From: Shinella sp. H4-D48
GTDB lineage: Bacteria > Pseudomonadota > Alphaproteobacteria > Rhizobiales > Rhizobiaceae
Length of the DNA stretch: 64,000 bases
Reading direction: 5' to 3'
NCBI RefSeq assembly: GCF_022637395.1
Contig: NZ_CP093337.1
Location: 2,650,001-2,714,000, forward strand
In this document: piece by piece, positions 1 through 64,000 of the stretch
How the letters are laid out: every line of letters begins with the position of its first letter
Numbering within the stretch: position 1 is the stretch's first letter
Notes under the pieces: generated by a model
The model's database searches: none
Seen by the model: only the letters and a program-made list of their open reading frames with translations
What the model was told of the DNA's origin: nothing
Translations under genes and position numbers: made by a program

Positions 1-250
1 TAACCGCCTACCCCGCGCGGCGTTCCGACAAGGCGGCATGCCTTACGGCAAACGGGGCCGTGACCCACATCACCGCCAAGGCCGCGACAGTGATTTGAAA
101 GTTCTGCGCAGTTCCTCGGGCCGGCCGGCTCTTGAAAGGGCGCTATCCTCTTCCGGTCCGCCAATCCCCGGGCGCACCGGTTGCCCCTCCGGCATCCGCC
201 TCCTGCCGGGGGACTTGCAGGGAATCGGACGGATGTGCGAGGTTCGCCGC

Positions 251-901
251 ATGTCCCGTCCCGCATCCTCCGATTCCCGCCTTCTTTTCGATATGCCCGA
301 AGGGCCCGACTTCTCGATGGAGATGGCGGCCAGAAAACGCGGCCTCTGGCCGGTCGCCGGGACTGACGAGGCCGGGCGCGGCCCTTTGGCCGGGCCCGTG
401 GTCGCGGCGGCGGTCGTGCTCGACCCTGATAACATTCCCGATGGTCTTCGCGATTCCAAGCAATTGAGCGCGGCGAAGCGGGAAATGCTGTTTGCCCGCA
501 TCATGGAAACGGCCTTCGTATCCGTCGCGTCAAGTTCCTCGCGGCGCATTGATACGATCGACATCCGCAAGGCGAGCCTCGACGCCATGCGCCGCGCCGT
601 CGCGGGTCTCGAAGTGGCGCCGAGGCTCGTCCTGACGGACGGCCGTGACGTGCCGCCGGGCCTAGCCTGCGAGGGCCGGGCCGTCATCAAGGGCGACGCG
701 CTCTCCGTTTCGATTTCTGCGGCCTCGATCGTCGCCAAGGTGATGCGCGACCGGATGATGGCGCGCGCGGAAGAAACCTATCCAGGATACGGCTTTGCCG
801 TGCATGCCGGTTATGCCACCCAGGTGCACCGCAGCGCTATCGAGTCCATCGGTCCCTGCCGCCTCCACCGCATGAGCTTTCGCCCGCTGCGCAAGGACTG
901 A
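251..901 (+). CDS. rnhB: Ribonuclease HII
   Basis: Cleaves the RNA strand of RNA-DNA hybrids and removes misincorporated ribonucleotides in the cytoplasm. The 216-residue product has the family's N-terminal [14 protein letters not shown] motif (catalytic Asp and Glu near residues 39-40), the [17 protein letters not shown] block with a further acidic residue, and the [14 protein letters not shown] segment. The frame is open back to position 38, but the ATG at 251 gives the usual family length and the upstream residues look non-coding. It converges on the F0 ATP synthase operon across a shared terminator. Confidence 0.93.
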
Positions 902-1055
902 TCCACCCCCTCCGCAACAATTGCAGATCACCAGTTCTACGCTGGATATCAAAGCGCGCACGCTGGCTGCCAACCGGCAGAGGCGCGAAAGTATCGTGTC
1001 TGATCGCCAGCGTCGAACACTCAGCACAGACCAATGTTGGGTATACGCCGGACGC

Positions 1056-1084
1056 AAAAAAGGCCGGATCGCTCCGGCCTTTTT
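1056..1084. terminator. Bidirectional terminator between rnhB and atpF
   Basis: A stem GGCCGGA/TCCGGCC with a TCGC loop is flanked by six A on the left and five T on the right, so it reads as an intrinsic terminator on both strands. It lies between the convergent ends of rnhB and the atp operon. Confidence 0.85.
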
Positions 1085-1106
1085 CAATTCATCGAGAATG
1101 GCGACC

Positions 1107-1592
1107 TCAGTTGAGGCGGCTCTTCACTTCGCTGATCGCGTTGTCGAAGAGCGACTTGCCGGTTGCGGCATCTGCCTTGGCGGCGATGACCTTCTCGGCG
1201 GCCGCGACAGCGAGATCGACGGCTGCGGCGCGCACGGCGTTGATCGCGTCGACTTCCGCCTGCTTGATCTTCTGCTCGGAGAGCGCGGTGCGGCGGGTGA
1301 CGTATTCCTCGGTCTTCTGCTTGGCCTCGGCGGTCAGGGCGCTCGCTTCGCGTTCAGCGGCGGCGACGATGCTTGCAGCTTCCGCCTCGGCATCCTTGCG
1401 CTTGCGCTGGTATTCGGCGAGCAAGTGCTGGGCCTCCTCGCGAAGACGCTTGGCTTCCGCCAGCTCGTTCTGGATCTTCTCGGCACGGGCGTCGAGACCC
1501 TTGGCCATCATGCCCGGAACCTTGAGATAGGCAATCAGGGCCAGGAACAGCAGGAGGCCGACAAAGGCATAGAATGTTGCGTCGAATGCCAT
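1107..1592 (-). CDS. atpF: F0F1 ATP synthase subunit b
   Basis: Peripheral stalk subunit of the ATP synthase, anchored in the inner membrane. The 161-residue product has one N-terminal membrane segment (about residues 5-25, FYAFVGLLLFLALIAYL) and then a long Ala/Glu/Lys-rich coiled coil. It is the last gene of the F0 operon, 10 nt after the b' gene. Separate b and b' genes are usual in alphaproteobacteria. The F1 genes are not in this window. Confidence 0.93.
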   Translation of the reverse strand: MAFDATFYAFVGLLLFLALIAYLKVPGMMAKGLDARAEKIQNELAEAKRLREEAQHLLAEYQRKRKDAEAEAASIVAAAEREASALTAEAKQKTEEYVTRRTALSEQKIKQAEVDAINAVRAAAVDLAVAAAEKVIAAKADAATGKSLFDNAISEVKSRLN

Positions 1593-1602
1593 GGTATCCT
1601 CC

Positions 1603-2256
1603 TTATTCGCCCGCTGCCGACTTCACGGCCGAAGCGATCTCGGCCTTGGTGGCCTTGGCGCCGATCAGCTGTTCGACGACGGCTGCGGTCGTTTCCTCGG
1701 CAATCGTGCCGACATCGGCAAGCGCCTTGGCCTTGATTTCGGCGATGCGCGTTTCCGCACCGGCGATCTTGTCCTGCAGCGAGGCTTCGATCTTGGCGCG
1801 CTCGGCGTCGGCCTTGGCCTTGGCTTCGTCGCGGGCAGTCGAGGCGATCGCGTTGCCCTTGGCGCGGGCAGCGGCGAGTTCCTGTTCGTAGGAAGCGATC
1901 GCAGCGTCGGCTTCCGCCTTCAGGCGGGACGCTTCGTCGAGATCCTGTGCGATGCGGTCGTGCCGCGTCTCCAGAATGCCGCCGATGCGCGGAATGACGA
2001 CCTTCGACATGAGAAGGTAGAAAAGACCGAACGTGATCGCGAGCCACAGAAGCTGCGATGCAAACGTTGTCTGGTCGAACGGGGGGAAGACGCCGGAAGC
2101 GTGCTCGCCGCCATGGGCAACACCCGTTTCGGTGTGCACTTCGCCTGCCGGCTGAGCCGCATGCGCATCCGCAGGGGTCTCATGCGTATCCGCAGGAGTT
2201 TCCGCCTGGGCGATTTCGAAGGGGGTGGACTCGGCCGATGCCAAGGTCACAGACAT
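1603..2256 (-). CDS. atpF': F0F1 ATP synthase subunit b'
   Basis: Second peripheral-stalk subunit, pairing with b. The 217-residue product starts with about 55 residues rich in Ala, Glu, His, Thr and Pro, followed by a membrane segment ([19 protein letters not shown], about 69-87) and a charged coiled coil. The low-complexity extension makes it longer than b. The gene sits between atpE and atpF and is also named atpG or atpX in some rhizobial annotations. Confidence 0.9.
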
Positions 2257-2346
2257 GCTGACCTCCAGGGGGCACTCTCAGATCATGTACGGAACGTACG
2301 ATGGACCACGGCCCTTGCGGGGCCATGGTCCAGTCCTCAGCCGATA

Positions 2347-2574
2347 TCAGACGGCGAAGAGGAGAAGGAGAGCGATGAGCAGCGAGAAGATGCCCAGAGC
2401 TTCCGTAACGGCGAAGCCGAATACGAGACGGCCGAACTGGCTGTCAGCAGCAGACGGGTTGCGCAGAGCGCCGGACAGGTAGCTGCCGAAGATGTTGCCG
2501 AGGCCGAGAGCCGTGCCGGCGAGACCGAACGTGGCAAGACCTGCGCCGATGTACTTTGCTGCTTCCGCTTCCAT
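2347..2574 (-). CDS. atpE: F0F1 ATP synthase subunit c
   Basis: Proton-carrying ring subunit of F0. The 75-residue hairpin has two hydrophobic helices, a glycine-rich first helix ([17 protein letters not shown]), the polar loop LRNP, and the ion-binding glutamate in [10 protein letters not shown]. Length and motifs match the family. It lies between atpB and the b' gene on the minus strand. Confidence 0.96.
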
Positions 2575-2641
2575 GTTGAACTCCTTGAATGGGTTGTTGC
2601 GGCTTGTGAGCGGCGCCCGGAGGCACCGACGACTTTATTCC

Positions 2642-3394
2642 CTAGTGACCACCCGGATGCACGGCATCGTTGAGGTACATGCATGTCAGAACTGCGAAGA
2701 CATAGGCCTGCAGGAACGACACGAGGAATTCGAGACCGGTCAGGGCGACGGTCATGAGAAGGGGCAGGATCGCACCGGCGACGCCGACGGCGCCAAGCGC
2801 GCTAAGCGAGGTGACGAAGCCTGCAAAGACCTTCAGCGTGATGTGACCCGCCAGCATGTTTGCGAAAAGACGGATCGAGAGGCTGATCGGACGCGAGAGG
2901 AACGAGATGACCTCGATCGAGACGACCAGCGGAAGAAGCGCACCGGGAACACCCGACGGCACGAACAGCTTGAGGAAGCCGAAGCCATGCTTGTAGAAGC
3001 CGTAGACCACGACCGTGCCGATGACGAGCATGGCCAGCGCGAAGGTGACAATGATCTGGCTCGTGACGGTGAAGAAGTACGGCACCATGCCGAGCATGTT
3101 TGCCGTCAGCACGAACATGAAGAGCGAGAACACGAACGGGAAGAACTTCATCCCGTGGCTGCCCGCGCCTTCCCTCAGCATCGAGGCGATGAACTCGTAG
3201 GACATTTCCGAAACCGACTGCATGCGGCTCGGAACCAGGCCGCGCTGGCCGGTGGTGAAATAGAGGAAGCCGATGCCGGCCGCGACGGTGGCGACCATAA
3301 ACAGCGAGGCATTGGTGAACGAGAAATCGATACCGCCGATTTCGATCGGAACAATCTTGTTGACCAGGAACTGATGGGTCGGATCGTTGGACAC
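2642..3394 (-). CDS. atpB: F0F1 ATP synthase subunit a
   Basis: Membrane channel subunit that passes protons to the c ring. The 250-residue polytopic protein has the conserved helix [14 protein letters not shown], carrying the essential arginine, and the C-terminal block [16 protein letters not shown]. The start codon is GTG, with a purine-rich AGAGAGA upstream. It follows atpI by 61 nt and precedes atpE by 67 nt. Confidence 0.95.
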
Positions 3395-3455
3395 CGCTTA
3401 TCTCTCTTGCTTGCCCGCCTTGCGACGGAAGTCACCCACTATGCGAACCGCGTCG

Positions 3456-3851
3456 TCAGACGCCGTCCTTCTTATCGGTCTCGTCCCGTCCGCCGCCGAC
3501 CTTGCCGGGCTCTCGCCCGGCCAGCCTGTCGACCGGATGGGGCGAAGCCACCATGCCGGCGGCGCGCATGACGTTCAGAACGCCGGCACCGAAGCCGAGA
3601 AGGAGGAATACGATCATTCCCCACGGCCCTGTACCCGCAAAATGGTCCAAAAGATAGCCCAGAAGCGCCCCGACAATCACGGCAGCGACGAACTCGCTCG
3701 AGAGCTTCATGGCGACCGCATAGCCTGAACGGCTTGCTGCTGCCCTCGCCTCGGCGGCTTCTTCCGCCCCGTCTGACTTGCGCTTCTCCGCGAGTTCCGC
3801 GTCGAGCCGCTTCAGCCGGTCTTCCAGACTTCCCTTTTGATCGTCGGCCAT
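3456..3851 (-). CDS. atpI: ATP synthase protein I (AtpI family)
   Basis: First gene of the F0 operon; AtpI proteins are thought to assist assembly of the c ring or ion supply. The 131-residue product has a charged N-terminus (about 1-45), then two membrane segments (FVAAVIVGALLGYLLDHF and MIVFLLLGFGAGVLNVM) and a charged tail. Position before atpB and the paired hydrophobic segments support the call. Confidence 0.88.
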   Translation of the reverse strand: MADDQKGSLEDRLKRLDAELAEKRKSDGAEEAAEARAAASRSGYAVAMKLSSEFVAAVIVGALLGYLLDHFAGTGPWGMIVFLLLGFGAGVLNVMRAAGMVASPHPVDRLAGREPGKVGGGRDETDKKDGV

Positions 3852-3951
3852 GGCATCCTCCTGCTTGCTTCCGATGAGGCGTTCGCCCCAATGCGGACAT
3901 ATTGAAGGCTAGGATTCAAGCCATATCCGACCCCTTTCGAAGTCGGCCGCA

Positions 3952-3980
3952 ACATAGTTTTAGGTGCCGGCATAGTCAAG
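3952..3980 (-). promoter_or_regulatory. Promoter of the atpI operon
   Basis: Read on the minus strand: CTTGAC (3980-3975), a 17-nt spacer, then CTATGT (3957-3952). This closely matches the rhizobial housekeeping consensus CTTGAC-N17-CTATAT. It would give a 5' leader of about 95 nt before atpI. Confidence 0.72.
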
Positions 3981-4116
3981 GCGTGGCGGAGCTTTGCGCC
4001 GCTGCAAATATATATAATAAAATCAACACATTGACCTGAATTGAACGGGAAGCGCGACTCTCTGCCCCGGGAATCGCCGGCGCTGTGGCGCGGACTCACC
4101 ACAGCCGCCGACTGGC

Positions 4117-5307
4117 TCAGCTCCAGCCACCGCCATAGGTGCGGTAGAAGATGTGCTTGCCGATCTTTGCCACGCGCTGCATGGTGCGGCCCCACGGCGG
4201 CTTGACGTAGGTCGCGTGGTAGTGGGTCGAGGAACCGACCTCATCGATCCAGATCTTGCCGGCCGTTACCGCCATGGCGATTTCCTTGGCCGTCTTCCAG
4301 TGCCAGGGCGACAGGATGAGATCGGGGATACCGTCGCAGGCGAAGGAGAACTGGCAGCGGTTTCGCCAGTTCTGGTTCTGGTAGACCACGCCGCAGATCG
4401 TGTCGGGATAGGCGGGGTTTCGTACGCGGTTGAGAATGACCTGGGCGACGGCGGCCTGGCCTTTCAGCTCTTCGCCGCGCGCTTCGAAATAAATGCCCTC
4501 GGCCAGGCACTTCTGTTCCTTCTCGGTGAACACGCCCGGCGGCAGCGCAGTCGCGGCCCAGGCATGATCCTCCGGTGCGATTTCAGGAATGAAGCGGCCG
4601 GTCTCGACCTTCGGCTTCAGGATCGAATCGAAGGGCGATTCCCGCGCATAATCCGGCTCGACGCGGGCATAGGCGGTCGCGAGGATGTCAGCCTTGTCGC
4701 TGGTGACGAGATCGGCGATGACCGGCGAGACGCCGGGGGTCTTGCGCGCCGGCGTCTTCTTGTAGAAGGCCGTAGCGATCTGGATTTCCTTGCCGCGAAT
4801 GTCGGCCCGCGCGAAGATCATGCGCTGGCCATCATTGAAGACCGGCGACAGGAGCGAGGACGTACGCTCCAGAATGGAACCGGCGGTGAAATCCTTCGGC
4901 GGGCTCACGGGCACCACCGCGACGATACGGCCCTTCTTGTCGCGGCGGTTGATGCGGTCCTCGTCGGGAATTCCGCCCTGGCCCTTGTGCTCGCTGCGCA
5001 GCGCAGCCTTGGCGCCGCCGGGCAGTTCAACCCCTGCCCCGCTCTCGATGCCGCCTGTGATCATCGCATCCGCAAAGGAAATTTCGATTTCATGCACCGA
5101 ACCGGCGGGCGAACGGGTGAGCACCATGTTCTGATTGCCGCCCTTGCGGTTGAGCCCCGCCAGATAGGTGGCAAGGTCGGTATGCGCGGCCTGGGTCGGC
5201 ACGCTGGCGACGAGGCCTGCGGCCAGGACCAGGGGCATTTTCCATTCCCGCTTCAGATAGTCGAAGAAGCGGCCTGCCCCGGCATGACGAATGTTACGCT
5301 TACGCAA
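4117..5307 (-). CDS. SleB-type cell wall hydrolase
   Basis: Predicted peptidoglycan hydrolase of the Hydrolase_2/SleB family, acting in the periplasm. The C-terminal 120 residues hold the domain, with the glutamate-containing AEGIYFEARGEELKGQ motif, then VILNRVRNPAYPDTICGVVYQ and the CQFSF block. An N-terminal hydrophobic stretch (MPLVLAAGLVASVPTQAAHT) looks like a signal or anchor. I place the start at TTG 5307 because GGAG lies 7 nt upstream and the frame then begins LRKRNIRHAGAG; ATG codons at 5448 and further upstream lack this support. The middle region (about residues 60-260) is not a domain I recognise. Confidence 0.82.
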   Translation of the reverse strand: MRKRNIRHAGAGRFFDYLKREWKMPLVLAAGLVASVPTQAAHTDLATYLAGLNRKGGNQNMVLTRSPAGSVHEIEISFADAMITGGIESGAGVELPGGAKAALRSEHKGQGGIPDEDRINRRDKKGRIVAVVPVSPPKDFTAGSILERTSSLLSPVFNDGQRMIFARADIRGKEIQIATAFYKKTPARKTPGVSPVIADLVTSDKADILATAYARVEPDYARESPFDSILKPKVETGRFIPEIAPEDHAWAATALPPGVFTEKEQKCLAEGIYFEARGEELKGQAAVAQVILNRVRNPAYPDTICGVVYQNQNWRNRCQFSFACDGIPDLILSPWHWKTAKEIAMAVTAGKIWIDEVGSSTHYHATYVKPPWGRTMQRVAKIGKHIFYRTYGGGWS

Positions 5308-5443
5308 CTGACTACTCCGCACGCATGTACGGGCGACCGCGCCGATGAACGACCGGCGTGCCTTTCTGCCCGGATATTTTTGTATGGGAGCCAAGCCGCG
5401 CCGAGGCACGGGCCCGAAGCGGCTCGCTGTCAGGGTAAAATGA

Positions 5444-5472
5444 AGCATTAACCTTGATGGTTGGTTAATGCT
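5444..5472. repeat. Perfect 10-bp inverted repeat upstream of the wall hydrolase gene
   Basis: Arms AGCATTAACC (5444-5453) and GGTTAATGCT (5463-5472) are separated by 9 nt, in the 243-nt gap (5308-5550) between kup and the hydrolase gene. Each arm contains TTAACC, a core also seen in CtrA half-sites. It could be an operator or a weak kup terminator, since TCATTTT follows on the minus strand. I see nothing else in the gap. Confidence 0.6.
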
Positions 5473-5550
5473 CATACATGCGCGAAGGGTAGGCGCGGGC
5501 CTCCTCTTCACGTTTTTGTCAGGAGCATGAGAAAACGGACGGCCGACGGC

Positions 5551-7470
5551 TCAGATCACGACATGCGACCCGAGTTCCACCACGCGATTCGTGGGCAGGC
5601 GGAAGTAATCCGAGGGGTCGGTCGCGAGGTCGGCGAGGGCTATGAACAGGCGGTCCTGCCACATGGGCATGCCGGACTGCGCATCGGGCACCAGCTTGCG
5701 GCGGCCGAGGTAGAACGACGTCGACATGATGTCGAACTTGTGCCCGGCCTTGCGCATCACGCCGAGCGCCTGCGACACGTTCTGCGTTTCCATGAAACCG
5801 AAGCGCATCTCGATGCGTGAGAAGCGCTCGGAGATGCGCTCCACGGTAAAGCGGTCGGCCGGGGCCACGCGCGGCTTGTTGGCCGTGGTAATGGTCAGCA
5901 CGAAGTTCTGCTCGTGCAGGACATGGTTGTGCTTGATGTTGTGCAGCAGGGCTGCGGGCGCGAAGTCGGGATCGCTCGTCAGGAAGATTGCCGTGCCCGG
6001 CACCTGCACTGGCGAATGCGTGCTGTGCTTTTCCAGCGACTTCACGAAGGCCGACATCGGCACCTCGATGCGGCGCGTCTTCTCCCGCAGGATGCGCGTT
6101 CCGCGGGTCCATGTCCACATGACCACCACCACGCCGGCGGCGATGGCGACGGGGACATAGCCGCCGTCATGGATCTTGAGCAGGTTCGCGCCGAGGAAGG
6201 TCAATTCCAGCAGGAAGAGCGGCAGAAGTACCAGGACGGCCGTGAGAGGCTTCCAGTGCCAGCGCGCGCGCAGGAATTCGAAGGCGAGCACTGTCGTCAC
6301 GACCATCGCACCGGTGACGGAGATGCCATAGGCGGTGGCGAGCGATTCGGAGGAGCCGAAGAGGAAGACCAGCAGCATGACGCCGAGCAACAGGACCGTG
6401 TTGACGGCCGGCAGGTAGATCTGTCCGGTCTGCGTCTCGGATGTGTGGAAGATTTCCATGCGCGGCAGGAAGCCGAGATGGATGGCCTGGCGGGTGAGAG
6501 AGAAGGCGCCGGTAATGACCGCCTGGCTGGCGATGATCGTCGCGGCCGTGGCAAGAATGACCACCGGCAGCAGGGCCCAGTTCGGGAACATCAGGAAGAA
6601 CGGGTTGGAAACCGTCTCCGGGCGGGCCAGCACCAGCGCGCCCTGCCCGAGATAATTCAGGGTCAGCGCGGGGAAGACCAGGCAGAACCACGCCCACTGG
6701 ATCGGCCGGCGGCCGAAATGGCCGAGATCGGCATAAAGCGCTTCCGCCCCGGTGACCGTCAGGAACACCGCGCCCAGCACGACGAGGCCGAGATAGCCTT
6801 CCGTCGCCATGAAATGCACAGCGTAATAGGGATTGAAAGCCGCAAGAATACCGAGATCGTCGGAAATATGCGTAATGCCACCAAGGCCCAGCACGACGAA
6901 CCATATGGCGGTGATCGGCCCGAAGAACCTCGATACGGCAGCGGTGCCGAGCGATTGCACGGCAAAAAGCAGCACAAGGATGACAACCGATATCGGCACG
7001 ACATAATCGCCGAAAGCCGGCGTGACGAGCGTCAGGCCCTCTACGGCGGACAGCACCGAAAGCGCCGGCGTGATCATGGCGTCGCCGATGAAGAGCGCCG
7101 CACCGGCCGCTCCCATGAAGAAGAGAATGGGCGCGTGCCTGCCGGCCGTCTTCATCAGCAGCGCCAGCAGCGACAGGGTGCCGCCTTCGCCGTGGTTGTC
7201 GGCACGCAGCAGAAAGAGCACGTATTTGATGGTGACGATGATCGTCAGCGTCCAGATCATCAGCGAGATGAGGCCGATGACCTCCTCGCGCACGAGGCCG
7301 TCGCCGGAAACCGGGCGCAGCGCTTCGCGGAAGGCATAGAGCGGGCTGGTGCCGATATCGCCGTAGACGACGCCGACCGAGCCGAGCGCCAGAAGAAACA
7401 TTGCGCGCGGGCGGCTTTCGGGATGCGCTGCGCTGCCTGTATTTGCGTGCATGGGGCGATCAGGCGTCAA
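5551..7470 (-). CDS. kup: Low-affinity potassium uptake transporter Kup
   Basis: Inner-membrane K+/H+ symporter of the KUP/HAK family. The 639-residue product opens with the signature [18 protein letters not shown], followed by about twelve hydrophobic segments and a cytoplasmic C-terminal domain from about residue 470. The frame begins at TTG 7470, which overlaps the upstream CorA stop in TTGA and has GGAAAGG 6 nt upstream, so translational coupling is likely. An ATG six codons later (7452) is the alternative start. Confidence 0.93.
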
Positions 7471-8450
7471 AGCCAGCCTTTCCAGCGGAAAAAGAAAAAC
7501 GGAAGGATCGCCGACAGGACCATCGCCACAAGGGTGAGCGGATAGCCGTAGGCAACATGCAGTTCGGGCATGAACTCAAAGTTCATACCGTAGATGGAGG
7601 CGATGAGCGTCGGCGGCAATAACACCACCGAGGCGATCGAGAAGATCTTGATGATGGCGTTCTGCTCGAGATTGATGAGACCGAGCGAAGCGTCCAGCAG
7701 GAAGGTGATGTTACCGGCGACGAAATTGGCGTGCTCGGACAGCGACTGCACATCCCGTGTCACCGTCCGGCAGAGTTCCAGACTGTCGCGATCGGATTGC
7801 AGCGCCGGCAGACCATGCAGGAAGGTCAGGACGCGCGAAAGCGACAGGAGGCTGTCACGCGTCTTGGCGAGGAGCCGGTGCAACGCGGAGACCTGCACCA
7901 CCCGATCCTCAAGATAGCGCGGCGGCCGGCGTGAAAGATGCCGCTTGTCTCCGAAGACTTCCAGCGAAAGCTTGTCGGCCCGCGTGACGGCGATTTCGAG
8001 GATTTCGGCAGTGCGGTCCACGATGGTTTCGAGCAGGCGCGTGACCATGACCGTCGGCGAAGAACAGCCGCCGGGAATGCGGCGCATGGCGGTTCGGAAT
8101 ATCTCGAAGGAGCGCGGGTCGGCGTAGCGGACAGTCAGCAGCCGTTCCGGCGTCAGGATGAAGGCGACGTCGGTGAGAAACGGCAGGTCACTTTCGGCCT
8201 TCACCATCAGCGAGGCCGTCATGTAGGCGGCACTGCCATCCGTATAGAGACGGCTTGAGGGCTCGATGTCCTTGAGTTCGTCGCGCGTCGGGATTTCGAG
8301 GCCGAGCATTCGCTCGGCCAGAGCCTCGTCCGCGCGGGTCGGCTCGACCAGATCCACCCAAACGGCGCCGGCAAGAGCCTCCGCGGCGGCGGAATCGGTT
8401 TCAGCGGGCAGGGCCTGCGCCGCGCCATCGGGACGGAAGACGGTGATCAC
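7467..8450 (-). CDS. corA: CorA-family magnesium transporter
   Basis: Divalent cation channel of the inner membrane. The product has a large soluble N-terminal domain and two C-terminal membrane helices, with the signature [11 protein letters not shown] at the end of the first. I choose GTG 8450 (327 residues, starting VITVFRPDG), which has GGAG 10 nt upstream; a longer frame reaches 8546, but its extra residues do not look like family sequence. It overlaps kup by 4 nt, suggesting coordinated potassium and magnesium uptake. Confidence 0.9.
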
Positions 8451-8630
8451 CGGCGAATGGCTCCGAAACGGACCATCGCACACACTCCTGTTACATACCG
8501 CCGCGCGGCAGGCTGGGGATATTGCGCAGCGCAACATAAAAATCAAGGCCCCCTCCCCGTGCGCGCATCCGGCGGCTGTGGGAGAAAGCCTTGTTCATGG
8601 TGCCCAGCGATCGAGAGCGGCGGCCAGGCG

Positions 8631-9812
8631 CTATTCGAATACGATGGCGGGAGCGCCGCGCGTACCCTTGCCCTGCACGGCCTCGAGTTCCTGCCAGACG
8701 CGGGTCGCAATCTCGCGATAGGTCTTCGCGGCCGCGCCCTCCGGATTGGAAACCACGACCGGCGTTCCGGCATCGGAGGTCTCGCGGATATCCATGGTCA
8801 GCGGTACCTCGCCGAGGAAGGGAACGCCGATGCGTTCCGCCTCCTTGCGCGCACCGCCGTGGCCGAAAATATCGTAGCGGTTGCCGGTGTCCGGCGCGAT
8901 GAAGTAGCTCATGTTCTCGACGATGCCGAGCACCGGCACCTCGACTTTCGAAAACATGTTGAGGCCCTTGCGCGCATCGATGAGCGCAAGATCCTGCGGC
9001 GTGGAGACGATGACGGCACCGGCCAGCGGCACCTGCTGCGCCATGGTCAGCTGGGCATCGCCCGTACCGGGCGGCATGTCGACGACGAGCACGTCGAGCT
9101 CGCCCCACGCGACCTCCCGCAGCATCTGCATGAGTGCGGACTGGATCATCGGGCCGCGCCAGATCATCGCCACGTCCTCATCGACGAGGAAGCCCATGGA
9201 CATGACCTTGATGCCGTAGTTTTCCATCGGCTTGATGATCCGGCCCTCGATCTGCTGCGGGCGGCCGGAAATCTTCAGCAGCCGCGGCATGGAGGGGCCG
9301 TAGATATCGGCATCGAGAATGCCGACACGCAGTCCGTTGGCCTTCAGCGCGAGCGCCAGGTTGACCGATGTGGTCGATTTTCCGACGCCGCCCTTGCCGG
9401 AGGCGACCGCAATGATGGCACCGACGCCCGGAATGCCGGACTTGGCGCGCTGTTGGGGTTGCCCCGGCGCGGCGTGCGCGTGGCCGGCGTGATCATGTGC
9501 AGCGCCCCGGCCCGGCGGAGGCGGGGTCGGCGCACGGGCGGCCGCAGGGCCGGATGCGGCCCGCTTGTCCGCCGTCAGCGCGACCATGGCGGCCTTGATG
9601 CCGGGGATTTCCTTCACGACCCGCTCGGCGGCGGCACGCATGGGATCGAGTTCACGGGCGCGCTCGGCCGGCACGGTGATCGAGAAATACGCCTTGCCAT
9701 CCGAGATGAAGACATCTGAAACGAGGCCCATATCGACGATGTTGCCGTCCATATCCGGGCCGCGCACCGTACGCAGCCGTTCCAGCACCTGTTCCTTGCT
9801 CACATCCGTCAT
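8631..9812 (-). CDS. mrp: Mrp/ApbC-type P-loop ATPase without cysteines
   Basis: A MIP18/DUF59-like domain (about 1-80) is followed by a Pro/His-rich linker (HDHAGHAHAAPG near 106-117) and a Mrp ATPase domain with the deviant Walker A SGKGGVGKSTTS (about 138-149) and DADIYGPSMPR. Family members carry [4Fe-4S] clusters for delivery through a C-terminal CxxC. Here that stretch reads MSYFIAPDTGNRYDIFG, and the whole 393-residue protein contains no cysteine. Nucleotide binding should be intact, but classical Fe-S carriage by its own thiols is not possible. It is on the same strand as the upstream LuxR genes. Confidence 0.9.
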   Translation of the reverse strand: MTDVSKEQVLERLRTVRGPDMDGNIVDMGLVSDVFISDGKAYFSITVPAERARELDPMRAAAERVVKEIPGIKAAMVALTADKRAASGPAAARAPTPPPPGRGAAHDHAGHAHAAPGQPQQRAKSGIPGVGAIIAVASGKGGVGKSTTSVNLALALKANGLRVGILDADIYGPSMPRLLKISGRPQQIEGRIIKPMENYGIKVMSMGFLVDEDVAMIWRGPMIQSALMQMLREVAWGELDVLVVDMPPGTGDAQLTMAQQVPLAGAVIVSTPQDLALIDARKGLNMFSKVEVPVLGIVENMSYFIAPDTGNRYDIFGHGGARKEAERIGVPFLGEVPLTMDIRETSDAGTPVVVSNPEGAAAKTYREIATRVWQELEAVQGKGTRGAPAIVFE

Positions 9813-9935
9813 GACATCCTCTTGAGACCCCGCCGTGCTATCGCCGGCCTTGTCCGTAGATAGTGCACGCAGCGGCTGCCGCCAACGACTTTGTCTGCGA
9901 CGGGAGGCAGCAGGCCTGCGGCAAAAATGACGGCG

Positions 9936-10679
9936 TCAGGTAATGAGACCGCGGCGGATCGCCTTCACAACCGCCTGGGTGCGGTTGACCGCTTCGAGTT
10001 TGCGGGTGACCTGATTGAGATAATGATTGACGGTGTGCTCCGACAATCCCAAGATTTCCGCGATCTCCAGGCTCGTCTTGCCGGCGGCGGTCCAGCTCAG
10101 GCACTGGACTTCGCGTTCGGTCAGGACGATCTGACCGGTCTTCCAGGCCGAGCCGATTTCGGCAAGCCGGTTGAAGAGGTGCACGGAGATCATCTGCAGC
10201 ATCAGGCGGTCTTCCCGCTTGAGGGAGAGATTGTCGCCACCCCAGACGACCGCACCCCGATTGCCGAGTGCATCGTGCACCGGGAAGAAGTGGCCGACCA
10301 GCATGCCGTGATCAGTCATCATTTCGAGAAGGTCGCCGAATTCCGGATTGGCGCTCGCCTCACCGAGCCATTCGCGCATGTCGTAGGAGAAGGGCACCGT
10401 GGTCAGCCGCAGCTTACGGATGCCCGCGCTGTGGCGAACCATCCGCATGGCATCGTATTTGGCGAGAACTTCCTGGGGCCAGTTGCTGACGATGGAATAG
10501 GCCGAAAGCTTTTCCGCCTCGAAACCCGGCAGATTGAACACGATGAAATATTTCAGACCATACTGCTCGCACCGCCGTCGCATATAGCGAACGATGTCGA
10601 ACTGGGTGGCCAGCCCGGCAATCTCGGCGGCGTCGTCGTTTACCTGGTATTCCTCGCTGCTTTTTTCGTCAGCAGTCAT
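9936..10679 (-). CDS. LuxR-type regulator with autoinducer-binding-like domain (copy 1)
   Basis: The 247-residue protein has an N-terminal domain related to the autoinducer-binding fold and a C-terminal LuxR HTH (about 180-245, LTEREVQCLSWTAAGKTS, AEILGLSEHTVNHYL). In my alignment to TraR/LuxR, most of the conserved ligand-contact residues are replaced: the Asp-Pro pair is gone, and the last Trp is Tyr in VPFSYD. No luxI-like gene is nearby. The start is ATG 10679 (MTADEKSS); the frame is open to 10736. Its neighbour is a clear paralogue. Confidence 0.85.
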   Translation of the reverse strand: MTADEKSSEEYQVNDDAAEIAGLATQFDIVRYMRRRCEQYGLKYFIVFNLPGFEAEKLSAYSIVSNWPQEVLAKYDAMRMVRHSAGIRKLRLTTVPFSYDMREWLGEASANPEFGDLLEMMTDHGMLVGHFFPVHDALGNRGAVVWGGDNLSLKREDRLMLQMISVHLFNRLAEIGSAWKTGQIVLTEREVQCLSWTAAGKTSLEIAEILGLSEHTVNHYLNQVTRKLEAVNRTQAVVKAIRRGLIT

Positions 10680-10763
10680 TGTTGCCCCGCACTGTTTATT
10701 TTTCCCCTTGAGCAGTTGGAGCGGGACCACGCACATTCCAGACAGTCACAAGGTTTCTTCCCA

Positions 10764-11501
10764 TCAGTTCAAAAGACCGGCCCTGATCGCCTTGACGACG
10801 GCCTGGACCCGGTTGACCGCATCGAGCTTGCGCGTCGCGCGGTTCAGATAATGGTTCACGGTATACTCCGAGAGACCGAGTATTTCCGACATCTCCACGC
10901 TCGTCTTGCCCGCCGAGGCCCAGGAAAGGCATTCGATCTCGCGGCGTGACAAGGACACGTTCTGGCGCCGGCGTGCCCGCAGTTCGAGAACCTGGGTGAA
11001 CACGAGATTGGCGACCGCGTTCAGCTCCGCCATCTCGTTCGGTCGCAACGCTGCCCGCGTTCCGCCGAAGGCGAGCGCCCCGCGCAGGCCGGCGGAATTG
11101 TGCGCCGGAAAATAAGCGCCGCGTGTCAGGCCGTGGCCGTCGAACAGCTGCATGGCGATCTCAGACTTGCCATCCGAGCGGCGGCGGTTGGTGCGTTCGG
11201 CGTCATACGAAAAGGGGGTCGTGCTCTGTCGCAGATGCTCGATGACAGGACTGCCGAAAATGAGGCCCGCATTGTCATAGGCCTGCAGCATGTCCTTGGG
11301 CCAGGACGTCATGAGAACATGGGAGGAGAAATTCGTTGGCGCTTCCGACGGCACATTGATCAGGATGTAGCCGTTGAGACCATGACGCTGTGCAATGGCG
11401 AGCAAGGTATCGGCGATATCCGATTCCGATCCCATCGCCGACGGGACAGAATCCCATCGCTGCTGGAGCTTCGCAGAATCCGTATGAAGTCGATCCGCCA
11501 T
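10764..11501 (-). CDS. LuxR-type regulator with autoinducer-binding-like domain (copy 2)
   Basis: The 245-residue paralogue lies immediately upstream of copy 1 on the same strand. The shared layout includes SWPKDMLQAYDNAG and TPFSYD in the N-terminal domain and the HTH EILGLSEYTVNHYLNRATRKL at the C-terminus. Ligand-contact positions are also degenerate. ATG 11501 is chosen because GGAAGG lies 5 nt upstream; a GTG six bases earlier would abut that site. The pair resembles paired rhizobial LuxR-type regulators such as VisN/VisR in layout only. Confidence 0.85.
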   Translation of the reverse strand: MADRLHTDSAKLQQRWDSVPSAMGSESDIADTLLAIAQRHGLNGYILINVPSEAPTNFSSHVLMTSWPKDMLQAYDNAGLIFGSPVIEHLRQSTTPFSYDAERTNRRRSDGKSEIAMQLFDGHGLTRGAYFPAHNSAGLRGALAFGGTRAALRPNEMAELNAVANLVFTQVLELRARRRQNVSLSRREIECLSWASAGKTSVEMSEILGLSEYTVNHYLNRATRKLDAVNRVQAVVKAIRAGLLN

Positions 11502-11507
11502 AGTCAC

Positions 11508-11761
11508 CTTCCTTCAGCACGCATGCGAAAGTGCGGCAGAGCCCGCCGACACGATACACTGCTTGCTTCAGGAACCCCCGTATCCCAATGCAAGTATTTC
11601 CGATGAACCGCGCCTCAAGCCGCGATGAGCGACGCAGCCCGCAGGCGCGTCACCGATGAAGCTAATGACCCCCTCCGCTCGCGTCCAGCGCGATTTTCTA
11701 ATTTACCGTAAAATGCGGTGATAAGATAAGGTTTGTGCGGTTACGTACATCAGATATCGCG
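11508..11761. other. Gap between the LuxR pair and the IclR gene
   Basis: These 254 nt hold the upstream region of the LuxR pair and the 3' flank of the IclR gene. There is an AT-rich stretch around 11695-11735 with a near-palindromic TTTACCGTAAA. I found no convincing lux box, RNA gene or coding frame. Confidence 0.4.
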
Positions 11762-12553
11762 TCAGCGTTGTGGGCCAAGCCGCGCGTCCAACTCACTCTT
11801 GATCGCATCGGCCGCCCTTCGCACCAGCGGAACCCAGGCGTCCAGCTTCTCCTGCCCCACCCGATAGGCCGGCCCCGTTACGGAAACGCCGGCGACCAGC
11901 GAGCGCGCGGCATCGCAGACCGGTGCGGCCACGCAGCGGATGCCGGGCTCGTGCTCTTCCCGATCGAAGGCCACGCCGCTGCGCCGCACGGCCTCCAGCT
12001 CGCCAAGCAGCGTTGCCCGGTCGACAATCGTCTGCGGCGTGAAGCGCTGGAACTCGATGCCCGACAGAATCACGTCCAGAGCGGCGGGGTCGAGCGTGGA
12101 GAGCGCAGCCTTGCCGACACCCGTGCAATAGACCGGCGAGGCATTGCCGATCTGCGAATTCATCCGCACCGCCTGACGGCTTTCCACCTTATCGAGATAA
12201 ATGATCTCGCGACCACGCAGCACACCGAGATGGACCGTTTCGCCCGTCTCCCCGTGCAGTGCCTCCAGAAAGGGCGCGGCGACCGCGCGGAACTCGCTGC
12301 GCGCCCAGCTTGCCGAGGCAAGCTTCAAGAGGCGCAGGCCCGGCACATAAACGTGGTCGGCACGAAGCTCCAGCAGGCCCTCGTGCACCAGATGGGACAT
12401 CTGGCGGTGTAGCGTGCCGCGCGGCTGGCCGCTGATCGCCAGCACATCCGTGAAGCGCATCGGCCGGTCGGCAAGTGCGACGGTCTCCAGCACCGCCATC
12501 GCCTTGCCCAGCGTGCCGGTTCCAACCGTCTCGTCGTTCCGCTCTGTCGCCAT
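11762..12553 (-). CDS. IclR-family transcriptional regulator
   Basis: The 263-residue protein has an N-terminal winged helix (about 15-75, PRGTLHRQMSHLVHEGLL) and an IclR effector domain with CTGVGKAALSTL, FDREEHEPGIRCVAAPV and VAGVSVTGPA. The start is ATG 12553 (MATERNDE). It is divergent from the galactonate-type operon, and the 100-nt region between them carries a promoter with duplicated half-sites, so it is very probably that operon's sugar-responsive regulator. Confidence 0.92.
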   Translation of the reverse strand: MATERNDETVGTGTLGKAMAVLETVALADRPMRFTDVLAISGQPRGTLHRQMSHLVHEGLLELRADHVYVPGLRLLKLASASWARSEFRAVAAPFLEALHGETGETVHLGVLRGREIIYLDKVESRQAVRMNSQIGNASPVYCTGVGKAALSTLDPAALDVILSGIEFQRFTPQTIVDRATLLGELEAVRRSGVAFDREEHEPGIRCVAAPVCDAARSLVAGVSVTGPAYRVGQEKLDAWVPLVRRAADAIKSELDARLGPQR

Positions 12554-12574
12554 CTGCGCTGCTCCGGTCTTCTC

Positions 12575-12603
12575 TTGACAGGGCGAGAGCCTAACGAAAT
12601 AAT
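12575..12603 (+). promoter_or_regulatory. Promoter of the sugar acid operon
   Basis: TTGACA (12575-12580), a 17-nt spacer and AATAAT (12598-12603) form a near-consensus sigma-70 promoter 51 nt upstream of the SDR start. The candidate operator begins at the -10 element, consistent with repression. Confidence 0.7.
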
Positions 12604-12638
12604 TCCGAATAATCAAACTCAGTTCCAAATAATGGAAC
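12603..12638. promoter_or_regulatory. Candidate IclR operator (two half-sites plus palindrome)
   Basis: TTCCGAATAAT (12603-12613) and TTCCAAATAAT (12623-12633) are 20 bp apart, two helical turns. The second is part of the palindrome GTTCC-N7-GGAAC (12622-12638). The layout resembles IclR-family sites. Confidence 0.65.
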
Positions 12639-12653
12639 AAAAAGGAGGAGACG

Positions 12654-13415
12654 ATGGCGGGCCGTTATCAGGACCTGGCGGGACAGGGCGTTCTGATCAC
12701 CGGCGGCGGGTCGGGAATCGGGGCGGCGCTGGTTGCGGCCTTCTGCGCCGAGGGCTCCCGCGTTGCCTTTCTCGACATTGCCGAAACGGAAAGCCGCGCT
12801 CTGGTCGCGCAACTGGCCGATACGGCCGCCCACCGGCCTCACTTCATCAAGGCGGACCTGCGAGACATCACCGCCCTGCGCAGCGCGGTCGACGAGGCGA
12901 TCTCCGTTCTCGGCGGCATCCGCGTACTCGTCAACAATGCCGCGCGCGATGACCGGCAGGGGCTGGAGGACATCGAGCCCGACGGATGGGACGAGAACCA
13001 GGCCGTGAACCTGCGCCACCAGTTCTTTGCCGCCCAGGCGGTTGTGCCGGCCATGCGCAAGGGCGGCGGCGGGTCGATCGTCAACTTCTCCTCCATCGCC
13101 TACCTGCTCAATATGGGAGAACTGCCCGCCTATGCCACGGCGAAGGCCGGCATCATCGGCCTGACGAAATCGCTCGCCGGCAAGCTCGGACCGGACAATA
13201 TCCGCGTCAACGCCATCCTGCCCGGCATGGTGCTGACCGAGCGGCAGAAGCGACTGTGGGTCGATGAGGCCGATGCCGCCGCCGGCATCGAACGGCAATG
13301 CCTGAAGCGCTCCCTCGTTGCCGAGGATATGGTAGGCCCCTGTCTTTTCCTGGCATCGGATGCATCCGCCGCCATCACCGCACAAACGCTCATTGCCGAT
13401 GGAGGCATGCTCTGA
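12654..13415 (+). CDS. SDR-family sugar dehydrogenase
   Basis: NAD(P)-dependent short-chain dehydrogenase of 253 residues. It shows the cofactor motif TGGGSGIG (about 16-23), NNAARDD, and the catalytic Ser and YATAK pair after SIVNFSSIAYLLNMGE. GGAGGAG lies just upstream of the ATG. It is the first gene of an operon with 2-dehydro-3-deoxygalactonokinase, KDPGal aldolase and a lactonase, so it probably oxidises galactose or a related aldose to the lactone. Substrate is inferred from context only. Its stop overlaps the next start by one base (TGATG). Confidence 0.85.
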   Translation: MAGRYQDLAGQGVLITGGGSGIGAALVAAFCAEGSRVAFLDIAETESRALVAQLADTAAHRPHFIKADLRDITALRSAVDEAISVLGGIRVLVNNAARDDRQGLEDIEPDGWDENQAVNLRHQFFAAQAVVPAMRKGGGGSIVNFSSIAYLLNMGELPAYATAKAGIIGLTKSLAGKLGPDNIRVNAILPGMVLTERQKRLWVDEADAAAGIERQCLKRSLVAEDMVGPCLFLASDASAAITAQTLIADGGML

Positions 13416-14350
13416 TGACCCACACCGCTTCCCCCACCGACGCCGCCTACGTGGCCGTGGACTGGGGAACGTCCAGCTTCCGTCTCTGGCTCGTCGGCCG
13501 TGATGGAGCCGTACTCGCCGAACGCCGCAGCGGCGAAGGCATGACGACCGCCGCGCGCACCGGCTTTGCCGAGGTGCTGACAAGCCACCTCGCCGCCATT
13601 TCCGCGCCCGAGGGCGTGCCCGTGCTGATCTGCGGCATGGCCGGCGCTAAGCAGGGATGGGTGGAGGCCGGCTATCTCGATACGCCGGCCGCTCTTTCCG
13701 CCATTCCAGCGGCTGCTGTTCGGGTTCCCGGTGTCGAGGCCGATATCCGCATCCTGCCCGGTCTCGCACAGCGCGATGCGACGGCGCCCGACGTCATACG
13801 CGGCGAGGAAACCCAGCTTCTCGGCGCGGCTGCCGACCTCGGCAGCGGCAATCATCTCGTCTGCATGCCCGGCACGCACAGCAAGTGGGTGCGGCTCTCA
13901 GGCGGCAAGGTGGAGGGCTTCTCGACTTTCATGACGGGCGAACTGTTCGACGCCATCGCGAAGAACACGATCCTCAGCCATGCCATTGCCGATGCCGGCG
14001 CGATTGCTCCTGACAACGCTGCCTTCCGGGCGGCCGTCACGCGCATGGTCACCAATCCGGCGCTTGCCACGAGCCAGCTGTTTTCGGTGAGGGCCGGCTC
14101 GCTGATTGCAGGGCTTTCACCGGAGGATGCGAAAGCCCGCCTCTCCGGCACGCTGATTGGGCTCGAAATCGCCGGTGCGCTGTCACTGGCGGCGAAGGAT
14201 ACGCCCGTCATGCTCGTCGCGTCCGGCTCGCTCGGCACACTCTACGGACAGGCGCTGGCCGCCGCCGGCCTCTCCCCCACCGTTATCGATGCAGACACGG
14301 CTGTGCGTACTGGCCTTGCCGCCGGCGCAAAGGCCATCTGGTCGCTTTAG
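13415..14350 (+). CDS. dgoK: 2-dehydro-3-deoxygalactonokinase
   Basis: Phosphorylates 2-keto-3-deoxygalactonate in the cytoplasm, the kinase step of the De Ley-Doudoroff route. The 311-residue DgoK-family protein has the N-terminal phosphate-binding segment AVDWGTSSFRLWLV, the CGMAGAKQGWVEAGY block, DVIRGEETQLLGA, and PGTHSKWVRL. The frame is open from 13298, but the ATG at 13415 overlaps the SDR stop and gives the standard length. Confidence 0.93.
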   Translation: MTHTASPTDAAYVAVDWGTSSFRLWLVGRDGAVLAERRSGEGMTTAARTGFAEVLTSHLAAISAPEGVPVLICGMAGAKQGWVEAGYLDTPAALSAIPAAAVRVPGVEADIRILPGLAQRDATAPDVIRGEETQLLGAAADLGSGNHLVCMPGTHSKWVRLSGGKVEGFSTFMTGELFDAIAKNTILSHAIADAGAIAPDNAAFRAAVTRMVTNPALATSQLFSVRAGSLIAGLSPEDAKARLSGTLIGLEIAGALSLAAKDTPVMLVASGSLGTLYGQALAAAGLSPTVIDADTAVRTGLAAGAKAIWSL

Positions 14351-14402
14351 TCATCAACACAGCCAACGCCGTTGGCTGGAACGCCCGAAGAAAGTCGCAA
14401 CA

Positions 14403-15041
14403 ATGAGCCGCATCCCCTTCCCGCCCATGAAATATCCGTTGATCGCCATCCTGCGCGGACTGAAGCCGCACGAGACGGAGGATGTCGTGGGCGCGCTGAT
14501 CGAGACCGGATTCACGGCCATCGAAATTCCCCTGAACTCGCCGGAGCCTTTCAAGTCCATCGAGATCGCCGTGAAGATGGCACCGGAGGGCTGCCTCATC
14601 GGTGCCGGTACGGTGCTGACAGTGGAGGACGTGAAGCGCCTTGCCGATGTCGGCGGGCGCCTCATGGTGAGCCCGAATGTCGAGCCCGATGTCATTTCCA
14701 CGGCCGCCGCCAAGGGCATGGTCACGATGCCGGGCGTCTTCACGCCGACTGAAGCGCTCGCCGCCGCAAGGGCCGGCGCAACGGGGCTGAAATTCTTCCC
14801 CGCCAGCGTGCTTGGCCCGTCAGGCATCCAGGCGATCCGCGCCATCCTGCCGCCGGAACTGGAAATCGCCGCCGTGGGTGGTGTCTCCGACCAGAATTTC
14901 GGCGATTATGCCGCCATCGGCATCCGCAGCTTCGGGCTCGGTTCCAGCCTCTACAAGGTGGGCATGGACGGCAACGCGGTGCGTGCACGCGCTAAGGCGA
15001 CGCTCGATGCCTATGACGCCGTTTACGGAGGAAAACGATGA
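14403..15041 (+). CDS. dgoA: 2-dehydro-3-deoxy-6-phosphogalactonate aldolase
   Basis: Class I aldolase splitting KDPGal to pyruvate and glyceraldehyde 3-phosphate. The 212-residue KDPG/KDPGal family protein has the catalytic glutamate in FTAIEIPLNSP, the GAGTVLTVEDVKRL segment, the Schiff-base lysine in GATGLKFFPAS, and AVGGVS. ATG 14403 (MSRIPF) gives the family length. It starts 52 nt after dgoK, and its TGA overlaps the lactonase ATG by 4 nt. Confidence 0.93.
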   Translation: MSRIPFPPMKYPLIAILRGLKPHETEDVVGALIETGFTAIEIPLNSPEPFKSIEIAVKMAPEGCLIGAGTVLTVEDVKRLADVGGRLMVSPNVEPDVISTAAAKGMVTMPGVFTPTEALAAARAGATGLKFFPASVLGPSGIQAIRAILPPELEIAAVGGVSDQNFGDYAAIGIRSFGLGSSLYKVGMDGNAVRARAKATLDAYDAVYGGKR

Positions 15042-15922
15042 CAGACACTCACGCATTTACCGGCCGCGTCCTGTGCGACGTCAACAGCGAGCTGGGCGAA
15101 GGCCCGACCTACGATCCGGCGACCGACACCGCCTTCTGGTTCGACATCATCGGGCAAAAGCTGCATGAACTGCAGCTCGCCACCATGAAGAAAACCGTGC
15201 ACGACCTACCCTTCCTCGGCAGCGTGCTTGCCGTCGTCGATGCCGAGCGGCAGCTGATCGCATCCGACAAGGGCCTCTTCATCCGCACGGTGGCTGACGG
15301 CAAGGCCAGCCCCTTTGCAAAACTGGAAGACAAGCCGGGCAACCGCTCCAACGACGGGCGCGTGCATCCGTCCGGCGCACTGTGGATCGGCACCATGGGA
15401 CGCAAGGCCGAAAAGCACGCCGGCGCGATCTACCATGTCGCGGGCGAGCGGGTGACCAAGCTCTATTCCGACATCACCATTCCGAACGCCATCTGCTTCT
15501 CGCCGGATGGCAGCATCGGTTATTTCACCGATACGGATGTGAACCACCTCATGCGCGTCACGCTCGATCCCGCCACCGGCCTGCCGACCGGACAGCCGGA
15601 AGTGCTGAGCGACGAGTCCACAACGCCCGGCGGCATTGACGGTGCGGTCTGCGATGCCGAAGGCCTGATCTGGAACGCGCGATGGGGCTCCAATGCCGTG
15701 GAGGTCTACATGCCCGACGGCAACAAGATCGCGCGGCATCTGGTGCCCGCCTCGCAGTCGAGCTGCCCCGCCTTCATCGGTGCAAAGGCCGACCGCCTGC
15801 TGGTGACATCGGCATGGCAGGGCATGGATGCAGCTGCCCGCAGCGACGACCCGCATGCCGGCCAGACCTTCGAACTGGGCGTTGCGGTCAATGGTCGTTT
15901 CGAACCACGCTTCGCGCTCTGA
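15038..15922 (+). CDS. SMP-30/gluconolactonase-family sugar lactonase
   Basis: Six-bladed beta-propeller lactonase of 294 residues. Likely metal ligands are the Glu in LGEGPTYD, the Asn in KPGNRSNDGRVHPSG and the Asp in the DGAVCDAEGLIWNARWG block. GGAGG lies 7 nt before the ATG, and the start overlaps dgoA by 4 nt. In this operon it would open the lactone made by the dehydrogenase. The dehydratase needed to connect galactonate to dgoK is not in the window. Confidence 0.88.
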   Translation: MTDTHAFTGRVLCDVNSELGEGPTYDPATDTAFWFDIIGQKLHELQLATMKKTVHDLPFLGSVLAVVDAERQLIASDKGLFIRTVADGKASPFAKLEDKPGNRSNDGRVHPSGALWIGTMGRKAEKHAGAIYHVAGERVTKLYSDITIPNAICFSPDGSIGYFTDTDVNHLMRVTLDPATGLPTGQPEVLSDESTTPGGIDGAVCDAEGLIWNARWGSNAVEVYMPDGNKIARHLVPASQSSCPAFIGAKADRLLVTSAWQGMDAAARSDDPHAGQTFELGVAVNGRFEPRFAL

Positions 15923-15947
15923 ACCCGGCCCTTACCGTCGATACAAG

Positions 15948-15990
15948 GGAGCGGCTGCCCGGACGTGAACGGGCGAGTGCCGCTCCTTTT
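15948..15990 (+). terminator. Terminator of the sugar acid operon
   Basis: Stem GGAGCGGC (15948-15955) pairs with GCCGCTCC (15979-15986), with an inner GCCCG/CGGGC stem, followed by TTTT. It lies 25 nt after the lactonase stop. Confidence 0.75.
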
Positions 15991-16025
15991 GCATGGCGGA
16001 CATCAAAAATGAGGCAAATTTTCTC

Positions 16026-16050
16026 GGAACCAAAACTCGGAGTCACCGTT
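16026..16050 (+). promoter_or_regulatory. EcfG/RpoE2-type general stress promoter
   Basis: GGAAC (16026-16030), an 18-nt spacer ending CCG, then TT (16049-16050) matches the alphaproteobacterial EcfG consensus GGAAC-N18-cgTT. It lies about 80 nt upstream of the PRC-barrel gene. Confidence 0.7.
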
Positions 16051-16128
16051 GTGTGTGCATCAGCCGGTGCGGAGGATACTTCAAGACCGCCGCGCCTTGA
16101 TACCAACGAGACGAAAGGCAGGTTTATC

Positions 16129-16791
16129 ATGAGCAAGAAACTTCTTACCTCCGTTGCCGCTGGTGCACTTTTCCTTGGCGCAGCCCTGGCTCCTGCGGCA
16201 TATGCACAGGACACCAACCAGCCCGCAGCCGGCCAGACGATGGAACAGCCCGGCATGACCAACGATGACGCCACGGGCACCACCCCCGGCGACACCGCTG
16301 CGACACCGGGTGCAACGACTGACCAGAACATGGCCGAAACGCCGGCTACCGCGACCGAAGATACGGCCCAGGCTCCGGCAGCTGCCGGTGGTGACTATCT
16401 GACGGCCCAGTCCGACCAGCAGATCAGCGCCAACACCTATATCGGCCAGGCTGTCTACAACAGCGCCGATGAAAGTATCGGCAAGATTTCCGACCTGATC
16501 ATGGAAAAGAGCGGCGGTATTGACGCTGCGGTGATCGGCGTCGGCGGCTTCCTGGGCATCGGCGAAAAGTGGGTTGCCGTTCCGTTCGAAAAGATCGCGA
16601 TTACGCAGGTCCCGGATTCGGACGACGTCAAGCTGACCACGACCGAAACAGCAGAAAGCCTGCAGGCAGCGCCGGAATTCAAGACCAAGGCGCAGCAGGT
16701 CTCCGAGCGTCAGGCCAACCAGCCGGTCGACAATTCGACCACGTCGTCGACCTCGGGCACGCTGCCCACCACGACCCAGCCGGCTGAATAA
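16129..16791 (+). CDS. Secreted PRC-barrel domain protein
   Basis: The 220-residue protein has a signal peptide (about 1-26, cleavage after AYA-Q) and a Pro/Thr/Ala/Gln-rich low-complexity linker (about 27-95). A PRC-barrel domain (about 100-175) includes YIGQAVYNSADESIGKISDL and GIGEKWVAVPFEKI, and the tail is disordered and Ser/Thr-rich. PRC-barrel proteins in this group are often under general stress control, which fits the promoter upstream. Molecular role unknown. Confidence 0.82.
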   Translation: MSKKLLTSVAAGALFLGAALAPAAYAQDTNQPAAGQTMEQPGMTNDDATGTTPGDTAATPGATTDQNMAETPATATEDTAQAPAAAGGDYLTAQSDQQISANTYIGQAVYNSADESIGKISDLIMEKSGGIDAAVIGVGGFLGIGEKWVAVPFEKIAITQVPDSDDVKLTTTETAESLQAAPEFKTKAQQVSERQANQPVDNSTTSSTSGTLPTTTQPAE

Positions 16792-16813
16792 GCCTCAGGC
16801 TGAACGACACAAG

Positions 16814-16843
16814 CCCGGTGGCCTTGAGCCACCGGGTTTTTTT
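16814..16843 (+). terminator. Terminator after the PRC-barrel gene
   Basis: CCCGGTGGC (16814-16822) and GCCACCGGG (16828-16836) form a 9-bp stem followed by seven T. Strong intrinsic terminator for the plus strand. Confidence 0.92.
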
Positions 16844-16861
16844 GTCCGCAAAAATGGCGCG

Positions 16862-17197
16862 TCAGCGGCGCAGGACCGGACGCACCTCCTCGTGGAAGAA
16901 ACGGAAATAGGAGGTGATCTGTGCAAGCGCGTTGGTCGACAGTTTGTACTGGATTCCCAGCCGCCCGTTTGAATACCAGCGCACTGTGCCGCTGAGACGA
17001 CCAAGCTCCTCGCTTTCGACCGTCACGAGCTGCCCTGGCATGACCTGAATGGGCTTTTCGATATCGAAGGCCATGCCGCTGGCCGACAGATCGACGACAC
17101 GCGCGCGCGTCGTCTGATGCATGATCTTTACCGTCGCGAAAAGCCGCACGCTGGAACGATTGCTTGCCCGGACGGGCATATCCTTGATGGTCGTCAT
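16862..17197 (-). CDS. PilZ-domain c-di-GMP binding protein
   Basis: The 111-residue single PilZ domain has both ligand motifs: RSSVR (RxxxR, about 13-17) and DLSASG (DxSxxG, about 36-41), and then GTVRWYSNGRLGIQY. It is therefore predicted to bind c-di-GMP. It follows the GGDEF-EAL gene on the same strand with about 96 nt between them. The target process is unknown. Confidence 0.88.
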   Translation of the reverse strand: MTTIKDMPVRASNRSSVRLFATVKIMHQTTRARVVDLSASGMAFDIEKPIQVMPGQLVTVESEELGRLSGTVRWYSNGRLGIQYKLSTNALAQITSYFRFFHEEVRPVLRR

Positions 17198-17293
17198 TCA
17201 GCACACCCCCATCGTTGCCGAGATAAACGCAGGGTAGTGAAAAACCTTTGCCGCCCGGCTAATGGATAGCGTTGAGAATCGGTAAACGTACCC

Positions 17294-18649
17294 TCAAGAT
17301 GCCGCGCGGCCCTCGACGGTTACGTAGCGATCGGCGAGGTAGCGCATCGTCGCAACGGCATCCGCCGGCTTTCCGTAGAAATAGCCCTGCCCCATGCCGC
17401 AGCCGAGCGCCTTCAGCTTCAGCGCCTCGGAGAAATCCTCGATACCTTCGGCAACGACGGCCAGATCAAGGCCCTCGCACATGGTGACAATAGCCTTGAT
17501 GATGTGCTCGGACGCCTTGTCGTTGGAAATACGCGAGACGAAGGCGCGGTCGATCTTCACCTTGTCGAAGGTGAAATCGCGCAGCCGCCCGAGGCTCGAC
17601 TGGCCCGTGCCGAAATCGTCCAGCGAGATGCGAACGCCCGCTGCGCGCAGCTCGCAGACAATCTTCTGGGCCGTATCCGCATCCGTCATGACGGCGGTCT
17701 CTGTGATCTCCAGCTCCAACCGGCGCGGATCGAGCCCCACGCGATTGAGAATCGCCAGCGTGTTGAAGGCGGTCTTCGGGTCCATCAGCTGGGCGGAAGA
17801 GAGGTTGAAGGACAGAAAGAGTTCCTTCGGCCAAGAAAGGGCCGCTTCGGCTGCCTTGCGCAGCAGCGTGTCGGACAGCGCATCAATGAAACCACGTTCC
17901 TCGGCAAGCGGCACGAAGACCGCTGGCGATACATAGCCTAGATCGGCATCGCACCAGCGCGCCAGCGCCTCGAAGCCGACCACCGTATCATCGCGCAGGC
18001 TGACGATCGGCTGGAAATGCACATCAACCTCGTTGGCGATGATGGCGTTGCGCAGCGCCTGTTCAAGCTGCGTCGCCCGTTTCATCTCTTGGGCGATCTC
18101 CTGGGAATAGACCGTGATCTGACCACGGCCGCGACGCTTGGAGCGATAAAGCGCAGTGTCGGCACTTTTCAGGAGTTCGGTAAAGTCTTCACCGGCGAAG
18201 GGATAGATCGCAAAACCGAAGGAAGCGGACAGGCGCACGTTGCGGTCGCCCAGATCGAATGGCGCTGACAGGACCTCGCGCAGCATCTGGCCGATCTTCT
18301 CCGCACCCTTGCGCTCGAAGACCAGAGGCAGCACGAAAGCGAATTCGTCTCCGCCATGGCGCGTGACGGTCGCACCATCCGGGATGCAGGCCCTCAGGCG
18401 ATGGGCGACCTGGCAGAGAATCTCGTCGCCGGCCCGGGGGCCGAACAGATCGTTGATGGGCTTGAAGCCGTCGAGATTGGTGATGCCGATGGCGAACGGC
18501 GCGGGGTCCTCCTCGCGCTCCTTGGCGATCTGGCGAACCTTGTCACGCAGTCGGTAGAGATTGCCCAACCCGGTCAACGGGTCGGTATAGGCCATGGCAT
18601 GGAGGTCAGTCTGGGAAACATCCAGCGCCGCGTGATCAGCAGACTTCAT
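17294..18649 (-). CDS. GGDEF-EAL protein (diguanylate cyclase/phosphodiesterase)
   Basis: The 451-residue cytoplasmic protein has a GGDEF domain (about 18-185, intact HGGDEF) and an EAL domain (about 195-440). The EAL catalytic set is present: FEALARW, NLSSAQL, ELEITET, DDFGTGQSS, KIDRAF, AEGIED and QGYFYG. Both activities are possible. No RxxD inhibitory site precedes GGDEF at the usual spacing. There is no recognisable sensory domain at the short N-terminus, so input may come from partners such as the neighbouring PAS-REC protein. Confidence 0.92.
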   Translation of the reverse strand: MKSADHAALDVSQTDLHAMAYTDPLTGLGNLYRLRDKVRQIAKEREEDPAPFAIGITNLDGFKPINDLFGPRAGDEILCQVAHRLRACIPDGATVTRHGGDEFAFVLPLVFERKGAEKIGQMLREVLSAPFDLGDRNVRLSASFGFAIYPFAGEDFTELLKSADTALYRSKRRGRGQITVYSQEIAQEMKRATQLEQALRNAIIANEVDVHFQPIVSLRDDTVVGFEALARWCDADLGYVSPAVFVPLAEERGFIDALSDTLLRKAAEAALSWPKELFLSFNLSSAQLMDPKTAFNTLAILNRVGLDPRRLELEITETAVMTDADTAQKIVCELRAAGVRISLDDFGTGQSSLGRLRDFTFDKVKIDRAFVSRISNDKASEHIIKAIVTMCEGLDLAVVAEGIEDFSEALKLKALGCGMGQGYFYGKPADAVATMRYLADRYVTVEGRAAS

Positions 18650-18790
18650 TAATGATTACCCGTACTTGCACTCGACCTCCGAAGACTGCTTCACGATGCG
18701 GCATGAGCGTTAACAAATGCATAGCACGCGATCGTCAGTCCTGCCCTCCAGCCTCCCTAAATATGGGGGGTTGACCCGTCCTTTCCTGAT

Positions 18791-20533
18791 CTATGCGACG
18801 GATTTTTCCGAGATCCGGCTGACATAGCGCCGATAGATGGCCTCGATCATGTCGGGGCTTACCGGTTTGGTGATGTAATCGTCCATGCCGGCATCCATGC
18901 ATTTCTGCATGTCGACGTTCAGCGCCTGGGCGGTAACCGCAACGATGGGCGTGCGGGCGCCTGTCAGCTTTTCCGCCTCACGGATCTCCTTTGCCGCATC
19001 AATTCCGTTCATCAGCGGCATGGAAATATCCATCAGCACGAGGCGTGGCTGGTGCTTGCGCCATAGCATGACCGCTTCCTCGCCGTTCTCGGCGATGCGG
19101 TGCGAGACACCCATGCCCTCGAGGATCTGTGAAAAGACGAACTGGTTGATCTGGTTGTCTTCCGCCACCAGCACCTCGACGTCACCGACCGCGCCCGGCA
19201 GCATCGTCGTGATGTCGGTCGCGATATACCAGTCGTCGGCGAATGTTGACGGCGTGACGACGATCTCGCCGAGCGGGGAGGCATCCTCCGACAAAAGCTC
19301 GTGGCTATCAACAAGGGTCCGCATGAAATCGGGGCCGATATCGTCGGGTGTAATGAGGCGCGTTTCAATGCCGTAGTCATTGTCGGCGATGGCCTCGCGC
19401 GCCGGCAGGTTCCTGTCGATGACGATATAGTCGAGGCTCAATCCGCCGGCAGCGGCCGCGGCGAGGAAGGCGTGATGTTCCGGTACGCTGTGGACGGCAC
19501 AGCATTCCGCGCCGCGCGCCTTGAGCGCTGCGACGAGAATATCCTCGATATGCGGATTGGCCGTCACGACAAGCACGCGCTTTCCGGCAATCGTCCGCAA
19601 CTCATCGGCATCCAGTTGGTCGAGCAACAGACGGTGTTCCGCCTCGCGAACGGGATCGAAGCAGTTCTGCGCCTCGATGAAGCCGCCGGTCACCCGCAGG
19701 ACCGCGTCAGTCGAAGCGGGATCGGCAACCCGGTTCTGTGCATAGGCGGTGACGTCCTGCATGACGGTGATGACGACCTGATGCTCGGGAGCCCCGATGC
19801 GGTACTTGTGTGTGATGGTGTAGAGATCGGAACCGTCGGCGCGAATGATGTGCTCGGCAAGGCTGGTCGGTTCGCCGGTCTCCAAGACCGTGCGATCACC
19901 CTGCTCGATCCGTTCGGCGGTTTCCGGATCGGCAAAGGCCCAGGACGAGCGCCCGACGATGGTTTCGGCGCTCGCCCCATAGATCGCGCAGAATGCCTTG
20001 TTCGCCGCGATATAGGTCAGGTTGCGATCCTTGATCACGACCGGGAACGGCAAGGTCTCCAGGATATCCTCGGTTAGCGCGATGCGCTCGAGGTCAAGGC
20101 GCCATTGCTCTTCCTGCTTCTTCTGCTCTGAGACATCGATGAAGGTGCTGACGCTGTAACCGCTCGGAAGGCGGCGCTTGCGGAAATGGATCCAGCGGTC
20201 GCGGCCGACGCGCTCGACGGCGTCGTGCTGTTCGCGCCAGTGGGCGGAAATGCGGGTAGAGATCCATTCCTCGCGGTTGATCGCCTTGTGGCGCTGATCC
20301 GGCGTGATGCCATAACGCATGCCGCTGTCGAAGATTGCGCCCAGCACATCGCGGAGGCGGGTGCCGGGGATAAGCATTTCGACGGGAATGGGAAAGTAGC
20401 GAAGGGCCTGACGGCTGGCGAAAACGAGGCAGTCGTTCTTGTCGTACACGATCACGGCCGCGGCGAGGATATCGCACGCAGCCTCGAACATTCCCAGCCG
20501 GATGTGCGCGTCTGACGGCGCTACATCATTCAT
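18791..20533 (-). CDS. PAS-PAS-pseudoreceiver-receiver protein lacking a kinase domain
   Basis: The 580-residue protein has a PAS-like N-terminus (about 15-140, ending FIDVSEQKKQ) and a second PAS (about 155-275, DILETLPFPVVIKDRN to VMQDVTAYA). A degenerate receiver (about 320-420, with YIVIDRNLP but no acidic pair) precedes an intact receiver (about 451-575: VAEDN, phospho-acceptor Asp near 502 in LVLMDIS, Lys in ITKPVS). No HisKA or HATPase domain is present. Start ATG 20533 has AGGGG upstream. It sits beside GGDEF-EAL and PilZ genes, so a link to c-di-GMP control is plausible. Confidence 0.85.
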   Translation of the reverse strand: MNDVAPSDAHIRLGMFEAACDILAAAVIVYDKNDCLVFASRQALRYFPIPVEMLIPGTRLRDVLGAIFDSGMRYGITPDQRHKAINREEWISTRISAHWREQHDAVERVGRDRWIHFRKRRLPSGYSVSTFIDVSEQKKQEEQWRLDLERIALTEDILETLPFPVVIKDRNLTYIAANKAFCAIYGASAETIVGRSSWAFADPETAERIEQGDRTVLETGEPTSLAEHIIRADGSDLYTITHKYRIGAPEHQVVITVMQDVTAYAQNRVADPASTDAVLRVTGGFIEAQNCFDPVREAEHRLLLDQLDADELRTIAGKRVLVVTANPHIEDILVAALKARGAECCAVHSVPEHHAFLAAAAAGGLSLDYIVIDRNLPAREAIADNDYGIETRLITPDDIGPDFMRTLVDSHELLSEDASPLGEIVVTPSTFADDWYIATDITTMLPGAVGDVEVLVAEDNQINQFVFSQILEGMGVSHRIAENGEEAVMLWRKHQPRLVLMDISMPLMNGIDAAKEIREAEKLTGARTPIVAVTAQALNVDMQKCMDAGMDDYITKPVSPDMIEAIYRRYVSRISEKSVA

Positions 20534-20653
20534 ATTGGCCACCCCTGCCTGTCTGGCATTCCCGCTAACATGCTGATCGGCGCTTCACGCGCTCTTGGAC
20601 ATGGGAATGACAGCGGCCAGCCACGCTGAAATCGTCCGCCGGGCGACCGGCAA

Positions 20654-20671
20654 GCTTGTGCTCATACAAGC
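20654..20671. repeat. Short inverted repeat in the divergent PAS-REC/mutL gap
   Basis: GCTTGT and ACAAGC arms (6 bp each) flank a 6-nt spacer in the 267-nt region between the two divergent genes. Possible operator; no family suggested. The gap also has an AT-rich stretch near 20690-20712. Confidence 0.35.
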
Positions 20672-20800
20672 CAAACAGCACGTTCGCAGCATTTTATTAA
20701 AGCCTGATTAAATCTCGTGAGCGTGCCTTAAGGACGCGCAAGACGGGATAAGCCGCCAAGACCACTGGCGGGGACCGCGCGAATCCGCGAAAATGGCGCC

Positions 20801-22597
20801 ATGACCATCAGGCAGCTTTCCGAAACCCTCATCAACCAGATTGCAGCCGGCGAGGTGATCGAGCGCCCCGCGAGCGCCGCCAAGGAGCTGATCGAGAACG
20901 CGCTGGACGCCGGTGCGACGCGCATCGAGATTGCCACTGCGGGCGGCGGAAAGACGCTGCTGCGCGTTACCGACAATGGCAGCGGCATGGCGCCCGGCGA
21001 GCTGGAACTCGCGATCCGGCGCCACTGCACCTCCAAGCTCGACACGGATCTGCTCGATATCCGCACCCTTGGCTTTCGCGGCGAGGCCTTGCCCTCTATC
21101 GGCTCGGTCGCGCGCCTTTCACTGCTCAGCCGCACGGCGGAGGCCAGCGAGGGCGCCGAAATCAGCGTAACCGGCGGCAAGGTCGAGCCGGTGCGGCCGG
21201 CGGCGGCCAATCGCGGCACCGTGGTGGAGGTGCGTGACCTCTTCTTCGCCACGCCGGCGCGGCTGAAATTCATGAAGAGCGAGAAGGCCGAAGCCTCCGC
21301 CATTTCGGATGTCGTGCGGCGCATGGCCATCGCCTTCCCGCATGTGCGCTTCGTGCTATCAGGCTCCGACCGGACGACGCAGGAATTTCCCGCGACCGGG
21401 ACGGATCGCCTCGCGCGCATAGCGCAGGTGCTCGGCCGGGATTTCCGCGACAATGCCATCGAGATCGACGCGGAGCGGGAGGGCGTGCGGCTGACGGGCT
21501 TTGCGGGCGTGCCGACCTTCAACCGCGGCAACAGCCTGCACCAGTTCGCCTTCGTCAACGGCCGTCCCGTGCAGGACAAGCTTCTCTGGTCGGCGCTGCG
21601 GGCGGCCTATGCGGAAACCATCCCGCACGGGCGCTACCCGGTCGCGGTGCTTTCCATCGAGATCGACCCGGCCCTGGTGGATGTCAATGTGCACCCGGCG
21701 AAATCCGACGTGCGTTTCCGCGATCCGGGGCTGGTGCGCGGGCTTGTCATCGGCGCGATCCGCGAGGCGCTCGGGCGCGAGGGCGACCGGGCGGCCACGA
21801 CCGGCGCCAGCGGCCTGATGCGCGCCTTCCGGCCGGAAGCGCAACGGCCCGCCACGCCCTGGACGCCTGCTGCCTCGCCTTATCGCCCGTTCGAGCCGGC
21901 AGCATCGATGCCGCTGCGCGCGGAGCAGGCCGGCTTTGCCGAATTCGCAACACCGTCTGCGCGCAGCGAGCCGGTCTTTACGGCACAGCAGCCGGTGCCG
22001 GACGACGCGCCGCAGCAGCATCCGCTCGGCGCGGCGCGCGCGCAGCTGCACGAGAACTATATTGTCGCGCAGACGCAGGATGGCCTCGTCATCGTGGACC
22101 AGCACGCAGCGCATGAACGGCTGGTCTTCGAAGCCATGCGCAATGCGCTGCATTCCCGCGCCGTGCCCGCGCAGGCGCTGCTCATCCCCGAGATCATCGA
22201 TCTGCCGGAAGACGATTGCGATCGGCTGGTGGCCCATGCCGAAGAGTTCGCGACACTCGGGCTCGGCATCGACCGCTTCGGACCGGGCGCGATTGCAGTG
22301 CGCGAAACGCCCGCCATGCTCGGCGAGATGGATGCGGCCGGCCTCATCCGTCAGCTGGCGGACGAACTTGCCGAATGGGACACGGCAAACGGCCTCAAGG
22401 CAAAACTCGAATATCTCGCCGCGACCATGGCGTGCCACGGCTCGGTGCGCTCCGGGCGGCGCATGCGGCCCGAAGAGATGAACGCGCTGCTGCGGCAGAT
22501 GGAGGCGACACCCGGCTCCGGCCAGTGCAATCACGGCCGACCGACCTATATCGAACTGAAGCTGTCGGATATCGAGCGTCTTTTCGGACGCAGCTGA
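20801..22597 (+). CDS. mutL: DNA mismatch repair protein MutL
   Basis: Mismatch repair ATPase and latent endonuclease. The 598-residue protein has the GHKL N-terminal motifs [28 protein letters not shown] and DNGSGM, then [10 protein letters not shown], a Pro/Ala-rich linker (about 330-400), and a C-terminal domain. That domain carries the endonuclease motif [12 protein letters not shown] (DQHAx2Ex4E) and the metal-site block [10 protein letters not shown]. The intact motif fits a genome using MutL, not MutH, for nicking. Confidence 0.96.
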
Positions 22598-22725
22598 ACG
22601 GCGAAAGCGCTGGAAATTTGGCCCTTGCCGCGATATGCACCATGAAGCTTTCTTGACGTAATTCCGGATACGGATCGTTTGCCGAAGCGGAATTGCCAGC
22701 AGTGATACGGATACTGAAATCGATG

Positions 22726-22959
22726 ATGAACCGTTTTGAAGGCCGCAACGGCAGTCGGGAAGCGAAGATCCGCTACCTGGATGGCGATTTCCAGATCCTG
22801 ATGCCGGGTTCGCACGTCATCTGCGCGATGACAGGTGAGACGATTCCGGTCGAGGAACTGCGCTACTGGAGTGTCGCGCGACAGGAAGCCTATATTAGCT
22901 GCGCAGCCTCGCTCGACGCCGAAAAGCGCGCCGGCAGCCTGCCGACGCAGAAGCGCTAG
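22726..22959 (+). CDS. DUF2093-family small protein
   Basis: The 77-residue product contains the core [21 protein letters not shown] and [15 protein letters not shown], which I recognise as the DUF2093 family of alphaproteobacteria. No function is known. It lies between mutL and the convergent lpxK, a placement I recall from rhizobial genomes. Two tandem ATG codons (22723 and 22726) are possible starts. Its TAG stop shares a CTAG palindrome with the lpxK stop. Confidence 0.8.
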
Positions 22960-24002
22960 GGTTTCGCCCCGGCCGGGCGCTGCAGCTTGCGCTGCCGTGC
23001 ATTGGCGATCGCCGCATCGATGATCGCGTCCGGGCCCTTCGGGTCGTCGAACCGGATTTCCACCTCGATCACCCGGCTCTTTTCCTGCAACTCCTCAGAC
23101 CGCCCGTGCCCGCCGCCGAGCCGCACGCTGTCCTTGGCCGTGGTGACGAGCCCGCACCCCAGTTCTGCGGCCTGCTCAAGGAGCTCGGCAACCTCGTCCT
23201 CGGCGAGGAAATGATGATCGGGGAAGGAGCGCGTCATCTGGAGCTGCGCGCCGGTCTCGCGCACGGTCCGGAAGAACTTTTCGTTGTCGGCAATACCGGA
23301 CCACGCCATGACAGCCTGCCCTGCGAGATCGCCGGCGCCGACGGTTACCAGCGTCGCGGGATGGATCGCCTTTCCGGCGCGGGCGGCCTGGCGGATCAGT
23401 CGGTCGGCTGCCGTACCATCGCCGATCGCGAGCAGGGCGCTGGCCTGCCGCATCTGCTCGTCAAGCGGCGCGCGTACCGGCCCCCCTGGCACGAGATGGC
23501 CGTTTCCGATCCCACGACGGGTATCGATGACGACGAGCGCGTAATCGAAAGTCAGCCGCGCGCTCTGGAAACCGTCGTCCATGATGATGAGATCGGCGCC
23601 CTCGTCCACCAGCTTCAACGCACCCTTGATGCGCTTTCGGGAAATGACCGTCAGCGCCTCGCGGGCGAGCAGCAGCGGCTCGTCGCCAACGGCACGGGCA
23701 CGGTGGTGGTGAGGATCGACGACAGTGGTGACATCGAGCGAACCGCCATAGCCGCGTGACAGAAAGCCGGGCTTCAGGCCCCGCGCCTTGGCGGCACGGG
23801 CAATGGCGATGGCCGTCGGCGTCTTGCCGGCGCCGCCCACCGTGAAATTGCCGACGCAGATGACGGGAACGGGCACTTGCGCCCGGCGACCGCTGCGCAT
23901 GCGCCGTCCCGCGATCAGCCCGTAAAGGCGCGAGATGGGCCAGAGCGCCCGGGCTCGCCAGTCGGGCTTCGTCCACCAGAACGGCGGCGCTTCACTTACC
24001 AT
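22956..24002 (-). CDS. lpxK: Tetraacyldisaccharide 4'-kinase
   Basis: Phosphorylates the lipid A precursor at the inner membrane. The 348-residue protein has a hydrophobic N-terminal anchor region, the P-loop-like [23 protein letters not shown], the DDGFQS block and the [11 protein letters not shown] motif. ATG 24002 (MVSEAPPFW) is the chosen start. It is the last gene of the lipid A/Kdo cluster and overlaps the DUF2093 gene tail to tail. Confidence 0.95.
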
Positions 24003-24113
24003 TTCATCCCCCGCAGGCACCCCTGCCCGTTCGTCGGCACAAGAAACGCGAGAACGGTGTGAAAATCAACCATCGGGCCTGTGACCGGGGCCGCGAAGCG
24101 CGGAGGATAGCGC

Positions 24114-24845
24114 TCAAGCCACCGGACGCGCGGCGGCGCCGGAAAACAGTGGCACCAGTTCGGTGATGTCGTTGAGGCAATAGTCTGATGCCTCCGACAG
24201 CGATTGCCGCGAGCCCGTTCCAGTGAGCACCGCGACAGTAATACCGGCACCGGCGCTGCGCCCCATATGGAGATCGTGGTTGTTGTCACCGACCACGGCG
24301 ACCTGATGCGGTTCGAGCCCCGTGGCGGCGCAGAAGCCCAGCACCATGCCCGGTTCCGGCTTGACGCCGAAGCCGCTGTCATAGCCTGCGACATAGTGCA
24401 GGTAGCCGTCGAAACCGAAGCGCTTAGCCGTCGCGCGGATGGAGGCCTCATTGTCGGAAGAGGCGACACCCAGCCGGTAGCCGCGCGCATGCATGGTGGC
24501 GAAGAAGGCCGCAAGGTCGGTGACGGCGACGGCCAGCTGCGCCGAATTGGCGAAAAGCCCGTCGAAATGGGTGGTGAGCGTTTCCACCGTGAACGGCGCG
24601 CCCGCCGCGACAAAGCCCTCGGCGATTTCCACTGTGTTGCCGGCCGCCAGCAGGCTGTCGGGGGTGACATGGCCTGTGTCCGGATCCATGCCGCCCGCGA
24701 CGAGCAGCTTGCGGGCAAGGTCTTCGTCGCCCTTGGCGGCGATGCGGCCAAGCTCGTAGTTCACGGGAACCCAGCTCTTGGCATAGTCGAGCAGCGTGCC
24801 GTCCTTGTCGAAGAGGATACCGGAGATCGCTTCGGCCTTCGTCAT
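24114..24845 (-). CDS. HAD-superfamily phosphatase, phosphoglycolate phosphatase-like
   Basis: The 243-residue HAD hydrolase has motif I FDKDGTLLDY, motif II near GVASSDNEAS, a conserved lysine in FGVKPEPGM, and motif IV VVGDNNHDLHMG. The cap is helical (class IA). Substrate is unknown; glycolate phosphate is a family guess. It lies between waaA (11 nt) and lpxK (111 nt) on the same strand. I recall waaA and lpxK adjacent in related genomes, so this may be an insertion. Confidence 0.85.
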   Translation of the reverse strand: MTKAEAISGILFDKDGTLLDYAKSWVPVNYELGRIAAKGDEDLARKLLVAGGMDPDTGHVTPDSLLAAGNTVEIAEGFVAAGAPFTVETLTTHFDGLFANSAQLAVAVTDLAAFFATMHARGYRLGVASSDNEASIRATAKRFGFDGYLHYVAGYDSGFGVKPEPGMVLGFCAATGLEPHQVAVVGDNNHDLHMGRSAGAGITVAVLTGTGSRQSLSEASDYCLNDITELVPLFSGAAARPVA

Positions 24846-24856
24846 GTCGCGTCCTT

Positions 24857-26173
24857 TCAGGAGGACTGGCGCGGGTGGAGCCGCGCCTTCACGGTGAGGG
24901 GATTGATGTAGGGTTCCAGCCCCTTGACGGTGGCGCGCAGCGCGCCTCGCATTTCCTGCACCGTCTCCTGGCCCGCATCGATCATCTGCCGGCGCATTTC
25001 CTCATTGTTGAGGAGATAATGCACGCCCTTGGCGAGCATCTCGACATCGCGCACCATTTTGGCGCTGCCGTTGCGGGCGAGCTGCTGATAGGTCTCGCGG
25101 AAATTCTGCACATTGCCGCCCGAAAGGATCGCGCAGCCGAGCATGGCCGGCTCCAGCGGGTTCTGCCCGCCTTCCGCAAAGAGCGAACGCCCGACAAAGG
25201 CCACCTCGGTCATGCGCAGGTAGAGCCCCATCTCGCCAATCGTGTCGCCGAGGAAGATATCCGTCTCCGGCGTCAGCGACTCGCCGGAAGTGCGCCTGAC
25301 GACCTTGAGGCCGCGCGACATCAGCATATCCGCGACGGCATCGCTGCGCTCGGGATGGCGCGGCACGATAATGGTGAGCAGGCCGGGCGTGCGCTCCTTC
25401 AGGGCGCGGTGCACGTTGCCGGCGGCGGCTTCCTCGCCCTCGAAAGTCGAGATCGCCGCCCAGGTCCGGCGACCTTCGATCTGGCCGAGATAGGTCGCGA
25501 GCGCATCGGCATCGGCCGGCGGCGCATCGGTATCGACCTTGAGATTGCCGGATACCGTTACAGGCAGCGCGCCGAGCGCGCTGAACCGCTCCGCATCGAC
25601 ATCCGACTGGGCGATGACCAGCGCGAAATTTTCGAACAGCGCCTCGGCGAAGGCCTGGCGACGCTGCCAGCGCGGGAAGGAACGATCCGAGATACGGCCG
25701 TTCACTAGCACCTGAGGGATATGGCGCTGACTCAATTCCAGAATGGTCATCGGCCAGATCTCCGACTCCGCCATGATGGCGAGATCGGGGTGCCAATATT
25801 CGAGGAAGCGGCTGACCGCAGGCTTCAGGTCGAGCGGTACATATTGGTGAATGACATCGGAACCGAGCCGGTCCTGAACGACCTTCGCGGACGTGACGGT
25901 GCCCGTCGTCAGCACCACGGCGATGCCGCGGCGGCGCACTTCCTTGATGAGCGGAATGATGGAGGCGGTCTCGCCGACGCTCGCAGCATGGAACCAGACC
26001 AACGGGCCGGCAGGACGCGGCACGCCGGCTACGCCATAGCGCTCGCGGCGACGCGCGCGCTCTTCCTTGCCCTTGGCGGCGCGCACGGCAAGATAGGGAC
26101 CTATCACCGGGTAGAGCGCGACACCTCCCCAGCGGTAAATCGAAAGCGTGAGACGGGCGAGCCGGCTGCTCAT
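24857..26173 (-). CDS. waaA: Kdo transferase (3-deoxy-D-manno-octulosonic acid transferase)
   Basis: Adds Kdo residues to lipid IVA at the inner membrane. The 438-residue GT30-type protein has an N-terminal hydrophobic anchor, WFHAASVGE (about residues 62-70) with the acceptor-site glutamate, the LVNGRISDRSF block, the IVPRHPER motif, and GGQNPLEPAMLGCAI near the C-terminus. ATG 26173 is used; a TTG two codons earlier is possible. It sits between the DUF4170 and HAD phosphatase genes. Confidence 0.94.
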   Translation of the reverse strand: MSSRLARLTLSIYRWGGVALYPVIGPYLAVRAAKGKEERARRRERYGVAGVPRPAGPLVWFHAASVGETASIIPLIKEVRRRGIAVVLTTGTVTSAKVVQDRLGSDVIHQYVPLDLKPAVSRFLEYWHPDLAIMAESEIWPMTILELSQRHIPQVLVNGRISDRSFPRWQRRQAFAEALFENFALVIAQSDVDAERFSALGALPVTVSGNLKVDTDAPPADADALATYLGQIEGRRTWAAISTFEGEEAAAGNVHRALKERTPGLLTIIVPRHPERSDAVADMLMSRGLKVVRRTSGESLTPETDIFLGDTIGEMGLYLRMTEVAFVGRSLFAEGGQNPLEPAMLGCAILSGGNVQNFRETYQQLARNGSAKMVRDVEMLAKGVHYLLNNEEMRRQMIDAGQETVQEMRGALRATVKGLEPYINPLTVKARLHPRQSS

Positions 26174-26280
26174 CGGCAAGGCACCTTCGTTCGGGCTTTC
26201 GGGCTGTGGAGGGTCATGAAGGGTCCGGTCTTTCTGTCCGGCGCGGTCAGGCCGCGCGGGACTGGGGCGGTGACGACGGC

Positions 26281-26517
26281 TCAGCCGTTGCGCGGGTCCA
26301 GAAGACGGTGCATGTGCACGATGAAGTAGCGCATATGCGCATTGTCCACGGTCTGCTGGGCCTTGGATTTCCAGGCTACGAGCGCGCTCGCATAATCTGG
26401 GTAGATCCCGACAATATCGAGGCTATTGAGGTCGCGGAACTGAAGGTCGTCGAGGGTCTTCAGTTCGCCGCCAAAAACGAGATGAAGGAGCTGTTTGGGT
26501 TCGTTCGTATCGGTCAT
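26281..26517 (-). CDS. DUF4170-family small protein
   Basis: The 78-residue protein has the pattern HLVFGGELKTLDDLQFRD, then IVGIYPDYASALVAWKSKAQ and RYFIVHMHRLLDP, which I recognise as DUF4170. Function unknown. The constant position beside waaA in rhizobia suggests a role near lipid A or Kdo transfer, by association only. Confidence 0.78.
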   Translation of the reverse strand: MTDTNEPKQLLHLVFGGELKTLDDLQFRDLNSLDIVGIYPDYASALVAWKSKAQQTVDNAHMRYFIVHMHRLLDPRNG

Positions 26518-26576
26518 GTCTTCTCTCTTTATTATGCCGAATTCGGCTCACGGTTTGCGGTATTCCGCATAAAAGG

Positions 26577-27380
26577 TCAATGGTCGGAGAGGTCGCGTGC
26601 GGCCTCCACAAGTGCGGGAAGCCGGGACAACCCGGCCGCGCACAGCGTCTCGTGGCTGACAGCCGTGCGGTTGTAGACGAGAGGCTCACCGTCCAGCGAC
26701 ACGAGCGCCCCGCCGGCCTGCGCAAGGATGATATCGGCGGCGGCCAGATCCCAGTCGTGCGAATTGCGCTTCACGAGCGTCGCATCGATCCGCCCGTCCG
26801 CCACCATGGCAAGACGATAGGCAAGCGACGGTACATGGGCGATGCGGCTCATGTCCCCGATCCGCCGGCGATCGATGTCGCGCACCATGTCCTCGGGGGC
26901 GGCGACGCGCATCGCACGCGTGTCGTCCGGCCCGGTCACGGCAATGGGCGCGCTATTCTTCAGCACAGGTCCGCTGGCCGATGCCGTGAACATTTCGTCG
27001 AGCGCGGGCGCGAAGAGAACACCCGCCACCGGGTGTCCGCCATGCACGACGGCGGCGCTGACGCACCAGATATCCTTGCCGGCGATGAAGGCGCGCGTGC
27101 CATCGATGGGGTCGATGACGAAGACGGTCTCGCAGCCGAGCCGAGCCGCGTCGTCGTCGGTCTCCTCCGACAGCCAGCCGTAATTGGGCCGGGCACCAAG
27201 CAGTTCCGTCTTGAGGATATCGTTTGCCGCGAAATCGGCAGCACTCACCGGCGAGCGGCCGCCGTTCTTCCACCAGACTTCCGGGCCCTTGCGGAAGAAT
27301 TCCAGCGCCCTGGCGCCGGCCAGCCGCGCGGCCCCCACGAGGAGGTCGAGATCGGCGGCCCAATCTCCGGCGGGGTGCAT
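26577..27380 (-). CDS. cysQ: Inositol monophosphatase-family phosphatase, CysQ-like
   Basis: Probable 3'(2'),5'-bisphosphate nucleotidase recycling pAp, or a related sugar phosphatase. The 267-residue protein carries the Li-sensitive phosphatase metal motifs: WLSEET, DPIDGTRAF and HDWDLAAADIIL. ATG 27380 follows the PmbA stop by 4 nt. The exact substrate cannot be read from sequence; placement in a Kdo/lipid A cluster leaves a sugar phosphate possible. Confidence 0.85.
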   Translation of the reverse strand: MHPAGDWAADLDLLVGAARLAGARALEFFRKGPEVWWKNGGRSPVSAADFAANDILKTELLGARPNYGWLSEETDDDAARLGCETVFVIDPIDGTRAFIAGKDIWCVSAAVVHGGHPVAGVLFAPALDEMFTASASGPVLKNSAPIAVTGPDDTRAMRVAAPEDMVRDIDRRRIGDMSRIAHVPSLAYRLAMVADGRIDATLVKRNSHDWDLAAADIILAQAGGALVSLDGEPLVYNRTAVSHETLCAAGLSRLPALVEAARDLSDH

Positions 27381-27384
27381 CGGG

Positions 27385-28731
27385 TCACGTTCCCGCAAGC
27401 GTCATGCCCTCTATGGCAAGCGTCGGCGCGGCCACTCCGAACGAACGGTCGATGTCGTTTGCCGGCGTGATGCGCATGAACATGTCGACCAGATTGGAGG
27501 CGATCGTCACCTCGGAGACGGCAAAGGTCAGTTCGCCGTTTTCGATCCAGTAGCCGGAGGCGCCGCGGCTGTATTCGCCCGTCACCATGTTGACGCCCTG
27601 GCCGATCAGCTCCGTGACATAGAAACCGTTGCCGACCGAGCGGATCAGTTCCTCCGGGGATATATCTCCCGGCTCCAGAGCAAGGTTCGTGGAAGCCGGA
27701 CTGACGGAGGTGCCGCCGCGCACGCCACGGCCGTTCGTCTTCAGGCTAAGTTCGTTCGCCGTGGAGGTCGAGAGGAACCAGTGTTGCAGCACGCCATCCT
27801 CGATCATCGCAAGACGCTTGCCCGTGACGCCCTCGCCATCGAACGGACGCGATGAGGAGCCCCGCACGATGAGCGGGTCGTCCGTGACGGAAAGCCCAGC
27901 CTTCAGGACCTGCTTGCCCATGCGGTCGCGCAGGAAGCTGGTCTTGCGGGCGACGGAGGCGCCGTTGATCGCACCAGCAATGTGGCCGGCAATGCCGCGC
28001 GCCACGCGCGGATCGTATATCACCGTCACGTTCTTTGCTGTCGGCACCTGGCGCGGGTTCAGCCGGCGCACCGCACGGGCGGCAGCCTCGCGGCCGATAT
28101 CCTCGGCATCACGCAGTTCCGCAAAATACAGGGAAGAGTCGAAATCGTAGTCGCGCTCCATCTTCGTGCCTTCGCCCGCGATGACGCTGACGGAACGGCC
28201 GAAGCGGCTGGCGCTGTAAGCGCCGGAAAAGCCGTGCGAGGTGGCAAGCACAAGGCCGCCCATGCCGGCGGATGCGCCGGCCCCGCCGGAATTGGTGATG
28301 CCGGATACGGAAAGCGCTGCGGCCTCGGCGGCAAGGGCCGCTTCGGTGAGCTGGTCGGCGGAGACCTCGGTCGGGTCGAAAAGTTCGAGGTCGGGCCACG
28401 CCTTGGCAAGGTCGTCTTCGACGGCGAGCGACGCGAAGGGATCTTCCGGCGAGGCCTTGGCCATGGCCACGGCGCGCTCCGCGAGCACCTTCAGGTCGAA
28501 GCCCGGGTTGGCCGAGACGCTGGCGACGCGTTTTCCAACGAAGACGCGCAAGGAGAAATCGTCGCTTTCGGAGGCCTCGGTACCCTCGACCTTGCCGAGG
28601 CGCACGCTCACCGAGGAGGACCGGCCACGGACGACGACGGCATCGGCCGCATCCGCCCCCGCTTGAATGGCGCGGTCGATAAGTTCACCGGCGCGCCCGA
28701 GAAGGCTTGCGGAATCGATTGTCTGTGACAT
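27385..28731 (-). CDS. pmbA: PmbA/TldE-family metalloprotease subunit
   Basis: The 448-residue protein of the TldD/PmbA family acts with TldD in proteolysis of small peptides such as modified precursors. Family features include the N-terminal VRGRSSSVSVRLGKVEGTE, the VIYDPRVARGIAGH segment and the late GGTSVSPASTNLALEPG and GNGFYVTELIGQGVN blocks. TldE-type partners lack the metal motif of TldD. It heads the gene run toward cysQ, DUF4170 and waaA. Confidence 0.9.
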   Translation of the reverse strand: MSQTIDSASLLGRAGELIDRAIQAGADAADAVVVRGRSSSVSVRLGKVEGTEASESDDFSLRVFVGKRVASVSANPGFDLKVLAERAVAMAKASPEDPFASLAVEDDLAKAWPDLELFDPTEVSADQLTEAALAAEAAALSVSGITNSGGAGASAGMGGLVLATSHGFSGAYSASRFGRSVSVIAGEGTKMERDYDFDSSLYFAELRDAEDIGREAAARAVRRLNPRQVPTAKNVTVIYDPRVARGIAGHIAGAINGASVARKTSFLRDRMGKQVLKAGLSVTDDPLIVRGSSSRPFDGEGVTGKRLAMIEDGVLQHWFLSTSTANELSLKTNGRGVRGGTSVSPASTNLALEPGDISPEELIRSVGNGFYVTELIGQGVNMVTGEYSRGASGYWIENGELTFAVSEVTIASNLVDMFMRITPANDIDRSFGVAAPTLAIEGMTLAGT

Positions 28732-28839
28732 GACTTGGCCTTTCTTTGATGCCCCATTTATTGTGCGCCGACACAGGCATCAAGGGAGGTCGTTCCTTTT
28801 TTGCCGTGCAGCCGCCATCCCGCAGAGAAAGCCTTCCGC

Positions 28840-30624
28840 ATGCAATATACGCACAGCTCGTACAACGAGGTCCTGATGATGCTCGGCGGGGCGCTTCTCG
28901 CCGCGCCGATCTTCAAGCGACTTGGGCTTGGCACCATTCTCGGCTATCTCGCGGCGGGTGTGGTGATCGGCCCCATCCTGCACCAGATACGCGATGGCGA
29001 GGAGCTGCTGGGTGTCGCCGAACTCGGCGTCGTGTTCCTGCTCTTCCTGATCGGGCTGGAGCTGAAGCCCTCGCGCCTGTGGTCGATGCGCCATGATATT
29101 TTCGGGCTTGGCATCGCGCAGGTGGTGGTGACGGGGCTCGTCCTGGCGGGGTTTGTGCTGCTCTTCGGGCTGGAGGAGTGGGACGGCGCGCTGATCATCG
29201 GTTTCGGGCTTGCGCTGTCCTCCACCGCCTTCGCCATGCAGATCCTCGATGAGCGGGGAGACACGAACACGCGCTACGGCCAGCGCGCCTTTTCGCTGCT
29301 TCTATTGCAGGACCTTGCCATCGTGCCGCTGCTGGCGCTGATACCGCTGCTGGCCGAACAGGCGCCGGAGGACACGACAAGCGCCTTCCACGATTTCATG
29401 GTCGCGGTCGGAGCGATCGCCGCCCTGCTGGTCGCCGGCCGCTACCTGCTCAACCCGCTGTTCCAGATCATCGCGCGCACCGGCGCGCGCGAGGCCATGA
29501 TCGCGGCGGCGCTGTTCGTGGTTCTGGCCGCCGCCATGCTGTTGCAGATGGCCGGGCTTTCCATGGCCATGGGTGCCTTCCTGGCCGGCGTGCTGCTTGC
29601 CGATTCCTCCTATCGCCACGAGTTGCAGGCGGATGTGGAACCCTTCCGCGGAATTCTGCTCGGCCTCTTCTTCATGGCGGTCGGCCTGTCGCTGCATCTC
29701 GACGTGATCTTCTCCAGCTGGCTGACGATCCTGATCGCGACACCTGCCGTCATGCTGGTGAAGGGCCTCGTCATCTATGGCCTCTGCCGCTTTACCGGTT
29801 CCTCGCACAATGATGCGGTGCGCATCGCGCTCGTGCTGCCGCAGGGCGGTGAATTCGGCTTCGTGCTTTTCACGGCGTCAGCTGCGGCCGGCATCTTCTC
29901 CGGCGGGCTCGCCTCACTACTGATTGCCGTCGTAACCATGTCGATGGCATTGACGCCGATTGCCGCCGCGCTCTCCCGCTTCCTGCTGGTAGAGGATCCG
30001 GAAGAGGAGATGGAGGAGGATTTCGAAGGCGCCGGCGCCGACGTGCTGATGATCGGCTTTTCGCGCTTCGGCCAGATCGCCGCCCAGATCCTGCTGGCCG
30101 GCGGCCGCGAGGTGACAGTCATCGACCATTCGACGGACCGCGTGCGACAGGCCGCGAATTTCGGCTTCCGCATCTATTTCGGCGACGGCACGCGAAAGGA
30201 TGTGCTGCGCGCCGCCGGCATCGAACGGGCGAAGATCGTCGCCGTTTGCACGCATGGCAAGACCACCACGGATCGCATTGTCGATCTCGTGCAGTCGGAA
30301 TACCCGAACGCCACCGTCTTCGTGCGCTCCTATGATCGCGTGCACACGCTTTCGCTGCGTGCCCGCGGCGTGCAGCACGACGTGCGCGAAACATTCGAAT
30401 CCGCGCTTGTCTTCGGCCGCGAGACACTTGAAGAGCTCGGCGTCGAGCCCGATGACGCGGTGGCCATCAGCGACGATATCCGCCGCCGCGACGTGGCGCG
30501 GCTGGAACTTCAGGCGGTGGAAGGACTGGCCGCGGGGCGGCACATGCTGCATTCCGCACCAGTGAAGCCGGAACCGCTCGTGCGGCCGAAGAACCAGATG
30601 GCCGATGCGGACGAGGACGTCTGA
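28840..30624 (+). CDS. KefB/KefC-like monovalent cation:proton antiporter
   Basis: CPA2-family membrane protein of 594 residues with about 12 hydrophobic segments in the first 390 residues (LGYLAAGVVIGP, ELGVVFLLFLIGLELKPSRLW, LSSTAFAMQIL). A TrkA-N nucleotide-binding domain (about 405-520) includes DVLMIGFSRFGQIAAQ and YFGDGTRKDVLRAAG. It probably exports potassium under electrophile or pH stress. The start is ATG 28840 (MQYTHSS). It is divergent from pmbA. Confidence 0.9.
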   Translation: MQYTHSSYNEVLMMLGGALLAAPIFKRLGLGTILGYLAAGVVIGPILHQIRDGEELLGVAELGVVFLLFLIGLELKPSRLWSMRHDIFGLGIAQVVVTGLVLAGFVLLFGLEEWDGALIIGFGLALSSTAFAMQILDERGDTNTRYGQRAFSLLLLQDLAIVPLLALIPLLAEQAPEDTTSAFHDFMVAVGAIAALLVAGRYLLNPLFQIIARTGAREAMIAAALFVVLAAAMLLQMAGLSMAMGAFLAGVLLADSSYRHELQADVEPFRGILLGLFFMAVGLSLHLDVIFSSWLTILIATPAVMLVKGLVIYGLCRFTGSSHNDAVRIALVLPQGGEFGFVLFTASAAAGIFSGGLASLLIAVVTMSMALTPIAAALSRFLLVEDPEEEMEEDFEGAGADVLMIGFSRFGQIAAQILLAGGREVTVIDHSTDRVRQAANFGFRIYFGDGTRKDVLRAAGIERAKIVAVCTHGKTTTDRIVDLVQSEYPNATVFVRSYDRVHTLSLRARGVQHDVRETFESALVFGRETLEELGVEPDDAVAISDDIRRRDVARLELQAVEGLAAGRHMLHSAPVKPEPLVRPKNQMADADEDV

Positions 30625-30644
30625 GCGCTGTCGACTCGGCGGCT

Positions 30645-31514
30645 TCAGTGCGTACGGGAGAGTTTTTTGTCAAGCGCGCGTCTGAGGACGTCGCGGATAC
30701 CCTCCGATGCTTTCAGCACCTCAGCTGCCTTGGCGAAATCCAGCACCCGGAAGCGGCCTACCTCCGGCTGAAGGAAGATATCGGGCGCGCCCTTTTCGAG
30801 CTTCAGCGTAACGATGGACCGCATGGTCAGCTGCGTGGCGCCGTAGAGGCTGTCAACGCTGTTCGGCAGTTCGGCCGTGCCGGCCGGCGGCTGCCCGATC
30901 ACATCGACGCCGATGGTGATATCGGCCCGGCCCGCGAGATGATCGAACGGGATCGGGTTGCACAGGCCGCCGTCCATCATCACCCGGCCGTCGATGACGA
31001 CGGGGAGGAAGACGGCGGGCAAGGCGGCCGATGCGGAAAGTGCCGGGAAAAGCGGGCCGCTCTCGCAGACGCATTCGCGCTGGGCGTAGTAATCCGACAC
31101 GACGATCTTCATCGCAATATCAAGTTCTTCGAAGGTTTCCGGCACACGGTCCGGCAGAAAGGCCTTCAGCATGCGCTCCAGATTGAACTGCCCGAGCCGG
31201 AAGCCGCCGGAGACCATTTCGGAGAAACCCGCAGGCCGCAGGCTCCACAGGCGGTTCATGATCTGGCCCGGACGTCCGATGGTGGCCAGCGTATGCTCGC
31301 GGATTTCGCGACCCGTCATGCCGGAGGCCATGGCCGCTCCGATGATCGCGCCGATCGACGCGCCCGAGATCAGCACCGGACGGATGCCGAACTCGTCGAG
31401 CACTTCGATGACGTGGATATGGGCAAGTCCGCGCGCGCCGCCGCCGCCAAGCGCGATGGCGACGGTCGGGCCGGCGGGGCGTGGCGCGATCGAGGAAACG
31501 AGGGAATCGGTCAT
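30645..31514 (-). CDS. Patatin-like phospholipase/esterase
   Basis: The 289-residue serine lipase-type protein has the oxyanion motif GGGGARGLAH (about 23-32), nucleophile motif GASIGA (GxSxG, serine near 52) and the Asp of MMDGGLCNPIPF completing the catalytic dyad. No signal peptide is evident, so it is probably cytoplasmic or membrane-associated (RssA-like). Its end is only 20 nt from that of the convergent antiporter gene. Confidence 0.88.
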   Translation of the reverse strand: MTDSLVSSIAPRPAGPTVAIALGGGGARGLAHIHVIEVLDEFGIRPVLISGASIGAIIGAAMASGMTGREIREHTLATIGRPGQIMNRLWSLRPAGFSEMVSGGFRLGQFNLERMLKAFLPDRVPETFEELDIAMKIVVSDYYAQRECVCESGPLFPALSASAALPAVFLPVVIDGRVMMDGGLCNPIPFDHLAGRADITIGVDVIGQPPAGTAELPNSVDSLYGATQLTMRSIVTLKLEKGAPDIFLQPEVGRFRVLDFAKAAEVLKASEGIRDVLRRALDKKLSRTH

Positions 31515-31541
31515 CGCTCAGGTCTCCGCGGCCGTCACCGT

Positions 31542-32102
31542 TCAGCCAGGCCGGTAACGATAGAAGTGCATGCGCGTTTCGCCGAACGTTCTGACTTCGA
31601 GAAGCTCGAAACCATCGACGGCGGCGGGTTGAATATCGGCGCGCTCCTCAAGGATCGCAAGGGCGCCGTCGACGAGCCAGCCGCCGCGTGCGGCGGCATC
31701 GAGCGCACGCTCGCCAAGACCCTTCGCATAGGGCGGATCGGCGAAGAGGAAATCGAACGGCTCCATCGTGCCGACGCCGCCGAGCGAGGTGGCGTCGCGT
31801 CGGAAGATCTTGGCGCGGCCGATCACGCCGAGCGATTCCGTGTTGGCGTGCAGCAGTCCCCTGCCCTCCACGCCCTGCTCGACGAAGAGCACGGCGCGCG
31901 CGCCGCGAGACAGCGCCTCAAAGCCGACGGCGCCGGTGCCCGCGAAGAGATCGAGCACGCGCGTTCCGTCAAGCGCCTCGGGATACGCGTGTGAGAGGAT
32001 GTTGAACAGGCTTTCGCGCGTGCGGTCCGAAGTCGGACGGATATCGTCCGACTTCGGCGTTGCAAGCGAACGACCGCGAAATTCTCCGCCGACGATCCGC
32101 AC
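31542..32102 (-). CDS. rsmD: 16S rRNA (guanine966-N2)-methyltransferase
   Basis: Methylates G966 of 16S rRNA using SAM. The 186-residue Rossmann protein starts MRIVGGEFRGR, with RPTSDRTRESLFNIL, the SAM motif DLFAGTGAVGFEALSRGA and the catalytic FADPPYAKG (DPPY). The start codon is GTG. It follows the pseudouridine synthase gene with a 6-nt gap, suggesting cotranscription of two rRNA-modifying enzymes. Confidence 0.93.
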   Translation of the reverse strand: MRIVGGEFRGRSLATPKSDDIRPTSDRTRESLFNILSHAYPEALDGTRVLDLFAGTGAVGFEALSRGARAVLFVEQGVEGRGLLHANTESLGVIGRAKIFRRDATSLGGVGTMEPFDFLFADPPYAKGLGERALDAAARGGWLVDGALAILEERADIQPAAVDGFELLEVRTFGETRMHFYRYRPG

Positions 32103-32108
32103 GGCGGC

Positions 32109-33974
32109 TTACTTGCCCTTGCCGCGCGGCCGACCGCCGCCTGCGGGGCGTCCACCACCGGGTTTGCCGCCGCTCGGCTTTCCGCCAAACGACTTGCCGC
32201 CGGGCTTGCCGCCGAAGGGCTTGCCGCCGTCGCGACGCGGCGGACGATCGGAGAACGAGCGTTCACCCTCTGCGCGCGGCTTGCGGTCGCTAAAGGAACG
32301 TTCACCCCGGGCCGGACGGTCGCCGAAGGAGCGCTCGCCCTGAGAACGCGGCTTGCGATCACCAAAATCGCGGGGGGCACGATCGTCGCCTGCGCCGGAG
32401 CGTGTGCGTCCGAAGCCGCCACGGCCGCCATCGTCACGACCACCGGCCTCCGGCTCGGAGGCGCGGATCCATTCGCCATCCTCGTCGCGCGTCTTCAGGA
32501 TGCGGGGCTTTTCCACGCGGTCATCACCGGGACGGCCGCGGGCCGGACCCCTGCTGTCGGAACCCTTGCGATCGGGGTCAAACTTCTTGGACGAACGGGT
32601 CGGCGCGCCCTCGGCCGTACGGCCGTAGCGCTTGGACTTGGGCGCCCCTTCGGGACGAGCGCGCGGTTCACGCTTCACGCCTTCGGCGGCGTCAGCCGTC
32701 TTCTCGGCAACGGGACGGGCGCCGGGCGCCATCCAGACGTTGGACTTGCGGCCACGGTTTGCGGGTTCGCGCTTCGGCTTGCTTTCGAAACGATCGCCAT
32801 CGCGATCCCGATCGCGCGGGCCACCGCGCGGCTTGTCACTGAAACGGTCGTCGCGCTTGGTATCCAGCCGGGCGCGGGCCTGCTCACGACGGTCACCATC
32901 ACGGCGGCCGGCGGGCTTCTCACGGCGCTCCGCCGGACGCTCGCTCCAGGCGGACGCCTCCTCGCGGGGCTTCACCGGCTTTTCGTCGGCATCCTCCGCC
33001 TTGTGATCGAAGAGCGGCGCATCGAAGTTTGCTCCGGATTCCTCGATCAGGCGCGGGCCGAGCTGGTCGCGCAGCGTGCGGCCACGGATCTCCTGAGCAT
33101 GACCTTCCGGCAGCTCGCCGAGCTGGAACGGCCCGTAGGAAATGCGGATCAGCCGGTTGACGTCGAGGCCGAGCGCGCCGAGCACGTTCTTGACTTCGCG
33201 GTTCTTGCCTTCGCGCAGGCCGAGCGTCAGCCAGACATTGGAGCCCTGTGCCTTGTCGAGCGTCGCATCGATCGAGCCGTAAAGCACGCCATCGACGGCA
33301 ATGCCTTCCTTCAGCTTGTCGAGGTCGGCCTGTTCGATCTTGCCGTGGGCGCGCACGCGGTAGCGGCGCAGCCAGCCGGTCGTCGGCAGTTCGAGCATGC
33401 GGGCGAGACCACCGTCATTGGTGAGCAGCAGCAGGCCTTCGGTGTTGATGTCGAGGCGGCCGATGGACATGACGCGCGGAAGCTCTTCCGGCAGATTGTC
33501 GAAGACGGTCGGGCGCCCTTCCGGGTCGGCATTGGTCGTCACGAGGCCGGCAGGCTTGTGGTAGAGCCACAGGCGCGTGCGCTCGATGCCGCGCACCGGC
33601 ACGCCATCCACCTCGATGCGGTCGGCGAAGCTGGCATTAAGGACCGGGGTCTCCAGCACCTTGCCGTTCACGCTGACGCGGCCTTCCATGATCATGCGCT
33701 CGATATCGCGGCGGGAAGCCACGCCTGCACGGGCGAGCAGCTTGGAAATGCGTTCGGGCGCGAGTTCGGCACCGGCCGGCGCGGCGGGTGCCGGCTTGGC
33801 GGCACGGGAAGGCTTGCCGTCGCGCGGGGCCGACTTGCCGTCAAAAGGCTTCTTGCCTGCCGGCTTGCTGCCGAAGGATTTCTTGCCCGCGGCCGCCGAT
33901 GCAGCGCCACGCGGCTTGGTATCGCGGCCCGCGGGCTTCGCGCCCGGCCGTTTTGGCTTGTCTTTGAATGTCAT
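32109..33974 (-). CDS. rluB: RluB-type 23S rRNA pseudouridine synthase with long basic tail
   Basis: The 621-residue protein has a Lys/Ala-rich N-terminal extension (1-70), an S4 RNA-binding domain (about 72-120, RISKLLARAGVASRRDIE), and an RsuA/RluB synthase domain (about 130-305) with catalytic Asp near 175 in GRLDINTEGLLLLT. About 300 low-complexity residues follow, rich in Arg, Lys, Gly, Asp and Pro, including repeated ERSFxDR units and GGKPxG motifs. Family enzymes are usually 250-330 residues. The tail is probably a disordered RNA-binding region. Confidence 0.9.
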   Translation of the reverse strand: MTFKDKPKRPGAKPAGRDTKPRGAASAAAGKKSFGSKPAGKKPFDGKSAPRDGKPSRAAKPAPAAPAGAELAPERISKLLARAGVASRRDIERMIMEGRVSVNGKVLETPVLNASFADRIEVDGVPVRGIERTRLWLYHKPAGLVTTNADPEGRPTVFDNLPEELPRVMSIGRLDINTEGLLLLTNDGGLARMLELPTTGWLRRYRVRAHGKIEQADLDKLKEGIAVDGVLYGSIDATLDKAQGSNVWLTLGLREGKNREVKNVLGALGLDVNRLIRISYGPFQLGELPEGHAQEIRGRTLRDQLGPRLIEESGANFDAPLFDHKAEDADEKPVKPREEASAWSERPAERREKPAGRRDGDRREQARARLDTKRDDRFSDKPRGGPRDRDRDGDRFESKPKREPANRGRKSNVWMAPGARPVAEKTADAAEGVKREPRARPEGAPKSKRYGRTAEGAPTRSSKKFDPDRKGSDSRGPARGRPGDDRVEKPRILKTRDEDGEWIRASEPEAGGRDDGGRGGFGRTRSGAGDDRAPRDFGDRKPRSQGERSFGDRPARGERSFSDRKPRAEGERSFSDRPPRRDGGKPFGGKPGGKSFGGKPSGGKPGGGRPAGGGRPRGKGK

Positions 33975-34043
33975 TTGTGTTGCCTGCGTTTTCGCGTGTC
34001 GTATCAGGTCAGACGCCCCGGGTTAAGAGGAATTCGTTCCGCT

Positions 34044-34487
34044 ATGACAAATCGCTTCATGGAAATCGCGCTGGCCGAGGCCCGTGCTGCCGGCAAACGC
34101 GGTGAAGTGCCGGTCGGCGCCGTGCTCGTCATGGATGGCGCCATCATGGCTCAGGCGGGCAATCGCACGCGCGCCGACAACGATGTGACCGCTCATGCCG
34201 AAGTCGCCGTCATCCGCGAGGCCGCCCGCAAACTTGGCCAGGAGCGGCTGACGGGCGCCGACCTCTATGTGACGCTCGAACCCTGTACATTGTGCGCGGC
34301 CGCCATCTCCTTCGCCCGCATCCGACGCCTCTATTATGGCGCAGAAGACCCGAAGGGCGGCGGCGTCGACAATGGCGTGCGCTTCTTCGCGCAGCCCACC
34401 TGCCATCATGCCCCGGAGGTCTATTCCGGCATCAGCGGCCTGGAAGCCGCGGAGATCTTGAAGGACTTCTTTCTGGAAAGGCGCTGA
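34044..34487 (+). CDS. tadA: tRNA-specific adenosine deaminase
   Basis: Deaminates A34 to inosine in tRNA-Arg. The 147-residue zinc enzyme has the HAEVAVIREA motif (His ligand and proton-shuttle Glu) and the PCTLCAAAISFAR motif (two Cys ligands), followed by YYGAEDPKGG. The start is ATG 34044; the frame is open far upstream, but that part lies opposite the rluB gene. Divergent from rluB. Confidence 0.95.
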   Translation: MTNRFMEIALAEARAAGKRGEVPVGAVLVMDGAIMAQAGNRTRADNDVTAHAEVAVIREAARKLGQERLTGADLYVTLEPCTLCAAAISFARIRRLYYGAEDPKGGGVDNGVRFFAQPTCHHAPEVYSGISGLEAAEILKDFFLERR

Positions 34488-34492
34488 GAACG

Positions 34493-34795
34493 ATGCCACC
34501 CGCCACCGCTGCCGTTGTCGCAACCGTCATCCTGATGGCCGCCATGTCCGGCCTTGCCGCGCGCCGCATCGCGCCGGGTGCTGAACGACTGACCATGCAG
34601 TGGAACCGCGAGGGCAAGCCGAACTGGTCGCTGCCGCGCAACGCCGCACTCGCCTTCACGCCGACGCTGGCAGTCTTGGTGCTCGCCTTTGTCGCCATGA
34701 GCGGCGGAATGATCGTGGCGATCCTGCCTCTTTGCGTCGCCTTTGTCGGCGCGCATATGCTTCATCTGGTCCTGCTTGCCCGGCGCGGAGGCTGA
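34493..34795 (+). CDS. Small membrane protein, DUF1648-like
   Basis: The 100-residue protein begins 5 nt after tadA. It has an N-terminal membrane helix (about 4-20) and two more hydrophobic segments (about 55-95). Between them, LTMQWNREGKPNWSLPRN resembles the DUF1648 pattern of His/Gln-Trp-Asn and Gly-x-Pro. Function unknown. Coupling to tadA may be only positional. Confidence 0.6.
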   Translation: MPPATAAVVATVILMAAMSGLAARRIAPGAERLTMQWNREGKPNWSLPRNAALAFTPTLAVLVLAFVAMSGGMIVAILPLCVAFVGAHMLHLVLLARRGG

Positions 34796-34802
34796 CCGGG
34801 TC

Positions 34803-35288
34803 TCACCCTTCGGCGAAGCGTTTCAGCCGGTCGCCCGTCAGGCGATAGCGCAGCCATTCCTTCTGCGGCTCGGCGCCGATGGCATCGTAAACGCGGATGG
34901 CCGGCTCGTTCCAGTCGAGCACGCTCCATTCGAAACGGCTGCAATCCTGTTCGATGGCAAGGCGCGCAAGGTAGCGCAACAGCATCTTGCCGACACCGGC
35001 ACCGCGATGGGCGGGCGTTACATAGAGGTCCTCGAGATAGAGGCCGTTCTTCGATTGCCAGGTGGAATAGGTCTTGAACCAGATAGCGGAGCCGGCCGGT
35101 TCGCCGTCTTGCGTCTCGCAGATGGCCGCGCAACTCACAGACCCCTCGCCAAACAGAGAGACCGCGACGCTTTCTTCGGTCGCGGCGACTTCGGACAGGG
35201 CATTTTCGTAGTCCGCGAGCTCGCGGATGAAGCGCAGGATGACGGCGGCGTCATCGACCGTCGCCGGCCGGATTCGGTAGCCGGTCAT
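34803..35288 (-). CDS. GNAT-family N-acetyltransferase
   Basis: The 161-residue GNAT protein starts IRPATVDDAAVILRFIRELADYE. It has LEDLYVTPAHRGAGVGKMLL (acetyl-CoA site, R/Q-x-x-G-x-G/A) and EWSVLDWNEPAIRVYDAIGAEP, a signature shared with diamine acetyltransferase-like proteins. Substrate unknown. It follows the lipoprotein gene with a 4-nt gap on the same strand. Confidence 0.88.
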   Translation of the reverse strand: MTGYRIRPATVDDAAVILRFIRELADYENALSEVAATEESVAVSLFGEGSVSCAAICETQDGEPAGSAIWFKTYSTWQSKNGLYLEDLYVTPAHRGAGVGKMLLRYLARLAIEQDCSRFEWSVLDWNEPAIRVYDAIGAEPQKEWLRYRLTGDRLKRFAEG

Positions 35289-35292
35289 GATG

Positions 35293-35901
35293 TCAGAACG
35301 GCCACCACTTGGAACCACTCTGCTTGGCGGCCTTCGCTTCCTTCTTGCGACGACGTTCCTTCTGCTTTTCCGGCTCGCCGAGATCGGCCTGGGCTTCCTC
35401 GGGAAGCTTGCGATATTCGGTCGGCGGATCGCTCAGGTAGCGGCGCTGGTCGGAATAGGCGCCCATCTGCAGGCGGCGTGCCTCGCGGTAGGCCTGAGTC
35501 TGCTGCGCCGTGCCCATCTGCTGGGCATTGGAATTCTGGCTGACAAGCGGCGAACGGTAGCCGGGATTGTTGAGGTTCTCATCGGCCTCGGCGCGAAGGC
35601 GCTCGCGCATGTCTTCCGGATTTTCCAGCCATTCGGGGTTTTCCTTGGACGCGACCGACTGCTGCGGATTGGCCAGCGCCGTCTTGTCCTTCGGCACGAC
35701 AAGGCCGCCGCGCGGCTGATAGCGGACCGTCTTTGCGCCCTTGTTCTCCGGCTGGATCATCACCGCATTGCCGAGGTCGTCGATCAGCTGCTCGCCGGCT
35801 GTCTTGTCGGTGCCGTAGGTCGGGCCCATGCAACCGGTCAGAAGGAGGCTGCCGCCGAGAAGGCCGAACAGGCCGGTCCGTACCCGAATATTTCGCGTCA
35901 T
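35293..35901 (-). CDS. Predicted lipoprotein of unknown function
   Basis: The 202-residue protein has a lipoprotein signal ending in the lipobox LLTGC, then a hydrophilic body rich in Gln, Asn and Glu without a recognised domain. It ends in a strongly basic tail (KQKERRRKKEAKAAK) before SKWWPF. ATG 35901 (MTRNIRV) or 35907 are the likely starts. It lies just downstream of ileS on the same strand, and probably faces the periplasm on the inner or outer membrane. Confidence 0.75.
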   Translation of the reverse strand: MTRNIRVRTGLFGLLGGSLLLTGCMGPTYGTDKTAGEQLIDDLGNAVMIQPENKGAKTVRYQPRGGLVVPKDKTALANPQQSVASKENPEWLENPEDMRERLRAEADENLNNPGYRSPLVSQNSNAQQMGTAQQTQAYREARRLQMGAYSDQRRYLSDPPTEYRKLPEEAQADLGEPEKQKERRRKKEAKAAKQSGSKWWPF

Positions 35902-36083
35902 TCCCATGAATACCCTTCCAGCAGAGCCGGTACGCAGAAAACTCATTCCACGGCAAAAGTCCGCCGTGCCATGGCGGAACAATCCGACCATTTTCAGGCA
36001 GCATTACCGGATGAGGCGCCGAAGTGCAATTCATGCCGGCAAATCGACGGCCGGAAAGAACCGGCCGTCAACAGAGCGGGCGC

Positions 36084-39062
36084 TTATGCCGCGCGGCGGA
36101 AACCGATTTCGCGCAACGCCGCCGCATCGCGGGCCGACACATCAGGATATTCCGGGTCGGAACCGACATCCGTCGTGATACGCCAGGAACGGGCGCATTT
36201 CTGCCCTTCTGCCAGTTTCGGCTCGACGGAGACCTTGGCGACTTCGGCAAGGCGGAAGGCCTCCACCGGGCCTTCGCCGGCAACGAGCGTGATAGCCGAG
36301 GTGATGCAGATTTCCGCGAAATCCTGGCCGTCAAGGGCAGCCAGAAGCTCGGGATCGGCGATGTGGACGACCGGAGCGGCCTCCAGCGAGGCGCCGATGC
36401 GCTTCTCGCGACGCTCGATTTCGAGCGCGCCGGTGACGACCGAGCGCACCGCGCGGATCTTCTCCCACTTGGCTTCGAGTGCATCGTTGCGCCATTCGGC
36501 CGGCACGTCCGGGAACTGCTCCAGATGCACCGAGACGGCTTCCGGCTTGCGCGAGAGCCAGGCCTCCTCCATCGTGAAGGGCAGCATCGGGGCGAGCCAG
36601 GTGACGAGGCAATCGAACAGCTTGCGAATGACGGCAAGGGCGGCCCGGCGCTTCAGCGAGGACGGGGCATCACAGTAGAGCGCATCCTTGCGCACGTCGA
36701 AATAGAAGGCCGACAGTTCGACATTCGAGAAATCGATGAGCGCGCGGGTGATCTTCTTGAAATCGAAGGCATCATACCCCGACCGCACGAGCGCATCCAG
36801 TTCCGCCAGCCGGTGCAGCATGAGCTTTTCCAGCTCCGGCATGTCGGCATAGGCGATCTCCTCGCCGTTGTCGTGCGCCAGCGTTCCCAGCATCCAGCGC
36901 ACCGTGTTGCGCAGCTTGCGGTAGGCGTCGATATTGGTCTGGATGATCGTCTTGCCGAGGCGCTGGTCTTCCCAGTAGTCGGTGGTCATGACCCAGAGAC
37001 GCAGGATATCGGCGCCCGATTCCTTCATCACGTCCTGCGGCGAGACGACGTTGCCCTTGGACTTCGACTGCTTTTCGCCCTTCTCGTCCATGGTGAAGCC
37101 ATGGGTGACGACGGCGTTGTAGGGCGCGCGGCCGCGCGTCGCGCAGCTTTCGAGCAGCGACGAATGGAACCAGCCGCGATGCTGGTCGGAGCCTTCGAGA
37201 TAGACGTCGGCCGGCCATTTCAGGTCCGGGCGGTCCTCCAGCGTGAAGGTGTGGGTCGAGCCCGAGTCGAACCAGACATCGAGGATGTCCATGACCTGCG
37301 TCCAGCCTTCTCCCGCACGATTGCCAAGGAAGCGCTCGCGCGCGCCCTCTGCGAACCAGGCATCGGCGCCTTCCTGTTCAAAGGCCTCGAGGATGCGGGC
37401 GTTGACGGCGTCATCGACGAGCACTTCGCCCTGTTCGTCGGCGAAGACGGCAATCGGCACGCCCCAGGCGCGCTGGCGCGACAGAACCCAGTCCGGGCGG
37501 CCTTCGATCATGCCGCGCAGGCGGTTCTGGCCGGAGGCTGGCACGAAGCGGGTCTGGTCGATTGCTGCAAGCGAACGCGAACGCAGCGTGGTGCCATCGC
37601 CGAGTTCCTTGTCCATATAGACAAACCACTGCGGCGTGTTGCGGAAGATGACCGGCTTCTTGGAGCGCCAGGAATGCGGATAGGAGTGCTTAAGGCGGCC
37701 GCGGGCAAAGAGGTTGTTCTCAGTGATCAGCGCCTTGATGACGCGGTCGTTGGCATCGCCCTTCTTTCCGTTGTCGTCCATGACGCGCGCACCTTCGAAG
37801 CCGGGGGCATCGGCAGTGTAGAAGCCCGCGTCGTCGACGGTGAAGGGGATCTTGGAGGAGATGCCGCGCGCCTCGAGGTTGCGGGCCTCGGCCGTCCAGG
37901 CATCAAAGTCCTCGCGGCCGTGGCCGGGGGCCGTGTGCACGAAGCCCGTGCCGGCATCGTCGGTGACATGGTCGCCGTCGAGCAGCGGCACCGGGAAGGT
38001 GTAGCCGAGCGGCGCGAGCGGATGGGCTGTCACGATCGCCGATAGCTCTTCCGGCGCGACATCGCGGAGGAACTTCAGCGTCACCTTGGCCTTGGCGGCG
38101 CAATCATCGGCCAGTCGGGTGGCAAAGATCAGCTTCTCGCCCGGTTGCGGGCCGAAATCGTTCGTGGCGCTTTCCACCTCGTAGAGGCCGTAAGGGAAGC
38201 GCGACGAGAATGAGATGGCGCGGTTGCCGGGGATCGTCCAGGGCGTGGTCGTCCAGATGACGACAGAGACCTTATCCTCAACCAGCTCCTCAACGTTGTT
38301 TATAACCGACGCGATGCCATCTGCAATTCGGTCAGCCTCAACCTCCGAAGCAACGCGAGAATAGCGAGCTGACGTGTCCGCTCCAACCACTGGGAACTTC
38401 ACCCAGATCGTGTCGCTCTCGACATCGGCATATTCGACTTCGGCTTCGGCCAGCGCGGTGCGCTCGACGACCGACCACATGACGGGCTTGGAGCCGCGAT
38501 AGAGCTGACCGGACTTGGCGATCTTCAACAGCTCGCCGGCGATGCGGGCTTCGGCATGGAAGGCCATGGTCGTATAGGGATTTTCGAAGTCGCCCTCGAT
38601 GCCGAGACGCTTGAACTCGTCCGACTGGATCTTGATCCAGCCGCTCGCGAAGTCACGGCATTCCTGGCGGAATTCGTTGACCGGAACCTCGTCCTTGTTC
38701 TTGCCCTTCTCGCGGTACTTTTCCTCGATCTTCCATTCGATGGGAAGGCCGTGGCAGTCCCAGCCGGGCACGTAGTTGGCATCGTAGCCGCGCATCTGAA
38801 ACGAGCGGGTGATGACGTCCTTGAGAATCTTGTTCAGCGCGTGGCCGATATGGATATTGCCGTTGGCATAGGGCGGGCCATCGTGCAGCACGAATTTCTC
38901 GCGGCCGGCGGCGGAGGCACGCAGCTTCTTGTAGAGGTTCATCTGCTGCCAGCGGGCCACCGTTTCCGGCTCCTTCTGCGGCAGGCCGGCGCGCATCGGA
39001 AAATCCGTCTGCGGCAGATTGAGGGTGGACGAATAATCGACTTTTTCAGGCGTATCGGTCAT
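36084..39062 (-). CDS. ileS: Isoleucyl-tRNA synthetase
   Basis: Charges tRNA-Ile in the cytoplasm. The 992-residue class I enzyme has HIGH in [16 protein letters not shown] (about 63-78), [13 protein letters not shown] in the editing domain, and [10 protein letters not shown] (KMSKS loop, about 660-670). The usual C-terminal cysteine pairs of the zinc site are mostly absent ([21 protein letters not shown]). Residues of about 225-265, in the CP1 region, look like an extra segment encoded by DNA of lower GC. ATG 39062 is the start. Confidence 0.96.
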
Positions 39063-39303
39063 GGATATGGCTATCGTCTTTGTTCGCGCGCATCGTGCGC
39101 ATGCGGAGGGAATATCGGTCAATGCACCGGCAATGACGGCGGGGGCGTTTCAAGAACACCCGAAATCCCGGACCTTCCGGCCTCGCTCAGAGCGCGCGGA
39201 AGGCCGGGCCACTAATTCGCAGATCGATGGTCAGCCGGTGGAGCATCATGCGCGCGGTCTTACGGGGTTTTCGGCGGTTTGAAAAGACATATCGCAAACC
39301 TCT
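39063..39303. other. Gap upstream of ileS
   Basis: The region holds the presumed promoter and leader of ileS on the minus strand. I see no clear T-box, terminator or RNA structure and no convincing coding frame. Confidence 0.4.
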
Positions 39304-39627
39304 TCATCGCGATCCGGTGCGACGGCCACGCAGGCGTGCTGGTACAAGAATGATGGTCGTCAGCGTTCGTCGTCCCGTCGCATCGTTTCTGAAGATTGCG
39401 GCCCCGCCGAAGGCTTGGGAAAGTCCGTCGGCCTCAAAAGTGCCGCCACCGCCATAGACGGCAACGACGTGCTGCTGCGGCACTACGCTGACAACGGTGT
39501 CGCCCGATGCGGCAAAACCCTGCGAGCGGAAGAGATAGAGGGGCTGGGCTCGCCACTCTTCATGCGCGTCAGAAACAGAGGCGCTGGTCGATCTCGCCGA
39601 GCGGTCGCACGCCTGAAAGAAGCGCAC
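39304..39627 (-). CDS. Possible small hypothetical protein between ileS and ribF
   Basis: The frame is open for 107 codons from GTG 39627, overlapping the 3' end of ribF. The translated middle looks protein-like (alternating hydrophobic stretch GDTVVSVVPQQHVVAVYGG, then a mixed tail), but codon third positions are less GC-rich than in neighbouring genes and no good start lies outside ribF. It could be a real small gene, a remnant, or chance. Confidence 0.3.
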   Translation of the reverse strand: MRFFQACDRSARSTSASVSDAHEEWRAQPLYLFRSQGFAASGDTVVSVVPQQHVVAVYGGGGTFEADGLSQAFGGAAIFRNDATGRRTLTTIILVPARLRGRRTGSR

Positions 39628-40549
39628 GCGCTTCCTCCTCGTCGCGCTTCATCTGCACGACGAGCGCGTCGAGACCATCGAATTTCAGTTCGTCACGCAG
39701 ATGGCCGAAGAAGGAGACGGCGGAGATTTCGCCATAGAGATCGCCGGAAAAGTCGAAGAGGAAGGTTTCGAGCAGCGGCGCACCGTTCGACGTGACGGTC
39801 GGGCGGCGGCCGAAGCTCGCGACGCCGTCATGCAGACTGCCGTCGGGACGGCGGAAGCGCACGGCGTAGATACCGTTGCGCAGTTCCACTTCCGGCGGAA
39901 GCGCCATGTTGGCGGTGGGGTAGCCAAGGGTGCGGCCGAGCTTCTTGCCGTCGATGACCTCGGCCTCGACCGTGTAGCGATAGCCGAGCAGGCCAGCGGC
40001 TTCGGTAACCGTGCCCTCGCCGAGCAGAGAGCGGATAACGCTGGAGGAGATGACCGAGGCGTTCTCGTCGCGGAAGGCATCGACCAGTGTGACGCCGAAA
40101 CCGTTGTCCTGTCCGGCCGCCATCAGGAAGGCGGGGCCGCCTTCCCTGCCCTTGCCGAAATGGAAATCGAAGCCGGTGACGACCTCCGAGGCGTGCAGCC
40201 ATTCGAGCAGGACAGCACCGATGAAATCATGCGCCGACATTTCCGAGAAGGTGCGGTCGAACGGGTATTCGATGACGGCGGAAAAGCCCATGCCTTCCAG
40301 GATACGGGCCTTGAGGGGGGCTGGCGTCAGCCGGAAGACGGGCGTATCCGGCCGGAAGATCGTGCGCGGATGCGGCTCGAAGGTCAGAACCAGAGCGGGG
40401 GCGCAGCGGCCTTTGGCAATGTCCAGCGCCCTTTGCAGCACGGCCTGATGGCCGCGATGCACGCCGTCGAAATTGCCGATCGCGATGACGCCGCCGCGCA
40501 GGTGCTCCGGCAGCAGCTGTTTCGTCTCGTTCCTGTGAAATACCGTCAT
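39569..40549 (-). CDS. ribF: Bifunctional riboflavin kinase/FAD synthetase
   Basis: Makes FMN and FAD from riboflavin. The 326-residue protein has the N-terminal nucleotidyltransferase motif AIGNFDGVHRGHQAVL and the middle VTGFDFHFGKGREGG and SSSVIRSLLGEG blocks. The C-terminal kinase domain shows LGYPTANMALPPE, NGIYAVRF and LYGE. Family length. It lies between a HAD hydrolase gene (19 nt upstream) and ileS, as commonly seen in alphaproteobacteria. Confidence 0.95.
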   Translation of the reverse strand: MTVFHRNETKQLLPEHLRGGVIAIGNFDGVHRGHQAVLQRALDIAKGRCAPALVLTFEPHPRTIFRPDTPVFRLTPAPLKARILEGMGFSAVIEYPFDRTFSEMSAHDFIGAVLLEWLHASEVVTGFDFHFGKGREGGPAFLMAAGQDNGFGVTLVDAFRDENASVISSSVIRSLLGEGTVTEAAGLLGYRYTVEAEVIDGKKLGRTLGYPTANMALPPEVELRNGIYAVRFRRPDGSLHDGVASFGRRPTVTSNGAPLLETFLFDFSGDLYGEISAVSFFGHLRDELKFDGLDALVVQMKRDEEEARALLSGVRPLGEIDQRLCF

Positions 40550-40568
40550 GACGACCGTCTCCGTCCCG

Positions 40569-41417
40569 TCACTGCAGCCGGGGCATCCACCATTTCGGGT
40601 GGGCCTGTTCCTGATCCAGGAAGGCAGCGAGCTTCACCTCGTCGGTGCGGCCGCCTTCGACATAATGCTGGGCGTGGATACCGCCGGATATGTAGAGCAC
40701 ATCTAGGCCATAGGCCTCGGCCCCGCGCACGTCGGTCGGCATGCCGTCGCCGACGGCGATGACGCGCGACAGATCGAAGTCGCCGCGCACGTCGCGCGCC
40801 TCGGCGATCGCCTTGTCGTAGATCGGGCGGTGCGGCTTGCCGGCGATCTCCGTCGTGCAGCCGAGTTCCTCATAGACCTTGGCGAGGGCACCGGCGCAGG
40901 CGATGAGCCTGTGACCGCGCTCGACGACGAGGTCCGGGTTGGCGCAAATGAAAGGCAGCTTGCGGGCGGCGAGTGCGGTGAGTTCCTCGCGGTAGTCCTC
41001 GACGGTTTCCTTCTCGTCCTCGCGCAGGCCCGCGCAGACGACGATACCGGCTTCGTCCATGCCCACAGGTTCGACGTCGAGACCATCGAGCAGCGGCAGG
41101 TCCTTCTCGGCGCCGATGAAATAGACCTTGTTCGGGCCCTTGGCGATCAGCGCGCGGGTAACGTCGCCGGAGGTGACGATGCGGTCATAGGCATCGTCAC
41201 CGACGCCCAACCCGCGAATCTGCACCTTCACGCCCGGATGAGGGCGTGGCGAATTGGTGATGAGCACGACGGTCATGCCGGCCGCACGGGCTTCTGCGAG
41301 CGCTTCCGATGCATAGGAGAAGGCCTCCACCCCGTTGTGCAGCACGCCCCAGACGTCGCAGAGCATCACGTCGTAGTGCGCGGCGATGTCGCGGATGGAT
41401 TGGATGCGGTGGGACAT
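40569..41417 (-). CDS. HAD-superfamily class IIA hydrolase (TIGR01459 type)
   Basis: The 282-residue hydrolase has motif I CDVWGVLHNG, motif II LITNSPRPHPGV, lysine in GKPHRPIYDKA, and motif IV VGDGMPTDVRGAEAYG. This matches the group related to NagD and annotated as TIGR01459. Phosphatase substrate unknown. ATG 41417 (MSHRIQS) is the start. Cotranscribed with ribF by position. Confidence 0.88.
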   Translation of the reverse strand: MSHRIQSIRDIAAHYDVMLCDVWGVLHNGVEAFSYASEALAEARAAGMTVVLITNSPRPHPGVKVQIRGLGVGDDAYDRIVTSGDVTRALIAKGPNKVYFIGAEKDLPLLDGLDVEPVGMDEAGIVVCAGLREDEKETVEDYREELTALAARKLPFICANPDLVVERGHRLIACAGALAKVYEELGCTTEIAGKPHRPIYDKAIAEARDVRGDFDLSRVIAVGDGMPTDVRGAEAYGLDVLYISGGIHAQHYVEGGRTDEVKLAAFLDQEQAHPKWWMPRLQ

Positions 41418-41613
41418 GGGGGAGTTCCGTATCGAGATCAGGCCCGCGTGACATCGCAAAGCGACGCCAAGAAAACAAGCCTCTCCCTACAATTTTGACG
41501 CATCCACAGGCAAAGTTGCAAAAATTCACACGACCGCCTTGATGGCGTGGCAGGACGTTCCCATCTGCCGGCCGCGGCAACCGCCAACGGTAAAGAATTT
41601 TCCGAAGGCAGTT

Positions 41614-41642
41614 CTTGACTCGAGAGAAAGCCCCCCTTATCT
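41614..41642 (+). promoter_or_regulatory. Sigma-32 (RpoH)-type promoter of groESL
   Basis: CTTGAC (41614-41619) and CTTATCT (41636-41642) match the alphaproteobacterial RpoH pattern CTTG-N18-CYTATNT exactly. The start point would fall in the CIRCE element. The rest of the 318-nt gap from 41418 shows nothing else I can name. Confidence 0.82.
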
Positions 41643-41650
41643 CGAAGCCG

Positions 41651-41677
41651 CTAGCACTCTCCAACGATGAGTGCTAA
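41651..41677. promoter_or_regulatory. CIRCE operator (HrcA site)
   Basis: CTAGCACTC (41651-41659), 9 nt, GAGTGCTAA (41669-41677). This matches TTAGCACTC-N9-GAGTGCTAA with one mismatch at the outermost base. It sits about 60 nt upstream of groES, giving dual RpoH and HrcA control. Confidence 0.93.
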
Positions 41678-41735
41678 CAATAATCCATCGGACCCGCTCT
41701 GGGTTCGCAATGTCATTTGATCGAGGGATTAGACA

Positions 41736-42032
41736 ATGGCAAGCACCACCTTCCGCCCGCTTCACGACCGCGTCGTCGTTCGTCGCGTCGAATCCGAAGC
41801 CAAGACCAAGGGCGGCATCATCATTCCGGATACCGCCAAGGAAAAGCCGCAGGAAGGCGAAATCGTCGCTGTCGGCACCGGCGCTCGTGACGAGTCCGGC
41901 AAGGTTATTCCGCTGGATGTCAAGGCTGGCGACCGCGTCCTGTTCGGCAAGTGGTCGGGCACCGAAGTCAAGCTCGACGGCGAAGACCTTCTGATCATGA
42001 AGGAAGCCGACATCATGGGCATCATCGGCTGA
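41736..42032 (+). CDS. groES: Co-chaperonin GroES
   Basis: Heptameric lid of the GroEL chamber. The 98-residue protein has [27 protein letters not shown] with the mobile loop, then [19 protein letters not shown]. First gene of groESL, 53 nt before groEL, under the RpoH/CIRCE region. Confidence 0.98.
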
Positions 42033-42043
42033 TCAGCCGGTAA

Positions 42044-43841
<1,798 letters not shown>

Positions 43842-43870
43842 TCACATATGAGCCATCTGGTTCAGTTAGG

Positions 43871-43897
43871 AAAGGGCGGTCTTTGGACCGCCCTTTT
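43871..43897 (+). terminator. Terminator of groESL
   Basis: AAAGGGCGGTC and GACCGCCCTTT arms close around a short TTTG loop, followed by further T. It lies 145 nt after the groEL stop, beyond the second tail copy. Confidence 0.9.
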
Positions 43898-44317
43898 TGT
43901 TTTACGGCAACCGGCCTGCAACGTTTCCGGAAGAAGAATTTTTCCAACCGTACAATAATTTTCAAAAAGCCGTTGATGGCGTTGAAAAACCAACTATAAA
44001 GACGCCCCAAGTGAGCTTTAAAGATTCACAGGGGGGCCTGAGGCGCTGAAAACCCGGCATCATTGCTGCCGGCAATCCGCCCGCGACCATCCCCACGGTA
44101 TTTAATGGAACCGCCATGGCCTTGACGGAGAGGCAGCGACGGTCTTCTCCGCGTACATCCGACCCGATATGCACAACCGGAACCGGATGCAGTTCAGTTC
44201 ATAGAGACGTGTGGCGGCCAGCTTCGGGAGCTCGGCCGGTGCACATTTTTAGCGTGTCATGAGGCGCAAGCGCCCGCGACATGTCGTTCAAATTCGAGCA
44301 ACTGCCTGAGGTCGTAG
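43898..44317 (+). other. Long leader upstream of the PAS-like gene
   Basis: About 420 nt without a gene I trust. A promoter-like pair TTGATG (43973-43978), 16 nt, TATAAA (43995-44000) would give a leader of about 310 nt. It contains GC-rich hairpins (for example GGCGCAAGCGCC near 44263-44274) and short frames at 44116 (49 codons) and 44281 (19 codons, running into the PAS-like gene). It may be a structured 5' leader or a small RNA; I do not recognise a known RNA family. Confidence 0.4.
43973..44000 (+). promoter_or_regulatory. Possible promoter of the PAS-like gene or a small RNA
   Basis: TTGATG, a 16-nt spacer and TATAAA in an AT-rich stretch downstream of the groESL terminator. Confidence 0.45.
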
Positions 44318-44764
44318 GTGTTCAAGATAATCAAGACTGATCTCTCGTCGCCCTTTCTGCCGGGCTCGATGGAATTCGATGAGACGGATAATGAGCTTCT
44401 CACCCAATATTGCGTGACGGAGCGCTGGACGGGCGATCTTTCCAACGGTCTCTTCACGCTCGGCGAGAAGGCCACGCTGGCGCATGGCATGACACAGCGC
44501 ACCTGCGGGCTGCTCAACCTCATCCGGTGCTATGAGCCGCTGGATCGCACGCGCGTGCTGGAGCTTTTCGAGCAGGCGGCCGCCTCCTCGTCTTCCTTCT
44601 GCTTTTCCACGACCATTCATCTGGATGGCGCGCCGCGCCAGCCGGTGTTCTGCGTCGGCGAATCGACGGGCCTGGAAGAGAAGTACGCCGGCACGATCAT
44701 CGGCGTCTTCATCTTCCCCCGTTTCCAGATCGACCTCGCCGGCCGGCGCTTCAAGCGGCAGTAA
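44318..44764 (+). CDS. Compact PAS-like sensor protein without output domain (copy A)
   Basis: The 148-residue protein starts at GTG 44318, directly after an in-frame stop. It is one domain: TERWTGDLSNGLFTLGEK, QRTCGLLNLIRCYEP, RQPVFCVGEST and TIIGVFIFPRF. These blocks recur in order in the protein at 53808-54245 (WSADLATGILWIG, QTCGILDIIQPYDP, YRPVFCFGHSE, VIVGTFATAR). The succession resembles a PAS fold. No kinase, HTH or cyclase domain is attached. It converges on the MHYT-GGDEF-EAL gene, a possible partner by position only. Confidence 0.7.
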   Translation: MFKIIKTDLSSPFLPGSMEFDETDNELLTQYCVTERWTGDLSNGLFTLGEKATLAHGMTQRTCGLLNLIRCYEPLDRTRVLELFEQAAASSSSFCFSTTIHLDGAPRQPVFCVGESTGLEEKYAGTIIGVFIFPRFQIDLAGRRFKRQ

Positions 44765-44772
44765 GCGGCGTC

Positions 44773-47571
44773 CTACGCCGCTTCACTCGCCTGCCGTGCC
44801 GCGCGAATGCGCTCCATCGGCATCGGCCGCCCGAGGAAATAACCTTGCGCTTCGTCGCAGCCCTCGTCGAGCAGGATGTCGAGCTGGTTGCGCGTCTCCA
44901 CGCCCTCCGCCAGCACCGGAACACGCAGCGTATGGCCCAGCGCCAGGATGGCGCGGATAATAGCCTTGGCCTCCGGGCTCGATTCCACCTCGCTCATGAA
45001 ACTGCGGTCGAGCTTGATCTTGTCGAAGGGGAAGGCACGTAGCGTTTCCAGCGACGAATAGCCGGTTCCGAAGTCGTCGATGGCAATCGTAACGCCGAAT
45101 GCCTTGATGCGGCGCAGCGTTTCCAACGCCCGTTCCTTGTCGCCGATGATGGTCGATTCCGTGATCTCCAGCTCCAGTCGGCGCGGGTCCAGCCCCGTTT
45201 CCTGCAGCACGCGGTGCACGAGGTCTGCGACATCCGCATTGCCGAGCTGGACCGGCGAGAGATTGACCGCGATCTTGTGCGAACTATCCCAGCTGACGGC
45301 CTCGCGGCAGGCTTCGCGCAGCACCCATTCGCCGATCGGCAGGATGGCGCCGCATTCCTCGGCGATCGGAATGAAATCCGACGGCCGGATGGTGCCGCGC
45401 ACCGGATGGTGCCAGCGCAGCAGAACCTCGTAACCGAGCGTCTGACCCGTATCGACGGCTTTCTGCACCTGATAGTGCAGCTCCAGTTCGTTGCGACCAA
45501 CAGCCTGCCACAGATCGTTCGCGATCAGGCGGCGGCGACGGGCGGCCTCGTCCATCGACACTTCGTAGAAGCATACGGTCTGCGTCAGCGCCTCCTTCGC
45601 CCTGTACATGGCAAGGTCGGCGTTGTTCAGCAACGCACCGACGTTGTCGGCATCCTGCGGGTAGATGGCGATGCCGAAGCTGGCGCCCGGCCGGATATCA
45701 TAGCCGTCGATGCGGATCTCCTCGCCAAGGCAAGTTTCAAGACGCTGGACGAAGCCGGTAAGCTCCGCCATGTCCTCGAAGCGCTTGGAGGCGGCAAACT
45801 CGTCGCCGCCGAACCGGGCGATCGTCTCGTCGGCCGCAAGGCAGGCCTGCATGCGGCGCGACAGGGTGGCCAGCACTTCGTCTCCCGCGGCATGGCCGCG
45901 CGTATCGTTGATCTCCTTGAACTTGTCGAGGTCGATGGCAATGACCGCGACCTTGCCACCGGAGCGGCGGGCGGAAAGCAGGTCGGCCTCGAGCCGGTCG
46001 TTGAAGCTCGCGCGGTTGGGCAGCCCCGTCAGACTGTCGTGACGCGCCAGGAAGGAAATCTGCGCCTCCGAACGCAGGCGTTCGGACACATCCTCATAGG
46101 TCGCGACCCACGAACCATCCGGCAGGGTGCGGTGATAGAGCTGTACGGACACGCCACTGGAGAATTTCTCGACAATGGCATCGACCTCCCGCGCCTGGAT
46201 CGCAGCACGTCGGCGCGCATAGATATCCCGCGCCTTGGCCTGCCGTTCCTCGGGGTCGGAGAGGACGACTGCCACGCCGAGGTCGATGATCTCGCGAAGG
46301 GTCATGCCAGGCTTGATGCCACCCTCGGGAAAGCCGAAGATTTCGCTGTAACGCCGGTTGGCCAGCAGAAGTCGCTCCTCCTTGTCGAACAGGCAAAGCC
46401 CCTGCGACATGTTCTCCAGCGCCAGATCGAGGTTCTTCGTTACCTCGGCCAGCCGATCGGCGTCCGCCTTCTCCTGCGTGATGTCCTTGGTGATGTTGGC
46501 ATAACCGACAAGGGCACCGCTCGCGTCATGGATCGGGTCCATCACCGTGTTGGCCCAGAAACGGGATCCATCCTTGCGGTGGCACCAGCCCTCGGTCTCG
46601 AACTTTCCCTGCTCGCGCGCAATGCGCATGGCGCGCTCCGGCTCGTCCGCCACACGATCTTCCGCGCCATAAAAGCGCGAGAAGTGCTGGCCGACGATCT
46701 CTGCGGCCGCAAAACCCATCTTGCGTTCGGCGCCCTCGTTCCAGTTCGCCACCCGGCCCTCTGCGTCGAGCATGTAGATGGCATAATCCTTCACGCCCTG
46801 CAGAAGCATGGAGAAGCGGCGTGCGTTCTCGTTCGCGGTCATCTCGGCCTGGCGGGCGAAAACGGCAGCTGTCAGCCCCGCGATGAGCAGGGAGAATGCC
46901 ACGGTCGCGATGAGGGGCACCATGACGCTTGTCGACAGCATCGTCTCGCCGGCCACCGGCATCGGACCCGGTTCGATGCGCACGGCGGCCATGGCGGTGA
47001 AATGCAGCGACACGACGGCGAGCGCCATCAGGCCGGTGGCAAGCGCGCGATCCCGCGCACGCGGTGCGGGGCGCAGGCAGCAGATCAGCCCCAGCGTGCT
47101 GAAGAGGGCGGCGCTCACGACCGAAGCCGCGACATAGGTCTTGTCGAAGAAAAGCGTGCCCGGCAGTTCCACCGCCGACATGCCGATATAGTGCATGGAG
47201 GTCACGCCCGCGGCAAGCAGCAGGCCACCCGCCAGAACCGCACTGCGGCCCGAGACATAGGTCGCCACGCCGAGCCCCGCGGCGGTGACGAATATGGCGA
47301 CGCCCAGCGAAACAAGCGTCGGCTCCATGATGAAGCCCATATCCATGCCGGGATCGTAAGCCAGCATGGCGATGAAGTGAGTTGCCCATATGCCGAAACC
47401 GCTGGAAGCGCCGGCCGCACCGAGCCAGAGAACCCGTGCCATACCGACGCAAACGAGGGCGCGCTGCGTGAGGACAACCGCGGCATAACAGGACAGGAAG
47501 CAAATGAGTGCGGCGAGCAGGACGAGACGAAGGTCGTGCTCAACGGTCAGGCAGGTCAGGATATACAGCAT
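44773..47571 (-). CDS. MHYT-PAS-PAS-GGDEF-EAL membrane signalling protein
   Basis: The 932-residue inner-membrane protein has an MHYT sensor (about 1-235, seven hydrophobic segments with THFIAM, MHYIGM and LHFTAM) and two PAS domains (about 250-370 and 385-500). GGDEF follows (about 510-670, intact RFGGDEF), then EAL (about 685-925). The EAL signature reads EVL (GYEVLLRW); the other catalytic blocks (NLSPVQL, ELEITES, DDFGTGYSS, KLDRSF, AEGVET, QGYFLG) are intact. MHYT domains are proposed to sense O2, CO or NO through copper. ATG 47571 is preferred to GTG 47583. Confidence 0.92.
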   Translation of the reverse strand: MLYILTCLTVEHDLRLVLLAALICFLSCYAAVVLTQRALVCVGMARVLWLGAAGASSGFGIWATHFIAMLAYDPGMDMGFIMEPTLVSLGVAIFVTAAGLGVATYVSGRSAVLAGGLLLAAGVTSMHYIGMSAVELPGTLFFDKTYVAASVVSAALFSTLGLICCLRPAPRARDRALATGLMALAVVSLHFTAMAAVRIEPGPMPVAGETMLSTSVMVPLIATVAFSLLIAGLTAAVFARQAEMTANENARRFSMLLQGVKDYAIYMLDAEGRVANWNEGAERKMGFAAAEIVGQHFSRFYGAEDRVADEPERAMRIAREQGKFETEGWCHRKDGSRFWANTVMDPIHDASGALVGYANITKDITQEKADADRLAEVTKNLDLALENMSQGLCLFDKEERLLLANRRYSEIFGFPEGGIKPGMTLREIIDLGVAVVLSDPEERQAKARDIYARRRAAIQAREVDAIVEKFSSGVSVQLYHRTLPDGSWVATYEDVSERLRSEAQISFLARHDSLTGLPNRASFNDRLEADLLSARRSGGKVAVIAIDLDKFKEINDTRGHAAGDEVLATLSRRMQACLAADETIARFGGDEFAASKRFEDMAELTGFVQRLETCLGEEIRIDGYDIRPGASFGIAIYPQDADNVGALLNNADLAMYRAKEALTQTVCFYEVSMDEAARRRRLIANDLWQAVGRNELELHYQVQKAVDTGQTLGYEVLLRWHHPVRGTIRPSDFIPIAEECGAILPIGEWVLREACREAVSWDSSHKIAVNLSPVQLGNADVADLVHRVLQETGLDPRRLELEITESTIIGDKERALETLRRIKAFGVTIAIDDFGTGYSSLETLRAFPFDKIKLDRSFMSEVESSPEAKAIIRAILALGHTLRVPVLAEGVETRNQLDILLDEGCDEAQGYFLGRPMPMERIRAARQASEAA

Positions 47572-47758
47572 GAAGACGGTCACCGGGTGGGGCTATGTGA
47601 TCGCCAAAAACGCCGTCAATCCTGAAGAATCGATAAATCCTCACGTTACGGAAGCCTGCTGCCGGGTTCCATGTGCCGTCATACTTAACGGATTTCGAAA
47701 ATATGCAACCAGGTGCGACGGCGACGTGCGCAGCACACAACCACGGGCGCTAATAAGC

Positions 47759-48976
47759 CTAGAGAGTCAGCGCCTTGAGGTCCGCAGCCGGATCTTCCAG
47801 CGTTGCGCGCTCCGGGGTACGCCCCATCTCGATCAGCTTCTTGCCGACGACATAGGCCTTGGCATCGTTGACGGCATCGACCGCGATCAGCCGTCCCTGC
47901 CGGAAGTACCAGACGGAAACGCTGCCCTCGCGCTGGCCGGGGCGAACGAATGTATCGTCGAAACCCGCGCAGAAGCCGGCGATCTGGAGCTTCACATCAT
48001 ACTGATCCGACCAGAACCACGGTTTCGGCTGATAGGGCTCGTCGCCGCCGGCGATGACCGCGGCTGCCGCCTCGGCCTGATCGACCGCGTTCTGAACGGA
48101 TTCCAACCGCACGCGACTTCCTTCGAAGGGCAGTACGCTGCAGTCGCCCATGGCGAAGATGGCAGGATCGGAGGTACGGGCGTGTTGATCGACCACGATG
48201 CCGTTCGCCACCTCCAGGCCGGCCTCGCGCGCGAGCTGGTCGTTCGCCGTCACGCCGATACCGGCGATCACCACATCGACCGGCAGCACGAAGCCGTCGG
48301 TCAACTCCGCGCCGGTGACGCGGCCGTTTTCGCCAAGAAGGCGCACCAGGCCGGTCTTCTCCCGCACATCCACACCGCGGGCGTGATGAATGGCCTTGAG
48401 GATCGTGGCCGTCGCGGGCGATGCAACGCGGGCAAGGATACGCTCAGCCATTTCGATCACCGTGACATGCAGCCCCCTGCCCCGCGCGACGGCGGCCGCT
48501 TCAAGACCGATATAACCGCCGCCAACGACGAGCGCCCGGCGGCCTTCCTGCATTTCCAGACCGAGACGGTCCGCATCGCGATAGTCGCGCACGGTGAAAA
48601 CGCCGTCCAGATCGCCGCCGATCTCGGCGGGCAAGCGACGCGGCGTGGCGCCGGTGGCGAGCGCGATAAAAGCGTAATGCAGCGTCGTGCCATCGCTGAG
48701 CGCCACTGTCTTGGCTGCACGATCGATCGCCGTCACCTCGGTCGACAGGCGGATTTCGACATTGTTTTCCGGATACCAGGTGTCGGGGCGGAACATGAGG
48801 CGCGACAGGTCCGCCTCGCCCAGCAGGTATTTCTTGGAGAGCGGCGGGCGCTGGTAGGGATGACTGGCCTCGGCCGAGACGATCGTGATCGGCCGCTCGT
48901 CCTTCAGTGCACGCAGTTTGGCAACGAGGGAAAATGCGGCCTGACCGCCGCCCACAACAACCAGTCTTCCCGTCAC
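47759..48976 (-). CDS. Ferredoxin reductase-like FAD/NAD-dependent oxidoreductase
   Basis: The 405-residue flavoprotein of the rubredoxin/ferredoxin reductase type has the FAD motif VVVGGGQAAFSLVAKLR at the N-terminus, PPLSKKYLLGEA, the NAD(P) motif VVGGGYIGLEAAAV, FAMGDCS and a C-terminal reductase domain (PWFWSDQYDVKLQIAG). GTG 48976 fits the family length; the frame stays open to 49399 but that part lies opposite the GST gene. No ferredoxin or dioxygenase gene is adjacent, so the electron acceptor is unknown. Confidence 0.9.
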   Translation of the reverse strand: MTGRLVVVGGGQAAFSLVAKLRALKDERPITIVSAEASHPYQRPPLSKKYLLGEADLSRLMFRPDTWYPENNVEIRLSTEVTAIDRAAKTVALSDGTTLHYAFIALATGATPRRLPAEIGGDLDGVFTVRDYRDADRLGLEMQEGRRALVVGGGYIGLEAAAVARGRGLHVTVIEMAERILARVASPATATILKAIHHARGVDVREKTGLVRLLGENGRVTGAELTDGFVLPVDVVIAGIGVTANDQLAREAGLEVANGIVVDQHARTSDPAIFAMGDCSVLPFEGSRVRLESVQNAVDQAEAAAAVIAGGDEPYQPKPWFWSDQYDVKLQIAGFCAGFDDTFVRPGQREGSVSVWYFRQGRLIAVDAVNDAKAYVVGKKLIEMGRTPERATLEDPAADLKALTL

Positions 48977-49067
48977 GATGTTTCCGTCCCGCTCTTGTTT
49001 TCCGAGAGGTAGCCCGGCGTACCCGGTGGCGTCAACAGGCGCCGCGCCACCGGATTTTCGGTTTGTG

Positions 49068-49775
49068 TCAGGCGCTTGCCGGAATTTCGAGGCCCTTTGC
49101 GGACGCCGGACGGGCAACGCAACGCTCGACCCACGCACCGACCGCCGGGAAACCCGCGTAGTCGAGCGCTTCGCGGCCGCCGTAGAAGATATCGGCGCCG
49201 CGCACCCACGGGAATGTGGTGATATCAGCGATGGTGTATTCGTCGCCCATGATCCACTGACGATCCTTGAGGCGGTCTTCCAGAACCGAAAGCAGGCGCT
49301 TGGACTCGTCGCGGTAGCGCTCCATCGGATAGGAGTTGTTGGCGACCTTGTCGGCGGCATACTTGAAGAAGTGGCCGAACTGCCCCAGCATCGGGCCAAC
49401 GCCGGCCATCTGGAACATCACCCAGCACAGCGTTTCATAGCGTCCGGCGGCATCGGCCGGGATGAGCTTGCCGATCTTCTCGGCGAGATAGACGAGGATG
49501 GCGCCGGATTCGAACAGGCCGATCGGCTTGCCGCCGGGGCCGTTCGGATCGATGATCGCGGGAATGCGGCCGTTCGGGTTGAGCGAGATGAACTCAGGCG
49601 ATTTCACGCCGTCCGGACCGAACTCGATGCGGTGGGCTTCATAGGGAAGCCCAAGTTCCTCAAGCGCGATCGAGACCTTCACACCGTTCGGCGTGGGCAG
49701 CGAATAGAGCTGGATGACATCGGGGTTCTTGGCGGGCCACTTCTTGGTGATCTGGAAGGCGGAAAGGTCGGACAT
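49068..49775 (-). CDS. Glutathione S-transferase, YghU/YfcG (nu-class) type
   Basis: The 235-residue GST has an N-terminal thioredoxin fold (about 20-105, VIQLYSLPTPNGVKVSIALEE, NPNGRIPAIID, LFESGAILVYLAEK) and a helical C-terminal domain ending in TIADITTFPWVRG and YAGFPAVGAWVER. These blocks match the disulfide-bond oxidoreductase branch. ATG 49775 is the start. Role likely in thiol/peroxide metabolism. Confidence 0.9.
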   Translation of the reverse strand: MSDLSAFQITKKWPAKNPDVIQLYSLPTPNGVKVSIALEELGLPYEAHRIEFGPDGVKSPEFISLNPNGRIPAIIDPNGPGGKPIGLFESGAILVYLAEKIGKLIPADAAGRYETLCWVMFQMAGVGPMLGQFGHFFKYAADKVANNSYPMERYRDESKRLLSVLEDRLKDRQWIMGDEYTIADITTFPWVRGADIFYGGREALDYAGFPAVGAWVERCVARPASAKGLEIPASA

Positions 49776-49877
49776 GAACGGCTCCTTGGACACGGGAGCT
49801 CATAGATAGGACAGGTGGACGGGCGATGTCAGGGTGGCCCCGACAAAATTCCGGTGGAAGCCGGATAGTCCCTGCAG

Positions 49878-50573
49878 TCAGAGCACCCCACGCACCGCGT
49901 CGATGATCTCAGCCACGACCGGATTGCCTTCATGCTCGGGCTTGCGGGCGCGCACGAGGCAGGCTTCCGATTTCAGGATCACGCCATCGGACAGGATCTT
50001 GAGGTGGTTGGCAACCAGCGTCGACCCGGTCGATGTGATGTCCACGATGATGTCGGCCGAGCCGGAGGCGGGTGCGCCTTCCGTGGCGCCCAGGCTTTCG
50101 ACGATGCGGTAGAGCTGGATGCCGTGATTGCCGGAAAAGAACTGCTGCGTCAGCCGCCAGTACTTGGTGGCGATCGTCAGGCGGCGGCCGTGGCGGGCGC
50201 GGAAATCGGCGGCGACATCGCCGAGATCGGCCATGGTATCGACATCGAGCCAGATTTCCGGCACGGCGACGACGACATCGGCATGGCCGAAGCCCAGGCG
50301 AGCGCAGAACTCGACGCGAGCATCGGCCTCCGCCAGCCCCTCACGCACCAGATCCTCGCCAGTCACGCCGAAGTCGACCGTACCATTGGCAATCTCGCGC
50401 GAGATTTCCGAGGCGGAGAGAAAGGCGATCTCGATATCGTCGCGGCCTTCGACCCGGCCGCGATAGGACCGGTCATTGCCGACGGCGATGACGGAAAAAC
50501 CGGCGCGGGCGAGAATGGCGGACGAATCCTCCTTCATGCGCCCCTTGGACGGAAGACCGATGGTGATGGTCAT
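49878..50573 (-). CDS. hisG: ATP phosphoribosyltransferase, short form
   Basis: First enzyme of histidine biosynthesis. The 231-residue short form starts [17 protein letters not shown], with [16 protein letters not shown] and the PRPP loop [15 protein letters not shown]. The short form lacks the regulatory domain and needs HisZ, encoded immediately upstream with a 4-nt ATGA overlap. Confidence 0.95.
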
Positions 50574-51703
50574 GCCGCAGCTTCCTTCACGCTTGCGATG
50601 CGATCGAGCCACAGCGAAAAGCCGACGGCGGGAATACGCTCCTTGGCGCCGAGCAGCGTGAGCAGCCGGTCGAAGCGGCCCCCACCAGCAAGAACGAGCG
50701 GATCGCCCTCAGGCGTGATCTCGAAGACAAGGCCGGTATAATAGTCGAGCGGGCGGCCGAAGGCGGCGCGATAGGTCACGGCGGACGGGTGCATGCCGGC
50801 CTCGCGCAAAGCGGCAACGCGGCTTTCGAAACGGGTGAGCGCTTCTCCAAGCGACAGGCCGGCCTTCTGCGCGAAGGCGGCGAGCGCCTGTGGCGCATCC
50901 GCAAGGCTCAGTTCCAGCGCCAGGAATTCCCTGAGCAGCGCAAGCGTGCGCTCATCTAGGCGGGTGTTCGCCAGTTCCATTTTCTCCCGCAGGCGGCGCG
51001 CGATATCAGCGGGGCTGCGGCTGGCATTTGTGGAATAGCCGGTCGCTTTCATCGTCTCGTCGATATGGGCGATCAGCGTCGTCTCGTCGTCGAGTTTGCC
51101 GAGAATGGCAAGGCGTTCGACTTCCGGGCCGAAGACGCCTGACGGGGCGGGATTGGACAGCGTGTCCATCAGCCGTTGCAACTGCGTCTGGTTGCCGAAG
51201 GCGTGGACAAGCCGCTTTTGCCAGCCGGCCGGCAGACCGCAGGCGGCAACCACCGCCTCGAACACCGACTGGTCGCCCAGCACCACGGACAGTGACACGC
51301 CCGGCAGACGGTTTGCCAGCACGGCAATGGCATCGCTGACCGCACGGGCATCGGCGCGCGCCACATCGGGCTCGCCAAGATCCTCGATACCAGCCTGATA
51401 GAACTCGTTCGATCCCTCGCGGCGCTGGCGGAAGACCTCGCCGAGATAGGCATAGCGCCTCGGCGTACCGGTCGCCGTCTCAATATGGCGCAGGCAAACG
51501 GGAATGGTGAATTCCGGGCGCAGGCACAGGCTCTTGCCCGTCTCGCTCTCCGTCATGAAGATGCGCCGGCGCAGATCCTCGCCCGCCATGTCGAGGAAGG
51601 GTTCGGCCGGCTGGATGACCGGCGTGTCGACGCGCTCGGTGCCGAGGGCTTCGAGATCGGAGATCAGATCGGGGGCGAAGGCGGGGAGATTGATCAGTGG
51701 CAT
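50570..51703 (-). CDS. hisZ: ATP phosphoribosyltransferase regulatory subunit HisZ
   Basis: Class II synthetase-like regulator required by short HisG. The 377-residue product has the class II features [55 protein letters not shown] and [24 protein letters not shown]. It is not a tRNA synthetase. ATG 51703 is chosen; the frame upstream runs through a palindromic repeat. Stop overlaps hisG by 4 nt. Confidence 0.93.
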
Positions 51704-51733
51704 GGGAAAAGCTCCGGCCGCGGGGCGGCATAG

Positions 51734-51776
51734 CCCCCTCTGGCCTGCCGGCCATCTCCCCCACAAGGGGGGAGAT
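51734..51776 (-). repeat. Palindromic intergenic repeat, copy 1
   Basis: A 43-nt element containing GGCCTGCCGGCCATC and the hairpin CTCCCCCACAAGGGGGGAG. Its reverse complement occurs at 51843-51886. I recognise the type as a repeat common between rhizobial genes; the name is uncertain. Confidence 0.8.
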
Positions 51777-51842
51777 CGAATTGTTGGACCGTCTCGCCTG
51801 TCCCTGACATCTCTATCCGGGTGATGCGTTCGCGCCTTGCCA

Positions 51843-51886
51843 ATCTCCCCCCTTGTGGGGGAGATGGCCGGCAGGCCAGAAGGGGG
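51843..51886 (+). repeat. Palindromic intergenic repeat, copy 2 (inverted)
   Basis: Reverse complement of copy 1 with one extra base (AGAAGGGGG for AGAGGGGG). The two copies flank 66 nt in the 205-nt hisS-hisZ gap and could fold into one large hairpin in the transcript. Confidence 0.8.
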
Positions 51887-51908
51887 TGGAAGGACGCGCG
51901 CATCGCTA

Positions 51909-53519
51909 TCAGCCGGCCCGCGCCCGGTCTTCGGCGTGCGCCTCGAGGATTTCACGGACCTTCGCTACGAGTTCGCTTTCCGGCACGGAAACCTGCGCCA
52001 CGCGCGCCTCGCGCCAGGACGTGTTGTCCTCGATTTCACCGGAGAGGCGCTTGCCTTCGATCAGGTCCTTGATCTGCACCACGCCTTCGCCGCGCTCGTC
52101 GCCGCCCTGGATGATGGCGACGGGGGCGTTGCGGCGGTCGGCATATTTCAGCTGGTTGCCGAACTTCTTCCAGTTGCCTTGGTACATCTCTGCGCGGATG
52201 CCGGCATTGCGCAGTTCCTGGGTGAAGCGCTGGTAGCGGCCCATGCTCTCGACATCGCCGTCCATGACGGTGACGAGAACGGGGGCGACGACCTCGTCCT
52301 GCCCGAGCTTGCCGAGGTTCTTCAGCGCCGTCATCAGGCGCGAGACGCCGATGGAGAAGCCCGTGGCCGGCACCGGCTGGCCCATGAAGCGCGACACGAG
52401 ACCATCATAACGGCCCCCGCCGCCGACGGACCCGAAGACGACCTTCTCGCCCTTCTCGTTGGTAACGGCAAACTGCAGCTCGGCCTCGAAGACGGGGCCG
52501 GTATAGTATTCCAGGCCGCGGACGCAGGACGGATCGATCTTGATACGGCCGCTTTCATACCCGCAAGCAGAGAAAATCTGCGCCATTGCTAACAGCTCTT
52601 CTGCACCTCGCAACCCTGTCTCGTTAGTAGCAAGATCTATCAGCGATCTGGCGTCGTGGATGTTGTCAGCATAGGTAGAAGGCTCTGCCTCATTCGGATC
52701 GGAATAGAACGACTTCATATCCGCGATATTACGAGTGTCATCTGTCTCGACGTCAACCGCAGCCATACCGCCCGATAACGTGACGATAATTCTCGCGATT
52801 TGTTGCGAATTCAAACCTACACCTTTGGTGAAGTCTCCGGATTCATCCTTGCGTCCCTCGCCTAGCAAAAGGCGAACACCTTCAACGCCAAACTTATCAA
52901 GCTTGTCGATGGCGCGCAGTACATTGAGCCTCCGCCCAGCATTCTCCTCACCGCCTAACCCGATCGCCTCCAGCATCCCGTCCAGAACCTTACGGTTGTT
53001 GACGCGAATGACATAGTCGCCGCGCTTGATGCCGAGGGCTTCCATCGTGTCGGCCATCATCATGCACATTTCGGCATCCGCCTGGACACCGGCGGCGCCG
53101 ACCGTATCGGCATCGAACTGCATGAACTGGCGGAAGCGGCCCGGGCCGGGCTTCTCGTTGCGGAAGACATAGCCGGCACGATAGGTGCGGTAGGGCAGCT
53201 GGATCTCGTTGAAATTCTCCGCGACATGGCGGGCGAGCGGCGCCGTCAGGTCGTAGCGCAGGCTCATCCACTGGTCGTCGTCGTCCTGCAGCGAGAAGAC
53301 GCCCTCGTTGGGGCGGTCGCTGTCGGGCAGGAACTTGCCGAGCGCATCGGTGTATTCGAAGAGCGGCGTTTCGACGGGATCAAAGCCGTAGCGCTCATAG
53401 ACCTCGCGAATCTTCGCGGTCATCTCGTTGACGGCGCGGATATCCGCAGCCTCGCGGTCGACAAAGCCGCGCGGCAGGCGGGCTTTCAGCTTCTGCGGTT
53501 TTTTCTGCTTTTCGCTCAT
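51909..53519 (-). CDS. hisS: Histidyl-tRNA synthetase
   Basis: Class II synthetase of 536 residues. Features: [11 protein letters not shown], the motif 2 region [34 protein letters not shown], and [13 protein letters not shown] with GFSIGVSRL. An anticodon-binding domain lies at the C-terminus. Residues of about 200-319 are encoded by DNA of about 51% GC (52561-52920), against about 65% on both sides. This middle part ([20 protein letters not shown] and following) also seems longer than in the Sinorhizobium enzyme as I recall it. Upstream of hisZ and hisG on the same strand. Confidence 0.95.
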
Positions 53520-53807
53520 CGGGACGGCCGAAATTCCTGTATTTCCGTTGCGGTTTCCCTAGCGGATTGGGCCGGAAGCGGCAAGGGCGCAAAGACATGC
53601 CCTTTTGATCGAGCTGAAACCGGCAGCTCTCCTTTTAGTAGATTTCGGCTGCGGCTGGGCGTATGAAAGCGAACGCTCATTCGCGCAGCCGTTGCTGCCG
53701 GTGAACGAAAATTTTCAAAAGACGGCGACCATACGAAGGGCTGGGTGTGGTTTGTCGCCACGTGCATGTCCCCTCGGACGGCGACTACACCAGCCCGGAC
53801 CGACGCA

Positions 53808-54245
53808 ATGGCATCGAAATCGACAATCTCCCTCGCGCAACGCTCGTCCGTCGCAGACTTCATCGGCATCAAGGCGGATCAACTGGACGACATGTTCGTC
53901 TGCGAATCCTGGAGCGCGGACCTCGCGACGGGAATTCTGTGGATCGGGCCGCAGACCGCCGCCTTCCATGGTGTGGCCGGCCAGACCTGTGGCATCCTCG
54001 ATATCATCCAGCCCTATGATCCCGCCGATTGGCACAAGGTTCTGCTGGCGCTGGAGGAAGCCGCCACCGTCGCGACCGATATCAGTTTCGGCACGTCGAT
54101 CCGCCCCAAGGCGGGGCTCTACCGTCCGGTATTCTGCTTCGGCCATTCGGAAATCACGGCGAACGGCGGCGTGATCGTCGGCACCTTTGCCACCGCGCGG
54201 CGCTGTCTCGAAACGACTGTGACCATGCCGACCCTGTTGAACTGA
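53808..54245 (+). CDS. Compact PAS-like sensor protein without output domain (copy B)
   Basis: The 145-residue protein starts at ATG 53808 (MASKSTISLAQ). It is the paralogue of the protein at 44318-44764, with matching blocks WSADLATGILWIG, QTCGILDIIQPYDP, YRPVFCFGHSE and VIVGTFATAR in the same order. A single PAS-like domain with no effector domain. It is divergent from hisS and followed by the small His/Cys-rich secreted protein gene. Ligand and partner unknown. Confidence 0.7.
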   Translation: MASKSTISLAQRSSVADFIGIKADQLDDMFVCESWSADLATGILWIGPQTAAFHGVAGQTCGILDIIQPYDPADWHKVLLALEEAATVATDISFGTSIRPKAGLYRPVFCFGHSEITANGGVIVGTFATARRCLETTVTMPTLLN

Positions 54246-54284
54246 GGCCTTTCCTTTTGCGCAGCACGCGCCTATCTCTGGTGC

Positions 54285-54599
54285 ATGCGGAAGATTTTCC
54301 TCATATTCGCCATTCTGGGCGCCGTGCTCGCCGGCTGGGTGCCGGCGATGGCCGGGACGCTGCATGCGGCCCGCATGCCGGCAGCGCAGGCCGTGCACAT
54401 GCATGATCACGGCTCCGGCGAACACGGAAAAACCAAGCCCTCCGCCCATCCCGTCGCGTGTGCTGCGTGTTTTGCGATAGAAGCCGGCACGCTTTTACCG
54501 ACCAACCGACGGTTCGATATCTCCGCGCGCATTTCCAGCGCCGAGCCGCGCCTTGCGGGCCGTGCGCTGTCGCCGCTCGATCCCCCTCCCCGAGCTTGA
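54285..54599 (+). CDS. Small secreted His/Cys-rich protein
   Basis: The 104-residue protein has a signal peptide (about 1-23, FLIFAILGAVLAGWVPAMA). The mature part carries a His-rich stretch (HMHDHGSGEHGK) and a VACAACF motif, suggesting metal binding. It precedes a DUF305 gene by 70 nt, and a copper-related role is an inference from that pairing. No family confidently recognised. Confidence 0.6.
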   Translation: MRKIFLIFAILGAVLAGWVPAMAGTLHAARMPAAQAVHMHDHGSGEHGKTKPSAHPVACAACFAIEAGTLLPTNRRFDISARISSAEPRLAGRALSPLDPPPRA

Positions 54600-54669
54600 A
54601 CACGATTGCATGACAATGCGGACGCGCCTCGCGTCCGCTCATCAACCGTTTTCAGAACTGGAAAAGACA

Positions 54670-55038
54670 ATGAACGCAAAGACCCTGTTTCTTGGCGCTG
54701 CCCTCGCGCTCGCCTTCTCCCTGCCGGCCATCGCACAGGAGGCCGATCACTCGGGCCATCAGATGGCGGCCGAGCCTTCGGGCAGCGCATCCACGCAAGC
54801 CTTCATCGATGCCAATGCGAAGATGCACAAGGGCATGGACATCCCGTTCTCCGGCAATGCCGACGTGGATTTCGTGCGCGGCATGATCGCCCATCACCAG
54901 GGCGCCATCGACATGGCGAAGATCGAGCTGGAGCACGGCAAGGACCCGGCTATCCGCAAGCTCGCGGAGGAGATCATCACCGCCCAGGAGGGCGAGATCA
55001 AGATGATGGAAGAGTGGCTGGCGAAGAACGCCCAGTAA
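54670..55038 (+). CDS. DUF305-family periplasmic protein
   Basis: The 122-residue protein has a signal peptide (about 1-22, ALALAFSLPAIAQ), a His/Met-containing segment (DHSGHQMAAE), then a four-helix DUF305 core with the signature FVRGMIAHHQGAIDMAKIELEHG. DUF305 proteins such as CopM bind copper or silver through Met and His. ATG 54670 is the start; a strong terminator follows the stop. Confidence 0.88.
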   Translation: MNAKTLFLGAALALAFSLPAIAQEADHSGHQMAAEPSGSASTQAFIDANAKMHKGMDIPFSGNADVDFVRGMIAHHQGAIDMAKIELEHGKDPAIRKLAEEIITAQEGEIKMMEEWLAKNAQ

Positions 55039-55058
55039 GCCGCATAACCGCCGGCCGG

Positions 55059-55085
55059 GAGCCCCGCCGCAAGGCGGGGCTCTTT
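55059..55085 (+). terminator. Terminator after the DUF305 gene
   Basis: GAGCCCCGCC and GGCGGGGCTC arms close on a GCAA loop, followed by TTTC. It lies 20 nt after the stop. Confidence 0.88.
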
Positions 55086-55123
55086 CGTATCGCCATCTGT
55101 GCGGCGAATGCGTCCCCCAAACG

Positions 55124-55146
55124 AAAAACCCGCCGGATCCGGCGGG
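55124..55146 (-). terminator. Terminator of the small minus-strand gene
   Basis: CCCGCCGG/CCGGCGGG palindrome around AT, with five A on the left that read as five T on the minus strand. It lies 12 nt past the stop of the small gene at 55158. Confidence 0.82.
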
Positions 55147-55157
55147 TCTTCAATCGC

Positions 55158-55376
55158 TCACTCGCCGGCCGGCGGCCGGCTGGTCGCAGAGGCCTCGACA
55201 AGCGAGGCGGCGATCGCGCGGGCCATCATAAGGCTCGTTTCGCGCAGTTCGGTGTTGGAGCCGCTGCGCGCGGACCGGATGAGACGAAAGCCCTCGCGCA
55301 ACATGATCTCCTGCGCCTTGTCACAGGCCCAGAGTTCCAGCCGGGTATCGTCGATTGCAGATAGGTTTGGCGCCAT
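55158..55376 (-). CDS. Small hypothetical protein
   Basis: The 72-residue protein (MAPNLSAIDD start at ATG 55376) is helical and charged, with LELWACDKAQEIMLREGFRLI and NTELRETSLMMARAIAASLVE. No family recognised and no signal peptide. It has its own downstream terminator and a perfect 12-bp palindrome about 50 nt upstream, which supports a real, separately controlled gene. Confidence 0.6.
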   Translation of the reverse strand: MAPNLSAIDDTRLELWACDKAQEIMLREGFRLIRSARSGSNTELRETSLMMARAIAASLVEASATSRPPAGE

Positions 55377-55425
55377 AAATCCCCCATGCCAAATCATTCA
55401 GCATAAAGCGGCACCGCGCGACCAT

Positions 55426-55437
55426 ACGTGTACACGT
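55426..55437. promoter_or_regulatory. Perfect 12-bp palindrome ACGTGTACACGT
   Basis: Self-complementary over all 12 bases, upstream of the small hypothetical gene, in the gap from 55377 to 55533. Typical of a dimeric repressor site, but the regulator is unknown. Confidence 0.5.
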
Positions 55438-55533
55438 CGCCCCAGACTTGTTGATGTATGAATTCGCCGCTCAACCTTAAGCTACATGATTCGTCACAAA
55501 ATCAAATAGCTGTTTGTAACGGCAAGCCCGGAT

Positions 55534-56163
55534 TTATGGCCGTACGAGCGCATTTCTCTTAAGTTCTACGTCTGCCCGGCAACAACAACCTTCAACGTGG
55601 TCGTTGACGAGCCCCATGGCCTGCATGAAGGCATAGACGGTCGTCGGACCGACGAAGGTCCAGCCGCGCTTCTTGAGATCTTTCGAAAGGCGCACGGATG
55701 TCGGCGTGGTGGGATTGGCGGAAATCGTCGCCCAATCCACCCTTGCAGGACGCTCATCCAGACCGGGCTCGAAGCTCCAGAAATAGCGGGCGAGTGTGCC
55801 GAACTCGTCGCGCAGCGCCTGTGCGCGGCGTGCATTGTTGATGGTCGAGACGATCTTGCCGCGATGGCGCACGATGCCGGTATCGGCGACGCAGCGCGCG
55901 ACATCCTCCTCGCCGAACGCCGCAACGCGGTCGAAATCGAAGCCGGCGAAGGCAGCGCGAAACCCTTCCCGCTTGCGCAGGATGGTGAGCCAGGACAGGC
56001 CCGACTGGAATCCTTCCAGGCAGATCTTCTCGAAGAGACGGATATCGCTCGTGACGGGCTGGCCCCATTCCTCGTCATGGTAACGCCGGTAGTCGTCGAG
56101 GTTGCCGTGCCAGGCGCACCGCGTCTTCCCGTCCTCGCCCACCGTCAATCCGCGTTCCGTCAT
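55534..56163 (-). CDS. tag: DNA-3-methyladenine glycosylase I
   Basis: Removes 3-methyladenine from alkylated DNA. The 209-residue Tag has RCAWHGNLDDYRRYHDEEWG at the N-terminus, GLSWLTILRKREGFRAAF, and the C-terminal FVGPTTVYAFMQAMGLVNDH followed by a Cys cluster (EGCCCR). The N-terminal Cys and His with the C-terminal His and Cys can form the family's zinc site. ATG 56163 is the start. Confidence 0.94.
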   Translation of the reverse strand: MTERGLTVGEDGKTRCAWHGNLDDYRRYHDEEWGQPVTSDIRLFEKICLEGFQSGLSWLTILRKREGFRAAFAGFDFDRVAAFGEEDVARCVADTGIVRHRGKIVSTINNARRAQALRDEFGTLARYFWSFEPGLDERPARVDWATISANPTTPTSVRLSKDLKKRGWTFVGPTTVYAFMQAMGLVNDHVEGCCCRADVELKRNALVRP

Positions 56164-56374
56164 CACCGTCTCCGTTTCCTTTTTGTTCGCGTTTACCACT
56201 CATCAACCACCTTTGGAAAGCGGGCAATAACCCTACTCAACGCTTTATCGGCATCGTGCATGTTTAATGAATGGGCGTTTACCATTCGCTTCATCTGACG
56301 GTGCAAGCATTTTGGCGAACCGGCGTCGCATTGGGGCGGCGCAGACCGGCGACGATCAGTAGCGAGTACGTCCG

Positions 56375-57115
56375 ATGTTGATACGAACCCTTCTAGCAGC
56401 AGCCCTGCTGAGCACCACGACGGTTGCCCACGCCAACGACCGGTACGGCAGCCGCCCGCCCGTCATCGTCAGCCCCGACCTCACCGCGCCGTGGCTGATG
56501 CAGCTGACCGGCGAAGGCGCGCAGCCGGCCGCCAATACCCGCCGCATCATCCAGCGCCAGCGGGTGGAGCAGCGTCGCGTCATCCGCCGCGACGGCGTCG
56601 CCCGCGTGGAGCAGGTGTCGGCGACCGGCCAGGCACAGAGGCCCGTACGCTCCAAGCTCGACCCGATGTATCTGCCGCAGATCGTTTCCTACGAGAGCAA
56701 GCACAAGGCCGGCACGATCGTCATCGATACCAACAACCGCTTCCTCTATCTCGTGATGGGCGACGGCAAGGCGCGCCGCTATGGCGTGGGCGTCGGCAAG
56801 CCCGGCTTCGAATGGGCCGGCACGCACACCGTGACCCGCAAGGCCGAATGGCCGCGCTGGACGCCGCCCAAGGAAATGGTGGCGCGCGAGGCCGCGAAGG
56901 GCCATTACCTGCCGGCCTCTATGGAAGGCGGACCGGAAAACCCGCTCGGCTCGCGCGCCATGTATCTCGGCTCGACACTTTACCGCATCCACGGCACGAA
57001 TGCGCCCTGGACGATCGGCTATGCGGTCTCCTCCGGCTGCATCCGCATGCGCAACGAAGATGTCGTCGATCTCTACGAGCGCGTGAAGGTCGGCACCAAG
57101 GTCATCGTGATCTGA
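56375..57115 (+). CDS. L,D-transpeptidase (YkuD family), copy 1
   Basis: Periplasmic enzyme that makes 3-3 cross-links or attaches proteins to peptidoglycan. The 246-residue product has a signal peptide (about 1-21, LLAAALLSTTTVAHA), an Arg/Gln-rich linker, and a YkuD domain (about 110-246). The catalytic region is YRIHGTN, then VSSGCIRMRNEDV with the nucleophile Cys. A terminator separates it from the next, related gene. Confidence 0.9.
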   Translation: MLIRTLLAAALLSTTTVAHANDRYGSRPPVIVSPDLTAPWLMQLTGEGAQPAANTRRIIQRQRVEQRRVIRRDGVARVEQVSATGQAQRPVRSKLDPMYLPQIVSYESKHKAGTIVIDTNNRFLYLVMGDGKARRYGVGVGKPGFEWAGTHTVTRKAEWPRWTPPKEMVAREAAKGHYLPASMEGGPENPLGSRAMYLGSTLYRIHGTNAPWTIGYAVSSGCIRMRNEDVVDLYERVKVGTKVIVI

Positions 57116-57140
57116 CACCGCCCAAAACCAAGCAATTCGG

Positions 57141-57180
57141 ACATCTCCGGCCGCTCCGCTGCCGGAGATGTTTTCGTTTT
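57141..57180 (+). terminator. Terminator between the two L,D-transpeptidase genes
   Basis: ACATCTCCGGC and GCCGGAGATGT form an 11-bp stem with a 9-nt loop, followed by TTTCGTTTT. The two transpeptidase genes are therefore probably separate transcription units. Confidence 0.88.
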
Positions 57181-57307
57181 ACGCAGGCCCCGTCGAAAGA
57201 ATTCGAACAAATCCGCCCTCGCAACCGTCCTGCTTCCGGCGGGCCGACTTGAATTTGATCAGGACTCGGCTAGCCTTGCGGAATTGAGGATTGAGAGGGA
57301 CTTCAAC

Positions 57308-58012
57308 ATGCGGACATACGCATCGATCTTGCTGGCGGCCGCCGTCGCCGTCACGGCGATCATGCCGGCAACAGCGGCCAGCGCCTTTCCCGGCGCGCGG
57401 CAGGAGAACCAGGCCGGCCCCGCGCGCGACGTCGTGCTCGTGCAGCAGAGCAAGAAGCAGGTCGCCCAGAAGTACAAGCGCACCAAGGTCCGCTTCGTCA
57501 CCGACCAGGCGCCGGGCACCGTTATCGTCGATACGAACAACAAGTTCCTCTACTATGTCGAGGGCAAGAACCGGGCGACGCGCTACGGCATCGGCGTCGG
57601 GCGTGACGGCTTCGGCTGGTCGGGCGTGGTGAAGGTGGGGCGCAAGGCCGAGTGGCCGAGCTGGACGCCGCCGGCCGAGATGCGCCGCCGCGAGGCCAAG
57701 AAGGGGCGCATCCTGCCCGTCGTGCAGGCCGGCGGTGAGGACAACCCGCTCGGCGCGCGCGCCCTCTATCTCTATCAGGGCGGCCGCGACACCATCTTCC
57801 GCATCCACGGCACGAACCAGCCCTGGACGATCGGCCAGAACATGTCGTCGGGCTGTATCCGCATGATGAACAAGGATGTGGAGCACCTGTATGCCCGCGC
57901 CGATATCGGCACCAAGGTCATCGTCGTCGGCCCCGGCAACCGGCAGGGCGCCGTCGACTACAACGACCGCGGCGTGGATTTCTTCGGCACGCTCTTCGGC
58001 TTCGGCGGCTAA
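57308..58012 (+). CDS. L,D-transpeptidase (YkuD family), copy 2
   Basis: The 234-residue paralogue of the preceding gene has a signal peptide (about 1-24), a short basic linker, and a YkuD domain with TVIVDTNNKFLYYVEG, FRIHGTNQPWTIG and SSGCIRMMNKDVEHLY (catalytic Cys). ATG 57308 gives a proper signal peptide. Rhizobiales growing from the pole carry many such enzymes. Confidence 0.9.
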   Translation: MRTYASILLAAAVAVTAIMPATAASAFPGARQENQAGPARDVVLVQQSKKQVAQKYKRTKVRFVTDQAPGTVIVDTNNKFLYYVEGKNRATRYGIGVGRDGFGWSGVVKVGRKAEWPSWTPPAEMRRREAKKGRILPVVQAGGEDNPLGARALYLYQGGRDTIFRIHGTNQPWTIGQNMSSGCIRMMNKDVEHLYARADIGTKVIVVGPGNRQGAVDYNDRGVDFFGTLFGFGG

Positions 58013-58038
58013 TCTGAGAAGACCTGCTGGTATCAGGG

Positions 58039-58064
58039 AATGCCGGCTTCAGGCCGGCATTTTC
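58039..58064. terminator. Terminator between the transpeptidase gene and glcF
   Basis: AATGCCGGC (58039-58047) and GCCGGCATT (58053-58061) with a 5-nt loop and TTTT on the plus strand. The glcF stop codon lies in the loop, so the last glcF codons form part of the stem. Confidence 0.82.
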
Positions 58065-59371
58065 GTCGAAAGGTTCGATATCGCCACAGGCTTCTCGCCG
58101 CCATAGGCCCAGTCGAGCAATTCCACCGTATGCAGGATCGGCACGGCGGTTCCGGTCGCGATCTGCGTGATGCAGCCGATATTGCCGGTCGCGATGAGAT
58201 CAGGCTTCGTCGCCTCGATGTTCTTCACCTTGCGCGCCTTCAGCTTGGCCGAGATTTCCGGCTGAAGGATATTGTAGGTGCCGGCCGAACCGCAGCAGAG
58301 ATGGCCTTCCGCTGGATCGCGTACCGTAAAGCCTGCTTTCTTCAACAGTGTCTTCGGCGCCATCGTGATCTTCTGGCCATGCTGCATGGAGCAGGCTGAG
58401 TGATAGGCGACCGTCAGCCCCTTGCCCTCCTGTTGTGGCAGGTCGAGGGTCGCGAGATATTCCGTCACGTCCTTGGCAAGGGCCGAAACGCGCGCCGCCT
58501 TCCCCGCATAAACCGGGTCCAGCCGCAGCATGAATCCATAATCCTTGATCGTCGTGCCGCAGCCGGATGCGGTGATGATGATGGCGTCGAGCCCGCCCTT
58601 CTCCACTTCCTCAAGCCAGACATCGACATTGCGCCGTGCGGCCTCCAGCGCCTGTGCCTCCCGGCCCATATGATGGACGAGCGAGCCGCAGCACACCTCG
58701 CCGGCTGGCGCCACGACTTCGACGCCGAGCCGGTTCAGAAGCCGGATCGTAGCCTCGTTGATGCCGGGCTTGAGGACCGGCTGAGCGCAGCCGGACAGGA
58801 TCGCCACGCGGCCGTGACGCTCGCCGGCGGCGTCATATGTGCCCGGCTTCGAGCTGGCAGAGGCCTTCGGCAATGTCTTCGGCGCCAGATCCAGCATCGC
58901 GCCGAAGGGCTCGAAGGCCTTGAAGCGCTTGAACAATCCGGCGAAGGGCCGCCCCAGCGCCGCCGCCCGCAGAGCGATGCGAAAGCGCGAGGGATAGGGC
59001 AGCGTTGCCGCGAGGATGTTGCGCGTCAGGCGGTTCCAGAACGGCCGCCTGTAGGTCTCCTCGATATGCATGCGCGCGTGATCGACGAGATGCATATAGT
59101 CCACGCCGGAGGGACAGGTGGTCGTGCAGGCAAGGCAGGAGAGGCAGCGATCGATATGGGTGACCACCTCGGCATCCGCCGGACGACCGTTTTCCAGCAT
59201 GTCCTTGATGAGATAGATGCGCCCGCGCGGACTATCCAGCTCATTGCCGAGCGTCACATAGGTCGGACAGGTGGCCGTGCAGAAGCCGCAATGCACGCAT
59301 TTGCGCAGGATCTTCTCCGATGTCGCGACATGCGGATCGGCAAGCTGTTCGGCGGTGAAATTGGTTTGCAT
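58049..59371 (-). CDS. glcF: Glycolate oxidase iron-sulfur subunit
   Basis: Membrane-associated electron-transfer subunit of glycolate dehydrogenase. The 440-residue protein has two ferredoxin motifs, CVHCGFCTATCPTY (about 25-38) and CLSCLACTTTCPSG (about 76-89), then two CCG domains (GEVCCGSLVHHMG and GHLCCGSAGTYN). Last gene of glcDEF, 15 nt after glcE. Confidence 0.95.
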   Translation of the reverse strand: MQTNFTAEQLADPHVATSEKILRKCVHCGFCTATCPTYVTLGNELDSPRGRIYLIKDMLENGRPADAEVVTHIDRCLSCLACTTTCPSGVDYMHLVDHARMHIEETYRRPFWNRLTRNILAATLPYPSRFRIALRAAALGRPFAGLFKRFKAFEPFGAMLDLAPKTLPKASASSKPGTYDAAGERHGRVAILSGCAQPVLKPGINEATIRLLNRLGVEVVAPAGEVCCGSLVHHMGREAQALEAARRNVDVWLEEVEKGGLDAIIITASGCGTTIKDYGFMLRLDPVYAGKAARVSALAKDVTEYLATLDLPQQEGKGLTVAYHSACSMQHGQKITMAPKTLLKKAGFTVRDPAEGHLCCGSAGTYNILQPEISAKLKARKVKNIEATKPDLIATGNIGCITQIATGTAVPILHTVELLDWAYGGEKPVAISNLSTKMPA

Positions 59372-59386
59372 CGGCGGGTGTTCCTG

Positions 59387-60586
59387 TCAGCCGGTCATGC
59401 GGGATCTGAAAAGCCCGGCCGGATCAAAACTAGCCTTCACGGCGGTCTGGATGGCGGTGACCGCATCGGTTTGCGGCTGGAAGATTTCCGTTGCGGCCAG
59501 CACGTCCGGGCGGGCGCGAAGCAGCGTTGCATGGCCGCCGCCGACCGCCTTGATATAGCGACGCAGCAATGCCGCTTCCGGGTCGCTCTCCATGCGCAGC
59601 CAGACAAGACCGCCCTGCCAATCGTAGAAGGCATCGACGCCGGCTTCGAGACGCAGGGCCGCGACCAGCTGCTGGCCGGCGGTGGGCGCGACCGAGACAC
59701 GCCAGAGCGGCCGCGACGTGCCATCTGCATAGGGCGTGGCGTCGCGGATTTCGCGCCAGAGGCGTTGCGTCAAACCGGCATCGCATTGCGAGACTGTACC
59801 GAAGCCGGCCATGGCATCGGCAAGCTTCTGCGCCCGCACCGAAACGGAAGCGGCAAGGCCTTCGAGACGCAGCACGGTCGCCGCCCCGTCCGGCAACGCG
59901 CCGCCGACAAACCGGCCGCGCACGCTTTCCGGCAGATGCGCGGCACCGGAGACTTCGACTGGCAGGGCCATCGCGGTTGCCATGGCCGCCGTGGCTTCGG
60001 CATCGTTGAGGTTGGAGACAACGATGGTGACGGCGGTTTCCGGCATCGGCAGGACGCGGAAGGTGACTTCCGTCAGGAGCGCCAGGGAACCGTGCGATCC
60101 CGCAAGCAGCTTTGCGAGATCGAGGCCCGTGACATTCTTCATCACACGGCCACCGGCCTTTACGATTTCGCCCTTGCCATTGACGAAGCGAACGCCAAGC
60201 AGGCTGTCGCGCGCCGCACCCGCCACGAAGCGGCGCGGGCCGGACGCATTGGTCGCAAAGACGCCACCGATGGTGGGAATGCCGGACGAACCGAGCACGC
60301 CGCGCAGGTCGACGGGCTCGAACGCCAGCATCTGGCGGTTTTCGGCAAGGGCGGCTTCGACTTTTTCAAGCGGTGTTCCCGCCCGCACCGTCATCGTCAT
60401 CTCGGCCGGATTGTAAGCCACGATGCCATTAAGGCCGCGCGTCGACAGCTGCTCGGCACCATCGGTCGCCGGCAGCAGGCTACGCGTGCCACCTCCGGAA
60501 ATGGAAAAGGGCGTCGCGGATAGGCCGGCGATCATGACGAGGCGGGCTGCGGCCTCTTCGGAGAGCGGTTCATGGATCGGTGTCAT
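59387..60586 (-). CDS. glcE: Glycolate oxidase FAD-binding subunit GlcE
   Basis: The 399-residue FAD-binding subunit has a PCMH-type fold shorter than GlcD: ISGGGTRSLLP, MTVRAGTPLEKVEAAL, GGVFATNASGPRRF and VTGLDLAKLLAGSHGSLALLTEVTF. The start is ATG 60586, overlapping the glcD stop by 4 nt (ATGA). Confidence 0.94.
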   Translation of the reverse strand: MTPIHEPLSEEAAARLVMIAGLSATPFSISGGGTRSLLPATDGAEQLSTRGLNGIVAYNPAEMTMTVRAGTPLEKVEAALAENRQMLAFEPVDLRGVLGSSGIPTIGGVFATNASGPRRFVAGAARDSLLGVRFVNGKGEIVKAGGRVMKNVTGLDLAKLLAGSHGSLALLTEVTFRVLPMPETAVTIVVSNLNDAEATAAMATAMALPVEVSGAAHLPESVRGRFVGGALPDGAATVLRLEGLAASVSVRAQKLADAMAGFGTVSQCDAGLTQRLWREIRDATPYADGTSRPLWRVSVAPTAGQQLVAALRLEAGVDAFYDWQGGLVWLRMESDPEAALLRRYIKAVGGGHATLLRARPDVLAATEIFQPQTDAVTAIQTAVKASFDPAGLFRSRMTG

Positions 60587-62019
60587 GCGGCAGGGCGCCC
60601 TTCGAGCGGGAAAACCTTGGAGGGGTTGAGCAGCCATTGCGGATCGAAGGCGGCACGGACGGCCATCTGCTGGGCGAGGTCCACCTCGCTGTACTGGTGG
60701 CGCATCAGGTCGCGCTTTTCGATGCCGACACCGTGCTCGCCCGTGAGGCAGCCGCCGGCATCGACGCAAAGCTTCAGGATTTCATTGCCGGCGGCTTCCG
60801 CCCGCGCAGCATCCTCCGGGTCGTTGGCGTTGAAGAGAATGAGCGGGTGCATGTTGCCATCGCCTGCATGGAAGACATTGGCGACGCGCAGACCGTATTT
60901 CGCCACGATCTCGGCCGTGCCGCGCAGGACATGCGGCAGCTGGCCGAGCGGCACGGTTCCATCCATGCAGATATAGTCGGCGATACGGCCCGTCGCGCCG
61001 AAGGCGGACTTGCGGCCCTTCCAGATGAGCGCCGCCTCGGTTGCTGACTGACATTCCTTGACGACCTTCACACCATGACGACCGGCGATTTCGATGATGC
61101 TGGCCAGCATGGCGTCCATTTCCGCCTCGGAACCCTCGACCTCGACGATGAGAAGCGCCTCCACATCCATGGGATAGCCGGCTTGCGCGAATGCTTCGCA
61201 GATTTCGATGGCGGGCTTGTCCATGAATTCGATGGCGACGGGGATGATGCCGGCACCGATGACATCGGCCACGCAGGCGCCGGCCTCCTCCGACGTGTCG
61301 AAGCCGAAGAGCACCGGACGCGCGCCTTCCGGCCGGGCAATGAGGCGCACGGTCGCCTCGGTGACGATGCCGAGCTGGCCTTCGCTACCGCAGACAACGG
61401 CGAGAAGATCAAGGCCGCCGGCATCGAGCGCCTTGCCGCCGAGATCGACGATCGTGCCGTCGATCAGCACGAGCTTGACGCCGAGGAGATTGTTGGTGGT
61501 CACGCCGTATTTCAGGCAATGCGCGCCGCCGGAATTCATGCCGATATTGCCGCCGATGGTGCAGGCGAGCTGCGAGCTCGGATCGGGCGCGTAGAAATAG
61601 CCGTCGGCGGAAACGGCATCGGATATGGCAAGATTGGTGACGCCGGCCTGGACGGTTGCGGTGCGGTTGGCGAAATCGACCTCCAGGATGCGCGACATCT
61701 TGGAAAGACCGATGACGACGGCATCCTCCTGCGGAATCGCGCCGCCGGCAAGCGAGGTGCCCGCCCCGCGCGGCACGACCGGAACGCCGTAACGATGACA
61801 GTATTTCAGCACCGCGGCGACCTGTTGCGTGGTCTCGGGAAGGGCGACCGCGAGCGGCAGACGGCGATAGGACACGAAGGCGTCCGTTTCGAAGGGAACG
61901 AGCTCGCGCGGCTCATGCACGAGACAGCCTTCCGGCAGGAGATCGAGGAGATCGGCGACGATTTCGCGGCGGCGCGAAAGAACCGCCGGGCGCGGCTCCA
62001 GAAACGCGATCTGATCCAT
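60583..62019 (-). CDS. glcD: Glycolate oxidase subunit GlcD
   Basis: Catalytic FAD subunit oxidising glycolate to glyoxylate. The 478-residue protein has VVPRGAGTSLAGGA, IGGNIGMNSGGAHCLKYG, GSEGQLGIVTEATVRL, and the C-terminal FHAGDGNMHPLILF with GEHGVGIEKR. ATG 62019 has GGAGG upstream. It heads glcDEF and is divergent from a LysR gene. Confidence 0.96.
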   Translation of the reverse strand: MDQIAFLEPRPAVLSRRREIVADLLDLLPEGCLVHEPRELVPFETDAFVSYRRLPLAVALPETTQQVAAVLKYCHRYGVPVVPRGAGTSLAGGAIPQEDAVVIGLSKMSRILEVDFANRTATVQAGVTNLAISDAVSADGYFYAPDPSSQLACTIGGNIGMNSGGAHCLKYGVTTNNLLGVKLVLIDGTIVDLGGKALDAGGLDLLAVVCGSEGQLGIVTEATVRLIARPEGARPVLFGFDTSEEAGACVADVIGAGIIPVAIEFMDKPAIEICEAFAQAGYPMDVEALLIVEVEGSEAEMDAMLASIIEIAGRHGVKVVKECQSATEAALIWKGRKSAFGATGRIADYICMDGTVPLGQLPHVLRGTAEIVAKYGLRVANVFHAGDGNMHPLILFNANDPEDAARAEAAGNEILKLCVDAGGCLTGEHGVGIEKRDLMRHQYSEVDLAQQMAVRAAFDPQWLLNPSKVFPLEGRPAA

Positions 62020-62039
62020 ATTTCGCCTCCCCAATCCAC

Positions 62040-62064
62040 AAGTGGTCTGTTTTCTTTACCACTT
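62040..62064. promoter_or_regulatory. LysR-type dyad in the glcD/LysR intergenic region
   Basis: AAGTGGT (62040-62046), 11 nt, ACCACTT (62058-62064): a perfect 7-bp dyad that contains the T-N11-A core of LysR-type regulator sites. It lies 21 nt upstream of glcD and 62 nt upstream of the LysR gene. Confidence 0.7.
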
Positions 62065-62083
62065 TCTATCGGCCGGTGCAAAT

Positions 62084-62098
62084 GATAAGCATTTTATC
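62084..62098. repeat. Second short inverted repeat near the LysR gene
   Basis: GATAA-N5-TTATC, 28 nt before the LysR start. Possible part of the promoter or of an activation site. Confidence 0.35.
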
Positions 62099-62125
62099 CG
62101 CTACGGAAACAATGGGCGCGACGGA

Positions 62126-63022
62126 ATGACCAATCTCGGCGATCTCGAAATCTTCTCCCGCGTCATCTCCATGGGAAGTATGTCCGCAGCGGGGCGAGCA
62201 TTGGGTCTATCCCCAGCCGTTGTTTCCAAGCGCGTGAAAAGACTGGAAGAACGCCTCGGCACCCGCCTCTTCCAGCGCACCACGCGCCAGATCTCGCTGA
62301 CGGAGGCCGGACAGGGCTTCTACGAGCGTATCGTCGGCATTCTCGCCGGCATCGAGGAGGCGGAAGCCTTCGTATCCGGCCGGTCGGGCGCGGTGCGGGG
62401 CACGCTGCGCCTTTCCGCGCCGACATCCTTCGGCCGCCTCCATATTGCGCCGCATCTGAAGGGCTTCATGGATGCCTATCCGGAACTCATCGTCAATCTC
62501 GTGCTGACCGACGACTTCTCCGACATTGTCGGTGACGGTTTCGATCTGGCGATCCGCATCGGGGAACTCTCCGACTCCTCGCTGGTCGCCCGGCGGCTTG
62601 CACCGGTCCGGCGCGTGCTGTGTGCTTCGCCTGATTACATTGCCAGGCACGGCATGCCTGCGACACTCGCCGACCTCGCCGCGCATGTCTGCCTGCCGCC
62701 GCACACGCAGGATCTCTGGCGCCTTGAAGGACCGGAAGGCAGCGTCAGCTTCCGTCCGCAGGGACCGCTCTATACGAACTCCAGCGAAGTTGTCCGCGAG
62801 GCGGTGTTTTCCGGCATGGGGATCGCGCTGCGCTCAAGCTGGGATGTGGGACCGGCTCTGAAGGATGGCACCCTCGTGCAGGTGCTGCCGCAATACGAAG
62901 GCTCGCGCAACGTGGTGCTGTCCGCCGTCTATCCCAGTCGGCAGTTCCTTCCGGTCAAGGTGCGGCTGTTCATCGATTATCTCGCCGAGCTTTATGGACC
63001 CGCGCCCTATTGGGAACATTGA
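62126..63022 (+). CDS. LysR-family transcriptional regulator
   Basis: The 298-residue protein has an N-terminal winged HTH (about 1-60, LEIFSRVISMGSMSAAGRALGLSPAVVSKRVKRLEERLG) and a substrate-binding domain with DLAIRIGELSDSSLVARRL and a late FSGMGIALRSSWDV. It belongs to the CrgA/DsdC-like group. ATG 62126 is used; the frame is open from 62042. Divergence from glcDEF and the shared dyad make it the probable regulator of glycolate oxidation. Confidence 0.92.
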   Translation: MTNLGDLEIFSRVISMGSMSAAGRALGLSPAVVSKRVKRLEERLGTRLFQRTTRQISLTEAGQGFYERIVGILAGIEEAEAFVSGRSGAVRGTLRLSAPTSFGRLHIAPHLKGFMDAYPELIVNLVLTDDFSDIVGDGFDLAIRIGELSDSSLVARRLAPVRRVLCASPDYIARHGMPATLADLAAHVCLPPHTQDLWRLEGPEGSVSFRPQGPLYTNSSEVVREAVFSGMGIALRSSWDVGPALKDGTLVQVLPQYEGSRNVVLSAVYPSRQFLPVKVRLFIDYLAELYGPAPYWEH

Positions 63023-63037
63023 CGACAGGAGGAAGAC

Positions 63038-63547
63038 ATGGCCGGCAGACTGAGCATGCTCGCAATTGCCTGCGGGCTCGTGGTCTCCCCGGCGCTCGCC
63101 GCGCCGCTCGATCCGCTGCTCGAAGGCTTCGATGACGCCTGCGACTACAGCGACGGTCTCGCGGCGCTGCTTCAATCGAGCTACGCATTCGGCCGCACGG
63201 AAGGCGACATCGCCATTCCGGCCGGTTACGAGACGGTCTTTGGCCAGCCGACTGTCGCGCCCGTCGATGAGTATCTGCACGTCACCCTGCCGGTGAGCGA
63301 CGGCACCTGGCGCGGTGTACCGGTGCAGGAAATCGAGGTTTTCATCACCGCCCTCGAAAGCGGCTTCAGCTCCCACGCCGTGATTTTCCCGGCAGGCGCG
63401 GTGAAGCAGGCGGAAGAGACCTTCAAGGCGCGGGGCGAGTCCGCGCAGACAAAACTGACCGCGCAGGACAAGGCCGACCTGGGCTGGCAGACCGGCTTTT
63501 CCGTCGTCGATGGTGTGCCGCGCTATATGTGCGACCTCTCCACCTGA
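63038..63547 (+). CDS. Secreted protein of unknown function
   Basis: The 169-residue protein starts 15 nt after the LysR gene. It has a signal peptide (about 1-22, AIACGLVVSPALAA) and a mature domain with two cysteines that could pair (DDACDYSD and RYMCDLST). No family recognised. Probably periplasmic; cotranscription with the LysR gene is possible. Confidence 0.65.
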   Translation: MAGRLSMLAIACGLVVSPALAAPLDPLLEGFDDACDYSDGLAALLQSSYAFGRTEGDIAIPAGYETVFGQPTVAPVDEYLHVTLPVSDGTWRGVPVQEIEVFITALESGFSSHAVIFPAGAVKQAEETFKARGESAQTKLTAQDKADLGWQTGFSVVDGVPRYMCDLST

Positions 63548-63562
63548 ACCGGCGTAATCGCC

Positions 63563-64000
63563 TCAGTGCTTGTCTTCTTCGGCATGGCGGTTGCGGATCG
63601 CGCGGACGAGAAGCCACATGCCGATGATGACAAAGGGCACCGCGATGCCGGTCGCCGTTTCCGGCTTCACCGGCAGGCCGAGACCATGCGCCGCCTTCGC
63701 GACATAGCCGAAGAGACCGACGACGTAATAGGAAATCGCCGCCACCGAGAGGCCCTCGACGGTCTGCTGCAGGCGAAGCTGCAACCGCGCGCGGCGATCC
63801 ATGGAGTTCAGCAGCGAGGTATTGAGCTGTTCCAGTTCCACGTCGATCCAGCTGCGCAGCAGCGCGGTGGCGCGGGCGAGCTTGCGCGACAGGTTGGCCT
63901 GCCGCTCCTCGACGGACTGACAGGTCCGCATGGCCGGCGCAAGGCGCCGCTCGAGGAAGAAGCCGAGCGTTTCGTAGCCGGGCACGGCGGTTTCAGCCAG
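63563..64000 (-). CDS. DUF3422-family membrane protein (3' part, cut by window end)
   Basis: The frame is open through the right edge, so only the last 145 or so codons are present. The visible part shows a coiled segment (ERQANLSRKLARATALLRSWIDVELE), the conserved RRARLQLRLQQTVEGLSVAAISYYVVGL and two membrane helices, then a His/Glu-rich end. This matches my memory of the DUF3422 C-terminus. Apparent GTG at 63985 is not the true start. Confidence 0.75.
   Translation of the reverse strand: MAETAVPGYETLGFFLERRLAPAMRTCQSVEERQANLSRKLARATALLRSWIDVELEQLNTSLLNSMDRRARLQLRLQQTVEGLSVAAISYYVVGLFGYVAKAAHGLGLPVKPETATGIAVPFVIIGMWLLVRAIRNRHAEEDKH

Follow-up and report, generated by a model that had tools for sequence, protein, structure and literature searches.

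A 580-aa Shinella protein that joins two PAS domains to one degenerate and one intact receiver and has no histidine kinase core belongs, by sequence comparison, to a conserved family of kinase-less sensor proteins found among rhizobia and related bacteria. Its gene (positions 18791–20533, minus strand, of the 64-kb window, by which we mean the whole stretch of DNA analysed) is paired with a gene for a GGDEF-EAL protein and preceded by a CtrA-type box, both of them conserved, and the protein has kept its phosphorylation residues and is kin to hybrid kinases. Our preferred explanation, offered tentatively and at a little less than even chances, is that the protein acts in trans as a sensing and phospho-accepting subunit of a sensor-less GGDEF-EAL phosphodiesterase and is expressed under CtrA. 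The CtrA-type box, the hybrid-kinase kinship, and the loss of the switch threonine in most orthologues are additions to the first-pass annotation of this DNA.

The open reading frame extends from 18791 to 20542 on the minus strand and opens with a GTG; starting at the ATG at 20533 gives the 580-aa product, and the translation, the Pfam matches and 80 named orthologues all agree with this gene. Pfam places a PAS_7 domain at residues 24–142 (20108–20464, minus strand; E 2.1e-12) and a PAS_4 domain at residues 158–263 (19745–20062, minus strand; E 2.3e-19), the two being joined by a helix at residues 135–160 in the AlphaFold2 secondary structure. A pseudo-receiver follows at residues 319–417 (19283–19579, minus strand), recognised from AlphaFold2, fold comparison and the residues present over 113 orthologues, and then a Response_reg receiver at residues 454–565 (18839–19174, minus strand; Pfam E 2.1e-28) with Asp502 as its predicted phospho-acceptor, which compares with solved receivers at VIA Z 19.1–21.1. 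This receiver ends at residue 565 of 580, and neither Pfam nor AlphaFold2 finds an output domain after it. The full-length AlphaFold2 model contains two PAS folds, the pseudo-receiver and a full receiver, with residues 411–449 as a low-confidence stretch; the packing of the domains is not trustworthy because the pTM is 0.39 and the mean pLDDT 78. An arrangement of this kind without a kinase core, with a degenerate and an intact receiver behind the sensor domains, had been proposed in the first-pass annotation, and it is confirmed by Pfam, AlphaFold2, fold comparison, and the named loci; since it recurs in 80 of 80 of these, it is not a product of chance.

The annotation had also suggested a domain search for a concealed kinase, and that search returned neither HisKA nor HATPase in the 580-aa protein (Pfam, E up to 1) or in any of 46 orthologues (Pfam, E up to 0.1). 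In tblastn (E 1e-5), the kinase core of the hybrid kinase encoded in the same genome, discussed below, matches the PAS-receiver reading frame in none of the 80 loci, and for the HisKA family, which has 33 matches in the whole genome, none falls inside the interval of the window. A hidden kinase is ruled out by the Pfam results on 1 + 46 sequences, the lack of a core match in 80 loci, and the shortness of the linker.

As modelled, residues 319–417 are a receiver fold without the full set of phosphorylation residues. The AlphaFold2 models show a beta-alpha fold with four strands, in which beta5 and its lysine are missing, and the acidic pair is absent from nearly all of the 113 orthologues, with Asp373 kept in 108 of them. 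Folded alone, the segment reaches a pLDDT of 72, and 47 of the 50 VIA rows listed for this isolated model belong to response regulators or receiver domains (Z 9.2–11.2), the other three (28tm, 8wiw, and 6oec) having titles that name neither. The Response_reg profile detects 2 of 46 pseudo-receiver segments, the better at E 0.0092. Foldseek with the lone domain gives nothing under E 0.001 (best E 3.4e-3), and a call by Foldseek alone was dropped.

The closest named record, at 94% over the N-terminal part, is from Shinella sumterensis. Search patterns from the PAS part found 86 named loci, of which we used the best 80; these carry the titles Shinella, Rhizobium, Ensifer, Sinorhizobium, Pararhizobium, or 'Rhizobiales bacterium'. 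Every one of the 80 has a PAS-receiver reading frame of 555–581 aa that diverges from mutL and has the GGDEF-EAL gene after it. The divergent neighbour in the window (20801–22597, plus strand), which we take to be mutL from its sequence, is matched in all 80 and marks the conserved locus; the GGDEF-EAL gene (17294–18649, minus strand; 451 aa, domains by Pfam) is downstream on the same strand in all 80, and its match starts 45–335 nt away in 79 and 1,320 nt away in one. A gap of about 1.3 kb separates the two genes in the Shinella locus L045, where an insertion is possible.

Among 151 genomes of the family, the PAS-receiver protein is present in 33 (E 1e-50) and the GGDEF-EAL orthologue in 98 (E 1e-120). 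All 33 genomes with the protein also have the enzyme, a co-occurrence whose weight is reduced by the high base rate of the enzyme (98/151) and by the relatedness of the genomes. The enzyme occurs with no match to the protein (E 1e-50) in 65 of its 98 genomes, one of which, G142, has a diverged PAS-receiver copy beside the enzyme. We examined the slot upstream of the enzyme in 83 of the 98 genomes (the loci left out being 13, mostly with low scores, and two of Shinella); it holds a PAS-receiver reading frame in 31, a hybrid kinase in three and a short receiver reading frame in one, while in G132 the protein is encoded nearby but non-adjacently, about 5 kb from the enzyme gene and convergent with it. 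The other 47 have none of these, a count in which some loci may be blind, as several of the 83 stretches end at contig ends. The three hybrid kinases (L150:2003-6530, L189, and L190, from two genera) are full-length histidine kinases directly upstream of the GGDEF-EAL orthologue, that of L150 being confirmed by Pfam, and the short reading frame (L219) encodes a 182-aa receiver-domain protein 116 nt upstream of it. In L167, where the genes are non-adjacent, a 764-aa frame after the PAS-receiver protein matches no Pfam family.

The first-pass annotation had drawn both the GGDEF-EAL gene and a PilZ gene into a link with this protein. The former holds, with conservation in 80 of 80 loci and 33 of 33 genomes. 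The latter does not, and PilZ is ruled out as part of the unit: the PilZ gene that follows the pair (16862–17197) has matches in 13 of the 80 loci (6-kb flanks), all of them Shinella.

Pfam finds no sensor domain in the 451-aa GGDEF-EAL protein; alphaproteobacterial proteins of this type themselves most often bear PAS_3/4/7/9 or MHYT domains (PMC9756655; this and the other papers given here by PMC number are drawn on in excerpt). The gene matches at 77–99% identity in the 80 named loci. Its EAL motif is intact in 79 (one has EGL), DDFGTG is present in all 80, and the other EAL catalytic motifs are conserved. In most loci the GGDEF motif has changed, with HDGDEF in 58, whereas HGGDEF stands in 16 and is kept in the window and in 13 of 13 Shinella loci. 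Because EAL is intact while GGDEF is altered in most loci, the partner enzyme is most likely a phosphodiesterase, and the combination suggests one with a regulatory GGDEF domain. Between the window and 67 non-Shinella loci, the enzyme has a mean identity of 79.5%, as compared with 54.9% for PAS_7, 44.6% for PAS_4, 54.5% for the C-terminal receiver, 25.8% for the pseudo-receiver, and 11.9% for the linker.

Within its own genome, the PAS-receiver protein has its best full-length relative in a hybrid kinase of 1223 aa (L031:1042-4713). The two are alike in their PAS_7/PAS_4 domains and two C-terminal receivers, with 27% identity over the PAS pair and 52% over the receiver, but the kinase has HisKA, HATPase, and further PAS domains. 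We compared 67 receivers over 115 columns, including 21 hand-picked from the 113 target rows and 40 of the 59 other receivers in the genome, one of which (the paralogue) was entered as a hybrid kinase. In the resulting tree, the 21 target and seven hybrid-kinase receivers stand apart from 39 other receivers of the genome with support of 95, and the nearest non-hybrid receiver is the DivK-like L250 of the same genome (support 97), taken as DivK by its place beside a PleD-like gene. The order inside the hybrid-kinase group is unsure because there are 115 columns and many open forks, and the target rows alone have support of 68. Since its receiver groups with those of multi-PAS hybrid kinases, the protein is probably a kinase-less relative of such an enzyme, and the simplest reading of its origin is that a hybrid kinase of this type lost its kinase core and some of its PAS domains. 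Homology to DivK is ruled out as the best label, the receiver being nearer in the tree to hybrid-kinase receivers. The hybrid kinase itself (E 1e-130; best five candidates per genome scored, with partial matches in G049 and G151) occurs in 23 of the 33 genomes with the PAS-receiver protein and in 58 of the 118 without it, at a base rate of 81/151. The case for it as an obligate partner is weakened by the 10 of 33 genomes that have no match at this threshold.

In the C-terminal receiver, E458, D459, D502, and K556 are kept in all 113 orthologues, a set comprising the window, the 80 named loci, and 32 family loci, whose rows are not independent and in which some genomes are probably present twice under different ids (for example L071/G065 and L119/G163). 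With its E/D, D, and K residues in place, this domain is a predicted phospho-acceptor. The Shinella protein itself has all four together with Thr534 and Tyr553, but the switch Thr534 is kept in only 32 of the 113 orthologues and replaced in 81, mostly by leucine (71), and Tyr553 is kept in 23 and replaced in 90; at the switch position, 39 of 40 other receivers examined in the genome (of 59) have a threonine or serine. An ordinary phospho-switch is therefore unlikely in most of the lineages sampled. A receiver that may accept phosphate but has no switch residue brings to mind the passive type reported among intermediary receivers (PMC9981736), although those retain the Ser/Thr.

These residue patterns can also be accommodated if the protein acts as a phosphate sink or kinase decoy that takes phosphate from a kinase or sits on it and so lowers its output, with the phosphodiesterase merely co-expressed; the target would be a multi-PAS hybrid kinase, or a kinase of the CckA/DivJ type, and the protein would work much as Osp and FixT do. 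The lost threonine fits, because a passive acceptor can do without a switch, and so does the retention of the phospho-acceptor residues in 113 of 113 orthologues even though the threonine is lost in 81. The grouping of the receiver with hybrid kinases and the 27% identity of the PAS pair point the same way, the hybrid kinase is somewhat commoner where the protein is present, and there is a precedent in Osp of Rhodobacter sphaeroides, a receiver-like, CtrA-activated inhibitor of CckA (PMC9430884). Osp and FixT resemble the protein in being of receiver type without a kinase, but they are single-domain proteins that lack a PAS pair and bind a kinase, with no c-di-GMP enzyme partner described in the excerpts of that paper. 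We consider a sink or decoy unlikely, as in ten genomes with the protein none of the five candidates scored matches the hybrid kinase at E 1e-130 and the pairing with the GGDEF-EAL gene is left unexplained.

The CtrA consensus is TTAA-N7-TTAA (PMC9437464, PMC11527210), and its sole copy in the window (20697–20711, no strand assigned) is upstream of the PAS-receiver gene, in the intergenic region common to it and the divergent mutL. A perfect box lies within 230 nt upstream in 71 of the 80 named loci, against 0.2 expected from shuffles, and within 400 nt in five more, for 76 of 80 in all; the last four have a box with one mismatch. The boxes beyond 230 nt or with one mismatch were sought in the nine otherwise box-less loci only, and those with one mismatch come without a chance estimate. 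The 76 boxes fall in 32 kb of upstream sequence, and there are none in the other 985 kb of the named loci. Family loci show the same association, with a box upstream of the PAS-receiver gene in 30 of 32, versus none of 51 upstream of the enzyme where the protein is absent, and none was found upstream of the three neighbouring hybrid kinases or of the hybrid kinase in the Shinella genome. That genome (4.77 Mb) contains 41 boxes versus 24 for the reversed pattern, so most boxes genome-wide may be chance and it is the conservation at the PAS-receiver locus that counts. As an alternative CtrA motif, TTAACCAT occurs within 230 nt in 0 of 80 loci, and no sigma-70-type promoter was found in 16600–21000, where 1.3 are expected by chance. 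From the predicted box we infer that the PAS-receiver operon is under CtrA control.

If so, the two genes might be no more than a shared CtrA-regulated transcript, with the PAS-receiver protein serving another pathway, as could be argued from the frequency of the enzyme without the protein and from the way in which the box follows the protein and not the enzyme. The recurrence of a receiver-bearing protein ahead of the enzyme in three different architectures argues against this, and we regard mere co-expression as distinctly improbable.

The counterpart of this module in S. meliloti is probably SMc00888-SMc00887, the match of the locus tags being suggested by order and box, as both the gene order of the module and a perfect CtrA-type box are found in L058, the locus of S. 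meliloti 4H41. In PMC4414408, SMc00888 is a receiver protein, called a DivK homologue, that shares with SMc00887 an operon of unknown function preceded by CtrA- and DnaA-type motifs; the two genes have been likened to pleD-divK (PMC4414408, PMC11500502), and SMc00888 is reported to be regulated by CbrA and CtrA, with a possible role in c-di-GMP (PMC11500502). Its expression in a cbrA mutant is given as decreased in the text of PMC11500502 and as increased in a figure legend. The excerpts of these two papers do not mention the PAS pair, the pseudo-receiver, or the missing kinase. The tags SMc00888 and SMc00887 were found in PMC4414408 and PMC11500502 only, and literature on SMc00889, 00890, 00891, 00893, and 00894 was not found, so the identity of SMc00888 is not tied to mutL in print. 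Among titles and abstract openings on kinase-less PAS-receiver proteins, or on receivers acting in trans on GGDEF-EAL proteins, there is no account of the module. The likeness to PleD and DivK is that receiver and GGDEF functions are encoded together. PleD has receivers and GGDEF in one chain; DivK is unlike the present protein in being a single receiver (38% identity).

PMC4414408 cites a drop in SMc00887 and SMc00888 transcripts in a podJ polarity mutant, which might indicate a scaffold or localisation factor that uses its PAS and receiver domains to bring the phosphodiesterase, and perhaps kinases, to a cell pole, with phosphorylation vestigial. The pseudo-receiver (26%) and linker (12%) do diverge fast relative to the receiver (54.5%), as expected of non-catalytic parts. 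However, a transcript change is not localisation, and since all 113 orthologues retain E/D/D/K, phosphorylation would seem to matter; we think a scaffold quite unlikely.

We therefore return to the trans-acting sensor and phospho-acceptor subunit, which we prefer because, of all the functional clues, the pairing with the enzyme is strongest: every one of the 33 genomes with the protein has the enzyme (base rate 98/151), as against 23 that have the hybrid kinase (base rate 81/151). Encoded beside the enzyme and behind a likely cell-cycle control site, the protein probably steers the phosphodiesterase. CtrA would drive the operon, as the box suggests and as the CtrA regulation of SMc00888 reported in S. 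meliloti would lead one to expect; the PAS pair would sense an internal signal; a histidine kinase or phosphotransfer protein would phosphorylate Asp502; and the protein would bind the phosphodiesterase, whose activity or place would thereby be altered. The main point against the trans-acting reading, insofar as an ordinary phospho-switch is meant, is the loss of the switch threonine in most orthologues. It also has to contend with the 65 of 98 genomes that have the enzyme without the protein, with the non-adjacent genes of G132, and with the consideration that co-transcription can mean shared timing only.

A more elaborate version, which we think quite unlikely, is a split c-di-GMP sensor, in which a hybrid kinase that lost its core became the PAS-receiver subunit of a phosphodiesterase under CtrA, with feedback through CckA. 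In vitro, c-di-GMP turns S. meliloti CckA towards phosphatase activity (PMC11500502), and for this reason a CtrA-driven phosphodiesterase would protect the kinase activity of CckA, so that a positive feedback could arise, with the PAS signal as its gate. The receiver would have to work without the usual threonine switch in most of the Rhizobium sampled.

With these results, what has been loosely named a 'DivK homologue' becomes a defined and widespread two-gene module, which ties together CtrA cell-cycle control, a probable kinase-less relative of hybrid kinases, and c-di-GMP breakdown, elements that are rarely joined by sequence alone. It allows two questions to be tested directly: whether a GGDEF-EAL enzyme can be governed in trans by a receiver protein separate from it, and what role may be played by a receiver in which the phosphorylation site is kept and the switch residue lost.
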